Of a stretch of DNA of 64,000 bases, positions 1 through 64,000 are shown one piece after another. A program made the translations under genes and the position numbers. This DNA is from Streptacidiphilus melanogenes. GTDB taxonomy: Bacteria; Actinomycetota; Actinomycetes; Streptomycetales; Streptomycetaceae. Location of the stretch: positions 55,694 through 119,693 of the forward strand of contig NZ_BBPP01000024.1 in the NCBI RefSeq assembly GCF_000787835.1. Reading direction: 5' to 3'. How positions within the stretch are numbered: the first letter of the stretch is position 1; every line of letters starts with the position of its first letter. Below the pieces are notes generated by a model. That model was not told the DNA's origin and made no database searches. It was given only the letters and a program-made list of their open reading frames with translations.

Positions 1-2
1 AG

Positions 3-75
3 TACCCCCGACCGGATTCGAACCGGCGCTACTGCCGTGAGAGGGCAGCGTGCTAGGCCGCTACACAACGGGGGC
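3..75 (-). tRNA. tRNA-Glu (anticodon CTC)
   Basis: Read on the minus strand this folds as a complete cloverleaf. It has a G/C-rich 7-bp acceptor stem, a D arm, an anticodon arm whose loop carries CTC (reads GAG, Glu), and a T arm with the canonical GGTTCGAAT loop. The discriminator base is A at position 3. No CCA is encoded. It lies 22 bp from a second tRNA gene on the same strand, so the two are probably co-transcribed. Confidence 0.95.
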
Positions 76-97
76 GAGATCACTATTTCATTGTGAG

Positions 98-169
98 CTG
101 GGGTACCAGGACTCGAACCTAGACTAACTGAACCAGAATCAGTCGTGCTGCCAATTACACCATACCCCA
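98..169 (-). tRNA. tRNA-Gln (anticodon CTG)
   Basis: Minus-strand cloverleaf: the 7-bp acceptor stem begins TGGGGTA and closes with TACCCCA. The anticodon loop TTCTGGT carries CTG (reads CAG, Gln), the T arm carries GGTTCGAGTCC, and the discriminator is G. It lies upstream of tRNA-Glu in the transcript. Glu and Gln tRNAs are both relevant to the GatCAB amidotransferase encoded further along, which in actinobacteria commonly makes Gln-tRNA(Gln) or Asn-tRNA(Asn) by transamidation. Confidence 0.95.
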
Positions 170-247
170 TCGCACTGTCCAGGTGATCTTGGTGAGGACC
201 TCTCGGGTCTCCCCCCGTCCCTCCCGGGCGGCGCAACAAGAAGAACA

Positions 248-982
248 CTACCGGATGGGGGGCGGCGCTCCAAAATCGATAACCCGGAGCAGCTCCGGCA
301 GGTCAGCGAGGGTCCGCACGCGCGGCACGTCGACGCCCTCGCCGACTCCCCTCCGGTCCAGCCAGACGGCCCGCAGCCCGGCCGCGAGCGCGCCGTGCGC
401 GTCGGTCGTCAGCTTGTCCCCGACGTAGACCACCTGGCCGGGCGGCAGGCCCAGCGCGGCGCAGCCGGCCAGGAAGGCTTCCGGAGCGGGCTTGGCGTGC
501 CCGATCTCGCCGGAGCAGACCAGCGAGACGAAGCGCCCGCGCAGGCCGATCGCGGCCAGCTTGTCCTCCTGGTAGCGGCTGGAGGAGTTGCTCAGCAGCC
601 CGTGCCGGTAACCGGACAGCGCGTCGAGCGCCGGTATCACGTCGTCGAAGACGCGACGGTGCCGGGTGAAGGCGTCGAGGTAACCGGCGAACCACACGTC
701 GGGGTCCGCGGCGGCACGGCCGATCCGGCCGAGGAAGGCCTCGACCCGGACCCGGCGCTGCTCCTGGAACCCGAGCTCGCCGGCCAGGAAGCGCTCGTAG
801 GCGGCCTCCATGTCCGCGTTCCACGACGCGTGCGCCTCCTCGGCGGAGGTGAAGGCGTCGAGCAGCCCGAGCGCGGCCAGGTACTCCAGGATTCCGGCGC
901 GTTCGGCGCCGGAGTAGTCGAAGAGGGTGTCGTCGATGTCCCAGAGAACGCCTCGGACCTCCTCGGCGACCCTGTCAGCCAC
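248..982 (-). CDS. HAD-superfamily hydrolase
   Basis: A 244-residue protein with the haloacid dehalogenase fold. Motif I is DIDDT near residue 15 (nucleophile Asp plus general acid Asp). A helical cap follows at about residues 25-110. Motif II is the serine in LLSNSSS, motif III the lysine in HAKPAPEAF, and motif IV the VYVGDKLTTD aspartates. These support a Mg-dependent phosphatase, cytosolic, with unknown substrate (possibly a nucleotide or sugar phosphate). Start is GTG at 982, overlapping the stop of the upstream fumarylacetoacetate-hydrolase gene by 8 bp, so the two are translationally coupled. The family is certain; the specificity is not. Confidence 0.9.
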   Translation of the reverse strand: MADRVAEEVRGVLWDIDDTLFDYSGAERAGILEYLAALGLLDAFTSAEEAHASWNADMEAAYERFLAGELGFQEQRRVRVEAFLGRIGRAAADPDVWFAGYLDAFTRHRRVFDDVIPALDALSGYRHGLLSNSSSRYQEDKLAAIGLRGRFVSLVCSGEIGHAKPAPEAFLAGCAALGLPPGQVVYVGDKLTTDAHGALAAGLRAVWLDRRGVGEGVDVPRVRTLADLPELLRVIDFGAPPPIR

Positions 983-1742
983 GCTTGACCACGCGGTTGC
1001 TCAGCGTGCCGATCCCCTCGACGGTGACGGCGACCTCGTCGCCGATCTGCAGCGGGCCGACGCCCGCCGGAGTGCCGGTGAGAATGACGTCGCCGGGGAG
1101 CAGCGTCATCGCGTCGGAGATGTGGACGACCAGGTCGGCGATCGAGCGGACCATCTGCGAAGTGCGGCCTGCCTGGCGCAGCTCACCGTTGACGGTGCAG
1201 GTGACGGCGAGGTCGGACGGGTCGAGGTCGGTCTCGATCCACGGGCCGAGCGGGCACGAGGTGTCGAAGCCCTTGGCGCGGGCCCACTGGCCCTCGCGCT
1301 GCTGGATGTCGCGGGCGGTGACGTCGTTGGCGCAGGTGTAGCCGAAGATCACGTCGGCCACCCGGGCGTGCGGGACCTCGCGGCACATCCGGCCGATGAC
1401 GACGGCCAGTTCGGCCTCGTACTGCACGTCGGCGGAGAACGGCGGGTAGGCGATGTTCTCCGTCGGGCCGATGACGGAGGTCGACGGCTTGAAGAAGGTG
1501 AGCGGCGCCTCGGGCACCTCGTGGCCGAGTTCGGCGGCGTGGGCGGCGTAGTTACGGCCGACGGCCACGATCTTGCTCGGCAGCATCGGAGTCAGCAGGC
1601 GTACGTCGGCCAGCGGCAGCACCGCGCCGGTCGGCTGGAGTTCGCCGAACGGATGGCCGGCGAGCGCGGCGACGGTCTCGGCCTCGGCGTCGATGACCCC
1701 GAAGGTGACCTCGCCCTCGTGGGTGTACCTGGCGATGCGCAC
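975..1742 (-). CDS. Fumarylacetoacetate hydrolase family protein
   Basis: A 255-residue protein from a GTG start at 1742, chosen because GAGGAG lies about 10 bases upstream and the residues before it are not conserved-looking. It carries the FAH-fold signature: an SKIVAVGRNYAAHAAE stretch at about residues 56-71, FFKPSTSVIGPTENI, and the metal-binding acids in YEAELAVVIG and GYTCANDVTARDIQ. Relatives are 2-hydroxyhepta-2,4-diene-1,7-dioate isomerases, acylpyruvases and oxaloacetate tautomerases. The true substrate cannot be read from sequence. It overlaps and probably co-translates the HAD gene. In streptomycetes this pair usually lies near gltX (recalled, not checked). Confidence 0.92.
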   Translation of the reverse strand: MRIARYTHEGEVTFGVIDAEAETVAALAGHPFGELQPTGAVLPLADVRLLTPMLPSKIVAVGRNYAAHAAELGHEVPEAPLTFFKPSTSVIGPTENIAYPPFSADVQYEAELAVVIGRMCREVPHARVADVIFGYTCANDVTARDIQQREGQWARAKGFDTSCPLGPWIETDLDPSDLAVTCTVNGELRQAGRTSQMVRSIADLVVHISDAMTLLPGDVILTGTPAGVGPLQIGDEVAVTVEGIGTLSNRVVKRG

Positions 1743-1825
1743 GGTGCGGACGTCTCCTCGGAGCAGAACGGGTGGATCACGACCCACCCTAGTCCGGACG
1801 ACGCCGGCGGTCCGGGCGACGCGAA

Positions 1826-1847
1826 GGGCCCCGCCGAAGCGGGGCCC
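1826..1847 (-). terminator. Hairpin terminator after the small repeat gene
   Basis: A perfect 9-bp GC stem (GGGCCCCGC / GCGGGGCCC) with a CGAA tetraloop, lying just past the stop of the 1867-2058 minus-strand gene and before the FAH gene. There is no long U tract, which is normal for streptomycete terminators. Confidence 0.8.
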
Positions 1848-1866
1848 TCGACGAAGCGTGGCGCGG

Positions 1867-2058
1867 TTACTCCGCGACCTGCACCGGCGGCGCGACCATC
1901 AGGTTGGTCCGGCGCGGGTTGGCCGTCTGCTGCGGGAGCTCCGCGGGCCGCTCGGCGGACTGGCGCAGCGCGGGGCCGGCGTTCTCCGGCAGGGCGGCGA
2001 GCTGGGTCCGGCGCGGGTTGGCCGTGGGACGGAAGCTCATGGTCGTCTTGAAGGTCAC
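1867..2058 (-). CDS. Small protein with an internal TANPRRT repeat
   Basis: A 63-residue product starting at GTG 2058, preceded by AAGGTGAG at a proper distance. An ATG 18 bases further in is an alternative start. The protein contains the motif TANPRRT twice, near residues 12 and 45, followed by Q-L in the first copy and N-L in the second. It has no cysteines, no signal peptide and no membrane segment, and is rich in Pro, Ala and Gln. A strong terminator follows, so it is its own short transcript, placed beside the conservon promoter region. I do not recognise the family. The twice-repeated motif suggests a binding peptide, a processed peptide or a RiPP-like precursor, but no maturation gene adjoins it. 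That it is a real gene is supported by start site, RBS and terminator. Confidence 0.7.
   Translation of the reverse strand: MTFKTTMSFRPTANPRRTQLAALPENAGPALRQSAERPAELPQQTANPRRTNLMVAPPVQVAE
1906..2025 (-). repeat. 21-bp direct repeat inside the small gene
   Basis: The 21-base block at 1906-1926 recurs exactly at 2005-2025 (period 99 bp). It encodes the two TANPRRT motifs of the small protein. An exact DNA match, including third codon positions, points to a duplication within the gene. Confidence 0.9.
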
Positions 2059-2605
2059 CGGTGACTCACCTTGGTCTCGATCGGCAGGGGGCCACGTGCT
2101 GTGCCCACATCCAGGATCTCATTCCACAGGAGAGGCACTCGGCACCACCTCATATGCTGTGAGGTTGGTCACTTCCCGGCACTCCAGAACCGACAGTTAC
2201 GGCATTGTGCCCCCATCCATAGGTTGGACATAAAGGCCATATCGGACAAAATCATGACGCGCCGTCACCCGCTCACGCGCAGCTCGGACGCACGCATGTC
2301 CGAAACGTACGGTTTCCTCGACCCCATTTCGCACGTTGCGTCACAGCCACACCACTGATGGTCACACGCTTCACTACCGAGCGTCGCCCCTTGTTGGAGA
2401 TCGGGGGCTGTGCTGGAATGCCACGGACCGCCGGAGCCGCCCCCACCCAGCAAGAAGCTCGGCACCGGGGCTCCCGACGGCGGCTTGGAGACAAACTCCA
2501 CCGGGCGAGGCTCGGACCCGACCGGGGTCCACGCCCTCCGAGAACTCGACACCGTTCCGCTGCTGCGCACAGCGCGGGACGCCTGGTCCAGAGGTTGCGA
2601 CGCTA
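2059..2605. promoter_or_regulatory. Divergent intergenic region before conservon 1
   Basis: About 550 bp without a supportable gene; the plus-strand reading frames here look non-coding and the base composition is lower in GC at 2140-2360. It must hold the promoter of the small gene (leftward) and of cvnA (rightward). The palindrome GGTGACTCACC at 2060-2070 overlaps the small gene's ribosome-binding site and resembles a BldD half-site pair. GTGCTGGAATGCCA at 2410-2423 is shared with the second conservon's upstream region. Confidence 0.6.
2410..2423 (+). promoter_or_regulatory. Shared upstream element of cvnA genes (copy 1)
   Basis: GTGCTGGAATGCCA, matching 13 of 14 bases of the block at 8276-8289 in front of the second cvnA. 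Both lie within about 200 bp upstream of the chosen start codons. It may be a promoter -10 region or an operator common to both conservons. Function is inferred only from conservation. Confidence 0.45.
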
Positions 2606-5600
2606 GTGCAGGGACGTATCAAGAGGGGCGGCGGCGCGGGCAACCCGGCGGACCGCGGAGCAGCTGGCCACCAGCAGCCGTCGCCGAATGCCCCCCACGC
2701 CGCCGAGGGCTCGCGCCCCGGAGCCGCCGCGGGCCGACCCGGCCCCGAGACCGCCGGTCCGGGCGCCACATCGGGCGCCGGGAACGCCAAGGGCGACCAG
2801 AAGGACGGCCCCTCCGGCGCGAGCCGGATCGGGCGGGTGACCCCGCCCAAGGCCGTCAGGACACGTCGGTACTCCCTCGGCAACTGGCGCATCCGCTCCA
2901 GGCTGACCGCGCTGCTGGTGCTCCCCGTGGTCGCGGCCATCGTCCTCGGTGGTCTGCGTATCCAGGGCTCGCTCCAGACCCAGCAGCAGCTGGACAACGT
3001 CGCCAAGCTCGGTGACGTGGCCCAGGCCGCCACGCTGCTCGCCATCGCGCTCGAGGACGAGCGCGACGACATGGCGCTCGCCAGCGGCATCCAGGGTCAG
3101 AGCGTGCAGAGCAACAGCCAGGTGCTCTACGACATGTCGCAGACCGCCAAGCGGCACCAGACGCTGAGCAACCTGATCGACTCGCTCGACAAGTCGCAAC
3201 TCCCCGGCAACGGCGTCGACATCGTCTCGGTGCAGCTGAAGCTCGGACAGCTCCCGACCATCGAGAAGAACGCGTTCCAGTACCCGGCCGACGCCGGGAA
3301 CGGGCCTGAGCTGCAGAAGACCGTCGCCGCGTTCGACGGCCTGATCACGCCGCTGACCCAGGTCACCCAGGACCTCGCCCTCGCGTCCTCCAACCTCCAG
3401 CTGGTCCAGGCGACCCGGTCGCTGCAGGCCTTCACGCAGTGGCACGAGGACATGGCCATCGTCCGCTCCACGCTGCTCGGCGCGCTCGCCTTCCAGCAGC
3501 CGAACGCGACGCAGCCGACGCCGACGATCGCCCCGAGCGACCGGGAGTACGCCAACTCGGCGCTCCAGGACGCGGCGACCGCGCAGACGGAGTTCCAGGC
3601 CCTCTACGGCACCTCCAAGGCGACCAACCTGATCGGCGCCTGGCAGTCGAACACCAACATCGACCTGGCCCAGCGCTGGGCCAAGAAGGTGCTGACGGCG
3701 ACCACGCCGCTCGACGCCGAGACCGAGACCGCGCAGGACTGGTACTCGCAGTCCCACACGCAGATGCTGCAGATGGCCCAGGACGAGTCCTTCCTGGTCC
3801 AGGAGCTGAACACGACGTCCGCCAACCTGCGCTCGCAGGCCCAGGCCGACGCCTACGCCAACGCCGGTCTGATCGTCGCGGTCCTCCTGGTCGCCATCCT
3901 CGGCGCCGGTCTGGTGGCCCGCTCGATGGTGCGCACCCTGGCCAAGCTGCAGCAGACCGCCGAGGACGTCGCCGAGCACACGCTGCCGGAGATGGTCCGC
4001 AAGCTCTCCGAGGCCGACCCGCAGGACGTGGACGTCACGATCCAGCCGATCGGTATCGACACCAGGGACGAGATCGGGCACGTGGCCCGAGCCTTCGACA
4101 AGGTCCACAGCCAGGCCGTCCGACTCGCCGCCGAGCAGGCCCTGCTCCGAGGCAACATCAACGCGATGTTCACCAACCTCTCGCGCCGCTCGCAGGGTCT
4201 GATCCAGCGCCAGCTGGCGATGATCTCCGAGCTGGAGTCGCGTGAGGCGGACCCGGACCAGCTGGCCCAGCTGTTCAAGCTCGACCACCTCGCGACGCGT
4301 ATGCGTCGTAACGGTGAGAACCTCCTCGTCCTCGCGGGTGAGGACCCGGGCCGCCGCTGGACCCGCCCGGTCCCGCTGGTCGACGTGCTCCGTGCCGCCG
4401 CCTCCGAGGTGGAGCAGTACGAGCGCATCGAACTGGCCTCGGTGCCGACCGCCGAGGTCGCCGGCCGCGTCGTCAACGACCTCGTGCACCTGCTCGCAGA
4501 GCTGCTCGAGAACGCGACGTCGTTCTCCAGCCCGCAGACCCGCGTCCGGGTCACCGGTCACGCGCTGCCCGACGGCCGCGTGCTGATCGAGATCCACGAC
4601 ACCGGCATCGGTCTCTCCCCCGACGACCTGGCCGAGATCAACGAGCGCCTGGCGAACCCGCCGGTGGTGGACGTCTCCGTCTCCCGCCGCATGGGCCTCT
4701 TCGTGGTCGGTCGACTCTCGCTGCGCCACGGCATCCGCATCCAGCTGCGTCCGAGCGACTCCGGCGGCACCACCGCGCTGGTCATGCTCCCGGTCGACGT
4801 CACCAACGTGGCCGAGCGCCGCGCCGGTGCTGCGGGCGGTGCCAAGGCCGCTCCGGGGGGTCCGCAGCGCACGGCGGCTCCCGCCGGGCCGCAGCGCACC
4901 CCGCTGGCCTCCGGCCCGCAGGGCGGCCTCGACGGCCGTGGCGGCCGTCCCACGCTGCCGCAGCAGTCGCAGCCGAACCTGGGCCTGCCGCAGGGCTCCT
5001 CGGCCGGCTCCACCACGCAGAGCGGCCTGCCGCAGCGCGGCGCACAGCCGACCGACGGCCGCGGCCTCCCCACCGGCCCGGGCGCCGGCCAGGACAACAC
5101 CTTCGGTGGTCAGCCCCTCCCGCAGCGCGGCGCACAGCCGACCGACGGCCGCGGCCTCCCCACCGGCCCGGGCGCCGGCCAGGACAACACCTTCGGTGGT
5201 CAGCCCCTGCCCCAGCGCGGCGGCGCGGCGACGCCCGCCGCCCCGGCGGCCCAGCAGGGCTTCCCGCAGTCGGCGCCGACCGGTCAGCCGGGTGGCTTCG
5301 ACTCCAGCCGCACCGACGGCCGCGGCATGCCGCTGCCCGGTGCCGGTCCGCTGCCGCAGCGCGGCGCGCAGGCCCCGGCTCCCCAGCAGGGCCAGCAGCA
5401 GCCGTTCGGCATCCCCGGCACTCCTGGTGCTCCCGGTGCCTCCGGCAGCCGCGGCGAGGCCGGTTTCGGCCAGGAGCGCGGCCTCGAGCCCTCGCTCTGG
5501 GCCGAGCAGCCGCAGCACGGTTCGCCCGCGGGCGGTCGCCACGACGGTGGCCAGAACCTCGGTGGTCCCAACCCCGGCGGGCAGAACCTCGGCGGGCAGA

Positions 5601-6415
5601 ACCTCGGCGGGCAGACTCCCGGCGGGCAGACCCTCGGTGGCCAGCCGCTGGGCGGTCAGGGCCTCGGCGGCCAGAACGTCCCGGGTGACAGCACCGCGCA
5701 GTTCGCCCGGCCGCGCTTCGACGAGGAGCCTCCGGCCCGCCCGGTGCCGCCGGCTCCGGTCCCGCCGCAGCCGCAGGCCACGCCGCAGCAGGACTTCGCC
5801 TCCGACCCGCTCACTCGCGCGCTGCCTCCGGCGAGCGAGTCCGCGGCCCCGTCGCCGATCTTCGAGCAGATGGAGACGACCTGGTTCCGCGCCGGTCGCG
5901 CCGAGCGGATGCGCGGCGTGCAGGTGTCCGGCACCGAGGCGGGCGACCAGTCGGCCTCCGGGACCGCGCAGTTCGGCGGCCCGTCGGCCACCGGCCAGTT
6001 CGACACCGCGCAGTTCGGCGCGGACCAGTTCGGCGGCCGTCCGGCCGACGGCGGTCCGGCCCGTCCGGCGCAGGGCCCCACGGGCTCGACCGGTGTGACC
6101 GGCATGGGCGCCGACCAGACGCCGTGGCGCAGCTCGGCCAACGACGAGACGTGGCGCCGGGCCGAGCAGGTGCGCGAGCCCAGCGCGGGCGGCGTGATGC
6201 CGTCCGGTCTGCCGCGCCGCGTGCCCAAGGCCAACCTGGTCCCGGGCCAGGCGGAGTCCCAGGCTCTTCCCGGTCCGCAGGTCTCCCGCAACCCGGACGA
6301 GGTCCGCGGGCGTCTCACCAACCTGCGTCGCGGCATCCAGCAGGGCCGCGCCGCCGGTTCGTCCGGTCCCGGTCAGGGCTCCGGCCCGTACGGCAGCAAC
6401 TCCCAGGAGCGTTGA
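2606..6415 (+). CDS. cvnA: Conservon 1 sensor-kinase-like protein CvnA
   Basis: A 1269-residue membrane sensor. The GTG start at 2606 is chosen because AGAGG precedes it and family members begin MQGR(F/I)KR; the frame is open further upstream but looks non-coding. Layout: Ala/Gly/Pro-rich N-terminus; TM1 at about residues 98-118; an extracellular nitrate/nitrite-sensing-like domain (ALEDERDDMALASG); TM2 at about 418-440; HAMP; a helix with KLDHLATRMRR; and a GHKL ATPase with N box LLAELLENATSF (about 627-640) and G1 DTGIGL (about 664). A disordered tail of some 540 residues follows, with a 30-residue tandem duplication, a GGQNL-type repeat tract (encoded at about 5550-5680) and a conserved end. 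CvnA partners with CvnB, C and D in a membrane complex likened to a eukaryotic GPCR/G-protein module. The signal sensed is unknown. Confidence 0.93.
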   Translation: MQGRIKRGGGAGNPADRGAAGHQQPSPNAPHAAEGSRPGAAAGRPGPETAGPGATSGAGNAKGDQKDGPSGASRIGRVTPPKAVRTRRYSLGNWRIRSRLTALLVLPVVAAIVLGGLRIQGSLQTQQQLDNVAKLGDVAQAATLLAIALEDERDDMALASGIQGQSVQSNSQVLYDMSQTAKRHQTLSNLIDSLDKSQLPGNGVDIVSVQLKLGQLPTIEKNAFQYPADAGNGPELQKTVAAFDGLITPLTQVTQDLALASSNLQLVQATRSLQAFTQWHEDMAIVRSTLLGALAFQQPNATQPTPTIAPSDREYANSALQDAATAQTEFQALYGTSKATNLIGAWQSNTNIDLAQRWAKKVLTATTPLDAETETAQDWYSQSHTQMLQMAQDESFLVQELNTTSANLRSQAQADAYANAGLIVAVLLVAILGAGLVARSMVRTLAKLQQTAEDVAEHTLPEMVRKLSEADPQDVDVTIQPIGIDTRDEIGHVARAFDKVHSQAVRLAAEQALLRGNINAMFTNLSRRSQGLIQRQLAMISELESREADPDQLAQLFKLDHLATRMRRNGENLLVLAGEDPGRRWTRPVPLVDVLRAAASEVEQYERIELASVPTAEVAGRVVNDLVHLLAELLENATSFSSPQTRVRVTGHALPDGRVLIEIHDTGIGLSPDDLAEINERLANPPVVDVSVSRRMGLFVVGRLSLRHGIRIQLRPSDSGGTTALVMLPVDVTNVAERRAGAAGGAKAAPGGPQRTAAPAGPQRTPLASGPQGGLDGRGGRPTLPQQSQPNLGLPQGSSAGSTTQSGLPQRGAQPTDGRGLPTGPGAGQDNTFGGQPLPQRGAQPTDGRGLPTGPGAGQDNTFGGQPLPQRGGAATPAAPAAQQGFPQSAPTGQPGGFDSSRTDGRGMPLPGAGPLPQRGAQAPAPQQGQQQPFGIPGTPGAPGASGSRGEAGFGQERGLEPSLWAEQPQHGSPAGGRHDGGQNLGGPNPGGQNLGGQNLGGQTPGGQTLGGQPLGGQGLGGQNVPGDSTAQFARPRFDEEPPARPVPPAPVPPQPQATPQQDFASDPLTRALPPASESAAPSPIFEQMETTWFRAGRAERMRGVQVSGTEAGDQSASGTAQFGGPSATGQFDTAQFGADQFGGRPADGGPARPAQGPTGSTGVTGMGADQTPWRSSANDETWRRAEQVREPSAGGVMPSGLPRRVPKANLVPGQAESQALPGPQVSRNPDEVRGRLTNLRRGIQQGRAAGSSGPGQGSGPYGSNSQER
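5030..5208 (+). repeat. Tandem 90-bp repeat in the cvnA tail
   Basis: Two units with a 90-bp period; 5030-5118 and 5120-5208 match over 89 bases. Each unit encodes a 30-residue segment beginning LPQRGAQPTDGRGLPTG in the disordered C-terminal tail. Base-perfect identity means a recent duplication, or an assembly artefact that long reads could exclude. Confidence 0.92.
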
Positions 6416-6418
6416 TCA

Positions 6419-6841
6419 ATGAGTCAGATGAGCCAGGCGGCCCAGAACCTCAACTGGTTGATCACCAACTTCGTCGACAACACCCCCGGGGTGTCGCACA
6501 CCGTGGTGGTCTCGGCAGACGGACTGCTGCTCGCCATGTCCGAGGGCTTCCCCCGCGACCGCGCCGACCAGCTCGCCGCCGTCGCCTCCGGCCTCACCTC
6601 GCTGACCCAGGGCGCCTCCCGCATCTTCGAAGGCGGAAAGGTCACCCAGACCGTCGTCGAGATGGAACGCGGCTTCCTCTTCATCATGGCGGTCTCCGAC
6701 GGCTCCTCCCTCGCCGTCCTCGCCTCCCCCGACAGCGACATCGGCCTCGTCGGCTACGAAATGGCCCTCCTGGTCGACCGCGCCGGAACCGTACTCACCC
6801 CGGCCCTCCGCGCCGAACTCCAGGGCAGTCTTCTGCACTGA
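6419..6841 (+). CDS. cvnB: Conservon 1 roadblock/LC7 protein CvnB
   Basis: A 140-residue protein of the roadblock/LC7 family (residues about 10-105: LNWLITNFVDNTPGVSHTVV, then DGLLLAMSE, then VVEMERGFLFIMAVSDGSSLAVLAS). In conservons this family binds the GTPase CvnD and is thought to modulate its nucleotide cycle, like MglB with MglA. It starts at ATG 6419, three bases after the cvnA stop codon, so it is co-translated with cvnA. Its product is identical, residue for residue, to CvnB of the second conservon, and the DNA differs at only two positions near the 3' end. Such identity is far above that of the flanking cvnA, cvnC and cvnD pairs. Confidence 0.95.
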   Translation: MSQMSQAAQNLNWLITNFVDNTPGVSHTVVVSADGLLLAMSEGFPRDRADQLAAVASGLTSLTQGASRIFEGGKVTQTVVEMERGFLFIMAVSDGSSLAVLASPDSDIGLVGYEMALLVDRAGTVLTPALRAELQGSLLH

Positions 6842-6885
6842 CGCGGTGTCGGTCCGGTGTGGAACGGATGAGAGATAGACCACCT

Positions 6886-6924
6886 CGGCCCGTGAATCCC
6901 GACCCGGTCGGGACTCACGGGCCG
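6886..6924 (+). terminator. Long hairpin between cvnB and cvnC
   Basis: CGGCCCGTGAATCCCGACC pairs with GGTCGGGACTCACGGGCCG: 19-base arms with a single internal mismatch. It lies in the 271-bp gap that splits conservon 1 into cvnAB and cvnCD. No U tract follows. It would act as a terminator or attenuator inside the operon, or as an mRNA-stabilising 3' end for cvnAB. The second conservon has no counterpart. Confidence 0.7.
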
Positions 6925-7112
6925 TCGGCCCCGTACACTCCGGTGCCACTCGTGTCGCGGCGACCGCCGCGGCACCCCACGACAAGACCGACGGCCCACA
7001 GCAGCACCCCGCACGAGCAGCACCGCATCAGCAGCACGCCAGACCCGCAACAAGGCACCACCCACCCTCGCCGCGGAAAGGCACGACGGCCGCTGCAGCA
7101 CTAGGAGGACTG

Positions 7113-7487
7113 ATGACGACACCGCACGGAGGCCAGGGCGGCGCACGCCAGCCGCTGGTACGCCCGTATGCGATGACCGGCGGCCGTACCCGTCCGCGCT
7201 ACCAGCTCGCCATCGAGGCGCTGGTCACCAGCACGCCCCAGGCGTACCGCTCGGGCACGCTGCTGCCGGAGCACGCGCGGATCGTCGACCTGTGCCGCGA
7301 GGTCAAGTCGGTGGCGGAGGTCTCCGCCCTCGTCCCCATGCCGCTCGGCGTCGCCCGCATCCTCGTCGCCGACCTGGCCGAGGCGGGCCTGGTCGCCATC
7401 CACCAGCCGGCCGCCGCCTCCGACAACGGCGGCGCCCCCGACGTCACGCTGCTCGAAAGGGTGCTCAGTGGACTTCGCAAGCTCTAG
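7113..7487 (+). CDS. cvnC: Conservon 1 DUF742 protein CvnC
   Basis: A 124-residue DUF742 protein: RPYAMTGGRTRPRYQLAIEALV at the N-terminus, then a winged-helix-like middle (EHARIVDLCREVKSVAEVSALVPMPLGVARILVADLAEAGLVAIH). Its C-terminus LLERVLSGLRKL is written in the same bases that start cvnD. The ATG at 7113 has a strong AGGAGG eight bases upstream. CvnC is an adaptor of the conservon complex. It lacks the Gly/Tyr/Pro-rich N-terminal extension found in the CvnC of the second conservon (124 against 191 residues). Confidence 0.93.
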   Translation: MTTPHGGQGGARQPLVRPYAMTGGRTRPRYQLAIEALVTSTPQAYRSGTLLPEHARIVDLCREVKSVAEVSALVPMPLGVARILVADLAEAGLVAIHQPAAASDNGGAPDVTLLERVLSGLRKL

Positions 7488-8052
7488 CCCGGCCACGGCC
7501 ACCCGGGCCACCACCTCCGCGAAGATCGTGGTGGCGGGCGGGTTCGGCGTGGGCAAGACGACCCTCGTCGGCGCGGTCTCCGAGATCAACCCGCTGCGCA
7601 CGGAGGCCGTGATGACCTCGGCCTCGGCCGGGATCGACGACCTGACGCACGTCGGCGGGAAGACCACGACCACGGTCGCGATGGACTTCGGCCGCATCAC
7701 GCTCGACGCGGACCTGATCCTCTACCTGTTCGGCACCCCCGGACAGGACCGCTTCTGGTTCATGTGGGACGACCTGGTCCGCGGCGCCATCGGCGCCGTC
7801 GTCCTGGTCGACACCCGCCGCCTCGCCGACTGCTTCCCCGCGATCGACTACTTCGAGAACAGCGGCCTGCCGTTCGTCGTGGCCCTCAACAACTTCGACG
7901 GCTTCGCCACGCACAGCCCCGAAGAGGTCCGCGACGCCCTGCAGTTGGGGCCGGACACGCCCATCATCGCCACCGATGCCCGGCGGCGGGACAGCGCCAA
8001 GTCCGCGCTGATCACGCTCGTCGAGCACGCGTTGCTCGCCAGACTTCGCTGA
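7468..8052 (+). CDS. cvnD: Conservon 1 small GTPase CvnD
   Basis: A 194-residue Ras-like GTPase. P-loop GGFGVGKTT lies at about residues 27-35. A switch region with GKTTTTVAMDFGRI follows, then G3 LFGTPGQDRFW and a G4-like LNNFDG where NKxD is usual. No lipid-attachment cysteine is visible. It starts at GTG inside the last codons of cvnC (20-base overlap), which enforces coupled translation. CvnD is expected to act with CvnB and to be recruited to the membrane by CvnA. Bases 7710-7875 are identical to the matching part of the second cvnD. Confidence 0.94.
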   Translation: MDFASSSPATATRATTSAKIVVAGGFGVGKTTLVGAVSEINPLRTEAVMTSASAGIDDLTHVGGKTTTTVAMDFGRITLDADLILYLFGTPGQDRFWFMWDDLVRGAIGAVVLVDTRRLADCFPAIDYFENSGLPFVVALNNFDGFATHSPEEVRDALQLGPDTPIIATDARRRDSAKSALITLVEHALLARLR

Positions 8053-8275
8053 GAGGCGGCGACGCCGCCGTCGCCGTTCCCGAGCCGGGGACGACCGCGT
8101 GCTGAACTTTCTATAACGGTTCGACACGCATTTCCCACCCGGCTCTCACCAGCGGTAAGCGAACGCATACGCTCCGCCCACAGCGGGGTGAGCATTCGCC
8201 GTTCGTGGGTGTTTATGTCCTATTTACACCAGGATCCCAGCGAAGCGGAGGGTGTTTGGCCCAGGCCATTCGCCC

Positions 8276-8289
8276 GTGCTGAAATGCCA
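8276..8289 (+). promoter_or_regulatory. Shared upstream element of cvnA genes (copy 2)
   Basis: GTGCTGAAATGCCA, one base different from the block at 2410-2423, located 62 bases before the GTG start of the second cvnA. It marks the promoter region (8053-8351) of conservon 2 as an independent transcription unit. Confidence 0.45.
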
Positions 8290-8351
8290 GCCACCGTGGG
8301 ATGACCCCCGGTATGCACGACAAGGCCGCCCCGGCCGAGAGGTTGAGTCGA

Positions 8352-11300
8352 GTGAGCCACAACGAGGCAGCTCCAGGTGCCGGTAGCGCACCCCAGGTCC
8401 GGCCTGCAGGTCGGCTCTCCCTGAGCAACCGACGCCTGCCCTTCAAGCTGATCGCCATCCTCCTGGTTCCCGTCGTCGCGGCCCTGGCCTTCGCCGGCCT
8501 GCGGGTGCAGAGCTCGGTCACGAGCTGGCGGAACGCCCAGGACGCGGAGAAGACGGCGAAACTGGTCGAGGCCGCGGCCGCCGTCGAAGAAGACATCGAC
8601 CTGGAACGCAACGGTTCCCTTCCCTACCTGATGACGCCGGCCGAGGCGCAGAAGCCCAACGCGACGGTCACCGCCCTGCAGAGCACGACCAACGCTGCGA
8701 TCGACCACTTCAAGCAGCTGGCCGCGAACGCGCCGAACATCGGCCACGTCCGGACGCGCGTCTCGGATGCCCTGAAGGAACTGCAGGGCATCGACACGAT
8801 GCGGAAGATGAACTACAGCCAGCCGGGCACCTCGATCGAGGTGAAGTACTCCTCGCTCACCTCCGCGCTCCAGGGTCTCGACAACGAGCTGGTCTTCGGC
8901 AACGGCAGCAGCATCAACTCCGACGGCCGCGCGATCTACGCGATCACCCTGGCCAAGGACGCCGACTCGATCGTGCAGGCCATCGTGCTGCACATGCTGC
9001 TGGAGAAGTACGAGCCGGACGGCGACCCGAAGAGCGCGGCCTCCCAGGCCTACGGCAGCCAGCAGCTCGGCACCTACGCCTACTACTACCTCGAGGGCAT
9101 CGCCCAGCAGGAGTTCACCAACGCCGCCGACCCGACGTTCGTCGCCGCGCTGAACCAGGGCCTGCAGAACGTGCAGGCGGCCATGGAGAACGCCTCCCAG
9201 CAGGCCGCGGCCGCGGCCCAGGCCAACGGCGGCAAGAGCCAGAAGCCGCTGACCATCGACCAGATGGTCGCGCTCATGTACACCGCCACCTCGTCGAAGG
9301 CCGCGAGGGCCGCGGGCGTCACGCCCGCGCTGTGGACCAACGAGACCAGCGCCGTGTTCGACGCGCTGCGCACCGTCGAGAAGAAGCTGATCGCCGACGC
9401 GGTGAACCAGTCCTCGACCGCGGCGGACAACGCCCGCAACGACGCCATCATGAACGGCGCCATCGTGCTCGTGGCGGTGCTCCTGGCCGGCCTGGTGACC
9501 ACGCTCGTCGCCCGCTCGATGATCGGCAACATGCGCCGCCTGCAGCGTGGCGCCCAGCAGGTCGCCCACGAGCGCCTGCCCGACCTGGTGCGCCAGCTCT
9601 CCAAGACCGACCCGGGCAAGGTGGACCTCACGGTCGCCCCGATCCAGGTCGCCGGCAAGGACGAGATCGCCGAGGTCGCCCGCGCCTTCGACGAGGTCCA
9701 CCGCGAGGCCATCCGACTCGCCTCCGAGCAGGCCATGCTCCGTGGCAACGTCAACGCGATCTTCACCAACCTCTCGCGCCGCTCGCACGGCCTGATCGAA
9801 CGCCAGCTGGCACTGATCACGGACCTGGAGAACAACGAGGCCGACCCGGACCAGTTGGAGAACCTCTTCAAGCTGGACCACCTCGCCACCCGCATGCGCC
9901 GCAACGGCGACAACCTGCTGGTTCTGGCGGGCGAGGACCCCGGCCGCTCCTGGGGTGAGCCGATCCCGCTGGTGGACGTGCTCCGCGCGGCCGCCTCCGA
10001 GGTGGAGCAGTACGAGCGCATCGAACTGGCCGGCATACCCGAGACCGACGTCGTCGGTCCCGCCGTCACCGACCTCGTGCACCTGCTGGCCGAGTTGCTG
10101 GAGAACGCCACCACCTTCTCCAGCCCGCAGACCAAGGTCCGGGTCACCGCGACCCGCCTGCCCGACCAGCGCGTGCTGGTCGAGATCCACGACAAGGGCA
10201 TCGGCCTCACCGCCGAGGACTTCGCAGAGATCAACGCGAAGCTGGCCGAGCCGCCGACGGTGGACGCCTCCGTCTCCCGGCAGATGGGCCTCTTCGTGGT
10301 CGGCCGCCTGGCCGAGCGCCACGGCATCCGCGTCCAGCTGCGCCCCTCCGGCGAGTCCGCCGGCACCACCTCGCTGGTCATGCTGCCCGAGCGGCTGACC
10401 CAGGTCGCCGGTGTCGCGCAGCCCGAGGAGCAGTTCACCGTCTCCCGCATCTACCCGGAGTCCGCCCAGGGCGCCGAGATGCCGGGCATGCGCACCGCGA
10501 GCGAGCTGGGCTTCGACGACAGCCGCTACGACCGGGCCCTGGGCGCCGGCGACCAGGCCTCCGCGCTCGACTCGGTGCAGCGCTCGCTGCGTCTCGGCCA
10601 GCGCCGCAACGCGGCCGCGCTGGAGCCGGGCGAGCCGTTCGACCCCGCCGCCTTCCACAACGGCCAGGCGCCCGCCGAGTACGGCGACTACGGCTCCGGT
10701 CAGGACTACGGCAACCGCGGCTACGACCAGAACTTCGAGCAGAACGCCGAAGCCCAGTACCGCTCCGAGTTCGGCACGCAGTTCGGCTCCGAGCCCGGCA
10801 ACGACTACTCCGGCGCCGGCGAGTACGGCGGCGGCAACGGCTACGGCGGGCAGTTCGGCGCGGAGCCCGCGACCGGCCACCCGCAGGAGTCCGGCTTCGA
10901 GACCGGGCGCTACACCTCGCAGCACTTCGAGGCGGGCGTGGCGGACCAGGGCGGCTACGGCCAGGACTACGCCGAGGACACCTACTTCACCCCCGGCTCC
11001 ACCCCGGGCATGCAGCACTACGGCACCTCCGCACCGGCCTACGAACCCGGCCCGGCCCCCACGCAGGGCGCACAGCCGCCCGCCACGGGCCCCGGCGGGC
11101 TGCCGACCCGGCGCCCCGGCGCCGCGCTCGGCGGCAACGCGATCGGCAGCCAGGGGGCCGGCGAGCGTCCCAACTGGTTCACCGGCGCCAGGGAGACCGG
11201 CCAGACGACCAGCGCCATGCCGGTCATGCCGCCCTCCAACGGCCGCCCCGCGGCCGCGCTGCCGGCGGCCGGTCAGAGCGGTGCCGCGGCCCGGGAGATC

Positions 11301-11555
11301 GTCGACGGCGGGAAGACCGTCTCCGGACTGCCCCGCCGCGTCCCCCGGCAGAACCTGCTGCCCGGCCAGATCGCAGACCCGGACGCGGCGGTCACCCCCG
11401 ACCCGACCGCGTCCCAGCCCCAGCTGTCCCGTTCCCCCGAAGAGGTCCGCGGGCGTCTCACCAACCTGCGCCGCGGCATCCAGCAAGGACACAACGTGGG
11501 CGACAACCCCCACCAGGGCTCTGGCCCGTACGGCACCAACCCCCAGGAGCGTTGA
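8352..11555 (+). CDS. cvnA: Conservon 2 sensor-kinase-like protein CvnA
   Basis: A 1067-residue homologue of the first CvnA. GTG 8352 is preferred because GAGAGGTTGAG sits just upstream, nearly the same leader as the first cvnA; an upstream ATG at 8301 in frame is possible. TM1 lies at about residues 33-55, followed by a large extracellular region. TM2 is at about 366-390, then HAMP and FKLDHLATRMRR. The ATPase N box LLAELLENATTF is near 577 and G1 DKGIGL near 613. The disordered tail (about 684-1067) is rich in Gly, Tyr and Gln, unlike the Gly/Pro/Gln tail of its paralogue. The two tails agree again at the very end (EVRGRLTNLRRGIQQG and GSGPYG..PQER). The extracellular domains differ strongly, so the two conservons probably sense different signals. 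Confidence 0.93.
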   Translation: MSHNEAAPGAGSAPQVRPAGRLSLSNRRLPFKLIAILLVPVVAALAFAGLRVQSSVTSWRNAQDAEKTAKLVEAAAAVEEDIDLERNGSLPYLMTPAEAQKPNATVTALQSTTNAAIDHFKQLAANAPNIGHVRTRVSDALKELQGIDTMRKMNYSQPGTSIEVKYSSLTSALQGLDNELVFGNGSSINSDGRAIYAITLAKDADSIVQAIVLHMLLEKYEPDGDPKSAASQAYGSQQLGTYAYYYLEGIAQQEFTNAADPTFVAALNQGLQNVQAAMENASQQAAAAAQANGGKSQKPLTIDQMVALMYTATSSKAARAAGVTPALWTNETSAVFDALRTVEKKLIADAVNQSSTAADNARNDAIMNGAIVLVAVLLAGLVTTLVARSMIGNMRRLQRGAQQVAHERLPDLVRQLSKTDPGKVDLTVAPIQVAGKDEIAEVARAFDEVHREAIRLASEQAMLRGNVNAIFTNLSRRSHGLIERQLALITDLENNEADPDQLENLFKLDHLATRMRRNGDNLLVLAGEDPGRSWGEPIPLVDVLRAAASEVEQYERIELAGIPETDVVGPAVTDLVHLLAELLENATTFSSPQTKVRVTATRLPDQRVLVEIHDKGIGLTAEDFAEINAKLAEPPTVDASVSRQMGLFVVGRLAERHGIRVQLRPSGESAGTTSLVMLPERLTQVAGVAQPEEQFTVSRIYPESAQGAEMPGMRTASELGFDDSRYDRALGAGDQASALDSVQRSLRLGQRRNAAALEPGEPFDPAAFHNGQAPAEYGDYGSGQDYGNRGYDQNFEQNAEAQYRSEFGTQFGSEPGNDYSGAGEYGGGNGYGGQFGAEPATGHPQESGFETGRYTSQHFEAGVADQGGYGQDYAEDTYFTPGSTPGMQHYGTSAPAYEPGPAPTQGAQPPATGPGGLPTRRPGAALGGNAIGSQGAGERPNWFTGARETGQTTSAMPVMPPSNGRPAAALPAAGQSGAAAREIVDGGKTVSGLPRRVPRQNLLPGQIADPDAAVTPDPTASQPQLSRSPEEVRGRLTNLRRGIQQGHNVGDNPHQGSGPYGTNPQER

Positions 11556-11561
11556 TCCAAG

Positions 11562-11984
11562 ATGAGTCAGATGAGCCAGGCGGCCCAGAACCTCAACTGG
11601 TTGATCACCAACTTCGTCGACAACACCCCCGGGGTGTCGCACACCGTGGTGGTCTCGGCAGACGGACTGCTGCTCGCCATGTCCGAGGGCTTCCCCCGCG
11701 ACCGCGCCGACCAGCTCGCCGCCGTCGCCTCCGGCCTCACCTCGCTGACCCAGGGCGCCTCCCGCATCTTCGAAGGCGGAAAGGTCACCCAGACCGTCGT
11801 CGAGATGGAACGCGGCTTCCTCTTCATCATGGCGGTCTCCGACGGCTCCTCCCTCGCCGTCCTCGCCTCCCCCGACAGCGACATCGGCCTCGTCGGCTAC
11901 GAAATGGCCCTCCTGGTCGACCGCGCCGGAACCGTACTCACCCCGGCCCTCCGCGCCGAACTCCAGGGGAGCCTTCTGCACTGA
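11562..11984 (+). CDS. cvnB: Conservon 2 roadblock/LC7 protein CvnB
   Basis: A 140-residue roadblock/LC7 protein, identical in sequence to the first CvnB. The DNA matches base for base over about the first 405 positions, including all wobble positions; only two bases differ, close to the stop. The start lies six bases after the cvnA stop codon. Because the two CvnB proteins are the same, they cannot by themselves provide specificity between the two sensor systems; cross-talk or a shared pool is possible. Confidence 0.95.
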   Translation: MSQMSQAAQNLNWLITNFVDNTPGVSHTVVVSADGLLLAMSEGFPRDRADQLAAVASGLTSLTQGASRIFEGGKVTQTVVEMERGFLFIMAVSDGSSLAVLASPDSDIGLVGYEMALLVDRAGTVLTPALRAELQGSLLH

Positions 11985-11987
11985 TCA

Positions 11988-12008
11988 GACGTCATAGCTG
12001 ATGACGTC
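11988..12008. promoter_or_regulatory. Perfect palindrome between cvnB and cvnC (conservon 2)
   Basis: GACGTCAT-AGCTG-ATGACGTC: 8-base arms, 5-base spacer, immediately after the cvnB stop and 43 bases before the cvnC start. It could be an operator for a dimeric regulator or a small RNA hairpin. The equivalent gap of conservon 1 has a different, longer hairpin. Confidence 0.55.
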
Positions 12009-12051
12009 ACCAAGAACCACGTCCGCACCATTTCGACTGTGAGGAGGAACC

Positions 12052-12627
12052 GTGACACCGCCCGAGGACCAGAACGGCCAGTACGGCGCTGCCTATCCGG
12101 GGACAGGCCACGACGCGTTCGGCGGTCCCGCCGGCGGCTACGCCCCGGCTCCTGGGTACGCCGGTTACAACCAGGCACCCCTTGCCGGGCAGTCCGGCTA
12201 CTGGCAGGACCAGCAGCCGCAGGAGTGGCAGCCCCAGTCCCAGCCCTCCGGCCGCCCCCACGCTCCGGTCGAGATGGACCAGGACGACGAGCCGCTCATC
12301 CGCCCCTACGCGATGACCGGCGGCCGGACCCGTCCGCGCTACCAGCTCGCGATCGAGGCGCTGGTGTCGACCACCGCCGCCCCGGAGCGGATCGGTTCTC
12401 TGCTGCCCGAGCACCAGCGCATCTGCAGCCTGTGCACCGACATCAAGTCGGTCGCCGAGATCTCGGCGCTGCTCTCGATGCCGCTCGGCGTGGCCCGCAT
12501 CCTCGTCGCCGACCTGGCCGAGTCCGGCCTCGTCGCGATCCACCAGCCTGCCGCCGGGGGCGAATCCGGCGGAACGCCTGATGTGACACTGCTCGAAAGG
12601 GTGCTCAGTGGACTTCGCAAGCTCTAG
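12052..12627 (+). CDS. cvnC: Conservon 2 DUF742 protein CvnC
   Basis: A 191-residue DUF742 protein. The GTG at 12052 follows GAGGAGG at good spacing. Residues 1-80 are a low-complexity Gly/Tyr/Pro/Gln-rich extension absent from the first CvnC. The conserved domain begins at RPYAMTGGRTRPRYQLAIEALV and ends LLERVLSGLRKL, overlapping cvnD by 20 bases exactly as in conservon 1. Its role is as adaptor in the CvnABCD complex. The extension resembles the Tyr/Gln-rich tail of its own CvnA partner, which hints at interaction through disordered regions. Confidence 0.93.
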   Translation: MTPPEDQNGQYGAAYPGTGHDAFGGPAGGYAPAPGYAGYNQAPLAGQSGYWQDQQPQEWQPQSQPSGRPHAPVEMDQDDEPLIRPYAMTGGRTRPRYQLAIEALVSTTAAPERIGSLLPEHQRICSLCTDIKSVAEISALLSMPLGVARILVADLAESGLVAIHQPAAGGESGGTPDVTLLERVLSGLRKL

Positions 12628-13204
12628 GCCGACTGCCCCGGCCGCGACCGGGGGCCGCAGCACGACCTCCGCGAAGATCGTGGTGGCGGGCGGCTTCGGC
12701 GTGGGCAAGACGACCCTCGTCGGCGCGGTCTCCGAGATCAACCCGCTGCGTACCGAGGCCGTGATGACCTCGGCCTCGGCCGGGATCGACGACCTCAGCC
12801 ACGTCAGCGGCAAGACGACCACGACGGTCGCCATGGACTTCGGCCGCATCACCCTCGACGAGGACCTGATCCTCTACCTGTTCGGCACCCCCGGACAGGA
12901 CCGCTTCTGGTTCATGTGGGACGACCTGGTCCGCGGCGCCATCGGCGCCGTCGTCCTGGTCGACACCCGCCGCCTCGCCGACTGCTTCCCCGCGATCGAC
13001 TACTTCGAGAACAGCGGCCTGCCGTTCATCGTCGCGGTCAACGCCTTCGACGGCAGCCAGACCCACACCCCGGAAGAGGTCCGCGAGGCCCTCCAGCTGG
13101 GTCACGACACGCCGATCATCACCACGGACGCCCGCCGCCGCGACAGCGCCAAGTCCGCGCTGATCACGCTCGTCGAGCACGCACTGCTGGCCCGCCTGCG
13201 GTAG
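12608..13204 (+). CDS. cvnD: Conservon 2 small GTPase CvnD
   Basis: A 198-residue Ras-like GTPase with P-loop GGFGVGKTT, GTPGQDRFW and a G4-like VNAFDG. It is very close to the first CvnD; the differences concentrate at the N-terminus and after residue 140. The GTG start is embedded in the end of cvnC. A strong terminator follows at 13220-13251, closing the double-conservon block. Confidence 0.94.
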   Translation: MDFASSRPTAPAATGGRSTTSAKIVVAGGFGVGKTTLVGAVSEINPLRTEAVMTSASAGIDDLSHVSGKTTTTVAMDFGRITLDEDLILYLFGTPGQDRFWFMWDDLVRGAIGAVVLVDTRRLADCFPAIDYFENSGLPFIVAVNAFDGSQTHTPEEVREALQLGHDTPIITTDARRRDSAKSALITLVEHALLARLR

Positions 13205-13219
13205 CCGGCACGACACTCG

Positions 13220-13251
13220 GAAGGGCGCGAGGAACTCTCCTCGCGCCCTTC
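13220..13251 (+). terminator. Terminator after conservon 2
   Basis: A perfect 14-bp stem, GAAGGGCGCGAGGA against TCCTCGCGCCCTTC, with an ACTC loop, 15 bases after the cvnD stop. Confidence 0.9.
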
Positions 13252-13374
13252 GTCGTTCCCCGGCGGCGACGCGACGCGCGGAGCCGTACCCGGACATCAC
13301 CGCCGCGGGCGGTCGCCGACCGGCTCGGGCCGAACATCGGGGAACCCGAGCCGGGCCACCGGGGCCGGGTCCGC

Positions 13375-13566
13375 ATGCCCGGCGCGGTGCCCGCCCGCAT
13401 CGACGAGCCGGTCGGACCGCTGGTGAGGCCGGGCCATGACGGGATCTTCCGGGTGTGGGCGTCCGATCCGAGGCGGGTGCTCGTTCAGACCCGGAGCCCG
13501 CGGGAGGCCGCCGCGGTGGCCGCGGCGGCGCTTGCCGAGGGGTGCGGGCCCGCCGTCACGGAGTGA
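13375..13566 (+). CDS. Possible small protein, convergent with cimA
   Basis: A 63-residue open frame from ATG 13375, with strongly GC-biased third positions. It contains a plausible folded segment, GIFRVWASDPRRVLVQTRSP, then an alanine-rich helix, and overlaps the cimA stop by 11 bases tail to tail. There is no convincing ribosome-binding site, and the upstream region follows a terminator, so it would need its own promoter. It may be a genuine small gene or the remnant of a longer one. I do not recognise a family. Confidence 0.4.
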   Translation: MPGAVPARIDEPVGPLVRPGHDGIFRVWASDPRRVLVQTRSPREAAAVAAAALAEGCGPAVTE

Positions 13567-15148
13567 GGCCGGCCCGGACGAGCCCGAAGGTGTAGGCGTC
13601 GTCGAGGGCCTGCCAGGAGGCGCCGATGACGTTCTCGGCGACGCCGACCGTGGACCAGGTGGACTCGCCGTCGGTGGTCTCGATCAGGACGCGGGTCTTG
13701 GAGCCCGTGCCGTGCTGGCCCTCCAGGATGCGGACCTTGTAGTCCGTCAGTTCCAGCTTGGCCAGCTGGGGGTAGAAGCGGCCCACCGCGGCCCGCAGGG
13801 CGGCGTCCAGGGCGTCGACGGGGCCGTTGCCCTCCCCCGTGGCGACGATGCGCTCGCCCTTGGCCCAGAGCTTGACGGTGGCCTCGTTGGCGGTCGAACC
13901 GTCGGCCCGCTGCTCGGCGATGGCGCGCCAGGACTCGAGGGTGAAGAAGCGGTCCTGGACGCCCTGGACCTCGGCACGGAGCAGGAGTTCGAAGGAGGCG
14001 TCGGCCGCCTCGAAGGTGTAGCCGGCGAGTTCCTTCTCCTTGACCCGGTCGACCACGCGCCCGGCGAGGTCGCGGTCGGTGGAGAGGTCGTAGCCCAGCT
14101 CCTTGCCCTTGAGCTCGACCGAGGCGCGGCCGGCCATGTCGGAGACCAGCATCCGCATGGTGTTGCCGACCAGGGCCGGATCGGTGTGCTGGTAGAGGTC
14201 GGGGTCGACCTTGATGGCCGAGGCGTGCAGGCCCGCCTTGTGGGCGAACGCGGAGACGCCCACGTAGGGCTGGTGCGTGGAGGGGGTGAGGTTCACGACC
14301 TCGGCGATCGCGTGCGAGATGCGGGTCATCTCGGAGAGCCGGTCCTGCGGCAGCACCCGTCGGTCGTACTTGAGCTCCAGCGCGCCCACGACGGGGAAGA
14401 GGTTGGCGTTGCCGACCCGCTCGCCGTAGCCGTTCGCGGTGCACTGGACGTGCGTCGCGCCCGCGTCGACCGCGGCGAGGGTGTTGGCGACGGCGCAGCC
14501 GGTGTCGTCCTGGGCGTGCATGCCCAGGCGCGCGCCGGTCTCCGCGAGGACGTCGGCGACGATCTCGCGGACGCCGCCGGGCAGCATGCCGCCGTTGGTG
14601 TCGCAGAGCACGACCACGTCCGCGCCGGCCTCGTGCGCGGCGCGGACGACCGACAGGGCGTACTCCCGGTTGGCCTTGTAGCCGTCGAAGAAGTGCTCGC
14701 AGTCGATGAACACCCGCTTCCCCTGGGCGCGCAGGTACGCGACGCTGTCGCGGACCATGGCCAGGTTCTCCTCCAGCGTGGTGCGCAGCGCCAGATCCAC
14801 GTGCCGGTCGTGGGCCTTGGCGACGAGCGTGACCACCGGCGCGCCGGAGGCGACCAGGGCCCGCAGTTGCGGGTCGTCCTCGGCGGTGCCGCCGGCCCGG
14901 CGGGTCGCGCCGAAGGCGACCAGCTGGGCGTTCTCCAGCTTCAGTTCGTTCGCCGCGCGGGCGAAGAACTCGGTGTCGCGCGGGTTGGCACCGGGCCAGC
15001 CGCCCTCGATGAAGCCCACGCCGAACTCGTCCAGGTAACGGGCGATGGCGAGCTTGTCCGCGACGGTGAGGTTGATGCCCTCGCGCTGTGCGCCGTCGCG
15101 CAGCGTGGTGTCGAAGACGTGGAAATCGTCGCTGGGACTGGCGTTCAT
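13556..15148 (-). CDS. cimA: (R)-citramalate synthase
   Basis: A 530-residue member of the LeuA/CimA/homocitrate synthase family. It condenses acetyl-CoA with pyruvate to citramalate, opening the threonine-independent route to isoleucine. Visible motifs: FDTTLRDGAQREGI (residues 12-25), which carries the metal-binding Asp and catalytic Arg; a TIM-barrel core with CDTNGGMLPGG and the metal-binding H-x-H-type site in LGMHAQDDTG; the GYGERVGNAN segment; then a LeuA allosteric-type domain from about residue 395. GYGERVGN and overall length favour CimA over LeuA. It is preceded by a leader-peptide attenuator (15186-15288), fitting end-product control by branched-chain amino acids, and lies next to ilvE and leuB. 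Confidence 0.9.
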   Translation of the reverse strand: MNASPSDDFHVFDTTLRDGAQREGINLTVADKLAIARYLDEFGVGFIEGGWPGANPRDTEFFARAANELKLENAQLVAFGATRRAGGTAEDDPQLRALVASGAPVVTLVAKAHDRHVDLALRTTLEENLAMVRDSVAYLRAQGKRVFIDCEHFFDGYKANREYALSVVRAAHEAGADVVVLCDTNGGMLPGGVREIVADVLAETGARLGMHAQDDTGCAVANTLAAVDAGATHVQCTANGYGERVGNANLFPVVGALELKYDRRVLPQDRLSEMTRISHAIAEVVNLTPSTHQPYVGVSAFAHKAGLHASAIKVDPDLYQHTDPALVGNTMRMLVSDMAGRASVELKGKELGYDLSTDRDLAGRVVDRVKEKELAGYTFEAADASFELLLRAEVQGVQDRFFTLESWRAIAEQRADGSTANEATVKLWAKGERIVATGEGNGPVDALDAALRAAVGRFYPQLAKLELTDYKVRILEGQHGTGSKTRVLIETTDGESTWSTVGVAENVIGASWQALDDAYTFGLVRAGLTP

Positions 15149-15185
15149 GGCCGGTGGTCTCCTGTCGGTGGCTGCTCGTTCAACG

Positions 15186-15214
15186 AAAAAGACCCCTCGC
15201 GGATGCGAGAGGTC
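15186..15214 (-). terminator. Attenuator terminator before cimA
   Basis: In the minus-strand transcript, GACCTCTCGC-ATCC-GCGAGGGGTC (one G-U pair) is followed directly by five U residues: a textbook intrinsic terminator, 38 bases upstream of the cimA start. Its left arm, CAGACCT, can instead pair with AGGTCTG at 15245-15251, which overlaps the end of the leader peptide. Terminator and antiterminator are therefore mutually exclusive. A separate small hairpin (GTTCCT/AGGAAC, 15228-15243) lies between them. Confidence 0.85.
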
Positions 15215-15243
15215 TGCACGCTGGTCGGTTCCTGCTCAGGAAC

Positions 15244-15288
15244 TCAGACCTGCGCGCTGCAGCTGATAATCAGTGCGAGCTTGGGCAC
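15244..15288 (-). CDS. Candidate leader peptide of the cimA attenuator
   Basis: A 14-codon frame from GTG 15288 giving MPKLALIISCSAQV and a TGA stop. It has consecutive Leu-Ile-Ile codons (CTG ATT ATC), including ATT, a rare codon at this GC content, plus a further Leu and a Val. The stop codon overlaps the antiterminator arm, so a ribosome reaching the stop would free the terminator, while one stalled at the Leu/Ile codons would leave the antiterminator free to form. No strong Shine-Dalgarno is visible, so the exact start is uncertain. Confidence 0.7.
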   Translation of the reverse strand: MPKLALIISCSAQV

Positions 15289-15366
15289 GTTCGCAGTCTG
15301 ACACAGTGGCCGCGGAACGGGCCGCGCATCTTGCGATGCGAGATACGCGGCCGTCCTACGAGATGC

Positions 15367-16464
15367 TCAGACGATCGGGTGCATCCAGCCGTGGGTGTCC
15401 TCGCGCTGACCGGTCTGCAGCGCCAGCAGCGTCTCGCGGAGCCTCATGGTGACCGGGCCGGGCTTGCCGTCGCCGACCTGCCAGTCGCCGCGGGCGGACT
15501 TGACCGAGCCGACCGGGGTGATCACCGCGGCTGTGCCGCAGGCAAAGACCTCGGTGAGGGTGCCGTCCGCGTTCGCCTCACGCCACTCGTCGGTGGAGAT
15601 CTTCCGCTCCTCGGTGGCGTAGCCGAGGTCGGCGGCGATGGAGAGGAGCGAGTCGCGGGTGATGCCGGGCAGCAGCGAGCCGGAGAGCTCGGGGGTGACG
15701 ACCTTCGCGTTCTCGCCCTCGCCGAAGACGAAGTAGAGGTTCATGCCGCCCATCTCCTCGATCCAGCGGCGCTCCACGGCGTCCAGCCAGACGACCTGGT
15801 CGCAACCGTGGCCGGCGGCCTGGGCCTGGGCGACCAGCGAGGCGGCGTAGTTGCCGGCGCACTTGGCCGCGCCGGTGCCGCCGGGCGCCGCGCGGACGTA
15901 CTCCTCGGAGATCCAGACGGAGACCGGCTTGACGCCACCGGGGAAGTACGCGCCGGCCGGGGAGGCGATCAGCATGAAGAGGTACTCGTTGGCCGGGCGC
16001 ACGCCCAGGCCGACCTCGGTGGCGAACATGAACGGACGCAGGTAGAGGCTGGCCTCCTCCTGGGTCGGCACCCACGCCTGGTCCTGGGTGACCAGAGCCT
16101 CGACGGCGGCGACGAACAGCTCCTCGGGCAGCTCCGGCATGGCCAGGCGGGCTGCGGACGCCTGGAAGCGGGCGGCGTTGGCCTCGGGCCGGAAGGTCTG
16201 GATGCGGCCGTCCGCGGTGCGGTAGGCCTTCAGGCCCTCGAAGATCGACTGACCGTAGTGGATGGTCATGTTGGCCGGGTCGATCTCCAGCGGGCCGTAA
16301 GGCACGAGCTGGGCGTCGTGCCAGCCGCGGCCCTCCGTCCAGCGGATGGTCACCATGTTGTCGGTGAAGAAGCGACCGAAGCCGGGGGAGGCCAGCCGGG
16401 CCTCCCGCTCGGCGGCGGGCAGCGGGTGGGCCGAGGGCTTGAGCTCGATAGAGAGGGAGGTCAT
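15367..16464 (-). CDS. ilvE: Branched-chain amino acid aminotransferase
   Basis: A 365-residue class IV PLP aminotransferase that transfers the amino group between glutamate and the keto acids of Leu, Ile and Val. The ATG at 16464 ([11 protein letters not shown]) follows AAGGAC; the longer open frame upstream is non-coding. Signatures: [17 protein letters not shown] (residues about 70-85), [10 protein letters not shown], the PLP-lysine region [40 protein letters not shown] and the [11 protein letters not shown] motif. It neighbours leuB, whose terminator separates them, so it probably has its own promoter. Confidence 0.97.
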
Positions 16465-16598
16465 CGACGTTTGTCCTTCACCGTGTCGTCTTGGCGGGGT
16501 GCTCGGCGGGCGAGTCCCCAGGGTCGATAGTCGCACTGATCGGGCGGTGAGCGACAGCCAGGTGCGGTGGACCCGCGTCGGTGAGGAGCGCAAACGCG

Positions 16599-16628
16599 CA
16601 GCACCGGGCCGTCGCCGGCCCGGTGCTG
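16599..16628 (-). terminator. Terminator after leuB
   Basis: A perfect 12-bp stem CAGCACCGGGCC / GGCCCGGTGCTG with a 6-base loop, 27 bases past the leuB stop on the minus strand. Confidence 0.88.
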
Positions 16629-16655
16629 GGAGGAGCTGAAACGGGAGCCGGCGGG

Positions 16656-17702
16656 TCAGCCGGCTACTCGGGCGGCGAGCGCGTCGCCGATCTCGGAGGT
16701 GGTGCGCGGGGCGGTGAGCGAGGCGCGCCCGGCCAGGTCGGCGGCGACGGCGGCCTCGATCCTCGCGGCCTCCTCGGCGTAGCCGAGGTGGCCGAGCAGC
16801 ATGGCGACCGACAGGATCGTGGCGGTCGGGTCGGCCTTGCCCTGGCCGGCGATGTCCGGGGCGGAGCCGTGGACCGGCTCGAACATGGACGGGAACGCGC
16901 CGGAGGGGTTGATGTTGCCCGAGGCGGCCAGGCCGATGCCGCCGGTGACGGCCGCGGCGAGGTCGGTCAGGATGTCGCCGAAGAGGTTGTCGGTGACGAT
17001 CACGTCGAAGCGCTCGGGCTGGGTGACGAAGAAGATCGTCGCCGCGTCGACGTGCAGGTAGTCCGTGGTGACCTCGGGGTACTCGGCGGCGACCGCGTCG
17101 AAGATCCGCTTCCACAGGTGGCCGGCGTGGACCAGCACGTTGTTCTTGTGGACCAGCGTCAGCTTCTTACGCGGGCGCGCCTGCGCGCGGGCGAAGGCGT
17201 CGCGGACGACGCGCTCGATGCCGAACGCCGTGTTCAGGCTGACCTCGGTGGCGATCTCCTGGTCGGTGCCGGTGCGCAGCGAGCCGCCGTTGCCGACGTA
17301 CGGGCCCTCGGTGCCCTCGCGGACGACCACGAAGTCGATGTCGGGGTTGCCCGCGAGCGGCGACTGCACACCCGGGAAGAGCTTGCCCGGACGCAGGTTG
17401 ACATGGTGGTCGAAGGCGAAGCGCAGCTTCAGCAGCAGTCCGCGCTCCAGCACGCCGGAGGGCACGGACGGGTCGCCGATGGCGCCCAGCAGGATCGCGT
17501 CGGCGCCCTTCAGCTCCTCAAGGACGCTGTCCGGCAGCGTCTCGCCGGTGGCGTGGTAGCGGCGCGCGCCGAGGTCGTACTCGGCGGTCTCCACCTTCAC
17601 GTCGGCGGGGAGGGCCGAGATCAGGACCTTCAGCCCCTCGGCCACGACCTCCTGGCCGATACCGTCACCAGGGATCACTGCGAGGCGGAGAGTGCGAGAC
17701 AT
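16656..17702 (-). CDS. leuB: 3-Isopropylmalate dehydrogenase
   Basis: A 348-residue isocitrate/isopropylmalate dehydrogenase family enzyme, catalysing NAD-dependent oxidative decarboxylation in leucine synthesis. It shows [12 protein letters not shown] at the N-terminus, [10 protein letters not shown] with substrate-binding arginine, the [12 protein letters not shown] loop, [12 protein letters not shown] with the catalytic lysine, [22 protein letters not shown] (metal Asp) and [13 protein letters not shown]. The ATG at 17702 (MSRTLRLAV) is favoured from family comparison; an ATG at 17714 also exists. It is divergent from the PIG-L gene, with promoters for both in 17703-17983. Confidence 0.96.
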
Positions 17703-17983
17703 GTGATCGACCATACTCCGCAGGTCCAGCAGTTGGTACCGACTGTCCGCGATCCGGACGCAGGTGGCGCTCCGTCAGGTGAAAGAAGGGGCGTACGAAC
17801 GGTCGGAACCAGAACATGTTCATGAGCGTCCTAGCGGTGAACACCATGTAAGGGGGGATGAAACCGCCTCTTACCGCATGCTCTTGCACGCCTGGTCTAT
17901 CGTGCAGCGGCAACCTGTTGGCGAGACCAGTGACATGCACCGGAGTTGGTAGGGCTCCCCCCGCAATGAGGAACATTCAGGAG

Positions 17984-20209
17984 ATGGCACCCGTCAGCCG
18001 CCGTCAGGCTCTGTGGCTGACAGGCGGAGCCGCCGCCACGGTGCTGGGAGCTGCGGGAGTCTGGCAGTTGCTGCCCTCCGGTTCGGGGGCCTCGGACGAC
18101 TCCTCCGGGGGCGCCTCGCACGCCCAGAACGCCGCCGAAGTGCGCTCCGCCTCCTACGTGCACGTCATCGCCCACGCCGACGACGGACTGTTCTTCCACA
18201 ACCCCGACCTGAAGCTCGCGATATCCTCCGGCGCGCCCGCCGTCACCGTCTGCCTGACCGGCGGCGAGTCCGACGGCGTCAACGAGCCGCTGATCGTGCG
18301 CCGCAAGGACAAGGGCAGGAAGTTCCCGGCCAGCCGCCCCAACTTCGTCCGCGCCCGGATGAACGGGCTGCGGGCCGCCCACTCCTACATGGCGACCGGC
18401 CGCTGGGACGCCCCCTGGACCATCGAGGCCGACGAGCTGATCCCCGGCTTCCAGGTCGAGAAGAACACCCTGCGCGACTTCCCGAACGTGAAGATCTACT
18501 GGATGGAGCTCCAGGAGGCGCGCGCCCTGGTGGCCCCGCGGCCGGCCAGCCTCCGCGGGCTGTGGGTCGGTGCGACGCCGACCCTGCCCACGCTCCTCCC
18601 GACGGAGAGTCCGGTCGAGGGCGCCTACGCCTACACCCGCCAGAACGTGATCGACAGCCTGGTGAAGCTCTTCTCCCAGCACAACCCCACGGTGGTGCGC
18701 ACCCTGGACCCGAACCCGGTGCACCGCCCCCAGCAGGACCCGAACTTCGGCAACGGCAAGAAGCCGCCGGTCCCCTCGCTGCGGCTGCCCGAGTACCTGG
18801 ACCACCAGGACCACACCTACTCCGCCTACTTCACCCTGCAGGCCCTCAACGAGTACTGGGCCCAGACGCGGCAGTCCCTGCGGCACACCTCGGTCGAGCA
18901 CTACCGCGGCTACATGAACGCGAACCTCCCCTACAACCTGGGCCCGGTGCTGCTCGCGCCCAAGCAGGCCGCCACCGACATCTACGCCTGGAGCGACGGC
19001 CGCGACTGCGGCGACCCGGCCGGCTGCGGGGACCTCAAGGTCAGCACCTACGCCAGTGGCGCGTGGTCCCGCTCGACCCGCACCACCGCGCCCGGCGCGG
19101 TGGACTGGGTCGCGCAGCTGAGCGACGGTCGACTCGCCGCCTTCGCTGTCATGAACGGCACCACTGCGGTGTGGACCGAGCACCAGGCGGGCCAGGACCT
19201 CTGGGACGGTCCGACGCCGATCGCCGGAGGCGGCCTCTTCGGTCAGGTCTCCGCCGTACGGCGCCCGGACGGCAAGCTGGTGCTCTTCGGGGTGCGCACC
19301 ACGCTGGCCCAGGCCCACACCGAGCAGTTCCGTGAGGTCGTCACCTGCGAGCAGACCGGCTACACCGGTGCGCAGCGGACACCCGCCTTCGGCCCGTGGC
19401 AGAGCCTCGGCTCGCCCGACAAGGACCCGCTCAAGTCGATGGAGATGGGCTTCCCCTCCGTCCTGGTCGACGGCAACGGCACCACCACGATGGTGGTCCG
19501 CGACTGGTCCGGCTCGATCAGCTACCGGCAGCAGCCCGCGAACGGAGCCTGGTCCGGCTGGACCTCCGTCGCGGCGCCGGCCTCCGCCGGTCCCGCGCCG
19601 CGCCAGCCCTACGTGGGCGTCCAGGACGGCATCTCGCTGGTCTCCTCGTCCGACGGCAACCTGCACGTCTTCGCCGCCGCGGCCAGGGCCGTCGTGCAGT
19701 GGTCGACCACCGGCCCGGGCGCGCCGCTGCGTCCGGCCCAGCCGACGGGCCTGCCGGCCTCGTGCACACCGGTCACCGCCCTCTCGCTGCAGGACGGCAC
19801 GATCCGGCTGCTGTACCGCGAGCCGAACAGCGCCCAGGTGATCGTCGCGGACCTCCCGGCCGGCACCCAGAGCTGGCGGGTGACCGACACCCTGGACACC
19901 GTCGGCGGCTACGGCCGCGTGGCGGGCGTCGAGGTGAACGCGAGCAGCACCCCTGGGCTGGTGCTGGCCACCCGGAACAACAACGGCGGCGTCTCCGTCG
20001 CCGCCGCCTCCGGAGTCCCCGACAGCTGGGTGGACGCCCAGCGCTTCCACCTCCACCTCCCCGGAGTGGTCCTGGACGCCAAGGGCCGGGCGGTCGTCGT
20101 CGTGCTCGGCGCGGACGGACAACTGAGCTCCGTGCGCAAGACCCGTACCAGCGCAGATTCGCCGTTGACCCAGTGGCCGACGGCTGCACCGATAAGTCAT
20201 TCGAACTGA
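17984..20209 (+). CDS. Secreted PIG-L family deacetylase with a beta-propeller-like C-terminus
   Basis: About 741 residues. The N-terminus MAPVSRRQALWLTGGAA is a Tat-type signal (SRRxALW followed by a hydrophobic stretch). The PIG-L/LmbE domain occupies roughly residues 60-340: HVIAHADDGLFFHNPDL holds the AHxDD zinc ligands, and TGGESDG and DHQDHTYSA supply further polar and His residues. The remaining 400 residues contain repeated W-rich blades (for example FGPWQSLGSPD and GAWSGWTSVAAP) like sialidase or lectin propellers. It would de-N-acetylate an extracellular sugar, perhaps a cell-wall or glycolipid GlcNAc. Downstream genes for envelope glycan transfer support this. The start is uncertain; an ATG at 17966 is the alternative. 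Confidence 0.88.
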   Translation: MAPVSRRQALWLTGGAAATVLGAAGVWQLLPSGSGASDDSSGGASHAQNAAEVRSASYVHVIAHADDGLFFHNPDLKLAISSGAPAVTVCLTGGESDGVNEPLIVRRKDKGRKFPASRPNFVRARMNGLRAAHSYMATGRWDAPWTIEADELIPGFQVEKNTLRDFPNVKIYWMELQEARALVAPRPASLRGLWVGATPTLPTLLPTESPVEGAYAYTRQNVIDSLVKLFSQHNPTVVRTLDPNPVHRPQQDPNFGNGKKPPVPSLRLPEYLDHQDHTYSAYFTLQALNEYWAQTRQSLRHTSVEHYRGYMNANLPYNLGPVLLAPKQAATDIYAWSDGRDCGDPAGCGDLKVSTYASGAWSRSTRTTAPGAVDWVAQLSDGRLAAFAVMNGTTAVWTEHQAGQDLWDGPTPIAGGGLFGQVSAVRRPDGKLVLFGVRTTLAQAHTEQFREVVTCEQTGYTGAQRTPAFGPWQSLGSPDKDPLKSMEMGFPSVLVDGNGTTTMVVRDWSGSISYRQQPANGAWSGWTSVAAPASAGPAPRQPYVGVQDGISLVSSSDGNLHVFAAAARAVVQWSTTGPGAPLRPAQPTGLPASCTPVTALSLQDGTIRLLYREPNSAQVIVADLPAGTQSWRVTDTLDTVGGYGRVAGVEVNASSTPGLVLATRNNNGGVSVAAASGVPDSWVDAQRFHLHLPGVVLDAKGRAVVVVLGADGQLSSVRKTRTSADSPLTQWPTAAPISHSN

Positions 20210-20231
20210 GCACCCGGGTAGGATGCGGAGT

Positions 20232-20259
20232 TTGGCCCGCGAGAGAGCGCTGTTAGCGT
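20232..20259 (+). promoter_or_regulatory. Candidate promoter of the glycan block
   Basis: TTGGCC (20232-20237), a 16-base spacer and TAGCGT (20254-20259) match a vegetative streptomycete promoter. It lies about 85 bases before the GTG at 20345 and argues for that start rather than the GTG at 20258, which falls inside the promoter. Confidence 0.5.
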
Positions 20260-20344
20260 GGCTCACAGCCCTCTCACAGCAGGCCCCGGCGCCGCGACCC
20301 GCCCGACGGGCTCGAAGCAGACGCAGGAAGCAGGTAGGCAAGAG

Positions 20345-22948
20345 GTGTCCGCCACCGCCGACTCCCTCAAGGAGGCGAGCGGCACAACGGGAACGCCGGC
20401 CACGGCGCCGTCCCCGGTGCCCTCCCTCCGGCCCCGGACGGAGCTGTCGGCCGGCCTGCTCGCCGCGGCCCTCGCCATGGCGGCGTACTGCGCGGCCATG
20501 GCCGCCCGCGGCACCTACCCGTTCGGCCCCCGCGGCCGCGCGATCAACGACCTGGGCAACCAGTTCGTGCCGTTCCACGCCCACCTGTGGGACCTCGCCC
20601 ACGGCACCGGCCAGGGCGACCTCTTCTACAACTGGAACAGCGCCTTCGGCGTCCCGTTCCTCGGCGACGCGTTCACCTACCTCGCCAACCCCTTCTCCTG
20701 GCTCACCGTCGCCCTTCCGCGCGACGCCGTCAACATGTCCGTGTTCCTGGCCACCCTGTTGAGCATCGGCCTCGGCACCGGCCTGATGACGCACTATCTG
20801 GGGCGGCTCCGGCCGGGCTCGCCGTGGCTGCGGGCGCTGCTCGCCATCGGGTTCGGCCTCTGCGCCTGGACCGTCAACGACGCCTCACCGGACCCGATGT
20901 GGTGCTGGGCGCTCGTCTCGGTCCCCCTGATCGGCATCTGCGTCGACTGGGCTCTCGACGGACGCCGCTGGGTGCTGGGTTCGCTGCTGGTCGCGCTGTG
21001 CTGGTTCGGCAACTTCTACACCGCGGCGATGGCGACGCTGGCGGCCGGGCTGATCGCGCTGGTCCGCGTCTGCCTGCGCGACGCCGGACTCGGGGAGAAG
21101 GTCCGCTCGCTCCTGCGTGCGGCCGGGATGATGGTCGTCGGCGTCGCCCTGGCCGCCCCGGTCCTGCTGGTCTCGCTCCAGGCCAGCAAGGCGGCCGCGC
21201 CGATGCCGGACTCGCAGATCAGCATCCCCGGCGTCGTCGATCAGCTGGCGATGCTGCTGCCCGGCTCGCGCTACACCCTGTCGGTCCCGAACCTCGCCGT
21301 CGGCATGCTGGCGCTGCTGCTCCTGCTGGCCTTCCCGTTCGCGAGGAACGTGCCGGTCCGTGAACGGGCGGCCTGGCTCCTCATGTTCGGGTTCACCTGG
21401 GCCTCGATGATGTTCGAGCCCACCCTGATCCTGTGGCAGGGCGGCGCCAAGCCGAACGGCAGCCCGTTCCGCGAAGTCTTCGTGCTCAGCGCCATGATGG
21501 TGATGATCGCCTGGCTGTGCCTGACCCGGCGGCCGGGTGTGTGGGCGCTGCTGGGCGCCACCGTCCTGCTCGGCGGGGTCCTGCTCTGCGCCCGCCTCGG
21601 CCGGGTCGCCTCCGACGCCCAGGGGCCGCAGGGCTACATGCTGACCACGACGGCGGTGGCCGGAGTCCTCGCGCTCGGCGGACTCCTCGCGCTCAACCCG
21701 GCCCGCCGCCGGACCTGGGCGAAGCGTGTCGTGGGCGCGGTGCTGGGGCTCTCCGTCCTCACCTGCTCCATCATGTCCGTCTACGGCATCGACTCGCTCC
21801 GGGACGCGATCCGCCCGTACTTCGCGCCTCACGAGACCGTCAGCGTGAACACCAGGGCCGCCGCGGCGGCGCTGAAGGCCACGGACGCATGGCCGCTGTC
21901 CCGCACCGCACCCGGGCCGCACATCTTCGTCAACAACGACTCCGAGCTCCTGGACGCGCAGGGCGGCGACTACTACAGCAGCTACACGCCGCAGGAGACC
22001 ACGCAGGCGCTCAGCGATCTGGGTTTCCCGTACACGATGGCCGGGCGCCACGTCTTCACCCCGACCGACCCGGCGTCGCGCGCCGTGTTCGGCATCACGG
22101 CGTACCTCGACGGTGACCGGTCCGCACCGGGCGGATTCGTCCAGCGCCACCAGGAGGCGTCACCGCTGCTCACCCTCCACCGCTCGGCTCCCCTGGGCGA
22201 GGCGGCGGACAACCCGTTCGCCAGGATGAACGACCTGCTGGGCGCGCCCGTCTGGACCGTGCCGAAGCTGACGCAGACCCAGGGCCCGGCGGTCACCCGG
22301 AACCCCGACGGCAGCCTGACGATCCCCTCGCACGTCCAGGGCAAGGCCTTCCCGACGCTCACCGGCTCCTGCACGGTCGGCTCGCGGGTCTTCGTCAACA
22401 CGGCCTTCGCCACGGGCACCCTCCAGGCCAACGGACGGACCGTCGACCTCAGCGGCTCCTACCCGATGACCAAGGCGGGCCTGCGCCAGGTCGGCACCGT
22501 CGGCAAGGACGGCAAGGTCTCCGTGGGCCTCGGCACCTTCGAGGTGCAGCAGCTCCCGGCCGGTGTCCTGGGGTGCCTCGACACGACCGAGCTCGCCTCC
22601 GCGGTCGCCGCGCAGCACGCCGCCGCCCCGACCGACCTCAAGGTCGGCGGCCACGCCTTCAGCGCCACCCTCCCCGGCGGCAGCACCGGCTACGCCGTCA
22701 TGGCCACCACCGTCCGCTCCGGCTGGAGCTGCAGCGTCGACGGCCGGGCCGTGCAGCCGGTCGACTACGACGGCCTCTTCGGGATTCCGCTCGGCGCCAA
22801 GGGCGGCAAGGTGCTGTCCTGTTCCTACGCTCCTCCCGGACTGAAGACCGGCCTCGCCGGCTCCGGCGTCGGTCTGCTCGGACTGCTCTCCCTGCCGGGT
22901 TACGCCTGGCTCCGCCGCCGCATCACTCTCCCCCGCGCCCGCGCCTGA
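20345..22948 (+). CDS. YfhO-type multi-spanning membrane protein
   Basis: About 867 residues from GTG 20345. A Pro/Thr-rich cytosolic start is followed by around a dozen predicted transmembrane helices (for example AGLLAAALAMAAYCAAMAA, WLRALLAIGFGLCAWTV, VGMLALLLLLAFPF), then a large extracellular portion and a final TM before an Arg-rich end. YfhO proteins have a GT-C glycosyltransferase-like fold and are linked to glycosylation of lipoteichoic acid and other envelope polymers. The conserved acidic first loop fits (GRAINDLGNQFVPFHAHLWD). It precedes a GT2 gene by 18 bases, so it is the head of an operon with GT2 and GtrA: a GT2 enzyme loading a lipid carrier, GtrA flipping it, YfhO and GT39 transferring. 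Confidence 0.85.
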   Translation: MSATADSLKEASGTTGTPATAPSPVPSLRPRTELSAGLLAAALAMAAYCAAMAARGTYPFGPRGRAINDLGNQFVPFHAHLWDLAHGTGQGDLFYNWNSAFGVPFLGDAFTYLANPFSWLTVALPRDAVNMSVFLATLLSIGLGTGLMTHYLGRLRPGSPWLRALLAIGFGLCAWTVNDASPDPMWCWALVSVPLIGICVDWALDGRRWVLGSLLVALCWFGNFYTAAMATLAAGLIALVRVCLRDAGLGEKVRSLLRAAGMMVVGVALAAPVLLVSLQASKAAAPMPDSQISIPGVVDQLAMLLPGSRYTLSVPNLAVGMLALLLLLAFPFARNVPVRERAAWLLMFGFTWASMMFEPTLILWQGGAKPNGSPFREVFVLSAMMVMIAWLCLTRRPGVWALLGATVLLGGVLLCARLGRVASDAQGPQGYMLTTTAVAGVLALGGLLALNPARRRTWAKRVVGAVLGLSVLTCSIMSVYGIDSLRDAIRPYFAPHETVSVNTRAAAAALKATDAWPLSRTAPGPHIFVNNDSELLDAQGGDYYSSYTPQETTQALSDLGFPYTMAGRHVFTPTDPASRAVFGITAYLDGDRSAPGGFVQRHQEASPLLTLHRSAPLGEAADNPFARMNDLLGAPVWTVPKLTQTQGPAVTRNPDGSLTIPSHVQGKAFPTLTGSCTVGSRVFVNTAFATGTLQANGRTVDLSGSYPMTKAGLRQVGTVGKDGKVSVGLGTFEVQQLPAGVLGCLDTTELASAVAAQHAAAPTDLKVGGHAFSATLPGGSTGYAVMATTVRSGWSCSVDGRAVQPVDYDGLFGIPLGAKGGKVLSCSYAPPGLKTGLAGSGVGLLGLLSLPGYAWLRRRITLPRARA

Positions 22949-22966
22949 CCAGACCCGGAAACGCCC

Positions 22967-23905
22967 ATGAGACTGTCGATCGTCGTCCCCTGCTACAACG
23001 AGGAAGCCGTCCTCGCGCTGTTCGACGCCAAGATCCGGGAGACGCTGGACGAGCTGCCCATCGAGTACGAGCTCTGCTACGTCGACGACGGCAGCCGTGA
23101 CGGGACCCTCAACCAGCTGCGGACGCTGGCGAAGGAGAACCCGCAGACCACCAGGTACGTCTCCTTCAGCCGCAACTTCGGCAAGGAGGCGGGCATGCTG
23201 GCCGGCCTCAAGGAGGCCACCGGCGACGCGGTCGTCCTCATGGACGCCGACCTGCAGCACCCGCCGGCGCTGATCCCCAAGATGCTGGAGCTCTACGAGC
23301 TCGGCCACGACCAGGTCATCGCCCGGCGCACCCGCGAGGGCGACCGGTTCGTGCGGACCCTGTTCAGCAAGGCGTACTACCGCCTGATCAACCGCGCGGT
23401 GGACGTCGAGCTGACCGACGGCGTGGGCGACTTCCGGCTGCTGTCGCGGCAGGCCGTGGACGCGCTGCTGGCGCTGCCGGAGTACAACCGCTTCTCCAAG
23501 GGCCTGTTCTCCTGGATCGGCTTCGACACCGTCACCTTCGACTACCGCAATGCGGGCCGCGAGGCGGGCGAGACCAAGTGGCGCTTCAGCTCGCTGCTGA
23601 ACTACGCCATCGACGGGCTCATCTCGTTCAACAACCGGCCGCTGCGCCTGGGCATCTACTTCGGCCTGGCGCTCAGCGCCCTGGCGGTCCTCTACGCGGC
23701 GATCATCATCGTGCTGGCGATCGTCAACGGCATCACCGCGCCCGGCTACGTCACCCTGATCGTGGCGATCGTGGGCCTCGGCGGCCTGCAGATGTCGATG
23801 ATCGGCCTGGTCGGCGAGTACATCGGCCGTATCTACTACGAGACCAAGCGCCGCCCGCACTATCTCGTCAAGGAACGCGCCGGGGATCGGCTGGACCGGC
23901 GGTGA
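22967..23905 (+). CDS. Family 2 glycosyltransferase (polyprenyl-phosphate sugar synthase type)
   Basis: A 312-residue DPM1/GtrB-like enzyme. It carries VPCYNEEAVL at the N-terminus, the nucleotide-sugar motif YVDDGSRDGT, DADLQHPP as the DxD-like metal site, the R-R-x-R-x(4)-R region (ARRTREGDRFVR), DVELTDGVGDFRLLSRQAVDAL, and two C-terminal TM helices (LGIYFGLALSALAVLYAAIIIVLAIV and VTLIVAIVGLGGLQMSMIGLVG). It should transfer a hexose from a nucleotide sugar to undecaprenyl or polyprenyl phosphate on the inner face. The adjoining GtrA gene overlaps its stop codon by GTGA, the usual GtrA/GtrB partnership. Confidence 0.94.
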   Translation: MRLSIVVPCYNEEAVLALFDAKIRETLDELPIEYELCYVDDGSRDGTLNQLRTLAKENPQTTRYVSFSRNFGKEAGMLAGLKEATGDAVVLMDADLQHPPALIPKMLELYELGHDQVIARRTREGDRFVRTLFSKAYYRLINRAVDVELTDGVGDFRLLSRQAVDALLALPEYNRFSKGLFSWIGFDTVTFDYRNAGREAGETKWRFSSLLNYAIDGLISFNNRPLRLGIYFGLALSALAVLYAAIIIVLAIVNGITAPGYVTLIVAIVGLGGLQMSMIGLVGEYIGRIYYETKRRPHYLVKERAGDRLDRR

Positions 23906-24363
23906 CGGACGTGACCACACAGAGCCCCGAGAGTCCGGAGAACGCCGGGACGTCGCCCGGACAGGCCGCCCGCGGCGGCCCGCGGGTCGGCCGCAAGGAC
24001 CTGTGGCAGATCATCAAGTTCGGCATGGTCGGCGGTGTGAACACGGCCACGTTCTACAGCTGCTACCTGCTGCTGCACCCGCACATGCCGTACTTTTTGG
24101 CCTACACGGTCGCGTTCGTGGTGAGCATGGTCGGCTCGTTCTTCATGAACACCTACTTCACCTACCGGACGAAGCCCACCTGGGCCAAGTTCATCCGCTT
24201 CCCGCTGACCAACGTGACCAACTACGTGATCACGAGCGTCGGGACGGTGGTGCTGGTGAGCGGCGTCCACATGAACGACAAGATCGCCCCGCTGGTGGCG
24301 GCGCTCGCCGCGATCCCGTTCACCTTCGTGCTGTCGCGGAAGATCCTCACCAGGACGGCGTAG
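23902..24363 (+). CDS. GtrA family flippase-like membrane protein
   Basis: A 153-residue protein from GTG 23902, overlapping the upstream stop codon by four bases. A hydrophilic N-terminus of about 35 residues is followed by the GtrA domain: KFGMVGGVNTATFYSCYLLL, FLAYTVAFVVSMVGSFFMNTYFTY, then two more helices, four in all. GtrA proteins are proposed to flip polyprenyl-phosphate sugars made by the neighbouring GT2 enzyme. Spacing to the next gene is about 50 bases, so the GT39 gene may be in the same transcript. Confidence 0.93.
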   Translation: MTDVTTQSPESPENAGTSPGQAARGGPRVGRKDLWQIIKFGMVGGVNTATFYSCYLLLHPHMPYFLAYTVAFVVSMVGSFFMNTYFTYRTKPTWAKFIRFPLTNVTNYVITSVGTVVLVSGVHMNDKIAPLVAALAAIPFTFVLSRKILTRTA

Positions 24364-24415
24364 CGCCGCCCACCGGATTTCGCTGTCAGTGGTTCTCGGA
24401 AAAAGCGAGGTAGCA

Positions 24416-26041
24416 GTGCCCCCCAAACCGGTCTCCACGGTGACCGGCGCCATGCCGTCGGCCGATTCGGCGACCACGCCGCAGCGGCCCTCGGGCCGAG
24501 GCGGCGTCCGGCTCCCGGCGGCCGTGCCGATCTGGGCGTGGCCCGGGGCTCTGGCGCTGCTGTTCGCCGTCTGGCACATCGGGCGGCCGCAGCTGTGGCG
24601 CGACGAGAACGCGACCTGGAGCGGCGTCGGGCGCACCTTTCCCGAGCTCCTGCACCTGCTCGGCAACGTGGACGCCTCCACGGGGCTGTACTACGTGCTG
24701 CTCCACGGGTGGACGGACGTCTTCGGCCTGTCGACGGTCGCGATGCGGCTGCCCTCGGCGTTCTTCGTGGCCGTGGCGGCCGGCGCCGTGGCGTGCGTCG
24801 GCCGGCGCCTCTTCGGCGACGCCGCGGGGCTCGCCGCGGGCGTCCTGTTCGCGGTCACCCCGGCGGTCTCGCGCTACGGGCAGGAGGCGCGCGCGTACGC
24901 CCTGGTCGTCATGGCCGCCGCCGTCGCGCTGCTGTTCCTGCTCCGAGCGCTGGAGCGCCCCGGGGTGACGCGGTGGCTGCTGTACGGCGTGGCGGCGGCG
25001 TTCATGGGCGCCGCACACCTGGTGGCGCTCGCGGCGCTGGTGGGACACGGCGTGATCGTGCTGCTCCACGCACGCCGGGACCGGTCGTGGCGGACGGCCG
25101 TCACCTTCGCCGGGGTCGTGGCCGGTGTGGCCGCGCTCCTCGCACCGCTGCTGCTGCTCAGCCACTCACAGGTGGGCAGACAGCTCTACTGGGTCCACCG
25201 TCCCGATCTCGTGCACCCACAGGTGGCCTTCGGCCATCTGTGGGAGGCGCTGGTCGGCTCGACGGCGAGCGCGGTCGTTCTGGGCCTGTTCGTGGTGGCG
25301 GGTCTCGCGCTCGCGCGGGGGAACGGTCCCGCCCGCGGCACGGCGGCCGCCGGCGCGATCCTCCCGATCGTCGCGGTGACCCTGGTCTCGGAGACGGGGA
25401 CCTCGTACTTCCTGGCCCGGTACCTGCTCTTCACCCTGCCCTGCTGGGCGGTGCTCGCCGGCGCCGGTCTGGTCGCGGCCGGGCGCGCGGTCGCCCGCCT
25501 GCTGCCCGTGCCGCGGCAGCGCGCCGTACTGGCCCTGGTGACCGCGTGCGGGCTCGCCCTGACCGTGGCGGTCACGCTGCCGGACCAGCAGCGGCTTCGG
25601 TCCTTCCGGGCGCACGAGTGGATCAGCTACCCGGTGAAGCCGCTGGACACCTACTTCTCCTACCAGGGCGCCGCGCGAACCATCACCGCGCACGCGCGGC
25701 CCGGCGACGGACTGGTGTACGTGGCCTACTGGGGCGACATGATCGACCTGGGCGTGGACTACTACCTGGGGCCGCAGGCGAGAACGCTGGACCAGTTCTT
25801 CATGGCCCGGACCCCGCAGCAGAACGGGACCTACCGGCCGACGTACTGCGCCGTCCCGGCGTCGTGCGTCGCGCATGCGCCGAACCGGGTCTGGGTGGTC
25901 CGGCAGACGGCCGGTTACACGCATCCCGCCGCGCCGCTCGCGGCACAGCTGAAAGCGCTGCAGCAGGACTACCGCGTCGCGCAGACCTTCAGGCTGTCCC
26001 GCGTCGACGTCATGCTGCTGGTCCGCACGACGCCGTCCTGA
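24416..26041 (+). CDS. GT39-type membrane glycosyltransferase
   Basis: About 541 residues from GTG 24416, preceded by GCGAGG at good spacing. It has roughly ten TM helices. The first extracytoplasmic loop contains PQLWRDENATWSG, the acidic Asp-Glu pair used by GT-C enzymes of the PMT/ArnT type, followed by RYGQEARAYALVVMAAA, a strong GT39 signature. A soluble C-terminal part includes YVAYWGDMIDLG. It likely uses a polyprenyl-phosphate sugar as donor, supplied by the GT2/GtrA pair upstream. The acceptor is unknown. Confidence 0.88.
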   Translation: MPPKPVSTVTGAMPSADSATTPQRPSGRGGVRLPAAVPIWAWPGALALLFAVWHIGRPQLWRDENATWSGVGRTFPELLHLLGNVDASTGLYYVLLHGWTDVFGLSTVAMRLPSAFFVAVAAGAVACVGRRLFGDAAGLAAGVLFAVTPAVSRYGQEARAYALVVMAAAVALLFLLRALERPGVTRWLLYGVAAAFMGAAHLVALAALVGHGVIVLLHARRDRSWRTAVTFAGVVAGVAALLAPLLLLSHSQVGRQLYWVHRPDLVHPQVAFGHLWEALVGSTASAVVLGLFVVAGLALARGNGPARGTAAAGAILPIVAVTLVSETGTSYFLARYLLFTLPCWAVLAGAGLVAAGRAVARLLPVPRQRAVLALVTACGLALTVAVTLPDQQRLRSFRAHEWISYPVKPLDTYFSYQGAARTITAHARPGDGLVYVAYWGDMIDLGVDYYLGPQARTLDQFFMARTPQQNGTYRPTYCAVPASCVAHAPNRVWVVRQTAGYTHPAAPLAAQLKALQQDYRVAQTFRLSRVDVMLLVRTTPS

Positions 26042-26065
26042 GGCCGAGCCGGACCGCCCGAGTCC

Positions 26066-26224
26066 TCAGACGGAGGGCGTGGCGGCGGCCTCGGCGTGCA
26101 GCTCGTGGCCGGTGGCGCCGCCGTTGTCACGACGGTCCAGGGCGCGCTGCAGGGCGGCGGCCGCCTGGTTGCGGTCCTTGGCGGTGGCGGGGGTACGACG
26201 GGTACGCGTCTTCACAGAGTGCAT
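26066..26224 (-). CDS. Small basic protein of unknown function
   Basis: A 52-residue protein (MHSVKTRTRRTPATAKDRN...) from ATG 26224, preceded by AGGAG at ideal spacing. The first 20 residues are strongly basic. A short amphipathic Ala/Leu helix (QAAAALQRALDRRD) follows. There are no cysteines or membrane segment. The longer open frame upstream is rejected because of the clear ribosome-binding site. Third positions are G/C biased. It is transcribed away from the DUF2461 gene, and I do not recognise a characterised family. Confidence 0.7.
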   Translation of the reverse strand: MHSVKTRTRRTPATAKDRNQAAAALQRALDRRDNGGATGHELHAEAAATPSV

Positions 26225-26509
26225 GGGGAGACTCCTGGGGGAGATGCCTGCCTCAACAGGCGGCGGTCCGATCTGGGGAGAGAGGGCCGGACAGGGGTCT
26301 CCTGCGCAAAGGCCGAGCCGGACATGGCCGTGGATACGGCAGACCATCCGACTGCTTGCCATTTCACGTTACGACAAGCCGTCGGAAGTGTCTGCACGGA
26401 TACTTGGATTTCCTACTATCCGAGACGGACCGCACACCCGGACGGCGGGACGAGCGGCCCGGCGGCGTCGGGGCGTGCCCGGACTCCCTGCGGTGACTAG
26501 GCTCGAAGC

Positions 26510-27142
26510 ATGAGCTTCCAGGGTTGGCCGGCCGAGGCCCTCGAGTTCTACGAGGGGCTCGAGGCGGAGAACAGCAAGGACTACTGGTCGTCCCACAAGG
26601 ACGTCTACGAGCGCTGCGTGCGCGAGCCGATGGAGGCTCTGCTCGAGGAGCTCGCGGCGCGGTTCGGCGAGGGGAAGATCTTCCGCCCCAACCGCGACAT
26701 CCGCTTCTCGGCGGACAAGTCCCCGTACAAGACCCACATCGGCGCGGTCCTGGAGGGCGGCGGCTACGTCCAGCTCTCCGCCGACGGTCTGGGCGCGGGC
26801 AGCGGCTGCTACGTCATGACACCCGACCAGCTGGCCCGCTTTCGCGAGGCGGTGGCTGAGGAGAAGTCAGGCAGGGCGCTGGAGTCCGTCATCGCGAAGC
26901 TGACGAGGGCGGACATCGAGATGATGTCCCACAACCGCCTCAAGAGCGCACCGCGCGGCTACGCCAAGGACCACCCGCGGATCGAACTGCTGCGCCACAA
27001 GAGCCTTGCGGCCTGGCGCCAGTGGCCGGTCGAGCCGTGGCTGGGGACGGCGGAGGCGAAGAGCCACGTCGTCGGCTTCCTGAAGGCCACCAGGCCGCTG
27101 AACGACTGGCTCTCCGAACACGTCGGCGTCGCCGGGGACTGA
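26510..27142 (+). CDS. DUF2461 domain protein
   Basis: A 210-residue protein matching DUF2461 (TIGR02453) along its full length: EALEFYEGLEAENSKDYWSSHKDVYE, FRPNRDIRFSADKSPYKTHIGAVL and DQLARFREAV. Function of the family is unknown. A TAGGCT hexamer at 26498-26503 ends only six bases before the ATG, so the transcript may be leaderless, which is common in actinobacteria. The upstream 26225-26509 gap holds divergent promoters for this gene and the small basic protein. Confidence 0.92.
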   Translation: MSFQGWPAEALEFYEGLEAENSKDYWSSHKDVYERCVREPMEALLEELAARFGEGKIFRPNRDIRFSADKSPYKTHIGAVLEGGGYVQLSADGLGAGSGCYVMTPDQLARFREAVAEEKSGRALESVIAKLTRADIEMMSHNRLKSAPRGYAKDHPRIELLRHKSLAAWRQWPVEPWLGTAEAKSHVVGFLKATRPLNDWLSEHVGVAGD

Positions 27143-27159
27143 GACGCCGACAGTCGCCC

Positions 27160-27867
27160 TCAGCCGTCCGTGGCGTCGGCAGGCTGCACGGGGCGGCCGC
27201 AGTCCGGACGGCCGGGAAGGGGGTCGGGCAGCGGCGTGCGCTTGACGCCGCCGACGCGGTTCGCCCACAGGAGGGTGACTTCGCGGACCACGAAGAGCCG
27301 GAGGCGTGGGTACGTCCCGGTCTTACGGAAGACCCCGACGCTGTCGCCCCAGTAGGCGTACCTGGCGTCGATCTCGCCGTACTGGTGCCAGATGCCTTTC
27401 TTCGGCGGGAAGTCGGTGTACGCCTCGCGCAGCTCCAGGCCGGAGAAGGCGGCCATGGCCCGGTAGCCGTCCGGGTAGTAGCGCCAGCAGTCCTGCGCGT
27501 CGTGGACGTGGCCGCGCGAGGGGGCGGTGATGAAGGCGTGCCCGCCCGGCCGAAGGATGCGGGCGATCTCCAGCATCGACGCCCAGAAGAAGGGGATGTG
27601 CTCGAAGGCCTGGCCGGAGAAGACGAAGTCGGCACTCGCGGACCGCACCGGGATCCGGTAGGGCTTCTTCATGACCCGGTCGACGTTCGGGCCGTCCTGG
27701 ACGTCGACGCCGACGTACTCGACGTCGCGCCCGGTGAGCAGATCCCGGTGGGTCAGGGCCTGGTTCGGGGAGATCCGGGAGCCCAGGTCGACGACGCGGT
27801 GCCGACCCTCGGTCGGCATGTACTCCCGCACGCACAGTTCCATGTGCTCATAAGCGGACCTGTGCAC
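27160..27867 (-). CDS. Class I SAM-dependent methyltransferase
   Basis: A 235-residue protein. HRVVDLGSRISP (motif I variant, around residue 25), VEYVGVDVQDGPNVD with the acidic residue after strand 2, SADFVFSGQAFEHIPFFW (motif IV/post-IV of the Methyltransf_11 type), and ILRPGGHAFITAPSRG. The GTG start at 27867 follows AAAGGTCG. The substrate is unknown. It lies downstream of the serA terminator and converges with the DUF2461 gene across a 17-bp gap. Confidence 0.88.
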   Translation of the reverse strand: MHRSAYEHMELCVREYMPTEGRHRVVDLGSRISPNQALTHRDLLTGRDVEYVGVDVQDGPNVDRVMKKPYRIPVRSASADFVFSGQAFEHIPFFWASMLEIARILRPGGHAFITAPSRGHVHDAQDCWRYYPDGYRAMAAFSGLELREAYTDFPPKKGIWHQYGEIDARYAYWGDSVGVFRKTGTYPRLRLFVVREVTLLWANRVGGVKRTPLPDPLPGRPDCGRPVQPADATDG

Positions 27868-27883
27868 GGCGCCCCGACCTTTC

Positions 27884-27915
27884 GAGCCCGCCGGGACCGG
27901 GTCCCGGCGGGGCTC
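27884..27915 (-). terminator. Terminator after serA
   Basis: GAGCCCCGCCGGGAC pairs with GTCCCGGCGGGCTC (one bulged base), 14 bases past the serA stop on the minus strand. Confidence 0.82.
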
Positions 27916-27928
27916 ACACGTTGGCGGA

Positions 27929-29521
27929 TCAGGCGGAGAGGTTCACCGAGCGGGCGAACTTCGCACCGATCTCCGCGGCGATCTCGGTCAGCAGACCCTG
28001 CGGGATCTCGCTGTCGACCGTCAGGGAGACGAGCGCGTCGCCGCCCTCCTCGTCACGGGAGACCTGCATGCCGGCGATGTTGATGCCGGCGTCGCCGAGG
28101 AGCTTGCCGAGGGTGCCGACGACACCCGGACGGTCCTCGTAGCGGAAGAAGCCCATGAAGTCGGTGAGGGCGACGTCCACGTCGAACTCGTTGACGCCGA
28201 CGATCTTCTGCTGGCGCTTGGGGCCGGTGAGCGTGCCGGCCACCGAGATCTCGCGGCCGTCGTTCAGGGTGCCGCGGACGGTGATGACGTTGCGGTACTC
28301 GGGGCTCTCGCTCAGCGTGGTCAGACGGACCTCGAGGCCGCGCTCCTGCGCGAACAGCGGGGCGTTGACGTAGGAGACGGTCTCCGCGACGACGTCCTCG
28401 AAGACACCCTTGAGGGCGGACAGCTCCAGCACCTTCACGTCGTGCTGGGTGATCTCGCCGCGCACCTCGACGTCGAGACGGACGGCGACCTCGCCGGCCA
28501 GGCCGGTGAAGATGCGGCCGAGCTTCTCGGCGAGCGGCAGGCCCGGACGGACGTCCTCGGCGATGACCCCGCCCTGAACGTTGACCGCGTCCGGCACCAG
28601 CTCGCCCGCGAGAGCGAGGCGGACGCTGCGGGCGACGGAGATGCCGGCCTTCTCCTGCGCCTCGTCGGTGGAGGCGCCGAGGTGCGGGGTGGCGACGACG
28701 TTGTCGAAGCCGAAGAGCGGCGAGTCGGTGCAGGGCTCCTTGACGAAGACGTCCAGGCCCGCGCCGGCGACCCGGCCCTCCTTGAGCGCGGCGGCCAGCG
28801 CCTCCTCGTCGACGATGCCGCCACGGGCGGCGTTGACGATGCGGACGGTCGGCTTGACCTTGTGCAGCGCCTCGTCACCGATCAGACCGACGGTCTCCGG
28901 GGTCTTCGGCAGGTGCACGGTGATGAAGTCGGCGACCTCCAGCAGCTCGTCCAGCGAGACGAGCTTGACGCCCATCTGCGCGGCGCGCGCGGCCTGGATG
29001 TAGGGGTCGTAGGCGACGATCTTCATGCCGAAGGCGGACATGCGCTGCGCGACCAGCACGCCGATGCGGCCGAGGCCGACCACGCCGAGGGTCTTCTCGG
29101 CCAGCTCGACGCCGGTGTACTTGCTGCGCTTCCACTCGCCGCCCTTCAGCGAGGCGTTGGCGGCCGGGATGTGACGGGCCGTCGACAGCAGCAGGCCGCA
29201 GGCGAGCTCGGCGGCGGTGACGATGTTGGAGGTCGGCGCGTTGACGACCATCACGCCCGCCTTGGTGGCGGACGGGACGTCGACGTTGTCGAGACCGACG
29301 CCGGCACGGGCGACGACCTTGAGCTTGCGCGCGGCGGCGATCGCCTCCGCGTCCACCTTGGTGGCGGAGCGGATCAGGATCGCGTCGACATCGGCGATGG
29401 CGGGAAGGAGCTCGGCGCGGTTGGCGCCGTCGCAGTGGCGGATCTCGAAGTCCGGCCCGAGCGCGTCGACGGTGGCAGGAGACAGCTCTTCAGCGATGAG
29501 AACTACAGGCTTGCTGCTCAC
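27929..29521 (-). CDS. serA: D-3-phosphoglycerate dehydrogenase
   Basis: A 530-residue long-form PGDH catalysing the first step of serine synthesis from 3-phosphoglycerate. N-terminal substrate and Rossmann domains: VGLGRIGVLVAQRM (about residues 148-161), the ARGGIVDEEAL arginine loop, LDVFVKEPCTDSP with the Glu, and TPHLGASTDEAQEKA with the catalytic His. An allosteric substrate-binding domain follows at about 310-450, then a C-terminal ACT domain (FRYEDRPGVVGTLGKLLGDAGINIAGMQVSRD split over about 455-500) for serine feedback. GTG start with AAGGAC upstream. It has its own terminator. Confidence 0.97.
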   Translation of the reverse strand: MSSKPVVLIAEELSPATVDALGPDFEIRHCDGANRAELLPAIADVDAILIRSATKVDAEAIAAARKLKVVARAGVGLDNVDVPSATKAGVMVVNAPTSNIVTAAELACGLLLSTARHIPAANASLKGGEWKRSKYTGVELAEKTLGVVGLGRIGVLVAQRMSAFGMKIVAYDPYIQAARAAQMGVKLVSLDELLEVADFITVHLPKTPETVGLIGDEALHKVKPTVRIVNAARGGIVDEEALAAALKEGRVAGAGLDVFVKEPCTDSPLFGFDNVVATPHLGASTDEAQEKAGISVARSVRLALAGELVPDAVNVQGGVIAEDVRPGLPLAEKLGRIFTGLAGEVAVRLDVEVRGEITQHDVKVLELSALKGVFEDVVAETVSYVNAPLFAQERGLEVRLTTLSESPEYRNVITVRGTLNDGREISVAGTLTGPKRQQKIVGVNEFDVDVALTDFMGFFRYEDRPGVVGTLGKLLGDAGINIAGMQVSRDEEGGDALVSLTVDSEIPQGLLTEIAAEIGAKFARSVNLSA

Positions 29522-29764
29522 GACAGTTTGTCCTTACTGTCCGGTTCTCCCCGAAGCCGTGCGAATGGGGGCGCACCCGCGTTGCTTGGACGGCATGGAG
29601 GGGACGGTGGCATGCCGCGTTGGAGACGCACGACGCTGTGAGCCTGACGCGCAGATTGAGTCTATCGGCGGAGGTGCTTCCGCCGAGCGCCCCTGCGGAA
29701 GAATCACCCGCCGGGGATGGTACGGACCGTACAAACGATCCCTACAGGAATGCTGTAATGCGGC

Positions 29765-29796
29765 GGGGGCGGCCGCTCGACCGCTCGGCCACCCCC
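29765..29796 (-). terminator. Terminator after ilvC
   Basis: GGGGGTGGCCG pairs with CGGCCGCCCCC (one G-U pair) across a 10-base loop, 24 bases past the ilvC stop. The rest of the 298-bp serA-ilvC gap (29522-29819) holds the serA promoter region; no gene is visible. Confidence 0.78.
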
Positions 29797-29819
29797 AGTC
29801 GACTGCTGACGAGACGGAC

Positions 29820-30884
<1,065 letters not shown>

Positions 30885-30898
30885 TTAAGTCTCAAAGC

Positions 30899-30916
30899 GT
30901 GAGATTAGCGTCTCAC
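30899..30916. promoter_or_regulatory. 18-bp palindrome upstream of ilvC
   Basis: GTGAGATTAGCGTCTCAC: 6-base inverted arms around a 6-base centre, about 80 bp upstream of the ilvC start. A third, weaker half-site (TTGAGACTTAA on the minus strand) follows on the ilvC side. It reads like a repressor or activator operator. Candidate binders include an NdgR-type IclR regulator, but this is inference only. Confidence 0.6.
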
Positions 30917-30932
30917 AGAGGTGCAGTCTCCA

Positions 30933-31005
30933 GGGGCACGGGGAACTGCGCGAGAACCACCGGCGAGCGGATGGCCCTGCGCGTTCGGGGCTCCGGATCG
31001 TGCAA
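30933..31005. repeat. REP-like palindromic element, copy 1 (partial)
   Basis: It begins with the arm GGGGCACGGGGAACTGCGCGA (30933-30953) and continues GAACCAC..GGAGCGGA..GCCCTGCGCGTTCGG like copy 2. It ends at the ilvN stop codon without an obvious right arm. The same element recurs at 44910-45010 and 57308-57416. Confidence 0.75.
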
Positions 31006-31530
31006 CTAGGCCGATCGCTCGACAGCGCGGAGCGACCTGTCGGTAATCGACCGTGCCCCCCTGCCGATGGCGACCATGCCGGACTGGACGAGCTCCTTGA
31101 TGCCGTACGGCTCCAGCATCTTCAGCATCGCTTCGAGCTTGTCGCTGCTGCCCGTGGCCTCGATCGTCACCGCGTCCGGGGAGACGTCGACCGTCTTCGC
31201 ACGGAAGAGCTGGACGATCTCGGTGACCTGGCCGCGGGTCTCCGCGTCCGCGCGGACCTTGACCAGCATCAGCTCGCGGCGGACCGCCGCGGCCGGGTCG
31301 AGCTCGACGATCTTTATGACGTTGACCAGCTTGTTCAGCTGCTTGGTGACCTGCTCCAGCGGGAGGTCCTCCACGTTGACGACGATCGTCATGCGGGAGA
31401 TGTCCGGGTGCTCGGTCGGACCGACGGCCAGGGAGTCGATGTTGAAGCCGCGCCGCGAGAACAGCGCCGCGATCCGGGCGAGGACGCCCGGCTTGTTCTC
31501 GACCAGGACGGAGAGGGTGTGCTTGGACAT
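31006..31530 (-). CDS. ilvN: Acetolactate synthase small (regulatory) subunit
   Basis: A 174-residue regulatory subunit. The N-terminal ACT domain (HTLSVLVENKPGVLARIAALFSRRGFNIDSLAVGPTE, split across residues 4-40) binds valine. A second ACT-like half (ELMLVKVRADAETRGQVTEIVQLFRAKTVDVSPD) follows. It activates IlvB and confers feedback inhibition. ATG 31530 lies 23 bases after the ilvB stop, so ilvBN is one operon. Confidence 0.97.
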   Translation of the reverse strand: MSKHTLSVLVENKPGVLARIAALFSRRGFNIDSLAVGPTEHPDISRMTIVVNVEDLPLEQVTKQLNKLVNVIKIVELDPAAAVRRELMLVKVRADAETRGQVTEIVQLFRAKTVDVSPDAVTIEATGSSDKLEAMLKMLEPYGIKELVQSGMVAIGRGARSITDRSLRAVERSA

Positions 31531-31553
31531 GGTTTTCGAAGGTCCCCTTCGTC

Positions 31554-33389
31554 TCAGTCGTTCTCGTCGCCGAAGTCCGGACGGACGTCGCGCGCGGCCA
31601 GGATCTCGTCGTTGCTGACACCGGCCGGGACCATCGGCCAGACCATCGCGTCCTGGTGGACGATGAAGTCGATGACGACCGGCGCGTCGTTGAGCGACAT
31701 CGCCTTCTCGATCACCGCGTCCAGGTCCTCCGGGCGCTCGCAGCGCAGCGCGTGGCAGCCCATGGCCTCGGACAGCTTGACGAAGTCCGGGATGCGGGTG
31801 CCGGCGGCGGGACCGCGGCCGTCGTTGTCCGGGCCGTCGTGCAGGACGGTGTTGGAGTAGCGCTGGTTGTAGAAGAGGGTCTGCCACTGGCGGACCATGC
31901 CCAGCGAGCCGTTGTTGATGATCGCGACCTTGATCGGGATGTTGTTCAGCGCGCAGGTGACCAGCTCCTGGTTGGTCATCTGGAAGCAGCCGTCGCCGTC
32001 GATCGCCCAGACCTGCGCGTCGGGGCAGCCGGCCTTCGCGCCCATCGCGGCCGGGACCGCGTAGCCCATCGTTCCGGCGCCGCCGGAGTTCAGCCAGGTG
32101 GCCGGCTTCTCGAAGGAGATGAACTGCGAGGCCCACATCTGGTGCTGGCCCACGCCCGCGGCGTAGATCGCGTCGGGGCCGACCTTCTGGCCGATCCGCT
32201 CGATGACCTGCTGCGGGCTGAGCATGCCCTCCGGGGCCGGCTCGTAGCCCACGGGGTAGGTCTTGCGCCAGGCGTTGAGCTGCTCCCACCACTGGCCGTA
32301 GTCGAAGCGGTGCTCGCCCGCCGTCTGGCCGGCGGCCTGCTCCTGCTGGACCGCGACGATCAGGTCCGCGATGATCTCGCGGGCGTCGCCGACGATCGGG
32401 ACGTCCGCCACGCGGTTCTTGCCGATCTCGGCCGGGTCGATGTCGGCGTGGACGACCTTGGCGTAGGGGGCGAAGGTGTCCAGCTTGCCGGTGACCCGGT
32501 CGTCGAAGCGGGTGCCCAGGGCGAACAGCAGGTCCGCCTTCTGCAGCGCGGTGACCGCGGCGACCGAGCCGTGCATGCCGGGCATGCCCAGGTGCTGGTC
32601 GTGGCTGTCAGGGAAGGCGCCCAGCGCCATCAGCGTGGTGACGACCGGGGCGCCGGTCAGCTCGGCCAGGATGCGCAGCTCGGCCGTGGCGCCGGCCTTC
32701 AGCACGCCACCGCCGACGTAGAGGACGGGGCGCTTGGCGGCCGCCAGCAGTCGCGCGGCCTCGCGGATCTGCTTGGCGTGCGGCTTGGTCACCGGGCGGT
32801 AGCCGGGCAGCTGCGGCTCGACCGGCCAGCGGAAGACCGTGCGCGCCTGCAGCGCGTCCTTGGCGATGTCGACCAGGACCGGGCCGGGGCGGCCGGTGCT
32901 CGCGATGTGGAACGCCTCCGCGATCACGCGCGGGATCTCGTCCGCGTCGGTGACCAGGAAGTTGTGCTTGGTGATCGGCATCGTGATGCCGCAGATGTCC
33001 GCCTCCTGGAAGGCGTCCGTGCCGATCGCCTTGGAGGAGACCTGGCCGGTGATCGCGACCACCGGCACGGAGTCCATGTACGCGTCCGCCAGCGGCGTCA
33101 CCAGGTTCGTCGCACCCGGCCCTGAGGTCGCCATGCAGACGCCCACCTTGCCGGTGGCCTGCGCGTAGCCGGTCGCCGCGTGACCCGCGCCCTGCTCGTG
33201 GCGGACCAGGATGTGACGCACCCGGGTCGAGTCCATCAGCGGGTCGTAGGCCGGGAGGATCGCGCCGCCCGGGATGCCGAAGACGGTGTCCGCACCGACC
33301 GCCTCGAGCGAGCGGATGAGCGACTGGGCACCGGTCATCGGTTCGGGGCCCGCATGGTGCGGGACGGGCGCTGCTGCCTGCTCGGTCAT
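31554..33389 (-). CDS. ilvB: Acetolactate synthase large subunit
   Basis: A 611-residue thiamine-diphosphate enzyme, forming acetolactate or acetohydroxybutyrate from pyruvate and 2-ketobutyrate. ATG 33389 ([11 protein letters not shown]) follows AAGGAAC. Visible: [15 protein letters not shown], the catalytic glutamate in [18 protein letters not shown], the FAD-binding middle domain ([17 protein letters not shown]), and the ThDP motif [15 protein letters not shown]. The upstream leader peptide and terminator show control by attenuation. Confidence 0.98.
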
Positions 33390-33481
33390 CTGCTGTTCCT
33401 TCTCGGCTGCTCGGACTTCTCGGAGGGGGGTCTCTAGGGCGGTTCGCGCTGAGCGCGCTGCGCTGGCTGCCTCGCGGCAAC

Positions 33482-33517
33482 AAAAAACCCCTCGTGCCCG
33501 TGTGGGCATGCGAGGGG
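33482..33517 (-). terminator. Attenuator terminator before ilvB
   Basis: CCCCTCGCATGCCC / GGGCACGAGGGG stem followed by six U residues in the minus-strand transcript, about 95 bases before the ilvB start and 41 bases after the leader peptide stop. Upstream hairpins (GGGAGTCAACTCCC at 33540-33553; GCGCGTCGGC with GCCGACGCGC at 33520-33529 and 33561-33570) sit between leader and terminator. Confidence 0.9.
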
Positions 33518-33557
33518 TAGCGCGTCGGCCAGGTCAGCTCGGGAGTTGACTCCCGGC

Positions 33558-33599
33558 TCAGCCGACGCGCCCGCCAAGTACGAGAATTCGGGTGCGCAT
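33558..33599 (-). CDS. ilvB leader peptide
   Basis: A 13-codon frame, ATG to TGA, encoding MRTRILVLGGRVG, with GGAGG 6 bases upstream. The Ile-Leu-Val-Leu run uses ATT, CTC, GTA and CTT, three of which are rare at this GC content. This is the classical actinobacterial ilvB attenuator leader: ribosome stalling at these codons under branched-chain starvation lets transcription continue into ilvBN. Confidence 0.92.
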   Translation of the reverse strand: MRTRILVLGGRVG

Positions 33600-33657
33600 G
33601 CTGACGACCATCCTCCGACGCCCCGGGGGGTGTCAAGCCCACTCGATTCGTGTCTCA

Positions 33658-36573
33658 TCATGCGGGATCTTCCTCGGACGTCCTGGTATCGGCCAGGAGC
33701 AGTTCCTTCAGTTCATCCTCCCGCATCGGCGGCGCGAAGTGCAGGCCCTGGCCTCGTGAGCAGCCGAGATCCCGCAGGATCCGTGCCTGCTCGGCGCGGT
33801 CCACCCCGTCGGCGACGGTCTCCAGACCGAGCTCGTGACCGATCCGCAGGACGGACGAGGCGAGCGTGCGCAGGAAGGCCGAGTCGAGCAGACCGTCCAC
33901 GACGCCGCGTTCCAGCTTGAGCGCGTCCACCGGCAGCCGGCGCAGCTCGCTCAGCGGGGTCGCGCCGCCGCCGAGCCCGTCCAGGACCAGGCCGATGCCG
34001 AGCTGTTTGAGCCGCCCGAGACGCTGCACCAGTTCGTCGACGCCGTGGCTGCGCCCGTCGACGGGCCCGGGGCCGCTGTCGCCGAGCTCGACGACCAGCC
34101 GGCCGCCGGGCAGGCGGCAGCGGCGCAGCACCGTCTCCGCGGTCTCCACCACCCCCGGCGCGGCCAGCGCGCGCGGCGAGAGCCGCACCGTCACCGGCAG
34201 CGTGCCGCCGCGTTCGGCGGCCTGCTGGACGGCCTGCTCGACCATCCAGCGGGACAGCCGCAGCGCCCGCTCCCCGCCGCCCGCCGCATGCAGGAACTCG
34301 GCGGGCGTGAGCAGCAGCCCCTGCGCGGAGCGCCAGCGGGCCTGCGCGGCCAGGCCGCTGATCCGGCCGCCGCGGAGGTCCACGATCGGCTGGTGGACCA
34401 GGACGAACTCGCCCTCGCGCACGGCGGCGCGCAGCCGCTGGTCGAGCTCGGTGCGGCGGCGCAGCTCGCTGCGCAGCTCCGGCGAGTACTCGTGGACGCG
34501 GTCCTTGCCGCGCTTCTTCGCCTGGTACATGGCCAGGTCCGCGCTGCGCAGCAGGTCGGCGGCGCCCTCGGGGCCGAGGGCGGGCTCGGCGAAGGCGATG
34601 CCGATGCTGGCGGCGACGGTGTGTTCCTCGTTGCCGACGGCGTAGGGGGCGGAGACGGCGAGGCGCAGCCGCTCGGCGATGCCGAAGGCCCGCTCCCGGT
34701 CGACCTCGCCGACGAGCAGCACCGCGAACTCGTCGCCGCCGAGACGGGCGACCGTGTCACCCTCCCGCACGGACTCGCGCAGCCTCCTCGCGGCCAGCAC
34801 CAGCAGCTCGTCGCCGACCTGGTGCCCGGCGGTGTCGTTGACCGCCTTGAAGCCGTCGAGGTCGGCGAAGAGCACCGCGACGTCCGGACGTTTCTCGGCC
34901 CTGGGGGTGAGCGCGTCGCGGCCGCGTTTGAGGAACAGGGCCCGGTTGGGCAGGCCGGTCAGCGCGTCGTGGAACGCGTTGTGCTCCAACTGCGCCTGAA
35001 GGCGCACCCGTTCGGAGACGTCGCGGCAGTTGAAGATCAGCCCGTCGCGGTAGCGGTTGACGGTGGACTCCACGTCCAGCCACTCGCCCGCGCCCGAGCG
35101 CACCCGGCACTCGATCCGCGCGGTCGGCTCGGCCGTGGGCCCGTGGGCGGGCGCCTTGGCGAGGTAGCGCTGCACCTCCCAGAGCACGTGGCCGAGGTCG
35201 TCCGGGTGGACCATCTCCGGCAGCCTGGTGCCGACCAGCTCCTCCGCCGGGCGCCCGTACACGCCGGCGGCGGCCGGGCTGACGTAGCGCAGCACCCCGT
35301 CCGGGTCGGCGATCATGATGACGTCGCTGGAGCCCTGGACCAGGGAGCGGAAGTGCCGTTCCTGGTGGCTGAGCCGCTGGGCCAGCGCCAGGTTGTCCAG
35401 CAGCATCACACCCTGACGCAGGATCAGTGCGATGACGACGGTGCAGCTGATGATCAGCACGAACCGGTCCAGGTGGTGCTGCCCGAGCGCGTTGTAGAGC
35501 AGACCGATGGTGCAGACCCCGGTGGCCGCGTACGGGGTCAGCGCGCTGAAGGTGGACGCCACGCGCGGCCGCCGCACGGACTCGCGGGTGAGCGCCCGCC
35601 CACCGCCCGCCCACGGGGCCCAGGCCAGCAGCATCGAGCCGCAGAACCAGCCCGCGTCGAGCAGTTGGCCGGAGTGGTAGGAGTCCTTGAAGGACTGGCT
35701 GGTGAAGACGGCGTCGCAGACCACCGTGAGGGCGAGGCCCACGACGGCCGTGTGCGCCGCCGCCCGGTTGCCGTCCTGGCGGCGGAAGCGCAGGCCGAGG
35801 ACCATGCTGATGAGCAGGATGTCCAGCAGCGGGTAGGCCAGCCCGACCGTCAGCCGCAGCGGGCTGTGCTGGTCGCCCGCCGCCGTCCGGCCGAGGGCCA
35901 GCGACCAGCTCAGCGTCAGCAGCGAGCCGGCGATCAGCCAGCCGTCGAGCGCGAGGCAGAGCCAGCCGGCGGCGTTGCGGGGCCGGTTGGAGAGCATCAG
36001 CAGCCCGAGGATGGCGGGCGGTGCGAAGAAGAGGAAGACGTAGTCGGAGATCGAGGGCGACGGGAGCGACTGGCGCAGCACGCACTCGTACCAGCCCCAG
36101 ATGCCGTTGCCGAGAGCGACCATGAGCGAGCTGAGCCCGAAGCAGACCCAGGCCCTGCGGTGCCGCCCGGCGGAGAGCCGGCCGTAGCCGAAGCAGGACA
36201 GCGAGGCGGTCAACGCGGCCCCGGCCAGGCCGAAGTCGCCCATGAAGTCCGCCACCGCGGGCGAGCCCCAGCCGTAGGCGGCGCCCGCGAGATAGAGCAG
36301 GCAGACCAGCATCACCAGTATCCGCGGCAGCCGCGCCGCCGCCTGCGAGATCCGGTGCGGCTCGGGTGGGTGGGCGTCGCGGCCCTCGTGCTGGGGCGGC
36401 CCCGCGACGAGGTCGTCGGGGTGCTGCATCTCCTCCTGGCCGCCCTCGCCGTAGGCGAAGGGCGACGCGGCGGAGCGGCCGTGCTCCTCGGCGGCCCAGG
36501 GGCGGCCCCGCCGGGTCTGGCCGGGCAGCAGCGTTTCGGTGGTCAGCTCGGTGGTCAGCTCAGTGCTCAGCAT
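33658..36573 (-). CDS. cdgC: CdgC-like membrane GGDEF protein with degenerate EAL domain
   Basis: About 971 residues from ATG 36573 with GGAGGGGG upstream. Residues 1-80 are hydrophilic, with a duplicated ELTTE. Around nine or ten TM helices span about 80-400. A PAS/PAC segment (HFRSLVQGSSDVIMIADPDG... to FNCRDVSERV) lies at about 415-530. A GGDEF domain with intact RLGGDEF (about 613) should make c-di-GMP. The EAL-like domain lacks the key residues: GLAAQARW replaces the E-A-L site (about 741), VLDGLGGG replaces DDFGTG (about 863) and ADGVD replaces AEGVE (about 921). It is therefore predicted to be a cyclase with a non-catalytic, perhaps ligand-binding, EAL domain. Position beside ilvB matches S. 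coelicolor SCO5511/cdgC as I recall it. Confidence 0.88.
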   Translation of the reverse strand: MLSTELTTELTTETLLPGQTRRGRPWAAEEHGRSAASPFAYGEGGQEEMQHPDDLVAGPPQHEGRDAHPPEPHRISQAAARLPRILVMLVCLLYLAGAAYGWGSPAVADFMGDFGLAGAALTASLSCFGYGRLSAGRHRRAWVCFGLSSLMVALGNGIWGWYECVLRQSLPSPSISDYVFLFFAPPAILGLLMLSNRPRNAAGWLCLALDGWLIAGSLLTLSWSLALGRTAAGDQHSPLRLTVGLAYPLLDILLISMVLGLRFRRQDGNRAAAHTAVVGLALTVVCDAVFTSQSFKDSYHSGQLLDAGWFCGSMLLAWAPWAGGGRALTRESVRRPRVASTFSALTPYAATGVCTIGLLYNALGQHHLDRFVLIISCTVVIALILRQGVMLLDNLALAQRLSHQERHFRSLVQGSSDVIMIADPDGVLRYVSPAAAGVYGRPAEELVGTRLPEMVHPDDLGHVLWEVQRYLAKAPAHGPTAEPTARIECRVRSGAGEWLDVESTVNRYRDGLIFNCRDVSERVRLQAQLEHNAFHDALTGLPNRALFLKRGRDALTPRAEKRPDVAVLFADLDGFKAVNDTAGHQVGDELLVLAARRLRESVREGDTVARLGGDEFAVLLVGEVDRERAFGIAERLRLAVSAPYAVGNEEHTVAASIGIAFAEPALGPEGAADLLRSADLAMYQAKKRGKDRVHEYSPELRSELRRRTELDQRLRAAVREGEFVLVHQPIVDLRGGRISGLAAQARWRSAQGLLLTPAEFLHAAGGGERALRLSRWMVEQAVQQAAERGGTLPVTVRLSPRALAAPGVVETAETVLRRCRLPGGRLVVELGDSGPGPVDGRSHGVDELVQRLGRLKQLGIGLVLDGLGGGATPLSELRRLPVDALKLERGVVDGLLDSAFLRTLASSVLRIGHELGLETVADGVDRAEQARILRDLGCSRGQGLHFAPPMREDELKELLLADTRTSEEDPA

Positions 36574-36667
36574 GGGCAATCCCCCTCCGGCCCCGGGTGC
36601 GATCGGACCAGCGGGGCGGACAACTCCGTACCGGGTCTCCCGGTCGGGAACCTACACCACAGTCGTC

Positions 36668-36696
36668 ACTCAGAGACATGCACACTCAACTCAGAG
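36668..36696. promoter_or_regulatory. Direct repeat upstream of cdgC
   Basis: ACTCAGAG occurs at 36668-36675 and again at 36689-36696, start-to-start 21 bp, i.e. two helical turns. It lies about 100-120 bp before the cdgC start, in the 36574-36810 gap. It could be a response-regulator site. Confidence 0.4.
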
Positions 36697-36810
36697 TAAT
36701 GGCCTCTGTCGAGGTAGCTGTACCCGATTCGAGCGAAGCCGGCCGGTGCTGCTGCGCAGCGAGGGGGTGCCCTGGGCGCACGCCGGGGGCGCACGAGCGT
36801 TCCTCGAGCG

Positions 36811-37722
36811 TCAGCTCCCGTTGGCGAGCGGCTCGCCGTTCTCGTAGCGCAGGATCTGCTCGCGCAGCGTGCGCTTGGCCCTGGGCAGGAACGCGCTGCT
36901 GGGTCCGCCCACGTGAGGGGTGATCAGCACCCCGGGGGCGTGCCAGAGCGGGTGCCCGGCGGGCAGCGGCTCCGGGTCCGTGACGTCGAGAGCGGCCCGC
37001 AGGCGCTGCGCGGCGAGCTCCTTGAGCAGCGCCTCGGTGTCGACGACCGGCCCGCGTGCGACGTTCACCAGCAGCGCGCCGTCCTTCATCCGGGAGAGGA
37101 ACCCCGCGTCGACGAGGTGACGGCTCTCAGGGGTGAGCGGCGTCAACAGGACGACGACGTCGGCGGACGGAAGCAGAGCCGCCAACTCCTGCGCGCCGTG
37201 CACCTCCTCCTCGGAGCGTGCACGACGCGCGACCCGGACGACCTCGCACTCGAACGGCTCCAGACGCGCGGCGAGCGCGCGGCCGATCGAGCCGTAACCG
37301 AGGATGAGCACGGTCTTGTCGGCGAGCGACTCGTGGAACTCCTGGCTCCACCGCCCCTGCTCCTGCAGCCGGGTGAAGTGCGGGATCCCGCGGAGCAAGG
37401 CGAGGATCAGCGTCACCGCCAGTTCGGCGGTGCTCGCGTCGTGCAGCCCGCGCGCGTTGCACGCGACGACGCCGTCCGGCAGGTACGGCAGCACGTCGTC
37501 CATCCCGGCGGTGAGGGTCTGCACCACCTTCAGCGACGGCAGGTGCGGGATCACCGCGACGGCGGCGGGGTGCCGCATGTAGGGCAGGCAGAAGAACTCC
37601 ACCCCCCGCAGCGCCTCGTCGGACGGCACCGGCCCGTCCCCGTCCCAGACCAGGACGTCGAGAGCGTCGGGCAGCCCGCCGATGGCCTCGGGGGTGTACG
37701 GGAGCAGATAGCGAGCATTCAT
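36811..37722 (-). CDS. D-2-hydroxyacid dehydrogenase family protein
   Basis: A 303-residue NAD(P)-dependent dehydrogenase of the D-isomer specific family. LILGYGSIGRALAARLEPF is the Rossmann glycine loop (about residues 137-155); NVARGPVVDTEAL carries the substrate-binding Arg, DVTDPEPLP the Glu and ITPHVGGPSS the catalytic His. Natural substrate unknown. It sits between cdgC and the LAL regulator gene. Confidence 0.92.
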   Translation of the reverse strand: MNARYLLPYTPEAIGGLPDALDVLVWDGDGPVPSDEALRGVEFFCLPYMRHPAAVAVIPHLPSLKVVQTLTAGMDDVLPYLPDGVVACNARGLHDASTAELAVTLILALLRGIPHFTRLQEQGRWSQEFHESLADKTVLILGYGSIGRALAARLEPFECEVVRVARRARSEEEVHGAQELAALLPSADVVVLLTPLTPESRHLVDAGFLSRMKDGALLVNVARGPVVDTEALLKELAAQRLRAALDVTDPEPLPAGHPLWHAPGVLITPHVGGPSSAFLPRAKRTLREQILRYENGEPLANGS

Positions 37723-37758
37723 GCCCCGACCTTAACCAGCCCCCCGGGCCCTGTCGGC

Positions 37759-40700
37759 CTAGCCCGCCGGGATCAGGCGGAGTCGGTGGGCCACCGCCGC
37801 GGCCTCGCCCCTGCCCGTGACGTCGAGCTTGGCGAGGATGTTGGAGACGTGGACGCTCGCCGTCTTCGGGGAGATGAAGAGCTCCTCCGCGATCTGCCGG
37901 TTGGTGCGCCCCAGGGCGAGGAGCTTGAGGACGTCGCGTTCGCGCGGGGTGAGGTGGAAGGTCTCCTCCTCAGGCGCGTGGGTCGTCACCGGCGCCAGGC
38001 GGGCGCGGCCCGTGAGCGCACGGAGGTCGCCCTGGAGGAGCTGGTTGCCCTGGCGGCGGGCGAGCTCCTCCGCCTGGGCTGCGGCCTGCGCCGCGGCGGC
38101 GCGTTCGCCCTCCGCAGCCAGGGACTCGGCGAGGCGGAACAGCGCGAGCCCGCGGGGGAAGGGGCACTCCAGGACGGAGAGCGCGTCGGCGGCCCGGCGC
38201 CAGTCCGCGGTCGTCGCGGTGCCCTCGGCGCGGGCCAGTTCGGCGTCGAGGACGGCCCGCCAGCCCGCGTAGAGCGGGAGTTCCGCGGTCAGGCCGGCGG
38301 CCGTGCCCCGGATGCGGGCCAGGACGTCCGCGCGGCCCGGGGCCATCGTCGGCAGGTACCGGGCGTCCGCCTCCACCGCCGCGCCGGCGGCGAGCAGCGC
38401 CCACCAGCTGCGGTCGTGGCCCTCGGGGCGGTCGCCGTCCAGGACGGCGACGAGCTCCGCCCGCGCCTCGGCGTACCTGCCCTGGGCGGCGGCGATCCGC
38501 ATCGCCAGCAGCGCCGTCGGGACGTACTTCTGCGGCTGCCACACCAGCCCCACCCGCCGGCTCTCGGCGAGGTGCTCCGCCGCGCCCGCGACGTCGCCGC
38601 GCAGCAGCGCGATCTCCCCGCGGAGCCGGTGCATGAAGTCGCGGTGGGCGCGCTGGCCGGCCCAGTCCGGCTCCTCGGCGAGCAGCTGCTCCGCCTCGTC
38701 GAGCTCGCCGAGCGAGATCAGCGGTTCGGCGAGGTTGCCGAGGATGATCGTGCCCGAGTAGCCGGTCATGCCGTTGGCCCGGATCATGGCCAGACCCGTG
38801 CGGGCCACCTCCGCGGCCTCGCGGGAGCGGCCCTGCAGCTCGTGGTGGCTGGACAGGTTGGTGTAGACGCGGCTGAGCAGGTCCACGTCGCCGCTGGCCT
38901 CGGCGCGCTCGCGGATCTGCGCGAGCAGCGCGGCGCCCTCGTCCAGCTCGCCGAAGGCGCAGTGCAGCATGCCCAGCGTCAGCTGCGCGTGCAGCTGCAG
39001 GGAGGTGGCGCCGACCTGCTCGGCGATCATGACCGAGCGCCGGGCGATGTCCAGGTGCTCGCGGCGCGGGATGCCCAGCATTCCGTCGCACGCCTGACGG
39101 TGCAGCAGCTCGGCCAGGACCGCCGACGGCTTGCGGCCCTCAAGGAGCGCGAGCGCGTGCTCCATGTCGGGGAGGTTCGCCGCGCCGACGTCGTAGCGCA
39201 GCGCTCGGGCGCGGGCGAGGATGAACCAGGCGGCGCGCTCCGGGGTCTTCTTCTCGTCGATCAGGCGCAGCGCGCGCTTGGTGTAGCGCAGGCCGCGGTC
39301 GGTCTCACCGCTGAGCCGGGCGGCGACGGTGGCCTCCGCGAGCAGGTCGACGAGCTGGATGGCCATGCAGTCCCCGTCGCAGGTGCACTCGCCCTCGCAG
39401 GCGCACGCCGGATAGCTCTCGTCGGCATGGTCGAAGTCGCGCAGCGTGTCGCGGATCTCGGCGGGGGCGTCCTCCCACAGCTCCAACGCGCGGTCCAGCA
39501 TGCGCAGCTGCTCGGAGAAGGCGTTGCGGCGGCGGGCCTCGCGCCCGGCGTCGAGCACGGCGGGCATGGCGCGGGCGGCGTCGTTGGCGCAGTACCAGTA
39601 CCCGGCCAGGCGGGAGGCGCGCTGGTCGCTGGAGACGAGCGAGGCGTCGGCCTCCAGGGCCATGGCGTAGCGCCGGTTGGCGCGGGTGACCTCGCCCGGC
39701 ATCAGGTCGTCGGAGACGGCCTCGCGGACCAGCGCGTGCCGGAAGCGGTAGCCGTCGCCGTCGGAGGTCTGCTGGATGATGTTGGCGCCGACGGCCGTGC
39801 GCAGCGCGTCGATCAGCTCGTCCTCGTCGAGCGTGCCGGTCGCCTCGACGACGGCGGCCAGCAGGCCGTGCTCGACGCGGGAGCCGCCCTGGGCGAGGAT
39901 GCGCAGCATCGTCTGCGTGGGCTCGGGGAGCGCCTCGATGCGCACCAGCAGCAGGTCGCGCAGCGTCTCGGTCAGGCCGGTGCGGCAGCCCTGCTGGGAG
40001 GCGACCGCGAGCTCCTCCACGAAGAACGGGTTGCCCTCGGAACGCTTGAAGATCTGGCCGACCAGCTCCGGAGTGGGCCGGGAGGGGCTGAGGATGCCGG
40101 CCAGCTGACGGCCCACCTCGCGGCGGCCGAGCCGCGGCAGCTCCAGCCGCTGGACGGTGCGCAGCCGCTCCAGTTCGGCGAGGTAGGGCCGGACGGGGTG
40201 GCGGCGGTGCAGGTCGTCGCTGCGGTAGGTGGCGACCAGCACCAGCCGGGCGCTGTGCAGGGTGCGGATCAGGTACGCGAACAGCTCCCGCGTGGAGCGG
40301 TCCGACCAGTGCAGGTCCTCGACCGCGAGGACGAGCGTCCGGTCCGCGGTCAGCTGCTCGAAGAGCTGCGCGGTGTGCTCGAAGAGGCGGGCGCGCGCGT
40401 ACTCGTCGTGGGCCTCGGGCGGCGCCTCGCCCATGTCCGGCAACAGCCGGGCCAGGCTGCTCTCACGGCCGACGGCGGCCGCGTCGAGCTCGCTCCCAAG
40501 AGCTCGGTGCAGCCGCCGCAGGATCGTGGCGAAGGGCGCGTAGGGCAGGCCCTCCGCGCCCACCTCGAGGCAGCTCCCGACCACGGCCGTGGCCCCCCGC
40601 GCCTCGGCCGTGATCTGGAACTCCTCCAGCAGGCGGGACTTGCCCACGCCTGCCTCTCCCCCGATGAGCAGGACCTGTGGCTGTCCCCCGTCGGCGCGCT

Positions 40701-40785
40701 CGAGCGCGTCGGTGAGGGCAGCCATCTGGGATCCGCGTCCGATGAACACGGGACTGACTGATATCCGCTCCACGTTCGGCAGCAT
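37759..40785 (-). CDS. Large ATP-binding LuxR-family (LAL) transcriptional regulator
   Basis: A 1008-residue regulator. An AAA-type ATPase domain begins PVFIGRGSQMAAL, with Walker A GGEAGVGKSRLLEEF (about residues 42-56) and Walker B LVLAVEDLHWSDRSTRELF (about 150). A long helical, TPR-like middle follows (about 400-900). The C-terminal LuxR helix-turn-helix is LTPRERDVLKLLALGRTNRQIAEELF (about 945-975), then SVHVSNILAKL. Near residue 460 lies an unusual five-cysteine cluster, CACEGECTCDGDC, which could bind a metal or sense redox state. The regulated genes cannot be read from the sequence. Confidence 0.93.
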   Translation of the reverse strand: MLPNVERISVSPVFIGRGSQMAALTDALERADGGQPQVLLIGGEAGVGKSRLLEEFQITAEARGATAVVGSCLEVGAEGLPYAPFATILRRLHRALGSELDAAAVGRESSLARLLPDMGEAPPEAHDEYARARLFEHTAQLFEQLTADRTLVLAVEDLHWSDRSTRELFAYLIRTLHSARLVLVATYRSDDLHRRHPVRPYLAELERLRTVQRLELPRLGRREVGRQLAGILSPSRPTPELVGQIFKRSEGNPFFVEELAVASQQGCRTGLTETLRDLLLVRIEALPEPTQTMLRILAQGGSRVEHGLLAAVVEATGTLDEDELIDALRTAVGANIIQQTSDGDGYRFRHALVREAVSDDLMPGEVTRANRRYAMALEADASLVSSDQRASRLAGYWYCANDAARAMPAVLDAGREARRRNAFSEQLRMLDRALELWEDAPAEIRDTLRDFDHADESYPACACEGECTCDGDCMAIQLVDLLAEATVAARLSGETDRGLRYTKRALRLIDEKKTPERAAWFILARARALRYDVGAANLPDMEHALALLEGRKPSAVLAELLHRQACDGMLGIPRREHLDIARRSVMIAEQVGATSLQLHAQLTLGMLHCAFGELDEGAALLAQIRERAEASGDVDLLSRVYTNLSSHHELQGRSREAAEVARTGLAMIRANGMTGYSGTIILGNLAEPLISLGELDEAEQLLAEEPDWAGQRAHRDFMHRLRGEIALLRGDVAGAAEHLAESRRVGLVWQPQKYVPTALLAMRIAAAQGRYAEARAELVAVLDGDRPEGHDRSWWALLAAGAAVEADARYLPTMAPGRADVLARIRGTAAGLTAELPLYAGWRAVLDAELARAEGTATTADWRRAADALSVLECPFPRGLALFRLAESLAAEGERAAAAQAAAQAEELARRQGNQLLQGDLRALTGRARLAPVTTHAPEEETFHLTPRERDVLKLLALGRTNRQIAEELFISPKTASVHVSNILAKLDVTGRGEAAAVAHRLRLIPAG

Positions 40786-40821
40786 CGCACAGAACCCCGC
40801 TGGTCAGCACGGATTAAGGCG

Positions 40822-40998
40822 TCATCGGGTGGCCGCGTGGAGGAACCGGCGGGCCGACCGCTCGCTCCGGACCGTGCCCCGGCGTTCACCCGCCCTCCGG
40901 GCCTTGTTCGCACGCTGGACCTCGCGGACCAGGCGCTCGTGCTCGGCCTTCGCCATCAGCTCGTTGGTGCGGGCGACGATCAGCTGGTACTCGAACAT
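40822..40998 (-). CDS. Small basic helical protein
   Basis: A 58-residue gene from ATG 40998, with AGGGGGAAC upstream, ending in TGA at 40822. The N-terminal half is an amphipathic helix with alternating charges (ARTNELMAKAEHERLVREVQ); the C-terminal half is very rich in Arg (RRAGERRG, RSERSARR). No cysteines, no membrane segment. It lies 36 bases upstream of the LAL gene on the same strand and might be co-transcribed with it. No family recognised. Codon use and the strong ribosome-binding site make it a likely real gene. Confidence 0.75.
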   Translation of the reverse strand: MFEYQLIVARTNELMAKAEHERLVREVQRANKARRAGERRGTVRSERSARRFLHAATR

Positions 40999-41126
40999 GT
41001 CGTTCCCCCTGTGAATGGGTCGTCCGGGTTTCTTCTTCCTGACGACCTCTAATCTCCTCTGCCAGGGGGGTGCGCTACATCGGGCGCTTGCCTGATCTTG
41101 ACGGGCCCAGGGTCCTTAGAAACGCA

Positions 41127-41170
41127 GGACCGCCGCCCCGAGCACCCTAAGTACTCCGAAGCGGCGGTCC
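41127..41170 (-). terminator. Terminator after gatB
   Basis: GGACCGCCGC pairs perfectly with GCGGCGGTCC around a 24-base loop, 50 bases downstream of the gatB stop on the minus strand. The remaining 40999-41219 gap shows nothing else supportable. Confidence 0.65.
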
Positions 41171-41219
41171 GTACGGGCTAAGACGCCTTACTGCGCCTTG
41201 CTCCGGCTTGCTTCGATCC

Positions 41220-42731
41220 CTACTCCGGCGTGACGCCGAGCTTCTCGAAGATCAGCTCCTTGACGCGGGCCGCGTCGGCCTGGCCGCGCGTCGCCTTCAT
41301 GACCGCGCCGACGAGCGCCCCCGCCGCGGCGAACTTGCCCGAGCGGATCTTGTCGGCCACGTCCGGCTGCGCCGCGAGCGCCGCGTCGATCGCGTCGCCG
41401 AGCGCGGAGTCGTCGGAGACGACGGCCAGGCCGCGCTTGGCGACGACCTCGTCCGGCCCGCCCTCGCCGGCCAGCACGCCCTCGATGACCTGGCGGGCCA
41501 GCTTGTCGGTCAGCTTGCCCTCGGCGACCAGTGCCGAGACCCGGGCCACCTGGGCCGGGGTGATCGGCAGTTCGGCGAGCTCGACGCCGTCCTCGTTGGC
41601 ACGGCGGGCCAGCTCGCCCAGCCACCACTTGCGGGCCTGGTCGGCCGGCGCACCGGCGTCGATCGTGGCCAGGATCAGGTCGATGGCGCCGGCGTTGAGC
41701 GCGGACTGCATCTCGACGGCCGAGATGCCCCACTCGCTCTGCAGGCGCTGACGGCGCAGTCGCGGCAGCTCCGGGAGCTCGCCCCGCAACTGCTCGACCC
41801 ACTCGCGCGCGGGCGCGACCGGGACCAGGTCGGGCTCGGGGAAGTAGCGGTAGTCCTCCGCCTCCTCCTTGATCCGGCCCGAGGTGGTGGTGCCGTTGTC
41901 CTCGTGGAAGTGGCGCGTCTCCTGGACGATCGTGCCGCCCTCGTTCAGGACCGCGGCGTGCCGCTGGATCTCGAACCGGGCGGCGCGCTCGACGCTGCGC
42001 AGCGAGTTGACGTTCTTCGTCTCGCTGCGGGTGCCGAACTTGTCCGCGCCCTTGGGCATGAGCGAGAGGTTGACGTCGCAGCGCATCTGGCCCATGTCCA
42101 TGCGGGCCTCGGACACGCCGAGGGCACGGATGAGCTCACGCAGCTCCGCCACGTAGGCGCGGGCCACCTCGGGCGCGCGGTCACCGGCGCCGACGATCGG
42201 CTTGGTGACGATCTCGATCAGCGGGATGCCTGCCCGGTTGTAGTCCAGCAGCGAGTACTCCGCGCCGTGGATGCGGCCGGTGGCGCCGCCGACGTGGGTG
42301 GACTTGCCGGTGTCCTCCTCCATGTGGGCGCGCTCGATCTCCACGCGGAAGACCTCGCCGTCCTCCAGCTCGACGTCCAGGTAGCCGTTGAAGGCGATCG
42401 GCTCGTCGTACTGCGAGGTCTGGAAGTTCTTCGGCATGTCCGGATAGAAGTAGTTCTTCCGGGCGAAGCGGCACCACTCGGCGATATCGCAGTTCAGCGC
42501 GAGGCCGATGCGGATCGCGGACTCCACGCCGATCGCGTTGACGACCGGCAGCGAGCCCGGCAGACCCAGGCAGGTCGGGCAGACCTGGGTGTTCGGCTCC
42601 GCGCCCGGGACGGTCGCGCAGCCGCAGAACATCTTGGTCTTGGTACCCAGCTCGACGTGGACCTCAAGGCCCATCACCGGGTCGTACGAGGCCAGTGCCT
42701 CCTCGTACGGGACCAGGTCAATGACGCTCAC
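41220..42731 (-). CDS. gatB: Asp/Glu-tRNA amidotransferase subunit B
   Basis: A 503-residue GatB. It phosphorylates the misacylated tRNA side chain and binds t[24 protein letters not shown] and [15 protein letters not shown] contain the Cys-x-Cys and Cys-x2-Cys metal ligands. The kinase cradle includes [44 protein letters not shown] and [11 protein letters not shown]-terminal YqeY-like tail domain (about residues 370-503) follows. GTG start. It is last in the order gatC-gatA-small membrane gene-gatB. Confidence 0.97.
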
Positions 42732-42769
42732 GAAGGCGTCCTTTCGGGGGAAGGCTTGCGGTCTTGAGG

Positions 42770-43009
42770 TCAGTCGGCGAGGACATCGTCCTGGCCCAGC
42801 CGGCGCAGCTCGCGGACGAGCAGCAGCGTGCTGGTGACCAGGGCGAGCGCACCCACGGCGGCGTTGATGAGCTTGAGGTTGTCGTGCTCGTCACGGGCCC
42901 GGCGCACGTCCTTGACGATGCCGAACGCGCCGAAGGCGCTGCCGCCGATGCCCAGGATCAGGCCCGGCTTGCTGTGCTTGAAGCCCTTGGCGCTTTCCAG
43001 CTTGCTCAT
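42770..43009 (-). CDS. Small membrane protein between gatA and gatB
   Basis: A 79-residue protein from ATG 43009, overlapping the gatA stop as ATGA, hence translationally coupled. It has a glycine-rich hydrophobic segment ([22 protein letters not shown]) and a second hydrophobic helix ([22 protein letters not shown]), with charged residues between: two predicted TM or membrane-dipping helices. Its presence inside the gat operon is typical of streptomycetes. No known role in transamidation. Confidence 0.85.
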
Positions 43010-44499
43010 AGTGCCGGTGCCTCCTCCAGCAGGGAGTGTCCCCACTTCTCGTTGAGTGCCGCCTCGACCGCCGCACCCACGCGGTACAGCCGGTCGTCGG
43101 CCAGCGCGGGCGCGATGATCTGCAGGCCGACCGGGAGATTGTCCTCCGGGGCGAGGCCGCAGGGCACCGACATGGCCGCGTTTCCGGCCAGGTTCGACGG
43201 AATGGTGCACAGGTCCGCGAGGTACATCGCCATCGGGTCGTCGGCGCGCTCGCCGATCGGGAAGGCGGTGGTCGGGGTGGTCGGCGAGATCAGCACGTCG
43301 ACGTCGCCGAAGGCGCGGTCGAAGTCGCGGGTGATCAGCGTCCGGACCTTCTGCGCCGAGCCGTAGTAGGCGTCGTAGTAGCCCGAGCTCAGCGCGTAGG
43401 TGCCGAGCATGATGCGGCGCTTGACCTCCGGGCCGAAGCCGGCCTCACGGGTCAGCGCGGTGACGTCCTCCGCCGAGCGCTCGCCGTTGTCGCCGACGCG
43501 CAGGCCGTAGCGCATGGCGTCGAAGCGGGCCAGGTTGGAGGAGCACTCGGACGGCGCGATCAGGTAGTACGCCGGGAGCGCGTAGGTGAAGGAGGGGCAG
43601 GAGATCTCGACGATCTCCGCGCCGAGCGAGCGGAGCAGCTCCACCGACTCGTGGAAGCGCTGCATCACGCCGGCCTGGTAGCCCTCGCCGCCGAACTCCT
43701 TGACGACGCCGACGCGCATGCCCTTGACGTCCGCCTGCCGGGCCGCGGCCACGACCGCGGGGACGGGGGCGTTGATCGAGGTCGAGTCCATCGGGTCGTA
43801 CCCGGCGATGGCCTCGTGCAGCAGCGCCGCGTCCAGGACCGTGCGGGCGCAGGGGCCGCCCTGGTCGAGAGAGGAGGAGAAGGCGATCAGGCCGTAGCGG
43901 GAGACGCTGCCGTAGGTCGGCTTGACGCCCACGGTGCCGGTGACGGCGCCCGGCTGACGGATCGAGCCACCGGTGTCGGTGCCGATCGCCAGCGGCGCCT
44001 CGTACGCGGCGAGCGCGGCGGCGGAGCCACCGCCTGAACCGCCCGGGATGCGGGAGAGGTCCCACGGGTTGCCGGTCGGGCCGTAGGCGGAGTTCTCGGT
44101 GGAGGACCCCATGGCGAACTCGTCCATGTTGGTCTTGCCGAGGATCACCACGCCCGCCTCCTTGAGGCGGCGGGTCAGGGTCGCGTCGTACGGCGGACGC
44201 CAGCCCTCGAGCATCTTGGACCCGGCGGTGGTCGGGATGCCCTTGGTGGTGAAGACGTCCTTCAGTGCGAGCGGCACGCCGGCCAGCGGACCGAGCTCCT
44301 CGCCTGCGGCGCGCTTGGCGTCCACGGCGCGGGCGGCCTCGAGCGCGCCGTCGGTGTCGACGTGGAGGAAGGCGTGCACCTTCTCGTCCACGGCGTTGAT
44401 GCGGTCCAGGTGCGCCTGCGCGACCTCGACGGCGGAGACCTCACCGGAGGAGATCGCCTTGGCGGTCTCGGCGGCGGTGTAACGGATCAGGTCAGCCAC
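43006..44499 (-). CDS. gatA: Asp/Glu-tRNA amidotransferase subunit A
   Basis: A 497-residue amidase-signature enzyme that releases ammonia from glutamine. The Ser-cisSer-Lys triad is visible: the lysine in [14 protein letters not shown] (about residue 80), the cis-serine in [13 protein letters not shown] and the nucleophile in [12 protein letters not shown] (about 180). Together with GatC and GatB it corrects Glu-tRNA(Gln) or Asp-tRNA(Asn). It lies five bases after the gatC stop codon. Confidence 0.97.
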
Positions 44500-44504
44500 G
44501 TTTC

Positions 44505-44801
44505 TCAGTCCTCCCCGAGGATCTGGGGGACGCGGAAGCGCTGCTCTTCCGCGGCGGGCGCGGCGGCCAGCACCTCGTCGGGACGGAGCGAGGGGCGGAC
44601 CTCGTCGGCGCGCATGACGTTGGTCAGCGGCAGCGGGTGCGAGGTCGGCGGAACGTCTTCGGCGGCGATCTCGCTGACGCGGGCGACCGCGTCCACGATG
44701 TCGTTCAGCTGCTCGGCGAAGTGGTCAAGCTCTTCGCTCTTGAGCTCCAGCCGCGACAGCCGGGCGAGGTGGGCGACCTCCTCGCGCGTAATGCCAGGCA
44801 T
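44505..44801 (-). CDS. gatC: Asp/Glu-tRNA amidotransferase subunit C
   Basis: A 98-residue GatC, the belt subunit stabilising GatA-Gat[37 protein letters not shown] at the N-terminus, then [16 protein letters not shown]. First gene of the gat operon. The region upstream (44802-44973) carries its promoter and a REP-like element that separates it from the lasso cluster. Confidence 0.96.
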
Positions 44802-44909
44802 GCAGCGATCCTCTGATGGGTGAAGGAAACGGACCTGGCCGAGTCTATTGACACGGAGGTGTCCCCATCCTACGGAGGTGGAGCGGGCCGACGCAGCCGC
44901 GTTCCCGCA

Positions 44910-45010
44910 GGGGCGCAGGGAACTGCGCGAGAAACCACCCGGAGCGGACGCCCCTGCTCGTTCGGCACGCCGTCTAGGCGGGTGACTTGTCGCGCGGTTC
45001 CCCGCGCCCC
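44910..45010. repeat. REP-like palindromic element, copy 2
   Basis: Terminal inverted arms GGGGCGCAGGGAACTGCGCGA (44910-44930) and, reversed, GGGGCGCGGGGAACCGCGCGA (44990-45010), 19 of 21 bases matching. The right arm runs into the coding sequence of the lasso B2 gene, whose stop codon (44974-44976) lies inside the element. Confidence 0.85.
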
Positions 45011-45423
45011 GGGGCAGGTGTCACGCTGAGCAAGGTTCGGAAGTAGCCCGACGGGTGGGGTTCGCCCACCGGTTCGCCGTCGACCTGGATCCAGGCGTGG
45101 GCCGCGAAGGGGTGCGTGCGCACCCCCGTGCACCAGGTCGGCCAGCTCCCCCGCATGCGGCACAGCAGCGCGGCGGCGATGGAGCGTTGGAGGCAGTTGT
45201 TGCCCGCGCAGCGCATGCTCACGGCCACGATCTCGTCCCGTGCCCGTTGTGCCTCTTCTTCGCTCGCGGGCCTGCCGCCGCGACGGGCGAACTGAAGGAC
45301 CTGGCGGAGCCGCGCGGGCTTGACCCGCGCCAGGACGCGGGCCGCGGCGACGGCGAGCAGCGGCAGCGCGCGGTGCCGGACGGGGAGCGTGGCCCGGTGG
45401 TCGAGGGACATCTGCACGCTCAC
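44974..45423 (-). CDS. Lasso peptide biosynthesis B2 protein (leader peptidase)
   Basis: A 149-residue transglutaminase-like protease of the lasso B2 family, which cuts the leader from the precursor. The catalytic triad region is clear: [19 protein letters not shown] holds the nucleophilic Cys (about residue 78), and [18 protein letters not shown] holds the His (about residue 108) and Asp. GTG start, overlapping the B1 stop by GTGA. Its last dozen codons (…[11 protein letters not shown]) are written in the right arm of a REP-like element, so the natural C-terminus may have been replaced by that insertion. All catalytic residues are upstream of it. Confidence 0.93.
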
Positions 45424-45671
45424 GGCAGCACCAGCTCCGCCGACGCCAGCTGTGCCAGCACTGCCTTGACGTCGTCCTTCGCACGCTCCGCGCCGATGCC
45501 GTGGGCGGCCGCGAGCCCGTCCGCGACCTGGGCGGGAGCGTGGCCGTCGAGAAGGCCGCGGAGGACCTCTCGGCCGGTGAGGTTCAGCTGGAAGTAGCGG
45601 CCGGTGCGGCCGTGCAGGAGGACGGTGCCGTCGTCGGTGTCGGTCATCGAGACATCGGGGTGGAGCCGCAT
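45420..45671 (-). CDS. Lasso peptide biosynthesis B1 protein (PqqD-like RRE)
   Basis: An 83-residue PqqD-fold RiPP recognition element: LHPDVSMTDTDDGTVLLHGRTGRYFQLN (beta strands) and a helical second half, LTGREVLRGLLDGHAPAQVADGLAAAHG. It binds the precursor leader and hands it to the B2 protease and C cyclase. The YxxPxLVEVGxF segment in the leader is the usual contact. It sits three bases after the C gene and overlaps B2. Confidence 0.92.
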   Translation of the reverse strand: MRLHPDVSMTDTDDGTVLLHGRTGRYFQLNLTGREVLRGLLDGHAPAQVADGLAAAHGIGAERAKDDVKAVLAQLASAELVLP

Positions 45672-45674
45672 GGA

Positions 45675-47489
45675 TCAGTCCTTGGGAGCGGGACGGGACG
45701 GAGGGAGGGAGCGGAGCCAGGTCTCGCAGCCGACGAGGCTCTCCAACGCCTGGACGGCGCTGTTGTCGGCCTGCGGGCCGGTGAGGCGGACCCGCAGGGC
45801 GTCAGGGTCGAGCAGGCCGCGCCCGGCCAGCCGGGAGTCGGGGCCGAGCAGGTCGAGCAGCGCGGGCAGGTGGGTCCGCAGCCCGCGGCGGACGTCCTCG
45901 CCGAACTCGCCCTTGGTGGCGCGGGTGCGGACGGGCTCCGGGACGATGCCGCGCATCGCCTCCGCCAGCAGGGGTTTGAAGCGCCACGGTCCGGCGTGCG
46001 CGTCAGGGCGCACCCGCAGGGCGGCGTCGACGACCCGGTCGTCGAGCAGGGGCGCCTCGAGGGCGATGCCGCGTTCCGCGTAGAGGTCGGCGAGCAGGCG
46101 ATAGGTGCTGGTGTTGGAGCGGATCACCACCAGCGTCTGATGTGAGCCCAGGTTCGCGGCGAGCGGCGACGCGGTCGCCGCGGTGCGGCGCAGCGCCGCG
46201 CGGGCGAGCTCGGCACCGGCGGGGGTGATCCAGTCGGGGGCGCGGATCGGACCGAGTCCCCAGCCGAGGGCGGCGCGGCGCAGCGGCGGAGGCGGCTCGG
46301 TCAGGACGTCCGCCTCGGCGGCCCACCAGCCGGCGAAGGAGCTCGGGCGCAGCAGCTCGGCAAAGGTCGCCCGCAACGGCCAGCGCCGCAGCGCGGCGTG
46401 CGCGCGCAGGTGCCGCAGCGCGGTGACCGGGCGGCGGCGCAGCAGCGGGTGCAGGTAGCCGGGCATGGGTGTGAACAGCTCGTCGCCGCCGTGGCCGGAA
46501 AGGTGCCGAACCGATCCGTGTTCGGCCAGCAGCGCCACACTGCGCCGGATCCGGGCGGTGGCCCGGGTGAGCGGGCTCGGCATTTCCGCGCTCACCGGAT
46601 TTTCCGCCTCGGCGAACATGTCCGGGAGTTCGGCCTGCGGGACGACGAGGTGCTCCGCGCGGCCGAGTTCTTTCATGGCCAATTCCGCGAAAACCGTGTC
46701 GTCGTTCCCTTCCTCGGCCTCGCCCCAGCGAAACGTGAGGATTTCCGGATCCTCCCTGGCCGCGAGAAAGCAGACGGAGCTGGAATCGAGCCCGCCGGAG
46801 AGGTCCGAGCTCAGCCGGCCATTTTCCGGGCGTTTTCCGTGGGTGGCCGCGAGCAGCGCCTCGCGCACCGCGGCAACCCCGTCGGCCAGGGACAGTTCCG
46901 GCTTCGGCGGCTGCCACCAGCGGACCTCTTCGAGGGCGTCCGCGTCCCATTCGAGCGCGTGGTCCGGCGCGAGCGCGGCGACGCCCGACCAGAGGCTGCG
47001 GGCGTTGGCCGGGTAGGGCAACTGGAGTCCGCAGACGGCGCGCAGCGCGAGCGCCTCCTCGTCCAGGCCGGCGCCGGTGAGCGCGGCGAGCAGGTCGGCG
47101 CGGTCGGCGGCGAGGGCGACGGCGCCGGCCCGGGTGTGGAAGAGCCGCCGCAACCCGGACGCGCTGCCCTGGAACCGGGACCAGTCGGGCAGGGAAACGC
47201 CCAGGTGGCAACTGCCGCGCAGGCCGACAAGGGCCCGGGCGGCGTCGGCGGGCCCCGTGATCCGCCCGGCGGTCTGCGCCAACCGGGCGCGGCTGGCCGG
47301 CGCGTCGCCGACGACCACGAGACGCACCGGGCCGGACTCGACGACCGTCACCGCGTCCGCCGGCCAGCGGCCGACGATCCACGGCCGCCCGGAGGCGTGC
47401 GGGATGACGCGGGCGCCGTCGAGCGGGACGCGTGGGAAGAGCCGCTCGGCCTGCGGCCGGTCCGGAAGGACCACGAACCCGGAGCTCAT
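45675..47489 (-). CDS. Lasso peptide macrolactam synthetase (C protein)
   Basis: A 604-residue asparagine-synthetase-like cyclase. ATG 47489 (MSSGFVVLPDRPQAERLFP) fits the family start; an upstream in-frame GTG overlaps the precursor stop. The N-terminal glutaminase-like half lacks the Cys2 nucleophile, as in other lasso cyclases. The ATP-pyrophosphatase half has the P-loop LSSDLSGGLDSSSVCFLA (about residue 228) and LSGHGGDELFTPM (about 335). It adenylates the Asp8 side chain of the core and joins it to the Gly1 amine. Bases 46560-46820 are poorer in GC than the housekeeping neighbours, consistent with transfer. Confidence 0.95.
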   Translation of the reverse strand: MSSGFVVLPDRPQAERLFPRVPLDGARVIPHASGRPWIVGRWPADAVTVVESGPVRLVVVGDAPASRARLAQTAGRITGPADAARALVGLRGSCHLGVSLPDWSRFQGSASGLRRLFHTRAGAVALAADRADLLAALTGAGLDEEALALRAVCGLQLPYPANARSLWSGVAALAPDHALEWDADALEEVRWWQPPKPELSLADGVAAVREALLAATHGKRPENGRLSSDLSGGLDSSSVCFLAAREDPEILTFRWGEAEEGNDDTVFAELAMKELGRAEHLVVPQAELPDMFAEAENPVSAEMPSPLTRATARIRRSVALLAEHGSVRHLSGHGGDELFTPMPGYLHPLLRRRPVTALRHLRAHAALRRWPLRATFAELLRPSSFAGWWAAEADVLTEPPPPLRRAALGWGLGPIRAPDWITPAGAELARAALRRTAATASPLAANLGSHQTLVVIRSNTSTYRLLADLYAERGIALEAPLLDDRVVDAALRVRPDAHAGPWRFKPLLAEAMRGIVPEPVRTRATKGEFGEDVRRGLRTHLPALLDLLGPDSRLAGRGLLDPDALRVRLTGPQADNSAVQALESLVGCETWLRSLPPSRPAPKD

Positions 47490-47572
47490 GTGCTGCTGCG
47501 ACCACCGTTTCCGGATCGACCGCGGACCGGACCCCGAAAGGGCCGGCCCGCGGCGCGGATCGTCTCGACGAA

Positions 47573-47701
47573 TTACCACTTCATGTTGAAGAACCAGTCC
47601 GGAACGGTTCCCCAGCCGCCGAGGGTGTCCTCATTGAACTCGCCGACCTCGACCAGTGCCGGTGCCATGTACTCGTTCGACTGCTCGGTGGTGTCAGCCA
47701 C
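47573..47701 (-). CDS. Lasso peptide precursor (A)
   Basis: A 42-residue precursor from GTG 47701, with GGGAGG five bases upstream. The leader (residues 1-27) contains the recognition segment YMAPALVEVGEFNEDT, with the invariant Thr26 at position -2 of the cleavage site. The core (28-42) is GGWGTVPDWFFNMKW: Gly1, and Asp8 as the only acidic residue, predict an 8-residue macrolactam ring and a 7-residue tail. There are no cysteines, so this is class II. Tail plugs could be W9/F10/F11 or W15. It is the first gene of an A-C-B1-B2 operon with a promoter about 60 bp upstream. Confidence 0.93.
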   Translation of the reverse strand: MADTTEQSNEYMAPALVEVGEFNEDTLGGWGTVPDWFFNMKW

Positions 47702-47761
47702 GGGAGCCTCCCAGATCCGAATCCGCCATTACGAAGCCCGTTAATTCCCAGGCGACGGCCG

Positions 47762-47790
47762 AATCTAGCATGTACACGGTCAACGGTTAA
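47762..47790 (-). promoter_or_regulatory. Promoter of the lasso operon
   Basis: On the minus strand TTAACC (47790-47785), a 17-base spacer and TAGATT (47767-47762) form a good vegetative promoter. The expected transcript start is near 47755, about 54 bases before the precursor start codon. Confidence 0.65.
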
Positions 47791-47804
47791 GTGATCTAGG
47801 TCAC
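47791..47804. promoter_or_regulatory. Palindrome abutting the lasso promoter
   Basis: GTGATCTAGGTCAC is symmetric at 12 of 14 positions and touches the -35 hexamer on its upstream side. The position suits an activator or a repressor controlling the lasso operon. No regulator gene belongs to the cluster. Confidence 0.5.
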
Positions 47805-47878
47805 GCGATTTTCGGCCACGAATTCCGGTCATTCTCCGGCCGGCGTGTTTAGCCGCAGCTCGGCGTGATCCTGCGCCC

Positions 47879-49381
47879 TCAGCGCTGGTGCGGGGCGGTG
47901 ACGCGGCCACGGAGCCAGGCGGTGGCCTGGTCGGCCGGCATGGCCTTGGAGACCAGCCATCCCTGGACCGCGTCGCAGCCCATGCCCTGGAGGCGCTTCC
48001 AGGTCTCGTCGTCCTCGACGCCCTCGGCGACGACGGTCAGGCCGAGCGAGTGCGCGAGCTGGACGCTGCAGCGCACCACGGCCGCGTCGTGGTCGTCGGC
48101 GACCATGCGGCTGACGAAGGAGCGGTCGATCTTCAGCTCGCCGACCGGGAGCCGGCGCAGCCGGACCAGGGAGGAGTAGCCGGTGCCGAAGTCGTCCAGG
48201 GACATCCCGACGCCGTGGCCGCGCAGCTCCTCCAGCGTCTCGGCGGCCCGCTGCCCGTCCTCCAGCAGCAGCCGCTCGGTGATCTCCAACTGGAGCGCAC
48301 CGGCCGGCACCCCGTGCCGTTCGAGCCGGCCGGCGACGCCCGCCGCGAAGCCGGGACGCAGGACGTCACGCGGCGAGATGTTGACCGCGACCGGCACCTC
48401 GATGCCCTCCGCGCGCCACCGTGCGAGCTGGGAGACGGCGGCCTCCAGCACGTAGTCCGTCAGCTGGGGCATCAGACCGCTGGATTCAGCGAGCCCGACG
48501 AACTCCTCGGGACTGACCGGCCCGCGCCCGGCGCGCGACCAGCGCACCAGCGCCTCGAGACCGACGACGCTCCCGTCGAAGGCGACCTTGGGCTGGTAGT
48601 GCACCTGCACCTCGCCCAGGTCGAGCGCGCGACGCAACTCGCCGAGCAGCCCCAGCCGCAGCGGCGTGTCCTCCTCCTGCCCCGGCTGATAGAGGGTCAC
48701 CCCGGCGCGGCTGCGCTGCGCGTGGGCCATGGCGATGTCGGCGCGGCGCAGCAGCGACTCGGCGTCAGCCGCGTGGTCGGGCAGGACCGCTACACCGGTG
48801 CTGGACTCCAGGATCAGCTGCAGGCCGCCGAACTGGATCGGCGCGGCGACCTCGGCGGCGAAGGCCCGGGCGAGCCCCAGCAGCGCGGCGGTCTCCTCCG
48901 GCGGCTCGGGCACGAGTACGGCGAACTCGTCCCCGCCGAGGCGCGCCACCAGCGCACCGGTGTCGAGCGCGAGGGCCTGCAGCCGCTGGGCCACCTGGAC
49001 CAGCAACCGGTCGCCGGCGAGATGCCCCAGAGTGTCGTTCAGGGAGCGGAAGCGGTCCAGGTCGATCAGGACCAGCGCGTGCCGGGCCCGCTCGGTCGCC
49101 GCCTGCACGGCGGCGAGGCGTAGTGCGTACCGGTTCGGCAGGCCGGTGAGCTGGTCGGTCACCCCCTCGCGCACCCGCTGCCGGCCGAACCACCAGGCGG
49201 CGAACAGCACCGCGATGGGCACGCCGAACAGCGGGAGCAGGATGGGCTCGTGTCGCGCCACCACATCGGCCAGCGGCACCAACGGCGCCGCCCCGGCCAA
49301 ACCCACGCCGAGGAAGACCGCCGTTCTGACGGCAAACCCGGCACGGTCAGGACCCAGCACTGACCGACGCGTGCGCTCCAT
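47879..49381 (-). CDS. rmdB: RmdB-like GGDEF-EAL c-di-GMP phosphodiesterase
   Basis: A 500-residue protein from ATG 49381, with AGAGG upstream; the longer open frame is non-coding. Two N-terminal membrane segments (about residues 16-66), then a GGDEF domain with intact RLGGDEFAVLV (about 150), and an EAL domain with all hallmarks: GLEALVRW, NISPRDVL, LDDFGTGYSSL, LKIDRSFV, VAEGVED and DAVQGWLVS. It should hydrolyse c-di-GMP, in contrast to the cyclase-like CdgC protein 11 kb away. It lies beside ligA, as SCO5495/rmdB does in S. coelicolor (recalled). Confidence 0.9.
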   Translation of the reverse strand: MERTRRSVLGPDRAGFAVRTAVFLGVGLAGAAPLVPLADVVARHEPILLPLFGVPIAVLFAAWWFGRQRVREGVTDQLTGLPNRYALRLAAVQAATERARHALVLIDLDRFRSLNDTLGHLAGDRLLVQVAQRLQALALDTGALVARLGGDEFAVLVPEPPEETAALLGLARAFAAEVAAPIQFGGLQLILESSTGVAVLPDHAADAESLLRRADIAMAHAQRSRAGVTLYQPGQEEDTPLRLGLLGELRRALDLGEVQVHYQPKVAFDGSVVGLEALVRWSRAGRGPVSPEEFVGLAESSGLMPQLTDYVLEAAVSQLARWRAEGIEVPVAVNISPRDVLRPGFAAGVAGRLERHGVPAGALQLEITERLLLEDGQRAAETLEELRGHGVGMSLDDFGTGYSSLVRLRRLPVGELKIDRSFVSRMVADDHDAAVVRCSVQLAHSLGLTVVAEGVEDDETWKRLQGMGCDAVQGWLVSKAMPADQATAWLRGRVTAPHQR

Positions 49382-49682
49382 CGGTTTTCCTCTTGCTTCC
49401 CCGCTCGCCGGTTGCACCGCACAGGACGTACGGACCGACAGGATCGGGCTGCTTCCAGCGTAGGCGGACTGCCCCTGCAGAGAGTGGCAATCCACCAGGC
49501 TGTGACCGAGTGGTGTCCTCAACCGATGGACAAATGAGCTGATTGTCCGAATATGCCCGACAACAGCGTGAGCAAGGAAACGTGACAGACCGCCACGGAC
49601 CGCACTCACCAGGCGACCCCGCGTCACCTGACACAGAGTCACCCGGTGTCGTGACGCCCGGAACTCCCCCGCTACTCGCGGG
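49382..49682. promoter_or_regulatory. rmdB-ligA intergenic region
   Basis: About 300 bp between the ligA stop and the rmdB start, both on the minus strand. It must carry the ligA 3' end and the rmdB promoter. Composition is lower in GC around 49520-49560. No gene, long hairpin or repeat stands out. Confidence 0.5.
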
Positions 49683-51872
<2,190 letters not shown>

Positions 51873-52892
51873 CTATTCGGGATTGTCGGCCAGGCTCTGC
51901 GCCGCGATGACGCTGTGTGACAGCGCCGTGCGCGCGTAGGCCGGGGACGCCCCCGCCAGGCCGCAGGTGGGGGTGACCACGACGGAGCGCGGCAGCAGCG
52001 CGGGGGCCAGGCCCAGGCGCCGCCACAACGTCCTCACACCGCTGACACTACCGGCCGGGTCTGACAATTTCCGGTCCGTGGAGGGCACGACACCGAGCAG
52101 GAAGACGGTGCCGCTCTCGACCCCTTCGCCGATCGCGTCGTCGTCACGCTCCGTCAGCAAGGATGCGTCCAGCGACACCGCCGAGGCGCCCGCGCGGCGC
52201 AGCAGTGGGATCGGGACCGAGGGGGCGCAGCTGTGGACGATCACCGGCGCGTCGACGCCGTCGATCACGGCCCGCAGGATCTCCTCCCCCACGCCGCGGT
52301 CCACCGCGCGCAGGCGCTGCCAGCCGCTGGCCGTCTTCACCTGGCCGGCCAGGACCGCCGGGAGGGACGGCTCGTCGAGCTGGAGCAGCAGCTGCGCGCC
52401 GGGGATGCGGCGGCGGACCTCGGCGAGGTGGAGCCGCAGTCCCTCGGTCAGCGAGGCGGCGACGTCGCGGACCGCGCCCGGGTCGGCGAGCGCCTTCTCA
52501 CCGCGCGGGAGTTCCACCGAGGCGGCCAGCGTCCACGGGCCGACGGCCTGGACCTTCAGCGGGCCGGTGTGGTCCTGGGTGAACTCCTCCAGCGCGTCGA
52601 GGTCCTCACCGAGCCAGGAGTGGGCGCGGCGGGTGTCGCGCCCCGGGTGGTCGCCGAAGCGCCAGCCGGAGGGCTCGACGCGGGCGTACAGCTCGACCAG
52701 CAGGCCCAGGGTGCGGCCGATCATGTCGGCGCCGGGGCCGCGCGCGGGCAGCTCGGGGAGGTGCGGCAGCACCTCCAGCGAGCCGGTGACGGTCTTGGCC
52801 GCCTCACGGGCGTCCGTACCGGGCATGGAGCCGACGCCGGTCGCCCCCGGTCCGGCGAGCGCGGGGAACGTGCTCACAGCCTCTGTCGTCAC
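51873..52892 (-). CDS. MetE C-terminal-like (cobalamin-independent methionine synthase family) protein
   Basis: A 339-residue protein resembling the C-terminal barrel of MetE, without the N-terminal half. GVGSMPGTDAREA at the start and LLLQLDEPSLPAVLAG are family signatures. IVHSCAPS and VVVTPTCGLAGASP supply the His-x-Cys and Cys zinc ligands that activate a thiol. It may be a methyltransferase using an alternative methyl donor or partner protein. The GTG start overlaps the SDR stop codon by four bases; ligA follows 21 bases on. Confidence 0.88.
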   Translation of the reverse strand: MTTEAVSTFPALAGPGATGVGSMPGTDAREAAKTVTGSLEVLPHLPELPARGPGADMIGRTLGLLVELYARVEPSGWRFGDHPGRDTRRAHSWLGEDLDALEEFTQDHTGPLKVQAVGPWTLAASVELPRGEKALADPGAVRDVAASLTEGLRLHLAEVRRRIPGAQLLLQLDEPSLPAVLAGQVKTASGWQRLRAVDRGVGEEILRAVIDGVDAPVIVHSCAPSVPIPLLRRAGASAVSLDASLLTERDDDAIGEGVESGTVFLLGVVPSTDRKLSDPAGSVSGVRTLWRRLGLAPALLPRSVVVTPTCGLAGASPAYARTALSHSVIAAQSLADNPE

Positions 52893-53578
52893 CGGCCCGG
52901 CCGCACCGTCACGTCGGTGATCTCCGCGTCCCGCGGCAGGTCGATCGCGGTGAGCACGGCCTTGGCCACCGACTCGGGCGCGATCCACGCCTCCGCGTCG
53001 TACTCCCGGCCCTCCTGCGCGTGCACCTTGGCCTGCATCGGGGTGGCGGTGCGGCCCGGGTAGACGGTGGTGACCCGGACGCCGTTGCCGTGCTCCTCCT
53101 CACGCAGCGAGTCGGCGAGCGCGCGCAGGCCGAACTTGGACGCCGCGTAGACGCCCCACTCGGCATTGGCGCGCAGACCCGCGCCGGAGTTGACGAAGAC
53201 CACGTGCCCCTGCGAGACGCGCAGCGTCGGCAGCAGCAGGCGGGTCAGCTCGGCCGGGGCGAGGAGGTTGACCGCGAAGGTCTCCTGCCAGACCTTCGGC
53301 GTCATGTCGCCGATCGTGCCCAGCTCGACCACGCCGGCGACGTGCAGCAGCGAGTCGATCCGGTCCGGCTGCGGCTGGTGGCTGAGCGCCCAGCTCAGCC
53401 GCTCCGGCTGGGCAAGGTCCCCGACCAGCGTGCGCGCGCCGGGGAAGCGCTCACGCAGCTCCGCCGCACGGCGGGCGTCCCGGGCGAGCAGCCACAGCTC
53501 CTCGCCTCGCTCGTCGAGCTTCGCGGCGACGGCCGCGCCGATGCCGGAGCCGGCTCCGGTGATCACATGCGTTCCCAT
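52889..53578 (-). CDS. Short-chain dehydrogenase/reductase
   Basis: A 229-residue classical SDR. TGAGSGIGAAVA is the nucleotide-binding glycine motif (residues 7-18), HVAGVVELG the NNAG-equivalent, and FVNSGAGLRANAEWGVYAASKFGL holds the catalytic Ser, Tyr and Lys. Length and lack of extra domains are normal. Substrate unknown. It is coupled to the MetE-like gene and divergent from the RCK-domain gene at 53664. Confidence 0.93.
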   Translation of the reverse strand: MGTHVITGAGSGIGAAVAAKLDERGEELWLLARDARRAAELRERFPGARTLVGDLAQPERLSWALSHQPQPDRIDSLLHVAGVVELGTIGDMTPKVWQETFAVNLLAPAELTRLLLPTLRVSQGHVVFVNSGAGLRANAEWGVYAASKFGLRALADSLREEEHGNGVRVTTVYPGRTATPMQAKVHAQEGREYDAEAWIAPESVAKAVLTAIDLPRDAEITDVTVRPGR

Positions 53579-53663
53579 GGGTTCATCAGTACCACGCCCG
53601 GGACCCCGCTCCGTGCGCCACCATGGTGATCATCAACGCTGGCGCGGGCGAGGGGCGGAGACG

Positions 53664-55541
53664 GTGCCGGACGGGACGGGGCGACACGAGGCCGAGGCGG
53701 ACGACGTGACGCGGGGCGTGGAGGTCCGCGGGCACATGGTCGTGGTCGGCAACGACGCACTGACCCAGCGTCTCGCCGGGGACCTGGCGGGGCTCTACCA
53801 GGAGCGCGTGATCGTCGTCGTGCCCGAGCCGAAACAGGACCACGGGCCGCAACTGCTGGCACTGCACCAGGAGTCGGGCCCGATCAGCGTCATCGCCGGA
53901 CGCCGCCCGGACGAGGCGACGCTGCGTCAGGCCGGCGTCGCCGACGCCGACGCGCTGGCGATCGTGCTCGACGACGACCAGGCCGTCACCGCCGCCGCGC
54001 TGACCGCGCGCAGCATCAACCCCCACGTGCGGCTGGCGCTGCGGGTCCACAGCAGCGCCCTCGGCAAGCGGCTGCGACGGCTGCTGGACCGTCCGGACGC
54101 GCCCACCACCGTGGCCTCCGCCTCGGAGACGGCCGCGCCGGCGCTGGTCTCCTCCGCGCTGCCGCATCAGGAGCAGGTGATCGCGGTCAACAACGGCACC
54201 TGCACCGTCGTCTCCAGGGATCTCCCGGAGGGCGCGGAGAGGCTGCTGCCGGGGCCGGACATCCCGATCGCGGTGCTCACCGAGGCCGAGGGCGTGCTGC
54301 TGCCCGATCCGGAGAGCTGGACTCCGCCGACGGACGAGCGGGTCACCGTGGTCCGCCTGCGTCACCACCAGGAGACCGCCGCTCCGAAGGGGCCGCCCGC
54401 CTGGTCCCGGATGATGGCGGTGATGCGCGCGTTCGTCTCGCGCAAACTGCAGGTGGCCGCGGCCGCGCTCTCGGTGGTGGTGGCCCTGCTGACCGTGCTC
54501 ACCTGGCAGTTGACCGGCACCGACCTGGGGCGGTCGCTCTACCTGGTGCTGCTCGACCTCTCCTCGGCGGGCAACCCGGCCTTCGGCGAGCCGGTGGCCC
54601 GTCAGGTGCTGCAGATCGTCACCATGTTCACCGGGATGCTGATCCTCGGCCTGGTCGCCGCCATCGTGCTGGACAGCGTCGGCGCGGTCCGTCCCGCCGA
54701 CGGCACGCGGCGGGTGCGGCGGACCCTGAACAACCACATTCTGCTGATCGGCATCGGCAGCGCCGGGACGGCGGTCGTCTCGCGGCTGGCGGACATGCGG
54801 CGACAGGTGGTCGTCGTCGAGCGCAACCCGAACGCCCGCAACCTCGCGGCCGTGCGGGCGCGCGGCGTCCCGGTCGTGCTCGGCGAGTTCACCAGCGACT
54901 CCGTCTGGCAGGCGGCGCGCGGCGACCGCGCGTCGGCGGTGATGGCGCTGACCAACAACGACAGCGCCAACCTGCAGGCGGTCCTCTTCGCCCGGGAGCG
55001 CCGCCCGGACGTGCCGGTCGTGCTGCGGCTCTTCGACGAGGGTTTCGCGAGGACCGTCTACAAGGCGCTGCGCGAGGCGCACCCCAACTCGCGCACCCGC
55101 AGCCGCAGCGTGTCCTACCTGGCCGCGCCCGCCTTCGCCGCGGCGATGATGGGCCGCCGGGTACTGGCCGCGATACCCGCGCGCCGGGAGATCCTGCTGC
55201 TGGCGGAGGTGACCGTGACCGAGGGCGACGCGCTGGCCGAACGGACCGTCACCGAGGCGTTCGAGCCCGGTGACTGGCGGGTCGTCGCGCTCCGCCCGGC
55301 TGGGCGCGGGCAGCACTTCGGCTGGAGCCCGGAGGCGACCCACCGGCTGCGCGCGGAGGACCGGGTGGTCGTGGTGGCCACCCGCGCCGGCCTCGGCCGG
55401 CTGCTGCGCCGCGCGGACGCGCCGCCGACGACGACCGGACTGCCCGAGCTTCCGGCCCAGACGGCGCAGACGGCCCGGACGGCTCAGGCGGAGGCGGGCA
55501 CCGAGGCGTCGCCGGCGTCGTCCGCAGCTCCCTCGGCGTAG
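53664..55541 (+). CDS. Two-RCK-domain membrane protein (TrkA-N; CASTOR/channel-like)
   Basis: About 625 residues from GTG 53664 (GGAGACG upstream). The first RCK/TrkA-N-like domain is HMVVVGNDALTQRLAGDL (about residues 28-45). Two hydrophobic helices follow (LQVAAAALSVVVALLTVLTWQL and VLQIVTMFTGMLILGLVAAIVL, about 265-340). The second TrkA-N domain is NHILLIGIGSAGTAVVSRL (about 355-373), followed by a TrkA-C-like end. The loop between the helices, LDLSSAGNPAF, has no TVGYG-like potassium filter, so it is not an ordinary K+ channel. Its 3' end overlaps the convergent LOG gene by 58 bases. Confidence 0.85.
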   Translation: MPDGTGRHEAEADDVTRGVEVRGHMVVVGNDALTQRLAGDLAGLYQERVIVVVPEPKQDHGPQLLALHQESGPISVIAGRRPDEATLRQAGVADADALAIVLDDDQAVTAAALTARSINPHVRLALRVHSSALGKRLRRLLDRPDAPTTVASASETAAPALVSSALPHQEQVIAVNNGTCTVVSRDLPEGAERLLPGPDIPIAVLTEAEGVLLPDPESWTPPTDERVTVVRLRHHQETAAPKGPPAWSRMMAVMRAFVSRKLQVAAAALSVVVALLTVLTWQLTGTDLGRSLYLVLLDLSSAGNPAFGEPVARQVLQIVTMFTGMLILGLVAAIVLDSVGAVRPADGTRRVRRTLNNHILLIGIGSAGTAVVSRLADMRRQVVVVERNPNARNLAAVRARGVPVVLGEFTSDSVWQAARGDRASAVMALTNNDSANLQAVLFARERRPDVPVVLRLFDEGFARTVYKALREAHPNSRTRSRSVSYLAAPAFAAAMMGRRVLAAIPARREILLLAEVTVTEGDALAERTVTEAFEPGDWRVVALRPAGRGQHFGWSPEATHRLRAEDRVVVVATRAGLGRLLRRADAPPTTTGLPELPAQTAQTARTAQAEAGTEASPASSAAPSA

Positions 55542-56050
55542 CGCAGGGCGGACTCGCCGTCGGGCGCGAAGCGCACCAGCTCGTCCAGCGTGCGGGGCAG
55601 GAAGCCCTCCTGCTCCATCCGCCGCAGCTGGGTGCGCATGCCGTCGTAGAAGCCCTCGGTGTCGAGCAGCACCACCGGCTTGTCGTGCAGGCCGTGCTTC
55701 TTCAGCTCCAGCACCTCGGTCACCTCGTCGAGCGTGCCCAGGCCGCCGACCAGCACGACGAGCGCGTCGGCACGCTCCAGCAGCTGCGCCTTGCGCTCGG
55801 CCAGGTTCGCCGTGGTCACCAGCTCGTCGGCCCCGGAGTACGCCTTGTGCGCCAGCATCTCGACGGAGATGCCGACCAGCTTGGCGCCCGCGGCCTTCGC
55901 CTCGTCGGCGACGATCCCCATCAGGCCGGCGAACGAGCCGCCCCAGACGAGCGTGTGACCGCGTTCGCCCAGCGCGCGGGCGAACTCGCGCGCGGGCACG
56001 GTGTAGCGCTCCTCGAGGGCGTTGGCGGAGCAGAAGACGGTGATGTTCAC
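55484..56050 (-). CDS. LOG-family Rossmann protein (TIGR00730)
   Basis: A 188-residue protein from GTG 56050. FCSANALEERY, then LVWGGSFAGLMGIVADEA, and the VVLVGGLGTLDEVTEVLE segment correspond to the PGGxGTxxE nucleotide 5'-monophosphate phosphoribohydrolase motif, here with Val replacing Pro and Leu inside. It is likely a nucleotide monophosphate nucleosidase. Its C-terminal coding end lies within the tail of the RCK gene on the other strand. Confidence 0.9.
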   Translation of the reverse strand: MNITVFCSANALEERYTVPAREFARALGERGHTLVWGGSFAGLMGIVADEAKAAGAKLVGISVEMLAHKAYSGADELVTTANLAERKAQLLERADALVVLVGGLGTLDEVTEVLELKKHGLHDKPVVLLDTEGFYDGMRTQLRRMEQEGFLPRTLDELVRFAPDGESALRYAEGAADDAGDASVPASA

Positions 56051-56085
56051 GCGGGTTCCCCCAGAGTGCGGAGTGACTCGAAGAC

Positions 56086-57252
56086 TCAGAGCTGTGCGGC
56101 GGTGCTCTCGGCGGCCCGCTCGGTGGTGGCGATGGTCGCCGACCCGACGACGCGGGCGCCGTCGTAGAGCACGACCGCCTGCCCCGGCGCGATGCCCCGC
56201 AGCGGCTCGTCCAGGACGACACGCAGGCCGCCGTCCTCGGCCACCTCGGCGGTGACCGGCACCTGCTCGCCGTGCGCGCGGATCTGCGCGAGGTACCGCG
56301 CCGCCCCGTACGGCGGCTCTGCGCCGCACCAGCGCGGCTTCACGCCCGTCAGCGCGCTGATCTCCAGCGCCTCGGCCGGGCCGACGGTGACCCGGTTGTC
56401 GACCGGCGAGATGTCCAGCACGTAGCGCGGCTTGCCGTCGGCCGCCGGACGCCCGATGCGCAGGCCCTTGCGCTGCCCGATGGTGAAGCCGTAGGCGCCG
56501 CTGTGCTCGCCGACCACGGTCCCGTCGACGTCCACGATCTCGCCGGGCGCGGTGCCGAGGCGCTGCGCCAGGAACCCCTGGGTGTCGCCGTCCGCGATGA
56601 AACAGATGTCGTGGCTGTCCGGCTTCTTCGCCACGGCGAGGCCGCGGCGCTCGGCCTCGACGCGCACCTGGTCCTTGGTGGTGTCCCCCAGCGGGAACAT
56701 GGCGTGCGCGAGCTGGGGCGCGGTGAGCACGCCGAGCACATAGGACTGGTCCTTGGCCGGGTCGACGGCCCGGTGCAGCTCGCGGCCGCGCTCGGGGTGG
56801 TCGATGATCCTGGCGTAGTGCCCGGTGCAGACGGCGTCGAAGCCGAGGGCGATCGCCTTGTCCAGCAGCGCCGCGAACTTGATCTTCTCGTTGCACCGCA
56901 GACACGGGTTGGGCGTCCGCCCGGCCGCGTACTCGGCGACGAAGTCGTCGATCACGTCCTCGCGGAAGCGCTCGGCGAGGTCCCAGACGTAGAAGGGGAT
57001 GCCCAGCACGTCCGCGGCGCGGCGGGCGTCACGCGAGTCCTCCAGCGTGCAGCAGCCGCGGGCCCCGGTGCGGAAGCTCTGCGGGTTGCTCGCCAGCGCC
57101 AGATGCACCCCGGTGACCTCGTGCCCTTGTTCCACGGCCCGCGCGGCGGCGACGGCGGAGTCGACCCCGCCGGACATCGCCGCGAGCACGCGCAGCTTCC
57201 CGCCCGGCAGGGCGGAGGAATCGGGAGCGGGGGCGCCGGGGAAGTCAGACAT
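56086..57252 (-). CDS. mnmA: tRNA-specific 2-thiouridylase
   Basis: A 388-residue MnmA which thiolates U34 of Lys, Glu and Gln tRNAs. P-loop [13 protein letters not shown] (about residues 24-36), [12 protein letters not shown] with the first catalytic Cys, [24 protein letters not shown] with the second Cys, and the C-terminal beta domain. ATG 57252. The cysteine desulfurase gene immediately upstream is its probable sulfur donor. The spacer between them contains a REP-like element. Confidence 0.97.
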
Positions 57253-57307
57253 AGTGCTTACAAGAGTACGGGGCTCCGGGATTCGCTCCCGCACGCAGTT
57301 GCACGGT

Positions 57308-57416
57308 CCGGGGGCGCGAGGAACTGCGCGAGAAGCCACTGGCGAGCGGTTGGTCCTCATCTCGAGCAGGTCCGTCCGCACCGGCTGTCTGCCCGCGCAG
57401 TTCCTCGCGCCCCCGG
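57308..57416. repeat. REP-like palindromic element, copy 3
   Basis: Perfect 23-bp inverted repeats: 57308-57330 and 57394-57416 (arm CCGGGGGCGCGAGGAACTGC..). The interior shares GAAGCCACTGGCGAGCGG with the other copies. It begins three bases after the cysteine desulfurase stop codon. Confidence 0.9.
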
Positions 57417-57419
57417 GGG

Positions 57420-58595
57420 CTACCTCGTGCCGGCCATGCGGGCGCGCTCCACGACGGGGCCGATCGCCTCGGCGAGGGCCTTCACGTCCGACTCCGTCGA
57501 GGTGTGGCCCAGGGAGAAGCGGAGTGACGCCCGGGCCAGCGCGGGCTCCGCGCCCATCGCCAGCAGGACATGGCTGGGCTGGGGGACGCCCGCCGAGCAG
57601 GCGGAGCCGGTCGAGCACTCGATGCCGCGGGCGTCGAGCAGCATCAGCAGGGCGTCGCCCTCGCAGCCCGGGAAGGAGAAGTGCGCGTTGGCCGCCAGGC
57701 GGCCGCGGCCGTCCGGCGTGGGGTCGCCGTTGAGGATCGCGTCCGGAACCGCCGCGCGGACCTCGCGGACCAGGGCGTCGCGCAGCGCGCCCACCTCGGC
57801 GGCGAACCGCGACTGTCGTCCCGCGGCGATCTCCCCGGCCGTGGCGAAGCCCGCGGTGGCGGGGACGTCGAGCGTGCCGCTGCGGACGTCGCGCTCCTGG
57901 CCGCCGCCGTGCAGCAACGGCACCGGGGACGCGCTGCGGGCCAGCACCAGCGCGCCGACGCCGTAGGGGCCGCCGACCTTGTGGCCCGTGACGGTCATCG
58001 CCGCGAGACCCGACTCCTCGAAGGAGAGCGGCAGCTGGCCGAAGGCCTGGACCGCGTCGGCGTGCATCGGGACGTCGAACTCGCGCGCGACCTCCGCGAG
58101 TTCGCGAACCGGCTGGACGGTGCCGACCTCGTTGTTGGCCCACATCACGGTGACCAGGGCGACGTCGTCCGGATCGGCGGCGATCGCCGCCCGCAGCACC
58201 TCGGGGTGCACCCGGCCGAGCGCGTCGACAGGGAGCCAGTCGACCCGCGCGCCCTCGTGCTGCTCCAGCCACAGCACGGCGTCCAGGACGGCGTGGTGCT
58301 CGACGGGGCTGCACAGGATGCGGCGGCGGGGCGGGTCCGCATCCCGGCGGGACCAGTACAGGCCCTTGACGGCGAGGTTGTCGGATTCGGTGCCCCCGGC
58401 GGTGAAGACGATCTCGCTGGGACGGGCGCCGAGCACCGAGGCCAGCGTCTCGCGGGACTCCTCCACGACCCGGCGCGCGCGGCGCCCGGCGGCGTGCAGG
58501 GACGAGGCGTTGCCGGTGCGACCGAGCTGCGCGGTCATCGCCTGGACCGCCTCGGGCAGCATCGGAGTCGTGGCGGCGTGATCGAGATATGGCAT
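57420..58595 (-). CDS. Cysteine desulfurase (NifS/IscS type)
   Basis: A 391-residue PLP enzyme. ATG 58595 ([12 protein letters not shown]); a TTG two codons upstream is less likely. [16 protein letters not shown], the PLP-binding lysine in [16 protein letters not shown] (about residue 200), and the catalytic Cys loop [19 protein letters not shown] (about 325). It supplies persulfide sulfur, most simply to the adjacent mnmA product, as in other Gram-positives where the two genes adjoin. It is not next to Fe-S scaffold genes here. Confidence 0.94.
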
Positions 58596-58720
58596 GGCCA
58601 ACCAAGTCTATGGCCCGTCGCCCCGCCTCCTGCCCGAAGCTCCAGATTCCGAATGCGCATCATCCATTGCAGCCCGCGCAACGGCTTCCTAGGATCCGGC
58701 GCAGAGGTAAGGGGAACGTG

Positions 58721-59467
58721 ATGTCGCAGTCGGTCGACCGGGCGCTGACGGTGCTGGCCTCGCTCGCGGACGGGCCGGCCTCGCTGGAGCAGGCGGCGGC
58801 CCGGATCGGGGTGCACAAGTCCACGGCGCTGCGCCTGTTGCGCACGCTGGAGGAGCACGGCTTCGTGCACCGCCAGGCGGACTTCCGCTACCGGCTGGGC
58901 GGAGGCCTGTTCTCGCTGGCGCAGACAGCCCTGGAGAGCATCGACGTGCGCGTGGTGGCGGCTCCGCACCTCGCCGCGCTGCACGCGGCCTGCGGGCACA
59001 CCATCCATCTCGCCGTCTACGAGGACGGCGAGGCGACGTACGTCGACAAGCTGGAGAGCCGCTACCCCGTGCGGATCCACTCGCGGATCGGCAAGCGTGC
59101 GCCGCTGACCGCGACGGCGGTCGGCAAGGTGCTGCTCGCGGGCCTGCCGGAGGCCCGACGGATCGAGCTGGCACAGCGGTTGGAGTACCCCGCCTACACC
59201 CCGCGCTCGCTGCGCACCCCCGAGGCGCTGCTGGCCGAACTGGAGACGGTCCGCCGCCAGGGCTGGGGCATGGACCGCAGCGAGCACGAGGAGAACGTCA
59301 ACTGCATCGCGGTGCCGATCCGCGGCATCGACGGCCGTGTGATCGCGGCCTGTTCGGTCTCCACGCCGGCGGTCGTGGCCCCGCTCAGCGCACTGCGCCG
59401 CCTGGTGCCGGACCTGATCGCCACCGCTGACGCGATATCGGGCGAGTACGGCGGCCGGAGCTCCTGA
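58721..59467 (+). CDS. IclR-family transcriptional regulator
   Basis: A 248-residue regulator from ATG 58721, with AGGTAAGGGG upstream. Winged helix-turn-helix at residues 1-65 (QSVDRALTVLASLADGPASL, then ARIGVHKSTALRLLRTLEEHGFV). The IclR effector domain follows (TAVGKVLLAGLPEARR, VNCIAVPIRGIDGRVIAACSVSTPA). Divergent from the cysteine desulfurase gene. Ligand and targets unknown. Confidence 0.94.
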   Translation: MSQSVDRALTVLASLADGPASLEQAAARIGVHKSTALRLLRTLEEHGFVHRQADFRYRLGGGLFSLAQTALESIDVRVVAAPHLAALHAACGHTIHLAVYEDGEATYVDKLESRYPVRIHSRIGKRAPLTATAVGKVLLAGLPEARRIELAQRLEYPAYTPRSLRTPEALLAELETVRRQGWGMDRSEHEENVNCIAVPIRGIDGRVIAACSVSTPAVVAPLSALRRLVPDLIATADAISGEYGGRSS

Positions 59468-59471
59468 GGCC

Positions 59472-59486
59472 ACCCGGAGGCCGGGT
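59472..59486. terminator. Short bidirectional hairpin between iclR and TRIC genes
   Basis: ACCCGG-AGG-CCGGGT, a 6-bp stem in the 24-bp gap between two convergent genes. It could terminate both. Confidence 0.45.
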
Positions 59487-59491
59487 CGGTC

Positions 59492-60151
59492 CTACGCCTC
59501 GCCGGTGTTGGAACTGCCGCGGTGCCAGGCGCGCGGGGCGCGCCACTCGTAGCGTATGGCCAGCATGCGGGTGCCGAAGGCGAACAGCGCGGACGCGCTT
59601 CCGGTGACCGCGCCCAGCGAGTCCGTGGAGATCAGCAGGGCGGTCAGGGCGCTGCCGACGATGGCGGGCACGGCGTACAGCGAACGGTCCCAACGCAGCA
59701 GGGACGGTGTCTCGTTGGCGAGCACGTCACGGATGACGCCGCCACCGGCGGCGGTGATCGTGCCGAGGGCGATGGAGGCGACCACGCCGAGCCCGTAGTC
59801 GTGGGCCTTGGCGGTGCCGGTGACGCAGAACAGCCCGAGGCCGAGGGCGTCCAGGGTCTGCACCGTCCGGTTGATCCGCGCCACCTCGGGGTGCAGGAAG
59901 AAGACGACGACGGTCGCCACCAGCGGTGTGACGAAGTAGCCGGTGTCGGTGAAGGCGGCCGGCGGAATCGCGCCGATGATCAGGTCGCGGATGACTCCCC
60001 CGCCCAGCGCCGTCACCTCGGCCAGCACCGCGATGCCGAAGACGTCGAAGTTCTTGCGCACCGCCATCAGGCCGCCGGAGAGTGCGAAGACGAAGATGCC
60101 GGAGAGGTCGAGCACCTGCTCGACGTCGGGCGAGAAAAGCTGCGAGGTCAC
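59492..60151 (-). CDS. TRIC-family cation channel protein (UPF0126)
   Basis: A 219-residue integral membrane protein with an internal duplication: each half has three TM helices and the motif GGGVIRD (ALGGGVIRDLIIG near residue 50; AAGGGVIRDVLANE near 135). This matches bacterial TRIC channels, homotrimeric K+-permeable proteins. GTG start at 60151, right next to a perfect 9-bp inverted repeat. Convergent with the IclR gene. Confidence 0.93.
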   Translation of the reverse strand: MTSQLFSPDVEQVLDLSGIFVFALSGGLMAVRKNFDVFGIAVLAEVTALGGGVIRDLIIGAIPPAAFTDTGYFVTPLVATVVVFFLHPEVARINRTVQTLDALGLGLFCVTGTAKAHDYGLGVVASIALGTITAAGGGVIRDVLANETPSLLRWDRSLYAVPAIVGSALTALLISTDSLGAVTGSASALFAFGTRMLAIRYEWRAPRAWHRGSSNTGEA

Positions 60152-60152
60152 C

Positions 60153-60176
60153 CCGCATTTCTACAGGGAAATGCGG
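60153..60176. promoter_or_regulatory. Inverted repeat at the TRIC gene start
   Basis: CCGCATTTC-TACAGG-GAAATGCGG: perfect 9-base arms whose near edge is two bases from the GTG start. It could be an operator, or an RNA hairpin covering the ribosome-binding site. Confidence 0.55.
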
Positions 60177-60209
60177 AATGACCTCGTGACGGGGGCGTGA
60201 GCCCTCGGC

Positions 60210-61532
60210 TCAGCTCTCCGTGTCGGCCTTCGGCGCGGCGCTCTCCTCGGAGGCCTCCTCGGAGGTCTCCTCCGCAGCAGCCTCCTCGGCGGCAGCCTCG
60301 TCCGTCGACTCCTCGGCGGCGGTCTCGGCAGCCTCGGCGGCCGGAGCGTCCTCGACCACGACGGCCTCCGCAGCCGTGGCCTCGGCCTTGTCGGCCTCCT
60401 TCTCCGCGGCGGCGGTCTCGGCGGCCTTCGCCACCGCGTCGCTCGCGGCCTGGGAGACGGTGATCGTCTCGGCCACGACGGCCGACGACGGCGCGTTCTC
60501 CGGGAAGTGGCAGGCCACCTGGTGGCCGGTCTTCAGCGCCACCAGCGGCGGCTCGACCTCGGCGCACTTGTCCGTCGCCTTCCAGCAGCGGGTGCGGAAG
60601 TGGCAGCCGGAGGGCGGGTTGACCGGGGAGGGCACGTCGCCGGTGAGCAGGATCCGACTGCTCTCGCCCTTGCGGGTCGGGTCCGGCACCGGCACCGCGG
60701 ACATCAGCGCGTTGGTGTACGGGTGCATCGGCGACGCGTAGAGGGAGTCCCGGTCGGCGATCTCGACGATCTTGCCCAGGTACATCACCGCGACGCGGTC
60801 GGACACGTGGCGCACCACGGACAGGTCGTGGGCGATCACCACGTAGGTGAGGCCCAGCTCCTGCTGGAGGTCGTCCAGCAGGTTGACGACCTGCGCCTGG
60901 ATCGACACGTCCAGCGCCGAGACCGGCTCGTCCGCGACGATCATCTTCGGCCGCAGGGCCAGCGCGCGGGCGATGCCGATGCGCTGACGCTGGCCGCCGG
61001 AGAACTCGTGCGGGTAGCGGTTGTAGTGCTCCGGGTTGAGACCACAGGTCTGGAGCAGGTCCTGGACCGCGGCCTTGATGCCGTTCTCGGTCTTGATGCC
61101 CTGCAGGCGGAACGGCGCCCCGACGATCGTGCCGACCGTGTGCCTCGGGTTGAGCGAGGAGTACGGGTCCTGGAAGATCATCTGGATGTCGCGCCGGAGC
61201 GGACGCATCTTGGCCGTGTTGAGGTGGGTGATGTCCACCCCCTCGAACGTGACCTTGCCGGAGGTGGGCTCCAGCAGACGGGTGATCAGTCGACCCATGG
61301 TCGACTTGCCGCAGCCGGACTCGCCCACGACGCCGAGGGTCTCGCCCTGGCGGACGTCGAAGGTCAGGCCGTCGACCGCCTGCACGGCGCCGACCTGACG
61401 CTGCAGCAGACCCTTCTTGATCGGGAAGTGCTTGACCAGGTCGGTCACCTGGAGCAGCGCCTGGCCCTCCGAGGCGGCCGGCGCCTTGGGCGCCGGGACG
61501 GTCGCGGTGGCCGTCGAGCTCTCTTCACTCAT
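60210..61532 (-). CDS. Oligopeptide/dipeptide ABC transporter ATPase (DppF/OppF type)
   Basis: A 440-residue ATPase. Walker [16 protein letters not shown] (about residue 70), Q-loop [16 protein letters not shown] signature [16 protein letters not shown], Walker [15 protein letters not shown] and H-loop AHDLSVVRH. An oligopeptide-transporter C-terminal domain with Cys ligands follows ([20 protein letters not shown]). From about residue 345 it carries a roughly 95-residue tail made almost entirely of Ala, Glu, Val, Ser and Asp, absent from typical family members and probably disordered. It starts 30 bases past the DppD stop. Confidence 0.95.
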
Positions 61533-61562
61533 TGTCTCTTCGTCTCCTCGACTTGCTACCGG

Positions 61563-62663
61563 CTAGAGCCGGGGAGCGATCTCCTGGGTGAAGATCTGCT
61601 GACGGACCTCCAGGGGCATGTGACAGGCCGCCAGGTGGTTCTCGCCCACGTTGGTGAGCAGCGGCGTCTCGGTGGTGGACCTGCCCTCGGTGCGGTCCAC
61701 GTAGGGGCAACGCGGGTGGAAGGCGCAGCCGCTCGGCAGGTTGATCAGCGACGGCGGGTTGCCCTTGACCGGGATGAGGCGGTCCTGGAGCTCGCGGTCG
61801 ATGCGCGGCATCGAGCCGAGCAGACCCCAGGTGTAGGGGTGCTCCGGCTCGGTGAAGATCTTGTCCGCCGGCCCCTTCTCCACGCACTTGCCGCCGTACA
61901 TCACCAGGATGTCGTCGGCGAGCTCGGCGACCACGCCGAGGTCGTGCGTGATGATGATGACCGAGGAGCCGAACTCCTTCTGCAGGTCCCGGATCAGGTC
62001 CAGGATCTGCGCCTGCACGGTCACGTCGAGCGCGGTGGTCGGCTCGTCCGCGATCAGCAGCGACGGGTCGTTGGCCAGCGCCATGGCGATCATGGCGCGC
62101 TGGCGCATACCGCCGGAGAACTCGTGCGGGTGCTGGTCCACGCGCTTGTCGGGCTGCGGGATGCCGACGCGGTCCAGCAGCTGGATCGCGTGCTCGCGCG
62201 CGGCCTTCTTCGAGACCTGCGGGTTGTGCTGGCGGTGGCCCTCGGTGATCTGCTGACCCACCGTGTAGTACGGGTGCATCGCGGTCAGCGGGTCCTGGAA
62301 GATCATCGCCATCTTCTGGCCGCGGAGCTTGCGCACCTCGTCCGGGTTGGCGTTGATGAGCTCCTGGCCGTCCAGCCAGATCTCACCGCTGATCTGCGGG
62401 CCGCGCTTCTTGCCGACATTGCGGTGCAGACCCATGATCGACAGCGAGGTCACCGACTTGCCGGAGCCGGACTCGCCCACGATGCCGAGGGTCTTGCCAC
62501 GCTCGAGATCGAAGCTCAGGCCGTCCACGGACTTGACGATGCCGTCGTCCGTCGGGAAGTGGCAGCGCAGGTTGCGGACCGAAAGGAAGGAGGTCGGTGC
62601 GCCCGAGGACGAGGCCGACACGTCGATGACGGCCTCGGTCTTCGCGGAGTCGGACTTGGTCAT
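61563..62663 (-). CDS. Oligopeptide/dipeptide ABC transporter ATPase (DppD/OppD type)
   Basis: A 366-residue ATPase from ATG 62663, overlapping the permease stop as ATGA; the longer frame upstream is the permease region. Walker A GIVGESGSGKSVTSLS (about residue 60), QDPLTAMHPYYTVG, signature EFSGGMRQRAMIAMALAND, Walker B LLIADEPTTALDVT, THDLGVVAE, and the family's Cys-containing end (SGCAFHPRCPYVD, AACHM). Pairs with the DppF-type ATPase. Confidence 0.96.
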   Translation of the reverse strand: MTKSDSAKTEAVIDVSASSSGAPTSFLSVRNLRCHFPTDDGIVKSVDGLSFDLERGKTLGIVGESGSGKSVTSLSIMGLHRNVGKKRGPQISGEIWLDGQELINANPDEVRKLRGQKMAMIFQDPLTAMHPYYTVGQQITEGHRQHNPQVSKKAAREHAIQLLDRVGIPQPDKRVDQHPHEFSGGMRQRAMIAMALANDPSLLIADEPTTALDVTVQAQILDLIRDLQKEFGSSVIIITHDLGVVAELADDILVMYGGKCVEKGPADKIFTEPEHPYTWGLLGSMPRIDRELQDRLIPVKGNPPSLINLPSGCAFHPRCPYVDRTEGRSTTETPLLTNVGENHLAACHMPLEVRQQIFTQEIAPRL

Positions 62664-63661
62664 GCGAGCCTCACTCGGGGGTCGACGGCCGCGTAGAGGA
62701 GGTCCACGATCAGGTTGGCCATCACGATGAAGAAGGCGGCGAACAGCGTCACGCCCATGATCATCGGCAGGTCGTTCTTCTGAATACCCTGCAGCGCCGC
62801 GTTGCCGAGGCCGTGCAGGTTGAAAACGGTCTCGGTGAGGACGGCCCCACCGATCAGACCACCGAGGTCCATACCGAAGACGGTGAGGATCGGGGTCATG
62901 GTCGACCGCATGGCGTGCTTGCCGATGACGATGCGCTCGGGCAGACCCTTGGCGCGCGCGGTGCGGATGTAGTCCTCGCCGAGGACGTCCAGCATCGTGG
63001 CGCGGGTCAGTCGGGCGTACGTGGCGGCGTACAGGAAGGCCAGGGTGATCCACGGAAGGATCAGGTTCTGCGCCCAGCCGACCGGATCCTGTGTGAGCGG
63101 CACGTAGCTCGGATCAGGTAGCCAGTTCAGTGTGTAACAGAACAGGTAGATCGAGAGCAGGCCGGTGAAGTAGATCGGCAGCGAGACACCGGCCAGCGCG
63201 GTCACCATGGTGACGCGGTCGCCGATGGAGCGTTTACGGAGCGCGGAGAGCGCACCGGTGCCCACCCCGAGGATCAGCCAGAGCACGGAGGCGCCGGCCG
63301 CCAGCGAGGCGGTGATGGGCAGGTCACTGGTCAGGTCGCCCCAGACCGGGTCCTCGTTCTGGACCGACAGGCCCAGGCAGGGGGCCGGGCAGTGCTCGAC
63401 GCCGGTTCCGGTCGAGTAGTCCCGGCCGACCACGATGCCCTTGAGGTACAAGCCGTACTGCTCGTACAGCGGCTTGTCCAGGCCGAGCTTGACGCGCAGT
63501 CCCTCGACCGCCGCCGGGGTCGCGTTCTTCCCGACATAGAGGTAGACGGGGTCGGTGCCGGTGAGCTTCGGCACCATGAAGAAGATGCCAAAGGTGATCA
63601 TCGAGACCACCAGCAGCATGACGACCACGTTCACGAGTCGTCGGACGATGTACAGGAGCAC
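62660..63661 (-). CDS. Oligopeptide/dipeptide ABC transporter permease (DppB/OppB type)
   Basis: A 333-residue permease from GTG 63661 (MLLYIVRRLVNVVVMLL), the usual family start; an upstream in-frame start at 63718 is less likely. Six TM helices are visible. The EAA-type coupling loop is YIRTARAKGLPERIVIGKHAMRSTMTPILTV, and DPRVRLA is the usual C-terminal end. A large extracellular loop with two Cys (CPAPCLG) sits after TM1. The partner DppC-type permease is not found between this gene and the ATPases. Confidence 0.94.
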   Translation of the reverse strand: MLLYIVRRLVNVVVMLLVVSMITFGIFFMVPKLTGTDPVYLYVGKNATPAAVEGLRVKLGLDKPLYEQYGLYLKGIVVGRDYSTGTGVEHCPAPCLGLSVQNEDPVWGDLTSDLPITASLAAGASVLWLILGVGTGALSALRKRSIGDRVTMVTALAGVSLPIYFTGLLSIYLFCYTLNWLPDPSYVPLTQDPVGWAQNLILPWITLAFLYAATYARLTRATMLDVLGEDYIRTARAKGLPERIVIGKHAMRSTMTPILTVFGMDLGGLIGGAVLTETVFNLHGLGNAALQGIQKNDLPMIMGVTLFAAFFIVMANLIVDLLYAAVDPRVRLA

Positions 63662-63793
63662 TGCGCTCGGCTGGCCGGGGGCGGCCGCCTCTCCCTGTAG
63701 GGAGCGGCGACCGCCCACAACCCGCCTTCACCTGCCCTTCGGTCTAGCTGTGCTTACAGGTGAGACGTCGGTTCTGCTGACGTCGGGGGAACG

Positions 63794-64000
63794 TCACTTG
63801 CCGTCGGAGGTGCCCAGGCTCGCAAAGTCGATCATGCCCAGCGCCTGCAGGAAGACGACGTTGGTCAGACGGGGGTTGCGGTAGTTGAGCGCCTGGTCGT
63901 AGACCACCGGCAGGTAGAGCGCCTGGTCCATGACCATGTGGTTGATCTGGGTGTAGTCAGCCGCGGCGGCCTTCGGGTCGGTCTCGGCGGCAGCCTTGTC
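63794..64000 (-). CDS. ABC transporter substrate-binding protein, family 5 (3' end only)
   Basis: The last 68 codons of a gene that runs off the right edge, ending TGA at 63794: ...YTQINHMVMDQALYLPVVYDQALNYRNPRLTNVVF...MIDFASLGTSDGK. The Q-A-LYLPVVYD pattern near the C-terminus is typical of SBP_bac_5 peptide-binding lipoproteins. It is the probable binding protein of the adjoining transporter. The 132-bp spacer to the permease contains small palindromes (CTCCCT/AGGGAG near 63692; GACGTC pairs near 63762). Confidence 0.85.
   Translation of the reverse strand, partial: DKAAAETDPKAAAADYTQINHMVMDQALYLPVVYDQALNYRNPRLTNVVFLQALGMIDFASLGTSDGK

Follow-up and report, generated by a model that had tools for sequence, protein, structure and literature searches.

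The window, by which is meant the whole stretch of 64,000 nucleotides analysed here, comes from Streptacidiphilus melanogenes, a soil bacterium, and carries on its minus strand, at 44974-47701, the genes A, C, B1 and B2, arranged in that order. These genes lie between gatC and a GGDEF-EAL gene which we take to be rmdB, a name given by the first-pass annotation, and the features of the region are as follows.

47573-47701, minus strand: A, precursor peptide gene of 42 codons with a GTG start, matching NF033521 (lasso_leader_L3)
47621-47701, minus strand: leader codons of A, encoding the 27-residue leader MADTTEQSNEYMAPALVEVGEFNEDTL
47576-47620, minus strand: core GGWGTVPDWFFNMKW, 15 residues with a predicted Gly1-Asp8 ring, placed by alignment with RES-701-type precursors
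45675-47489, minus strand: C, asparagine-synthetase-like lasso macrolactam synthetase of 604 aa, starting at ATG 47489, matching PF00733
45420-45671, minus strand: B1, PqqD-like leader-recognition protein of 83 aa, matching NF033530
44974-45423, minus strand: B2, transglutaminase-like leader peptidase of 149 aa with Cys77 and His109, matching NF033537 and PF13471
44505-44801, minus strand: gatC, downstream flank of the insertion, adjoining rmdB in all eight cluster-less genomes of the genus
47879-49381, minus strand: rmdB-like GGDEF-EAL gene, upstream flank, the same neighbour in all five other cluster-bearing genomes of the genus

The A-C-B1-B2 set that the first-pass annotation had read on one strand is present in full, with A, B1 and B2 scoring above the NCBIfam cut-offs and C recognized by Pfam. 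The precursor reaches 32.5 bits against lasso_leader_L3 (cut-off 19), B1 98.2 bits against lasso_PqqD_Strm (cut-off 70), and B2 119 bits against lasso_biosyn_B2 (cut-off 33), in addition to an E-value of 1.5e-29 against PF13471. C matches Asn_synthase with an E-value of 2.1e-41, above the Pfam cut-off, carries an SGGLDSS motif at residue 231, and falls below the cut-off of both NCBIfam macrolactam/lasso cyclase models matched, with 235 of 300 bits for NF033561 and 38.7 of 525 for the other. Cys77 and His109 of B2 lie within stretches that are invariant in all 16 aligned B2 rows, and B1 and B2 overlap by 4 bases. The GTG start codon of A is matched by ATG at the same place in five Streptacidiphilus relatives; the start of C was taken as the ATG at 47489, as in relatives, a 634-aa ORF from the GTG at 47579 being the mechanical longest reading.

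The precursor combines a lasso leader with Thr at position -2, Gly1, and an Asp or Glu within core positions 7-9, and it shares one operon with a PqqD-like B1, a transglutaminase-like B2 and an asparagine-synthetase-like C, the last under the NCBIfam cyclase cut-offs. Because the core contains no Cys, the product is assigned to class II lasso peptides, as had been proposed. With one water lost, the core has a computed [M+H]+ of 1809.8206, reproducing an earlier hand calculation of about 1809.82; the same script returned 2080.8378 for the [M+Na]+ of RES-701-3, for which PMC7280977 gives a calculated value of 2080.8377. No claim is made for an RNA hairpin in the A-C spacer, as z is -1.20, 19 of 200 shuffles fold as well, and none of 21 pairs shows a compensatory change in five Streptacidiphilus sequences (G004/L074 was excluded because its spacer differs). 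A promoter scan yielded 0 promoter-like sites (0.1 in shuffles), and a terminator scan yielded 2 terminator-like sites, both inside genes (1.0 in shuffles, sd 0.8).

The cluster is found in 6 of 14 genomes of the genus, and in the window and all five other carriers it sits between gatC and rmdB with the A-C-B1-B2 order kept; the flanks are thus as described in the earlier reading, which had placed the insertion between gatC and rmdB-ligA. In each of the eight genomes of the genus that lack the cluster, about 130 to 360 bases separate the gatC match from the rmdB match, and C, B1 and B2 have no match in between; this includes G013, a genome only 76% complete whose gatC-rmdB site was nevertheless observed. 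Over 15 pairs, the mean pN/pS is 0.187 for A (in whose alignment the L072 row lacks the last two codons, where the local alignment ended), 0.405 for C, 0.354 for B1 and 0.296 for B2, compared with 0.064 for gatC, 0.157 for gatA, 0.166 for rmdB and 0.252 for ligA, so that C, B1 and B2 exceed all four flanking genes examined. The four cluster genes are under purifying selection and have been kept; because of these low pN/pS values and the order preserved in the window and every other carrier, the four-gene set is not a product of chance. In the rmdB tree, the cluster-less G009 is placed among the carriers (support 82/79), which would fit either one insertion followed by a clean loss in G009 or two separate insertions, and both histories stand.

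The peptide most similar to the predicted product is to be sought in the RES-701 family. RES-701-1, an antagonist of the endothelin B receptor of human blood vessels, has the core GNWHGTAPDWFFNYYW, and when aligned with it the window core shows one deletion in the ring and is one residue shorter. The PDWFFN core and C-terminal aromatic residue by which the family is recognized are both present in the window. The pattern PDWFFNxxW was scanned at the DNA level in 84,980 genomes, one per species, giving 16 stretches, of which 9 are lasso precursors and 7 are reads in unrelated bacteria; the 9 precursors belong to four Streptacidiphilus, four Streptomyces and one Streptomycetaceae MAG. Together with the window and one Tyr-ending variant that the scan could not see, they form a set of 11 RES-701-type precursors, and PDWFFN and EDTLG are invariant across all 11 in the alignment.

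The leader proved to be an inadequate marker of this kinship. A model built from these precursors, run on a sample of 394 Streptomycetaceae genomes from a larger group, gave 34 matches, and a precursor could be read at 24 of the 30 loci listed. Eight of these 24 have PDWF cores (six Streptacidiphilus, the MAG and genome G019), and seven have anantin-like cores behind nearly the same leader; the cores in question, at L031-L035, L037 and L038, are here called anantin-type. Taking the leader alone as proof of RES-701 kinship was therefore rejected, since anantin-type precursors share VEVGEFNEDTLG; the leader marks a wider group, and it is the core that marks the RES-701 family. The argument for kinship accordingly rests on the core and on the cyclase tree.

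This shared leader also lends some substance to a different view of the window, namely that its product is an ordinary lasso peptide of the Streptomycetaceae, one of the anantin-leader group, with a RES-701-like tail that arose by convergence, not descent. Anantin-type clusters (cyclases sampled from L090 and L091) resemble the window in having the leader VEVGEFNEDTLG or one near it, related B1, B2 and C, and Asp at core position 8, and their two cyclases are 54.5 and 57.4% identical to that of the window, close to the lowest value among the five Streptomyces/MAG RES-type cyclases (57.9-61.8%). Since the two ranges are so close, identity alone is indecisive. The tree, however, separates the groups: among 22 rows, a single clade supported at 98/99 holds the 11 RES-type rows, with the anantin-type rows outside, and within the clade six Streptacidiphilus rows (100/99) stand next to the five rows from Streptomyces and the MAG (99/99). 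L069, which has a broken cyclase, was left out of this tree, and L095 is a fragment covering 32% of columns. Moreover, the anantin-type cores read GFIGWG.DIFGHY... and lack PDWFFN, whereas PDWFFN and the TLG junction never vary in the 11 precursors, and all 9 lasso precursors among the 16 scan matches belong to clusters whose cyclases fall inside the RES-type clade. Convergence is thus very improbable, and descent within the RES-701 family is preferred.

The likeness to RES-701 extends to the whole operon. In Streptomyces caniferus the res genes follow the order resA, resC, resB1, resB2 (PMC7280977), and the res cluster shares with the window this A-C-B1-B2 arrangement, the EDTL before Gly1 and class II membership. 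The peptides further share a ring ending in PD and a tail of the form WFFN..W, and their cyclases belong to the same clade. The differences lie mainly in the core: the window core is 15 residues long with a predicted ring of 8, against 16 and 9 in RES-701; Val replaces the Ala or Ser before Pro; and Met-Lys replaces the Tyr-Tyr ahead of the last Trp. As RES-701-1 and RES-701-3 have 16-residue cores and 9-residue rings, the window peptide is a ring-size variant and not either of these peptides itself. Judged by their sequence, the four genes form a genuine RES-701-family operon that is both intact and conserved.

The ring size depends on where the leader is cut. Had the core begun at Leu, a 16-residue peptide with a Leu1-Asp9 ring and an [M+H]+ of 1922.905 would result and the 9-residue ring of RES-701 would be restored, but Thr would then fall at -1. 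The S. sioyaensis locus, which encodes a 44-aa precursor with a 28-aa leader ending in EDTL and a 16-aa core, is informative here; S. sioyaensis is named in PMC7280977 as having a core identical to that of RES-701-3, and RES-701-3 precursors, with the same EDTL-G junction, are cut before Gly. In addition, cleavage before Gly would give rings of 8 residues in S. lilacinus (GSHGRSPD) and S. huiliensis (GSSGRSPD) too. A start at Leu is hence slightly less probable even than convergence, and cleavage after Thr-Leu, with a predicted Gly1-Asp8 ring and the tail WFFNMKW, agrees with the invariant EDTLG and with what had been deduced at first. As for numbering, Asp-8 is the residue written for RES-701-3 in PMC7280977, but in the S. 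sioyaensis ring sequence GNWHGTSPD the Asp is the ninth residue.

Within the RES-type clade, the S. lilacinus and S. huiliensis cyclases are nested in the Streptomyces/MAG branch, so that on the cyclase tree ring size would have changed at least 2 times, in either direction as far as 11 rows can tell. The tails vary as well, with the natural endings MKW, MNW, MIY, YNW and YYW among the RES-701-type precursors.

Further modification of the peptide, for example hydroxylation of the C-terminal Trp by an enzyme encoded elsewhere, would be another way in which the product could depart from the simple prediction. 7-Hydroxy-Trp occurs in RES-701-2 and -4, and ResE is the proposed Trp hydroxylase, its role being only proposed (PMC7280977); the gene for the citrulassin deiminase lies apart from the cluster that it serves. 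With a 209-aa ResE query from the S. sioyaensis locus, however, no match at E 0.001 was obtained in the window genome, and among the 14 genomes of the genus a match came from G004 alone, at 50% identity and on a contig other than that of its cluster. Neither in nor beside the window cluster does resE occur, although its presence was looked for as a sign of the RES-701 family. Among the window and ten other loci, ResE was found at three (L065, L067 and L068), and it gave no match at L066, the MAG locus that encodes the RES-701-1 core. Hydroxylation of this kind is therefore unlikely, though somewhat less so than the two alternatives above, and since the genome has no ResE match, a plain, unmodified C-terminal Trp is expected.

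Of the other genes of the res cluster, neither resD nor resF lies beside the window cluster. ResF was found at one of the same 11 loci (L065), with no match in the window or at the five Streptacidiphilus loci. ResD is nearly whole at L065 alone, with distant partial matches in the window and L066; those in the window are two distant ABC-type matches (28-31% identity) at 60672-62582, away from the cluster.

Taken together, A, C, B1 and B2 very probably make up a minimal operon whose product is a class II lasso peptide belonging to the RES-701 family. Following the roles known for these protein families, B1 would bind the leader, B2 would cleave after Thr-Leu, and C would activate the Asp8 side chain with ATP and couple it with the amine of Gly1 so that the tail is threaded through the closed ring, leading to an 8-residue ring followed by the 7-residue tail with its unmodified Trp. 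Inference extends to the threading of the tail, the precise ring, export by a transporter encoded outside the cluster and any biological activity of the window peptide.

A paper on a lasso-peptide-bound receptor structure reportedly exists. RES-701-3 and -4 inhibit the binding of endothelin-1 to the endothelin B receptor with an IC50 of about 5-10 nM, according to PMC7280977, and both were produced when Streptomyces coelicolor M1152 hosted the res cluster. It is conceivable, and offered here tentatively, that naturally occurring RES-701 peptides with varied tails and a ring contracted to 8 residues are made by Streptacidiphilus and a few Streptomyces, and that they may bind this receptor. If endothelin B receptor binding were retained, a ready-made natural structure-activity series would exist for a lasso peptide acting on a human receptor, and PDWFFN, kept strictly as the ring contracts, would reveal the part that is read by the natural target. 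In any case, the cluster and its relatives provide naturally occurring peptides that differ in ring size and in their three final residues and can be set directly against RES-701 on the receptor, and these may help to find the natural role of the peptides. The window cluster is in this respect a useful relative of RES-701 and introduces no new principle.

The novelty that the first-pass annotation had implied for the core is reduced on two counts, as the core differs little from that of RES-701-1 and the product has probably been made already. PMC9576775 describes nine refactored lasso clusters expressed in E. coli, among them Las-6 from S. melanogenes, for which a mass consistent with a mature lasso, one water having been lost, was obtained, with no MS/MS fragments. 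The window genome, a draft assembly, has one lasso B2 match and one cyclase match (at a threshold of E 0.001), and because S. melanogenes thus shows a single lasso cluster, the window cluster and Las-6, of the same species and with a mass that fits, are probably the same thing, an identification drawn from uniqueness. If so, others have shown that E. coli makes a product with the mass predicted here, and the claimed novelty has probably been taken largely by Las-6. In the literature searched, the full core GGWGTVPDWFFNMKW had no match, RES-701-1 was the sole bearer of PDWFFN, and no earlier statement joining the S. melanogenes peptide with RES-701 was found. What is new here is the link to RES-701, the 8-residue rings and the natural tails listed above.

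One lassopeptide cluster each is recorded in PMC7601586 for S. anmyonensis, S. jiangxiensis, S. melanogenes, S. neutrinimicus and S. pinicola, among 11 Streptacidiphilus; the sixth carrier found here, S. fuscans, is absent from that list, and the list fits the carriers found here.

In L069, a cluster carried by a genome outside Streptacidiphilus (G019), the precursor is RES-701-like, with the core GSWNGTAPDWFISYYW, and the genes for the leader-recognition protein (B1) and the leader peptidase (B2) are both present. Its cyclase matches ResC, the cyclase of the RES-701 cluster, only over residues 1-82 and 413-613, as if about 330 residues had been lost, and the locus thus looks, from sequence, like a RES-701-like cluster in decay.

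Features of the two loci with an altered cyclase or core terminus
G019:C11:515000-530000, about 9104-10804: L069, RES-701-like cluster with precursor, B1, B2 and incomplete cyclase
G008:C57:33000-49000: L072, RES-701-type core GGWGNVPDWFFNMIY

The core of L072, which belongs to a Streptacidiphilus genome, terminates in Tyr rather than Trp, the sole such case among the eleven aligned cores. In Streptomyces lilacinus (L067) and S. huiliensis (L068), RES-701-type clusters are each accompanied by a match to ResE, the proposed Trp hydroxylase, and their cores, GSHGRSPDWFFNYNW and GSSGRSPDWFFNYNW respectively, are both predicted to form 8-residue rings with YNW tails; the B1 match in L067 (about 10039-10227) ends at residue 63 of 83, which may reflect a frameshift or divergence towards the end. 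A further ResE homologue (50% identity) lies at G004:C33:112384-113004 (L089); G004 is a Streptacidiphilus genome whose lasso cluster sits on a separate contig.

A putative GC-rich hairpin occupies the A-C spacer (window 47490-47572) and is also present in four further Streptacidiphilus clusters; its folding statistics were no better than chance, and a search for compensatory changes in Streptacidiphilus clusters found none.

In G013, a Streptacidiphilus without the RES-701-type cluster, an unrelated precursor of lasso type, its core starting GPGGENLRW, was observed at C4, about 8719000-8725000 (L051/L095), together with a partial cyclase match (39% identity).
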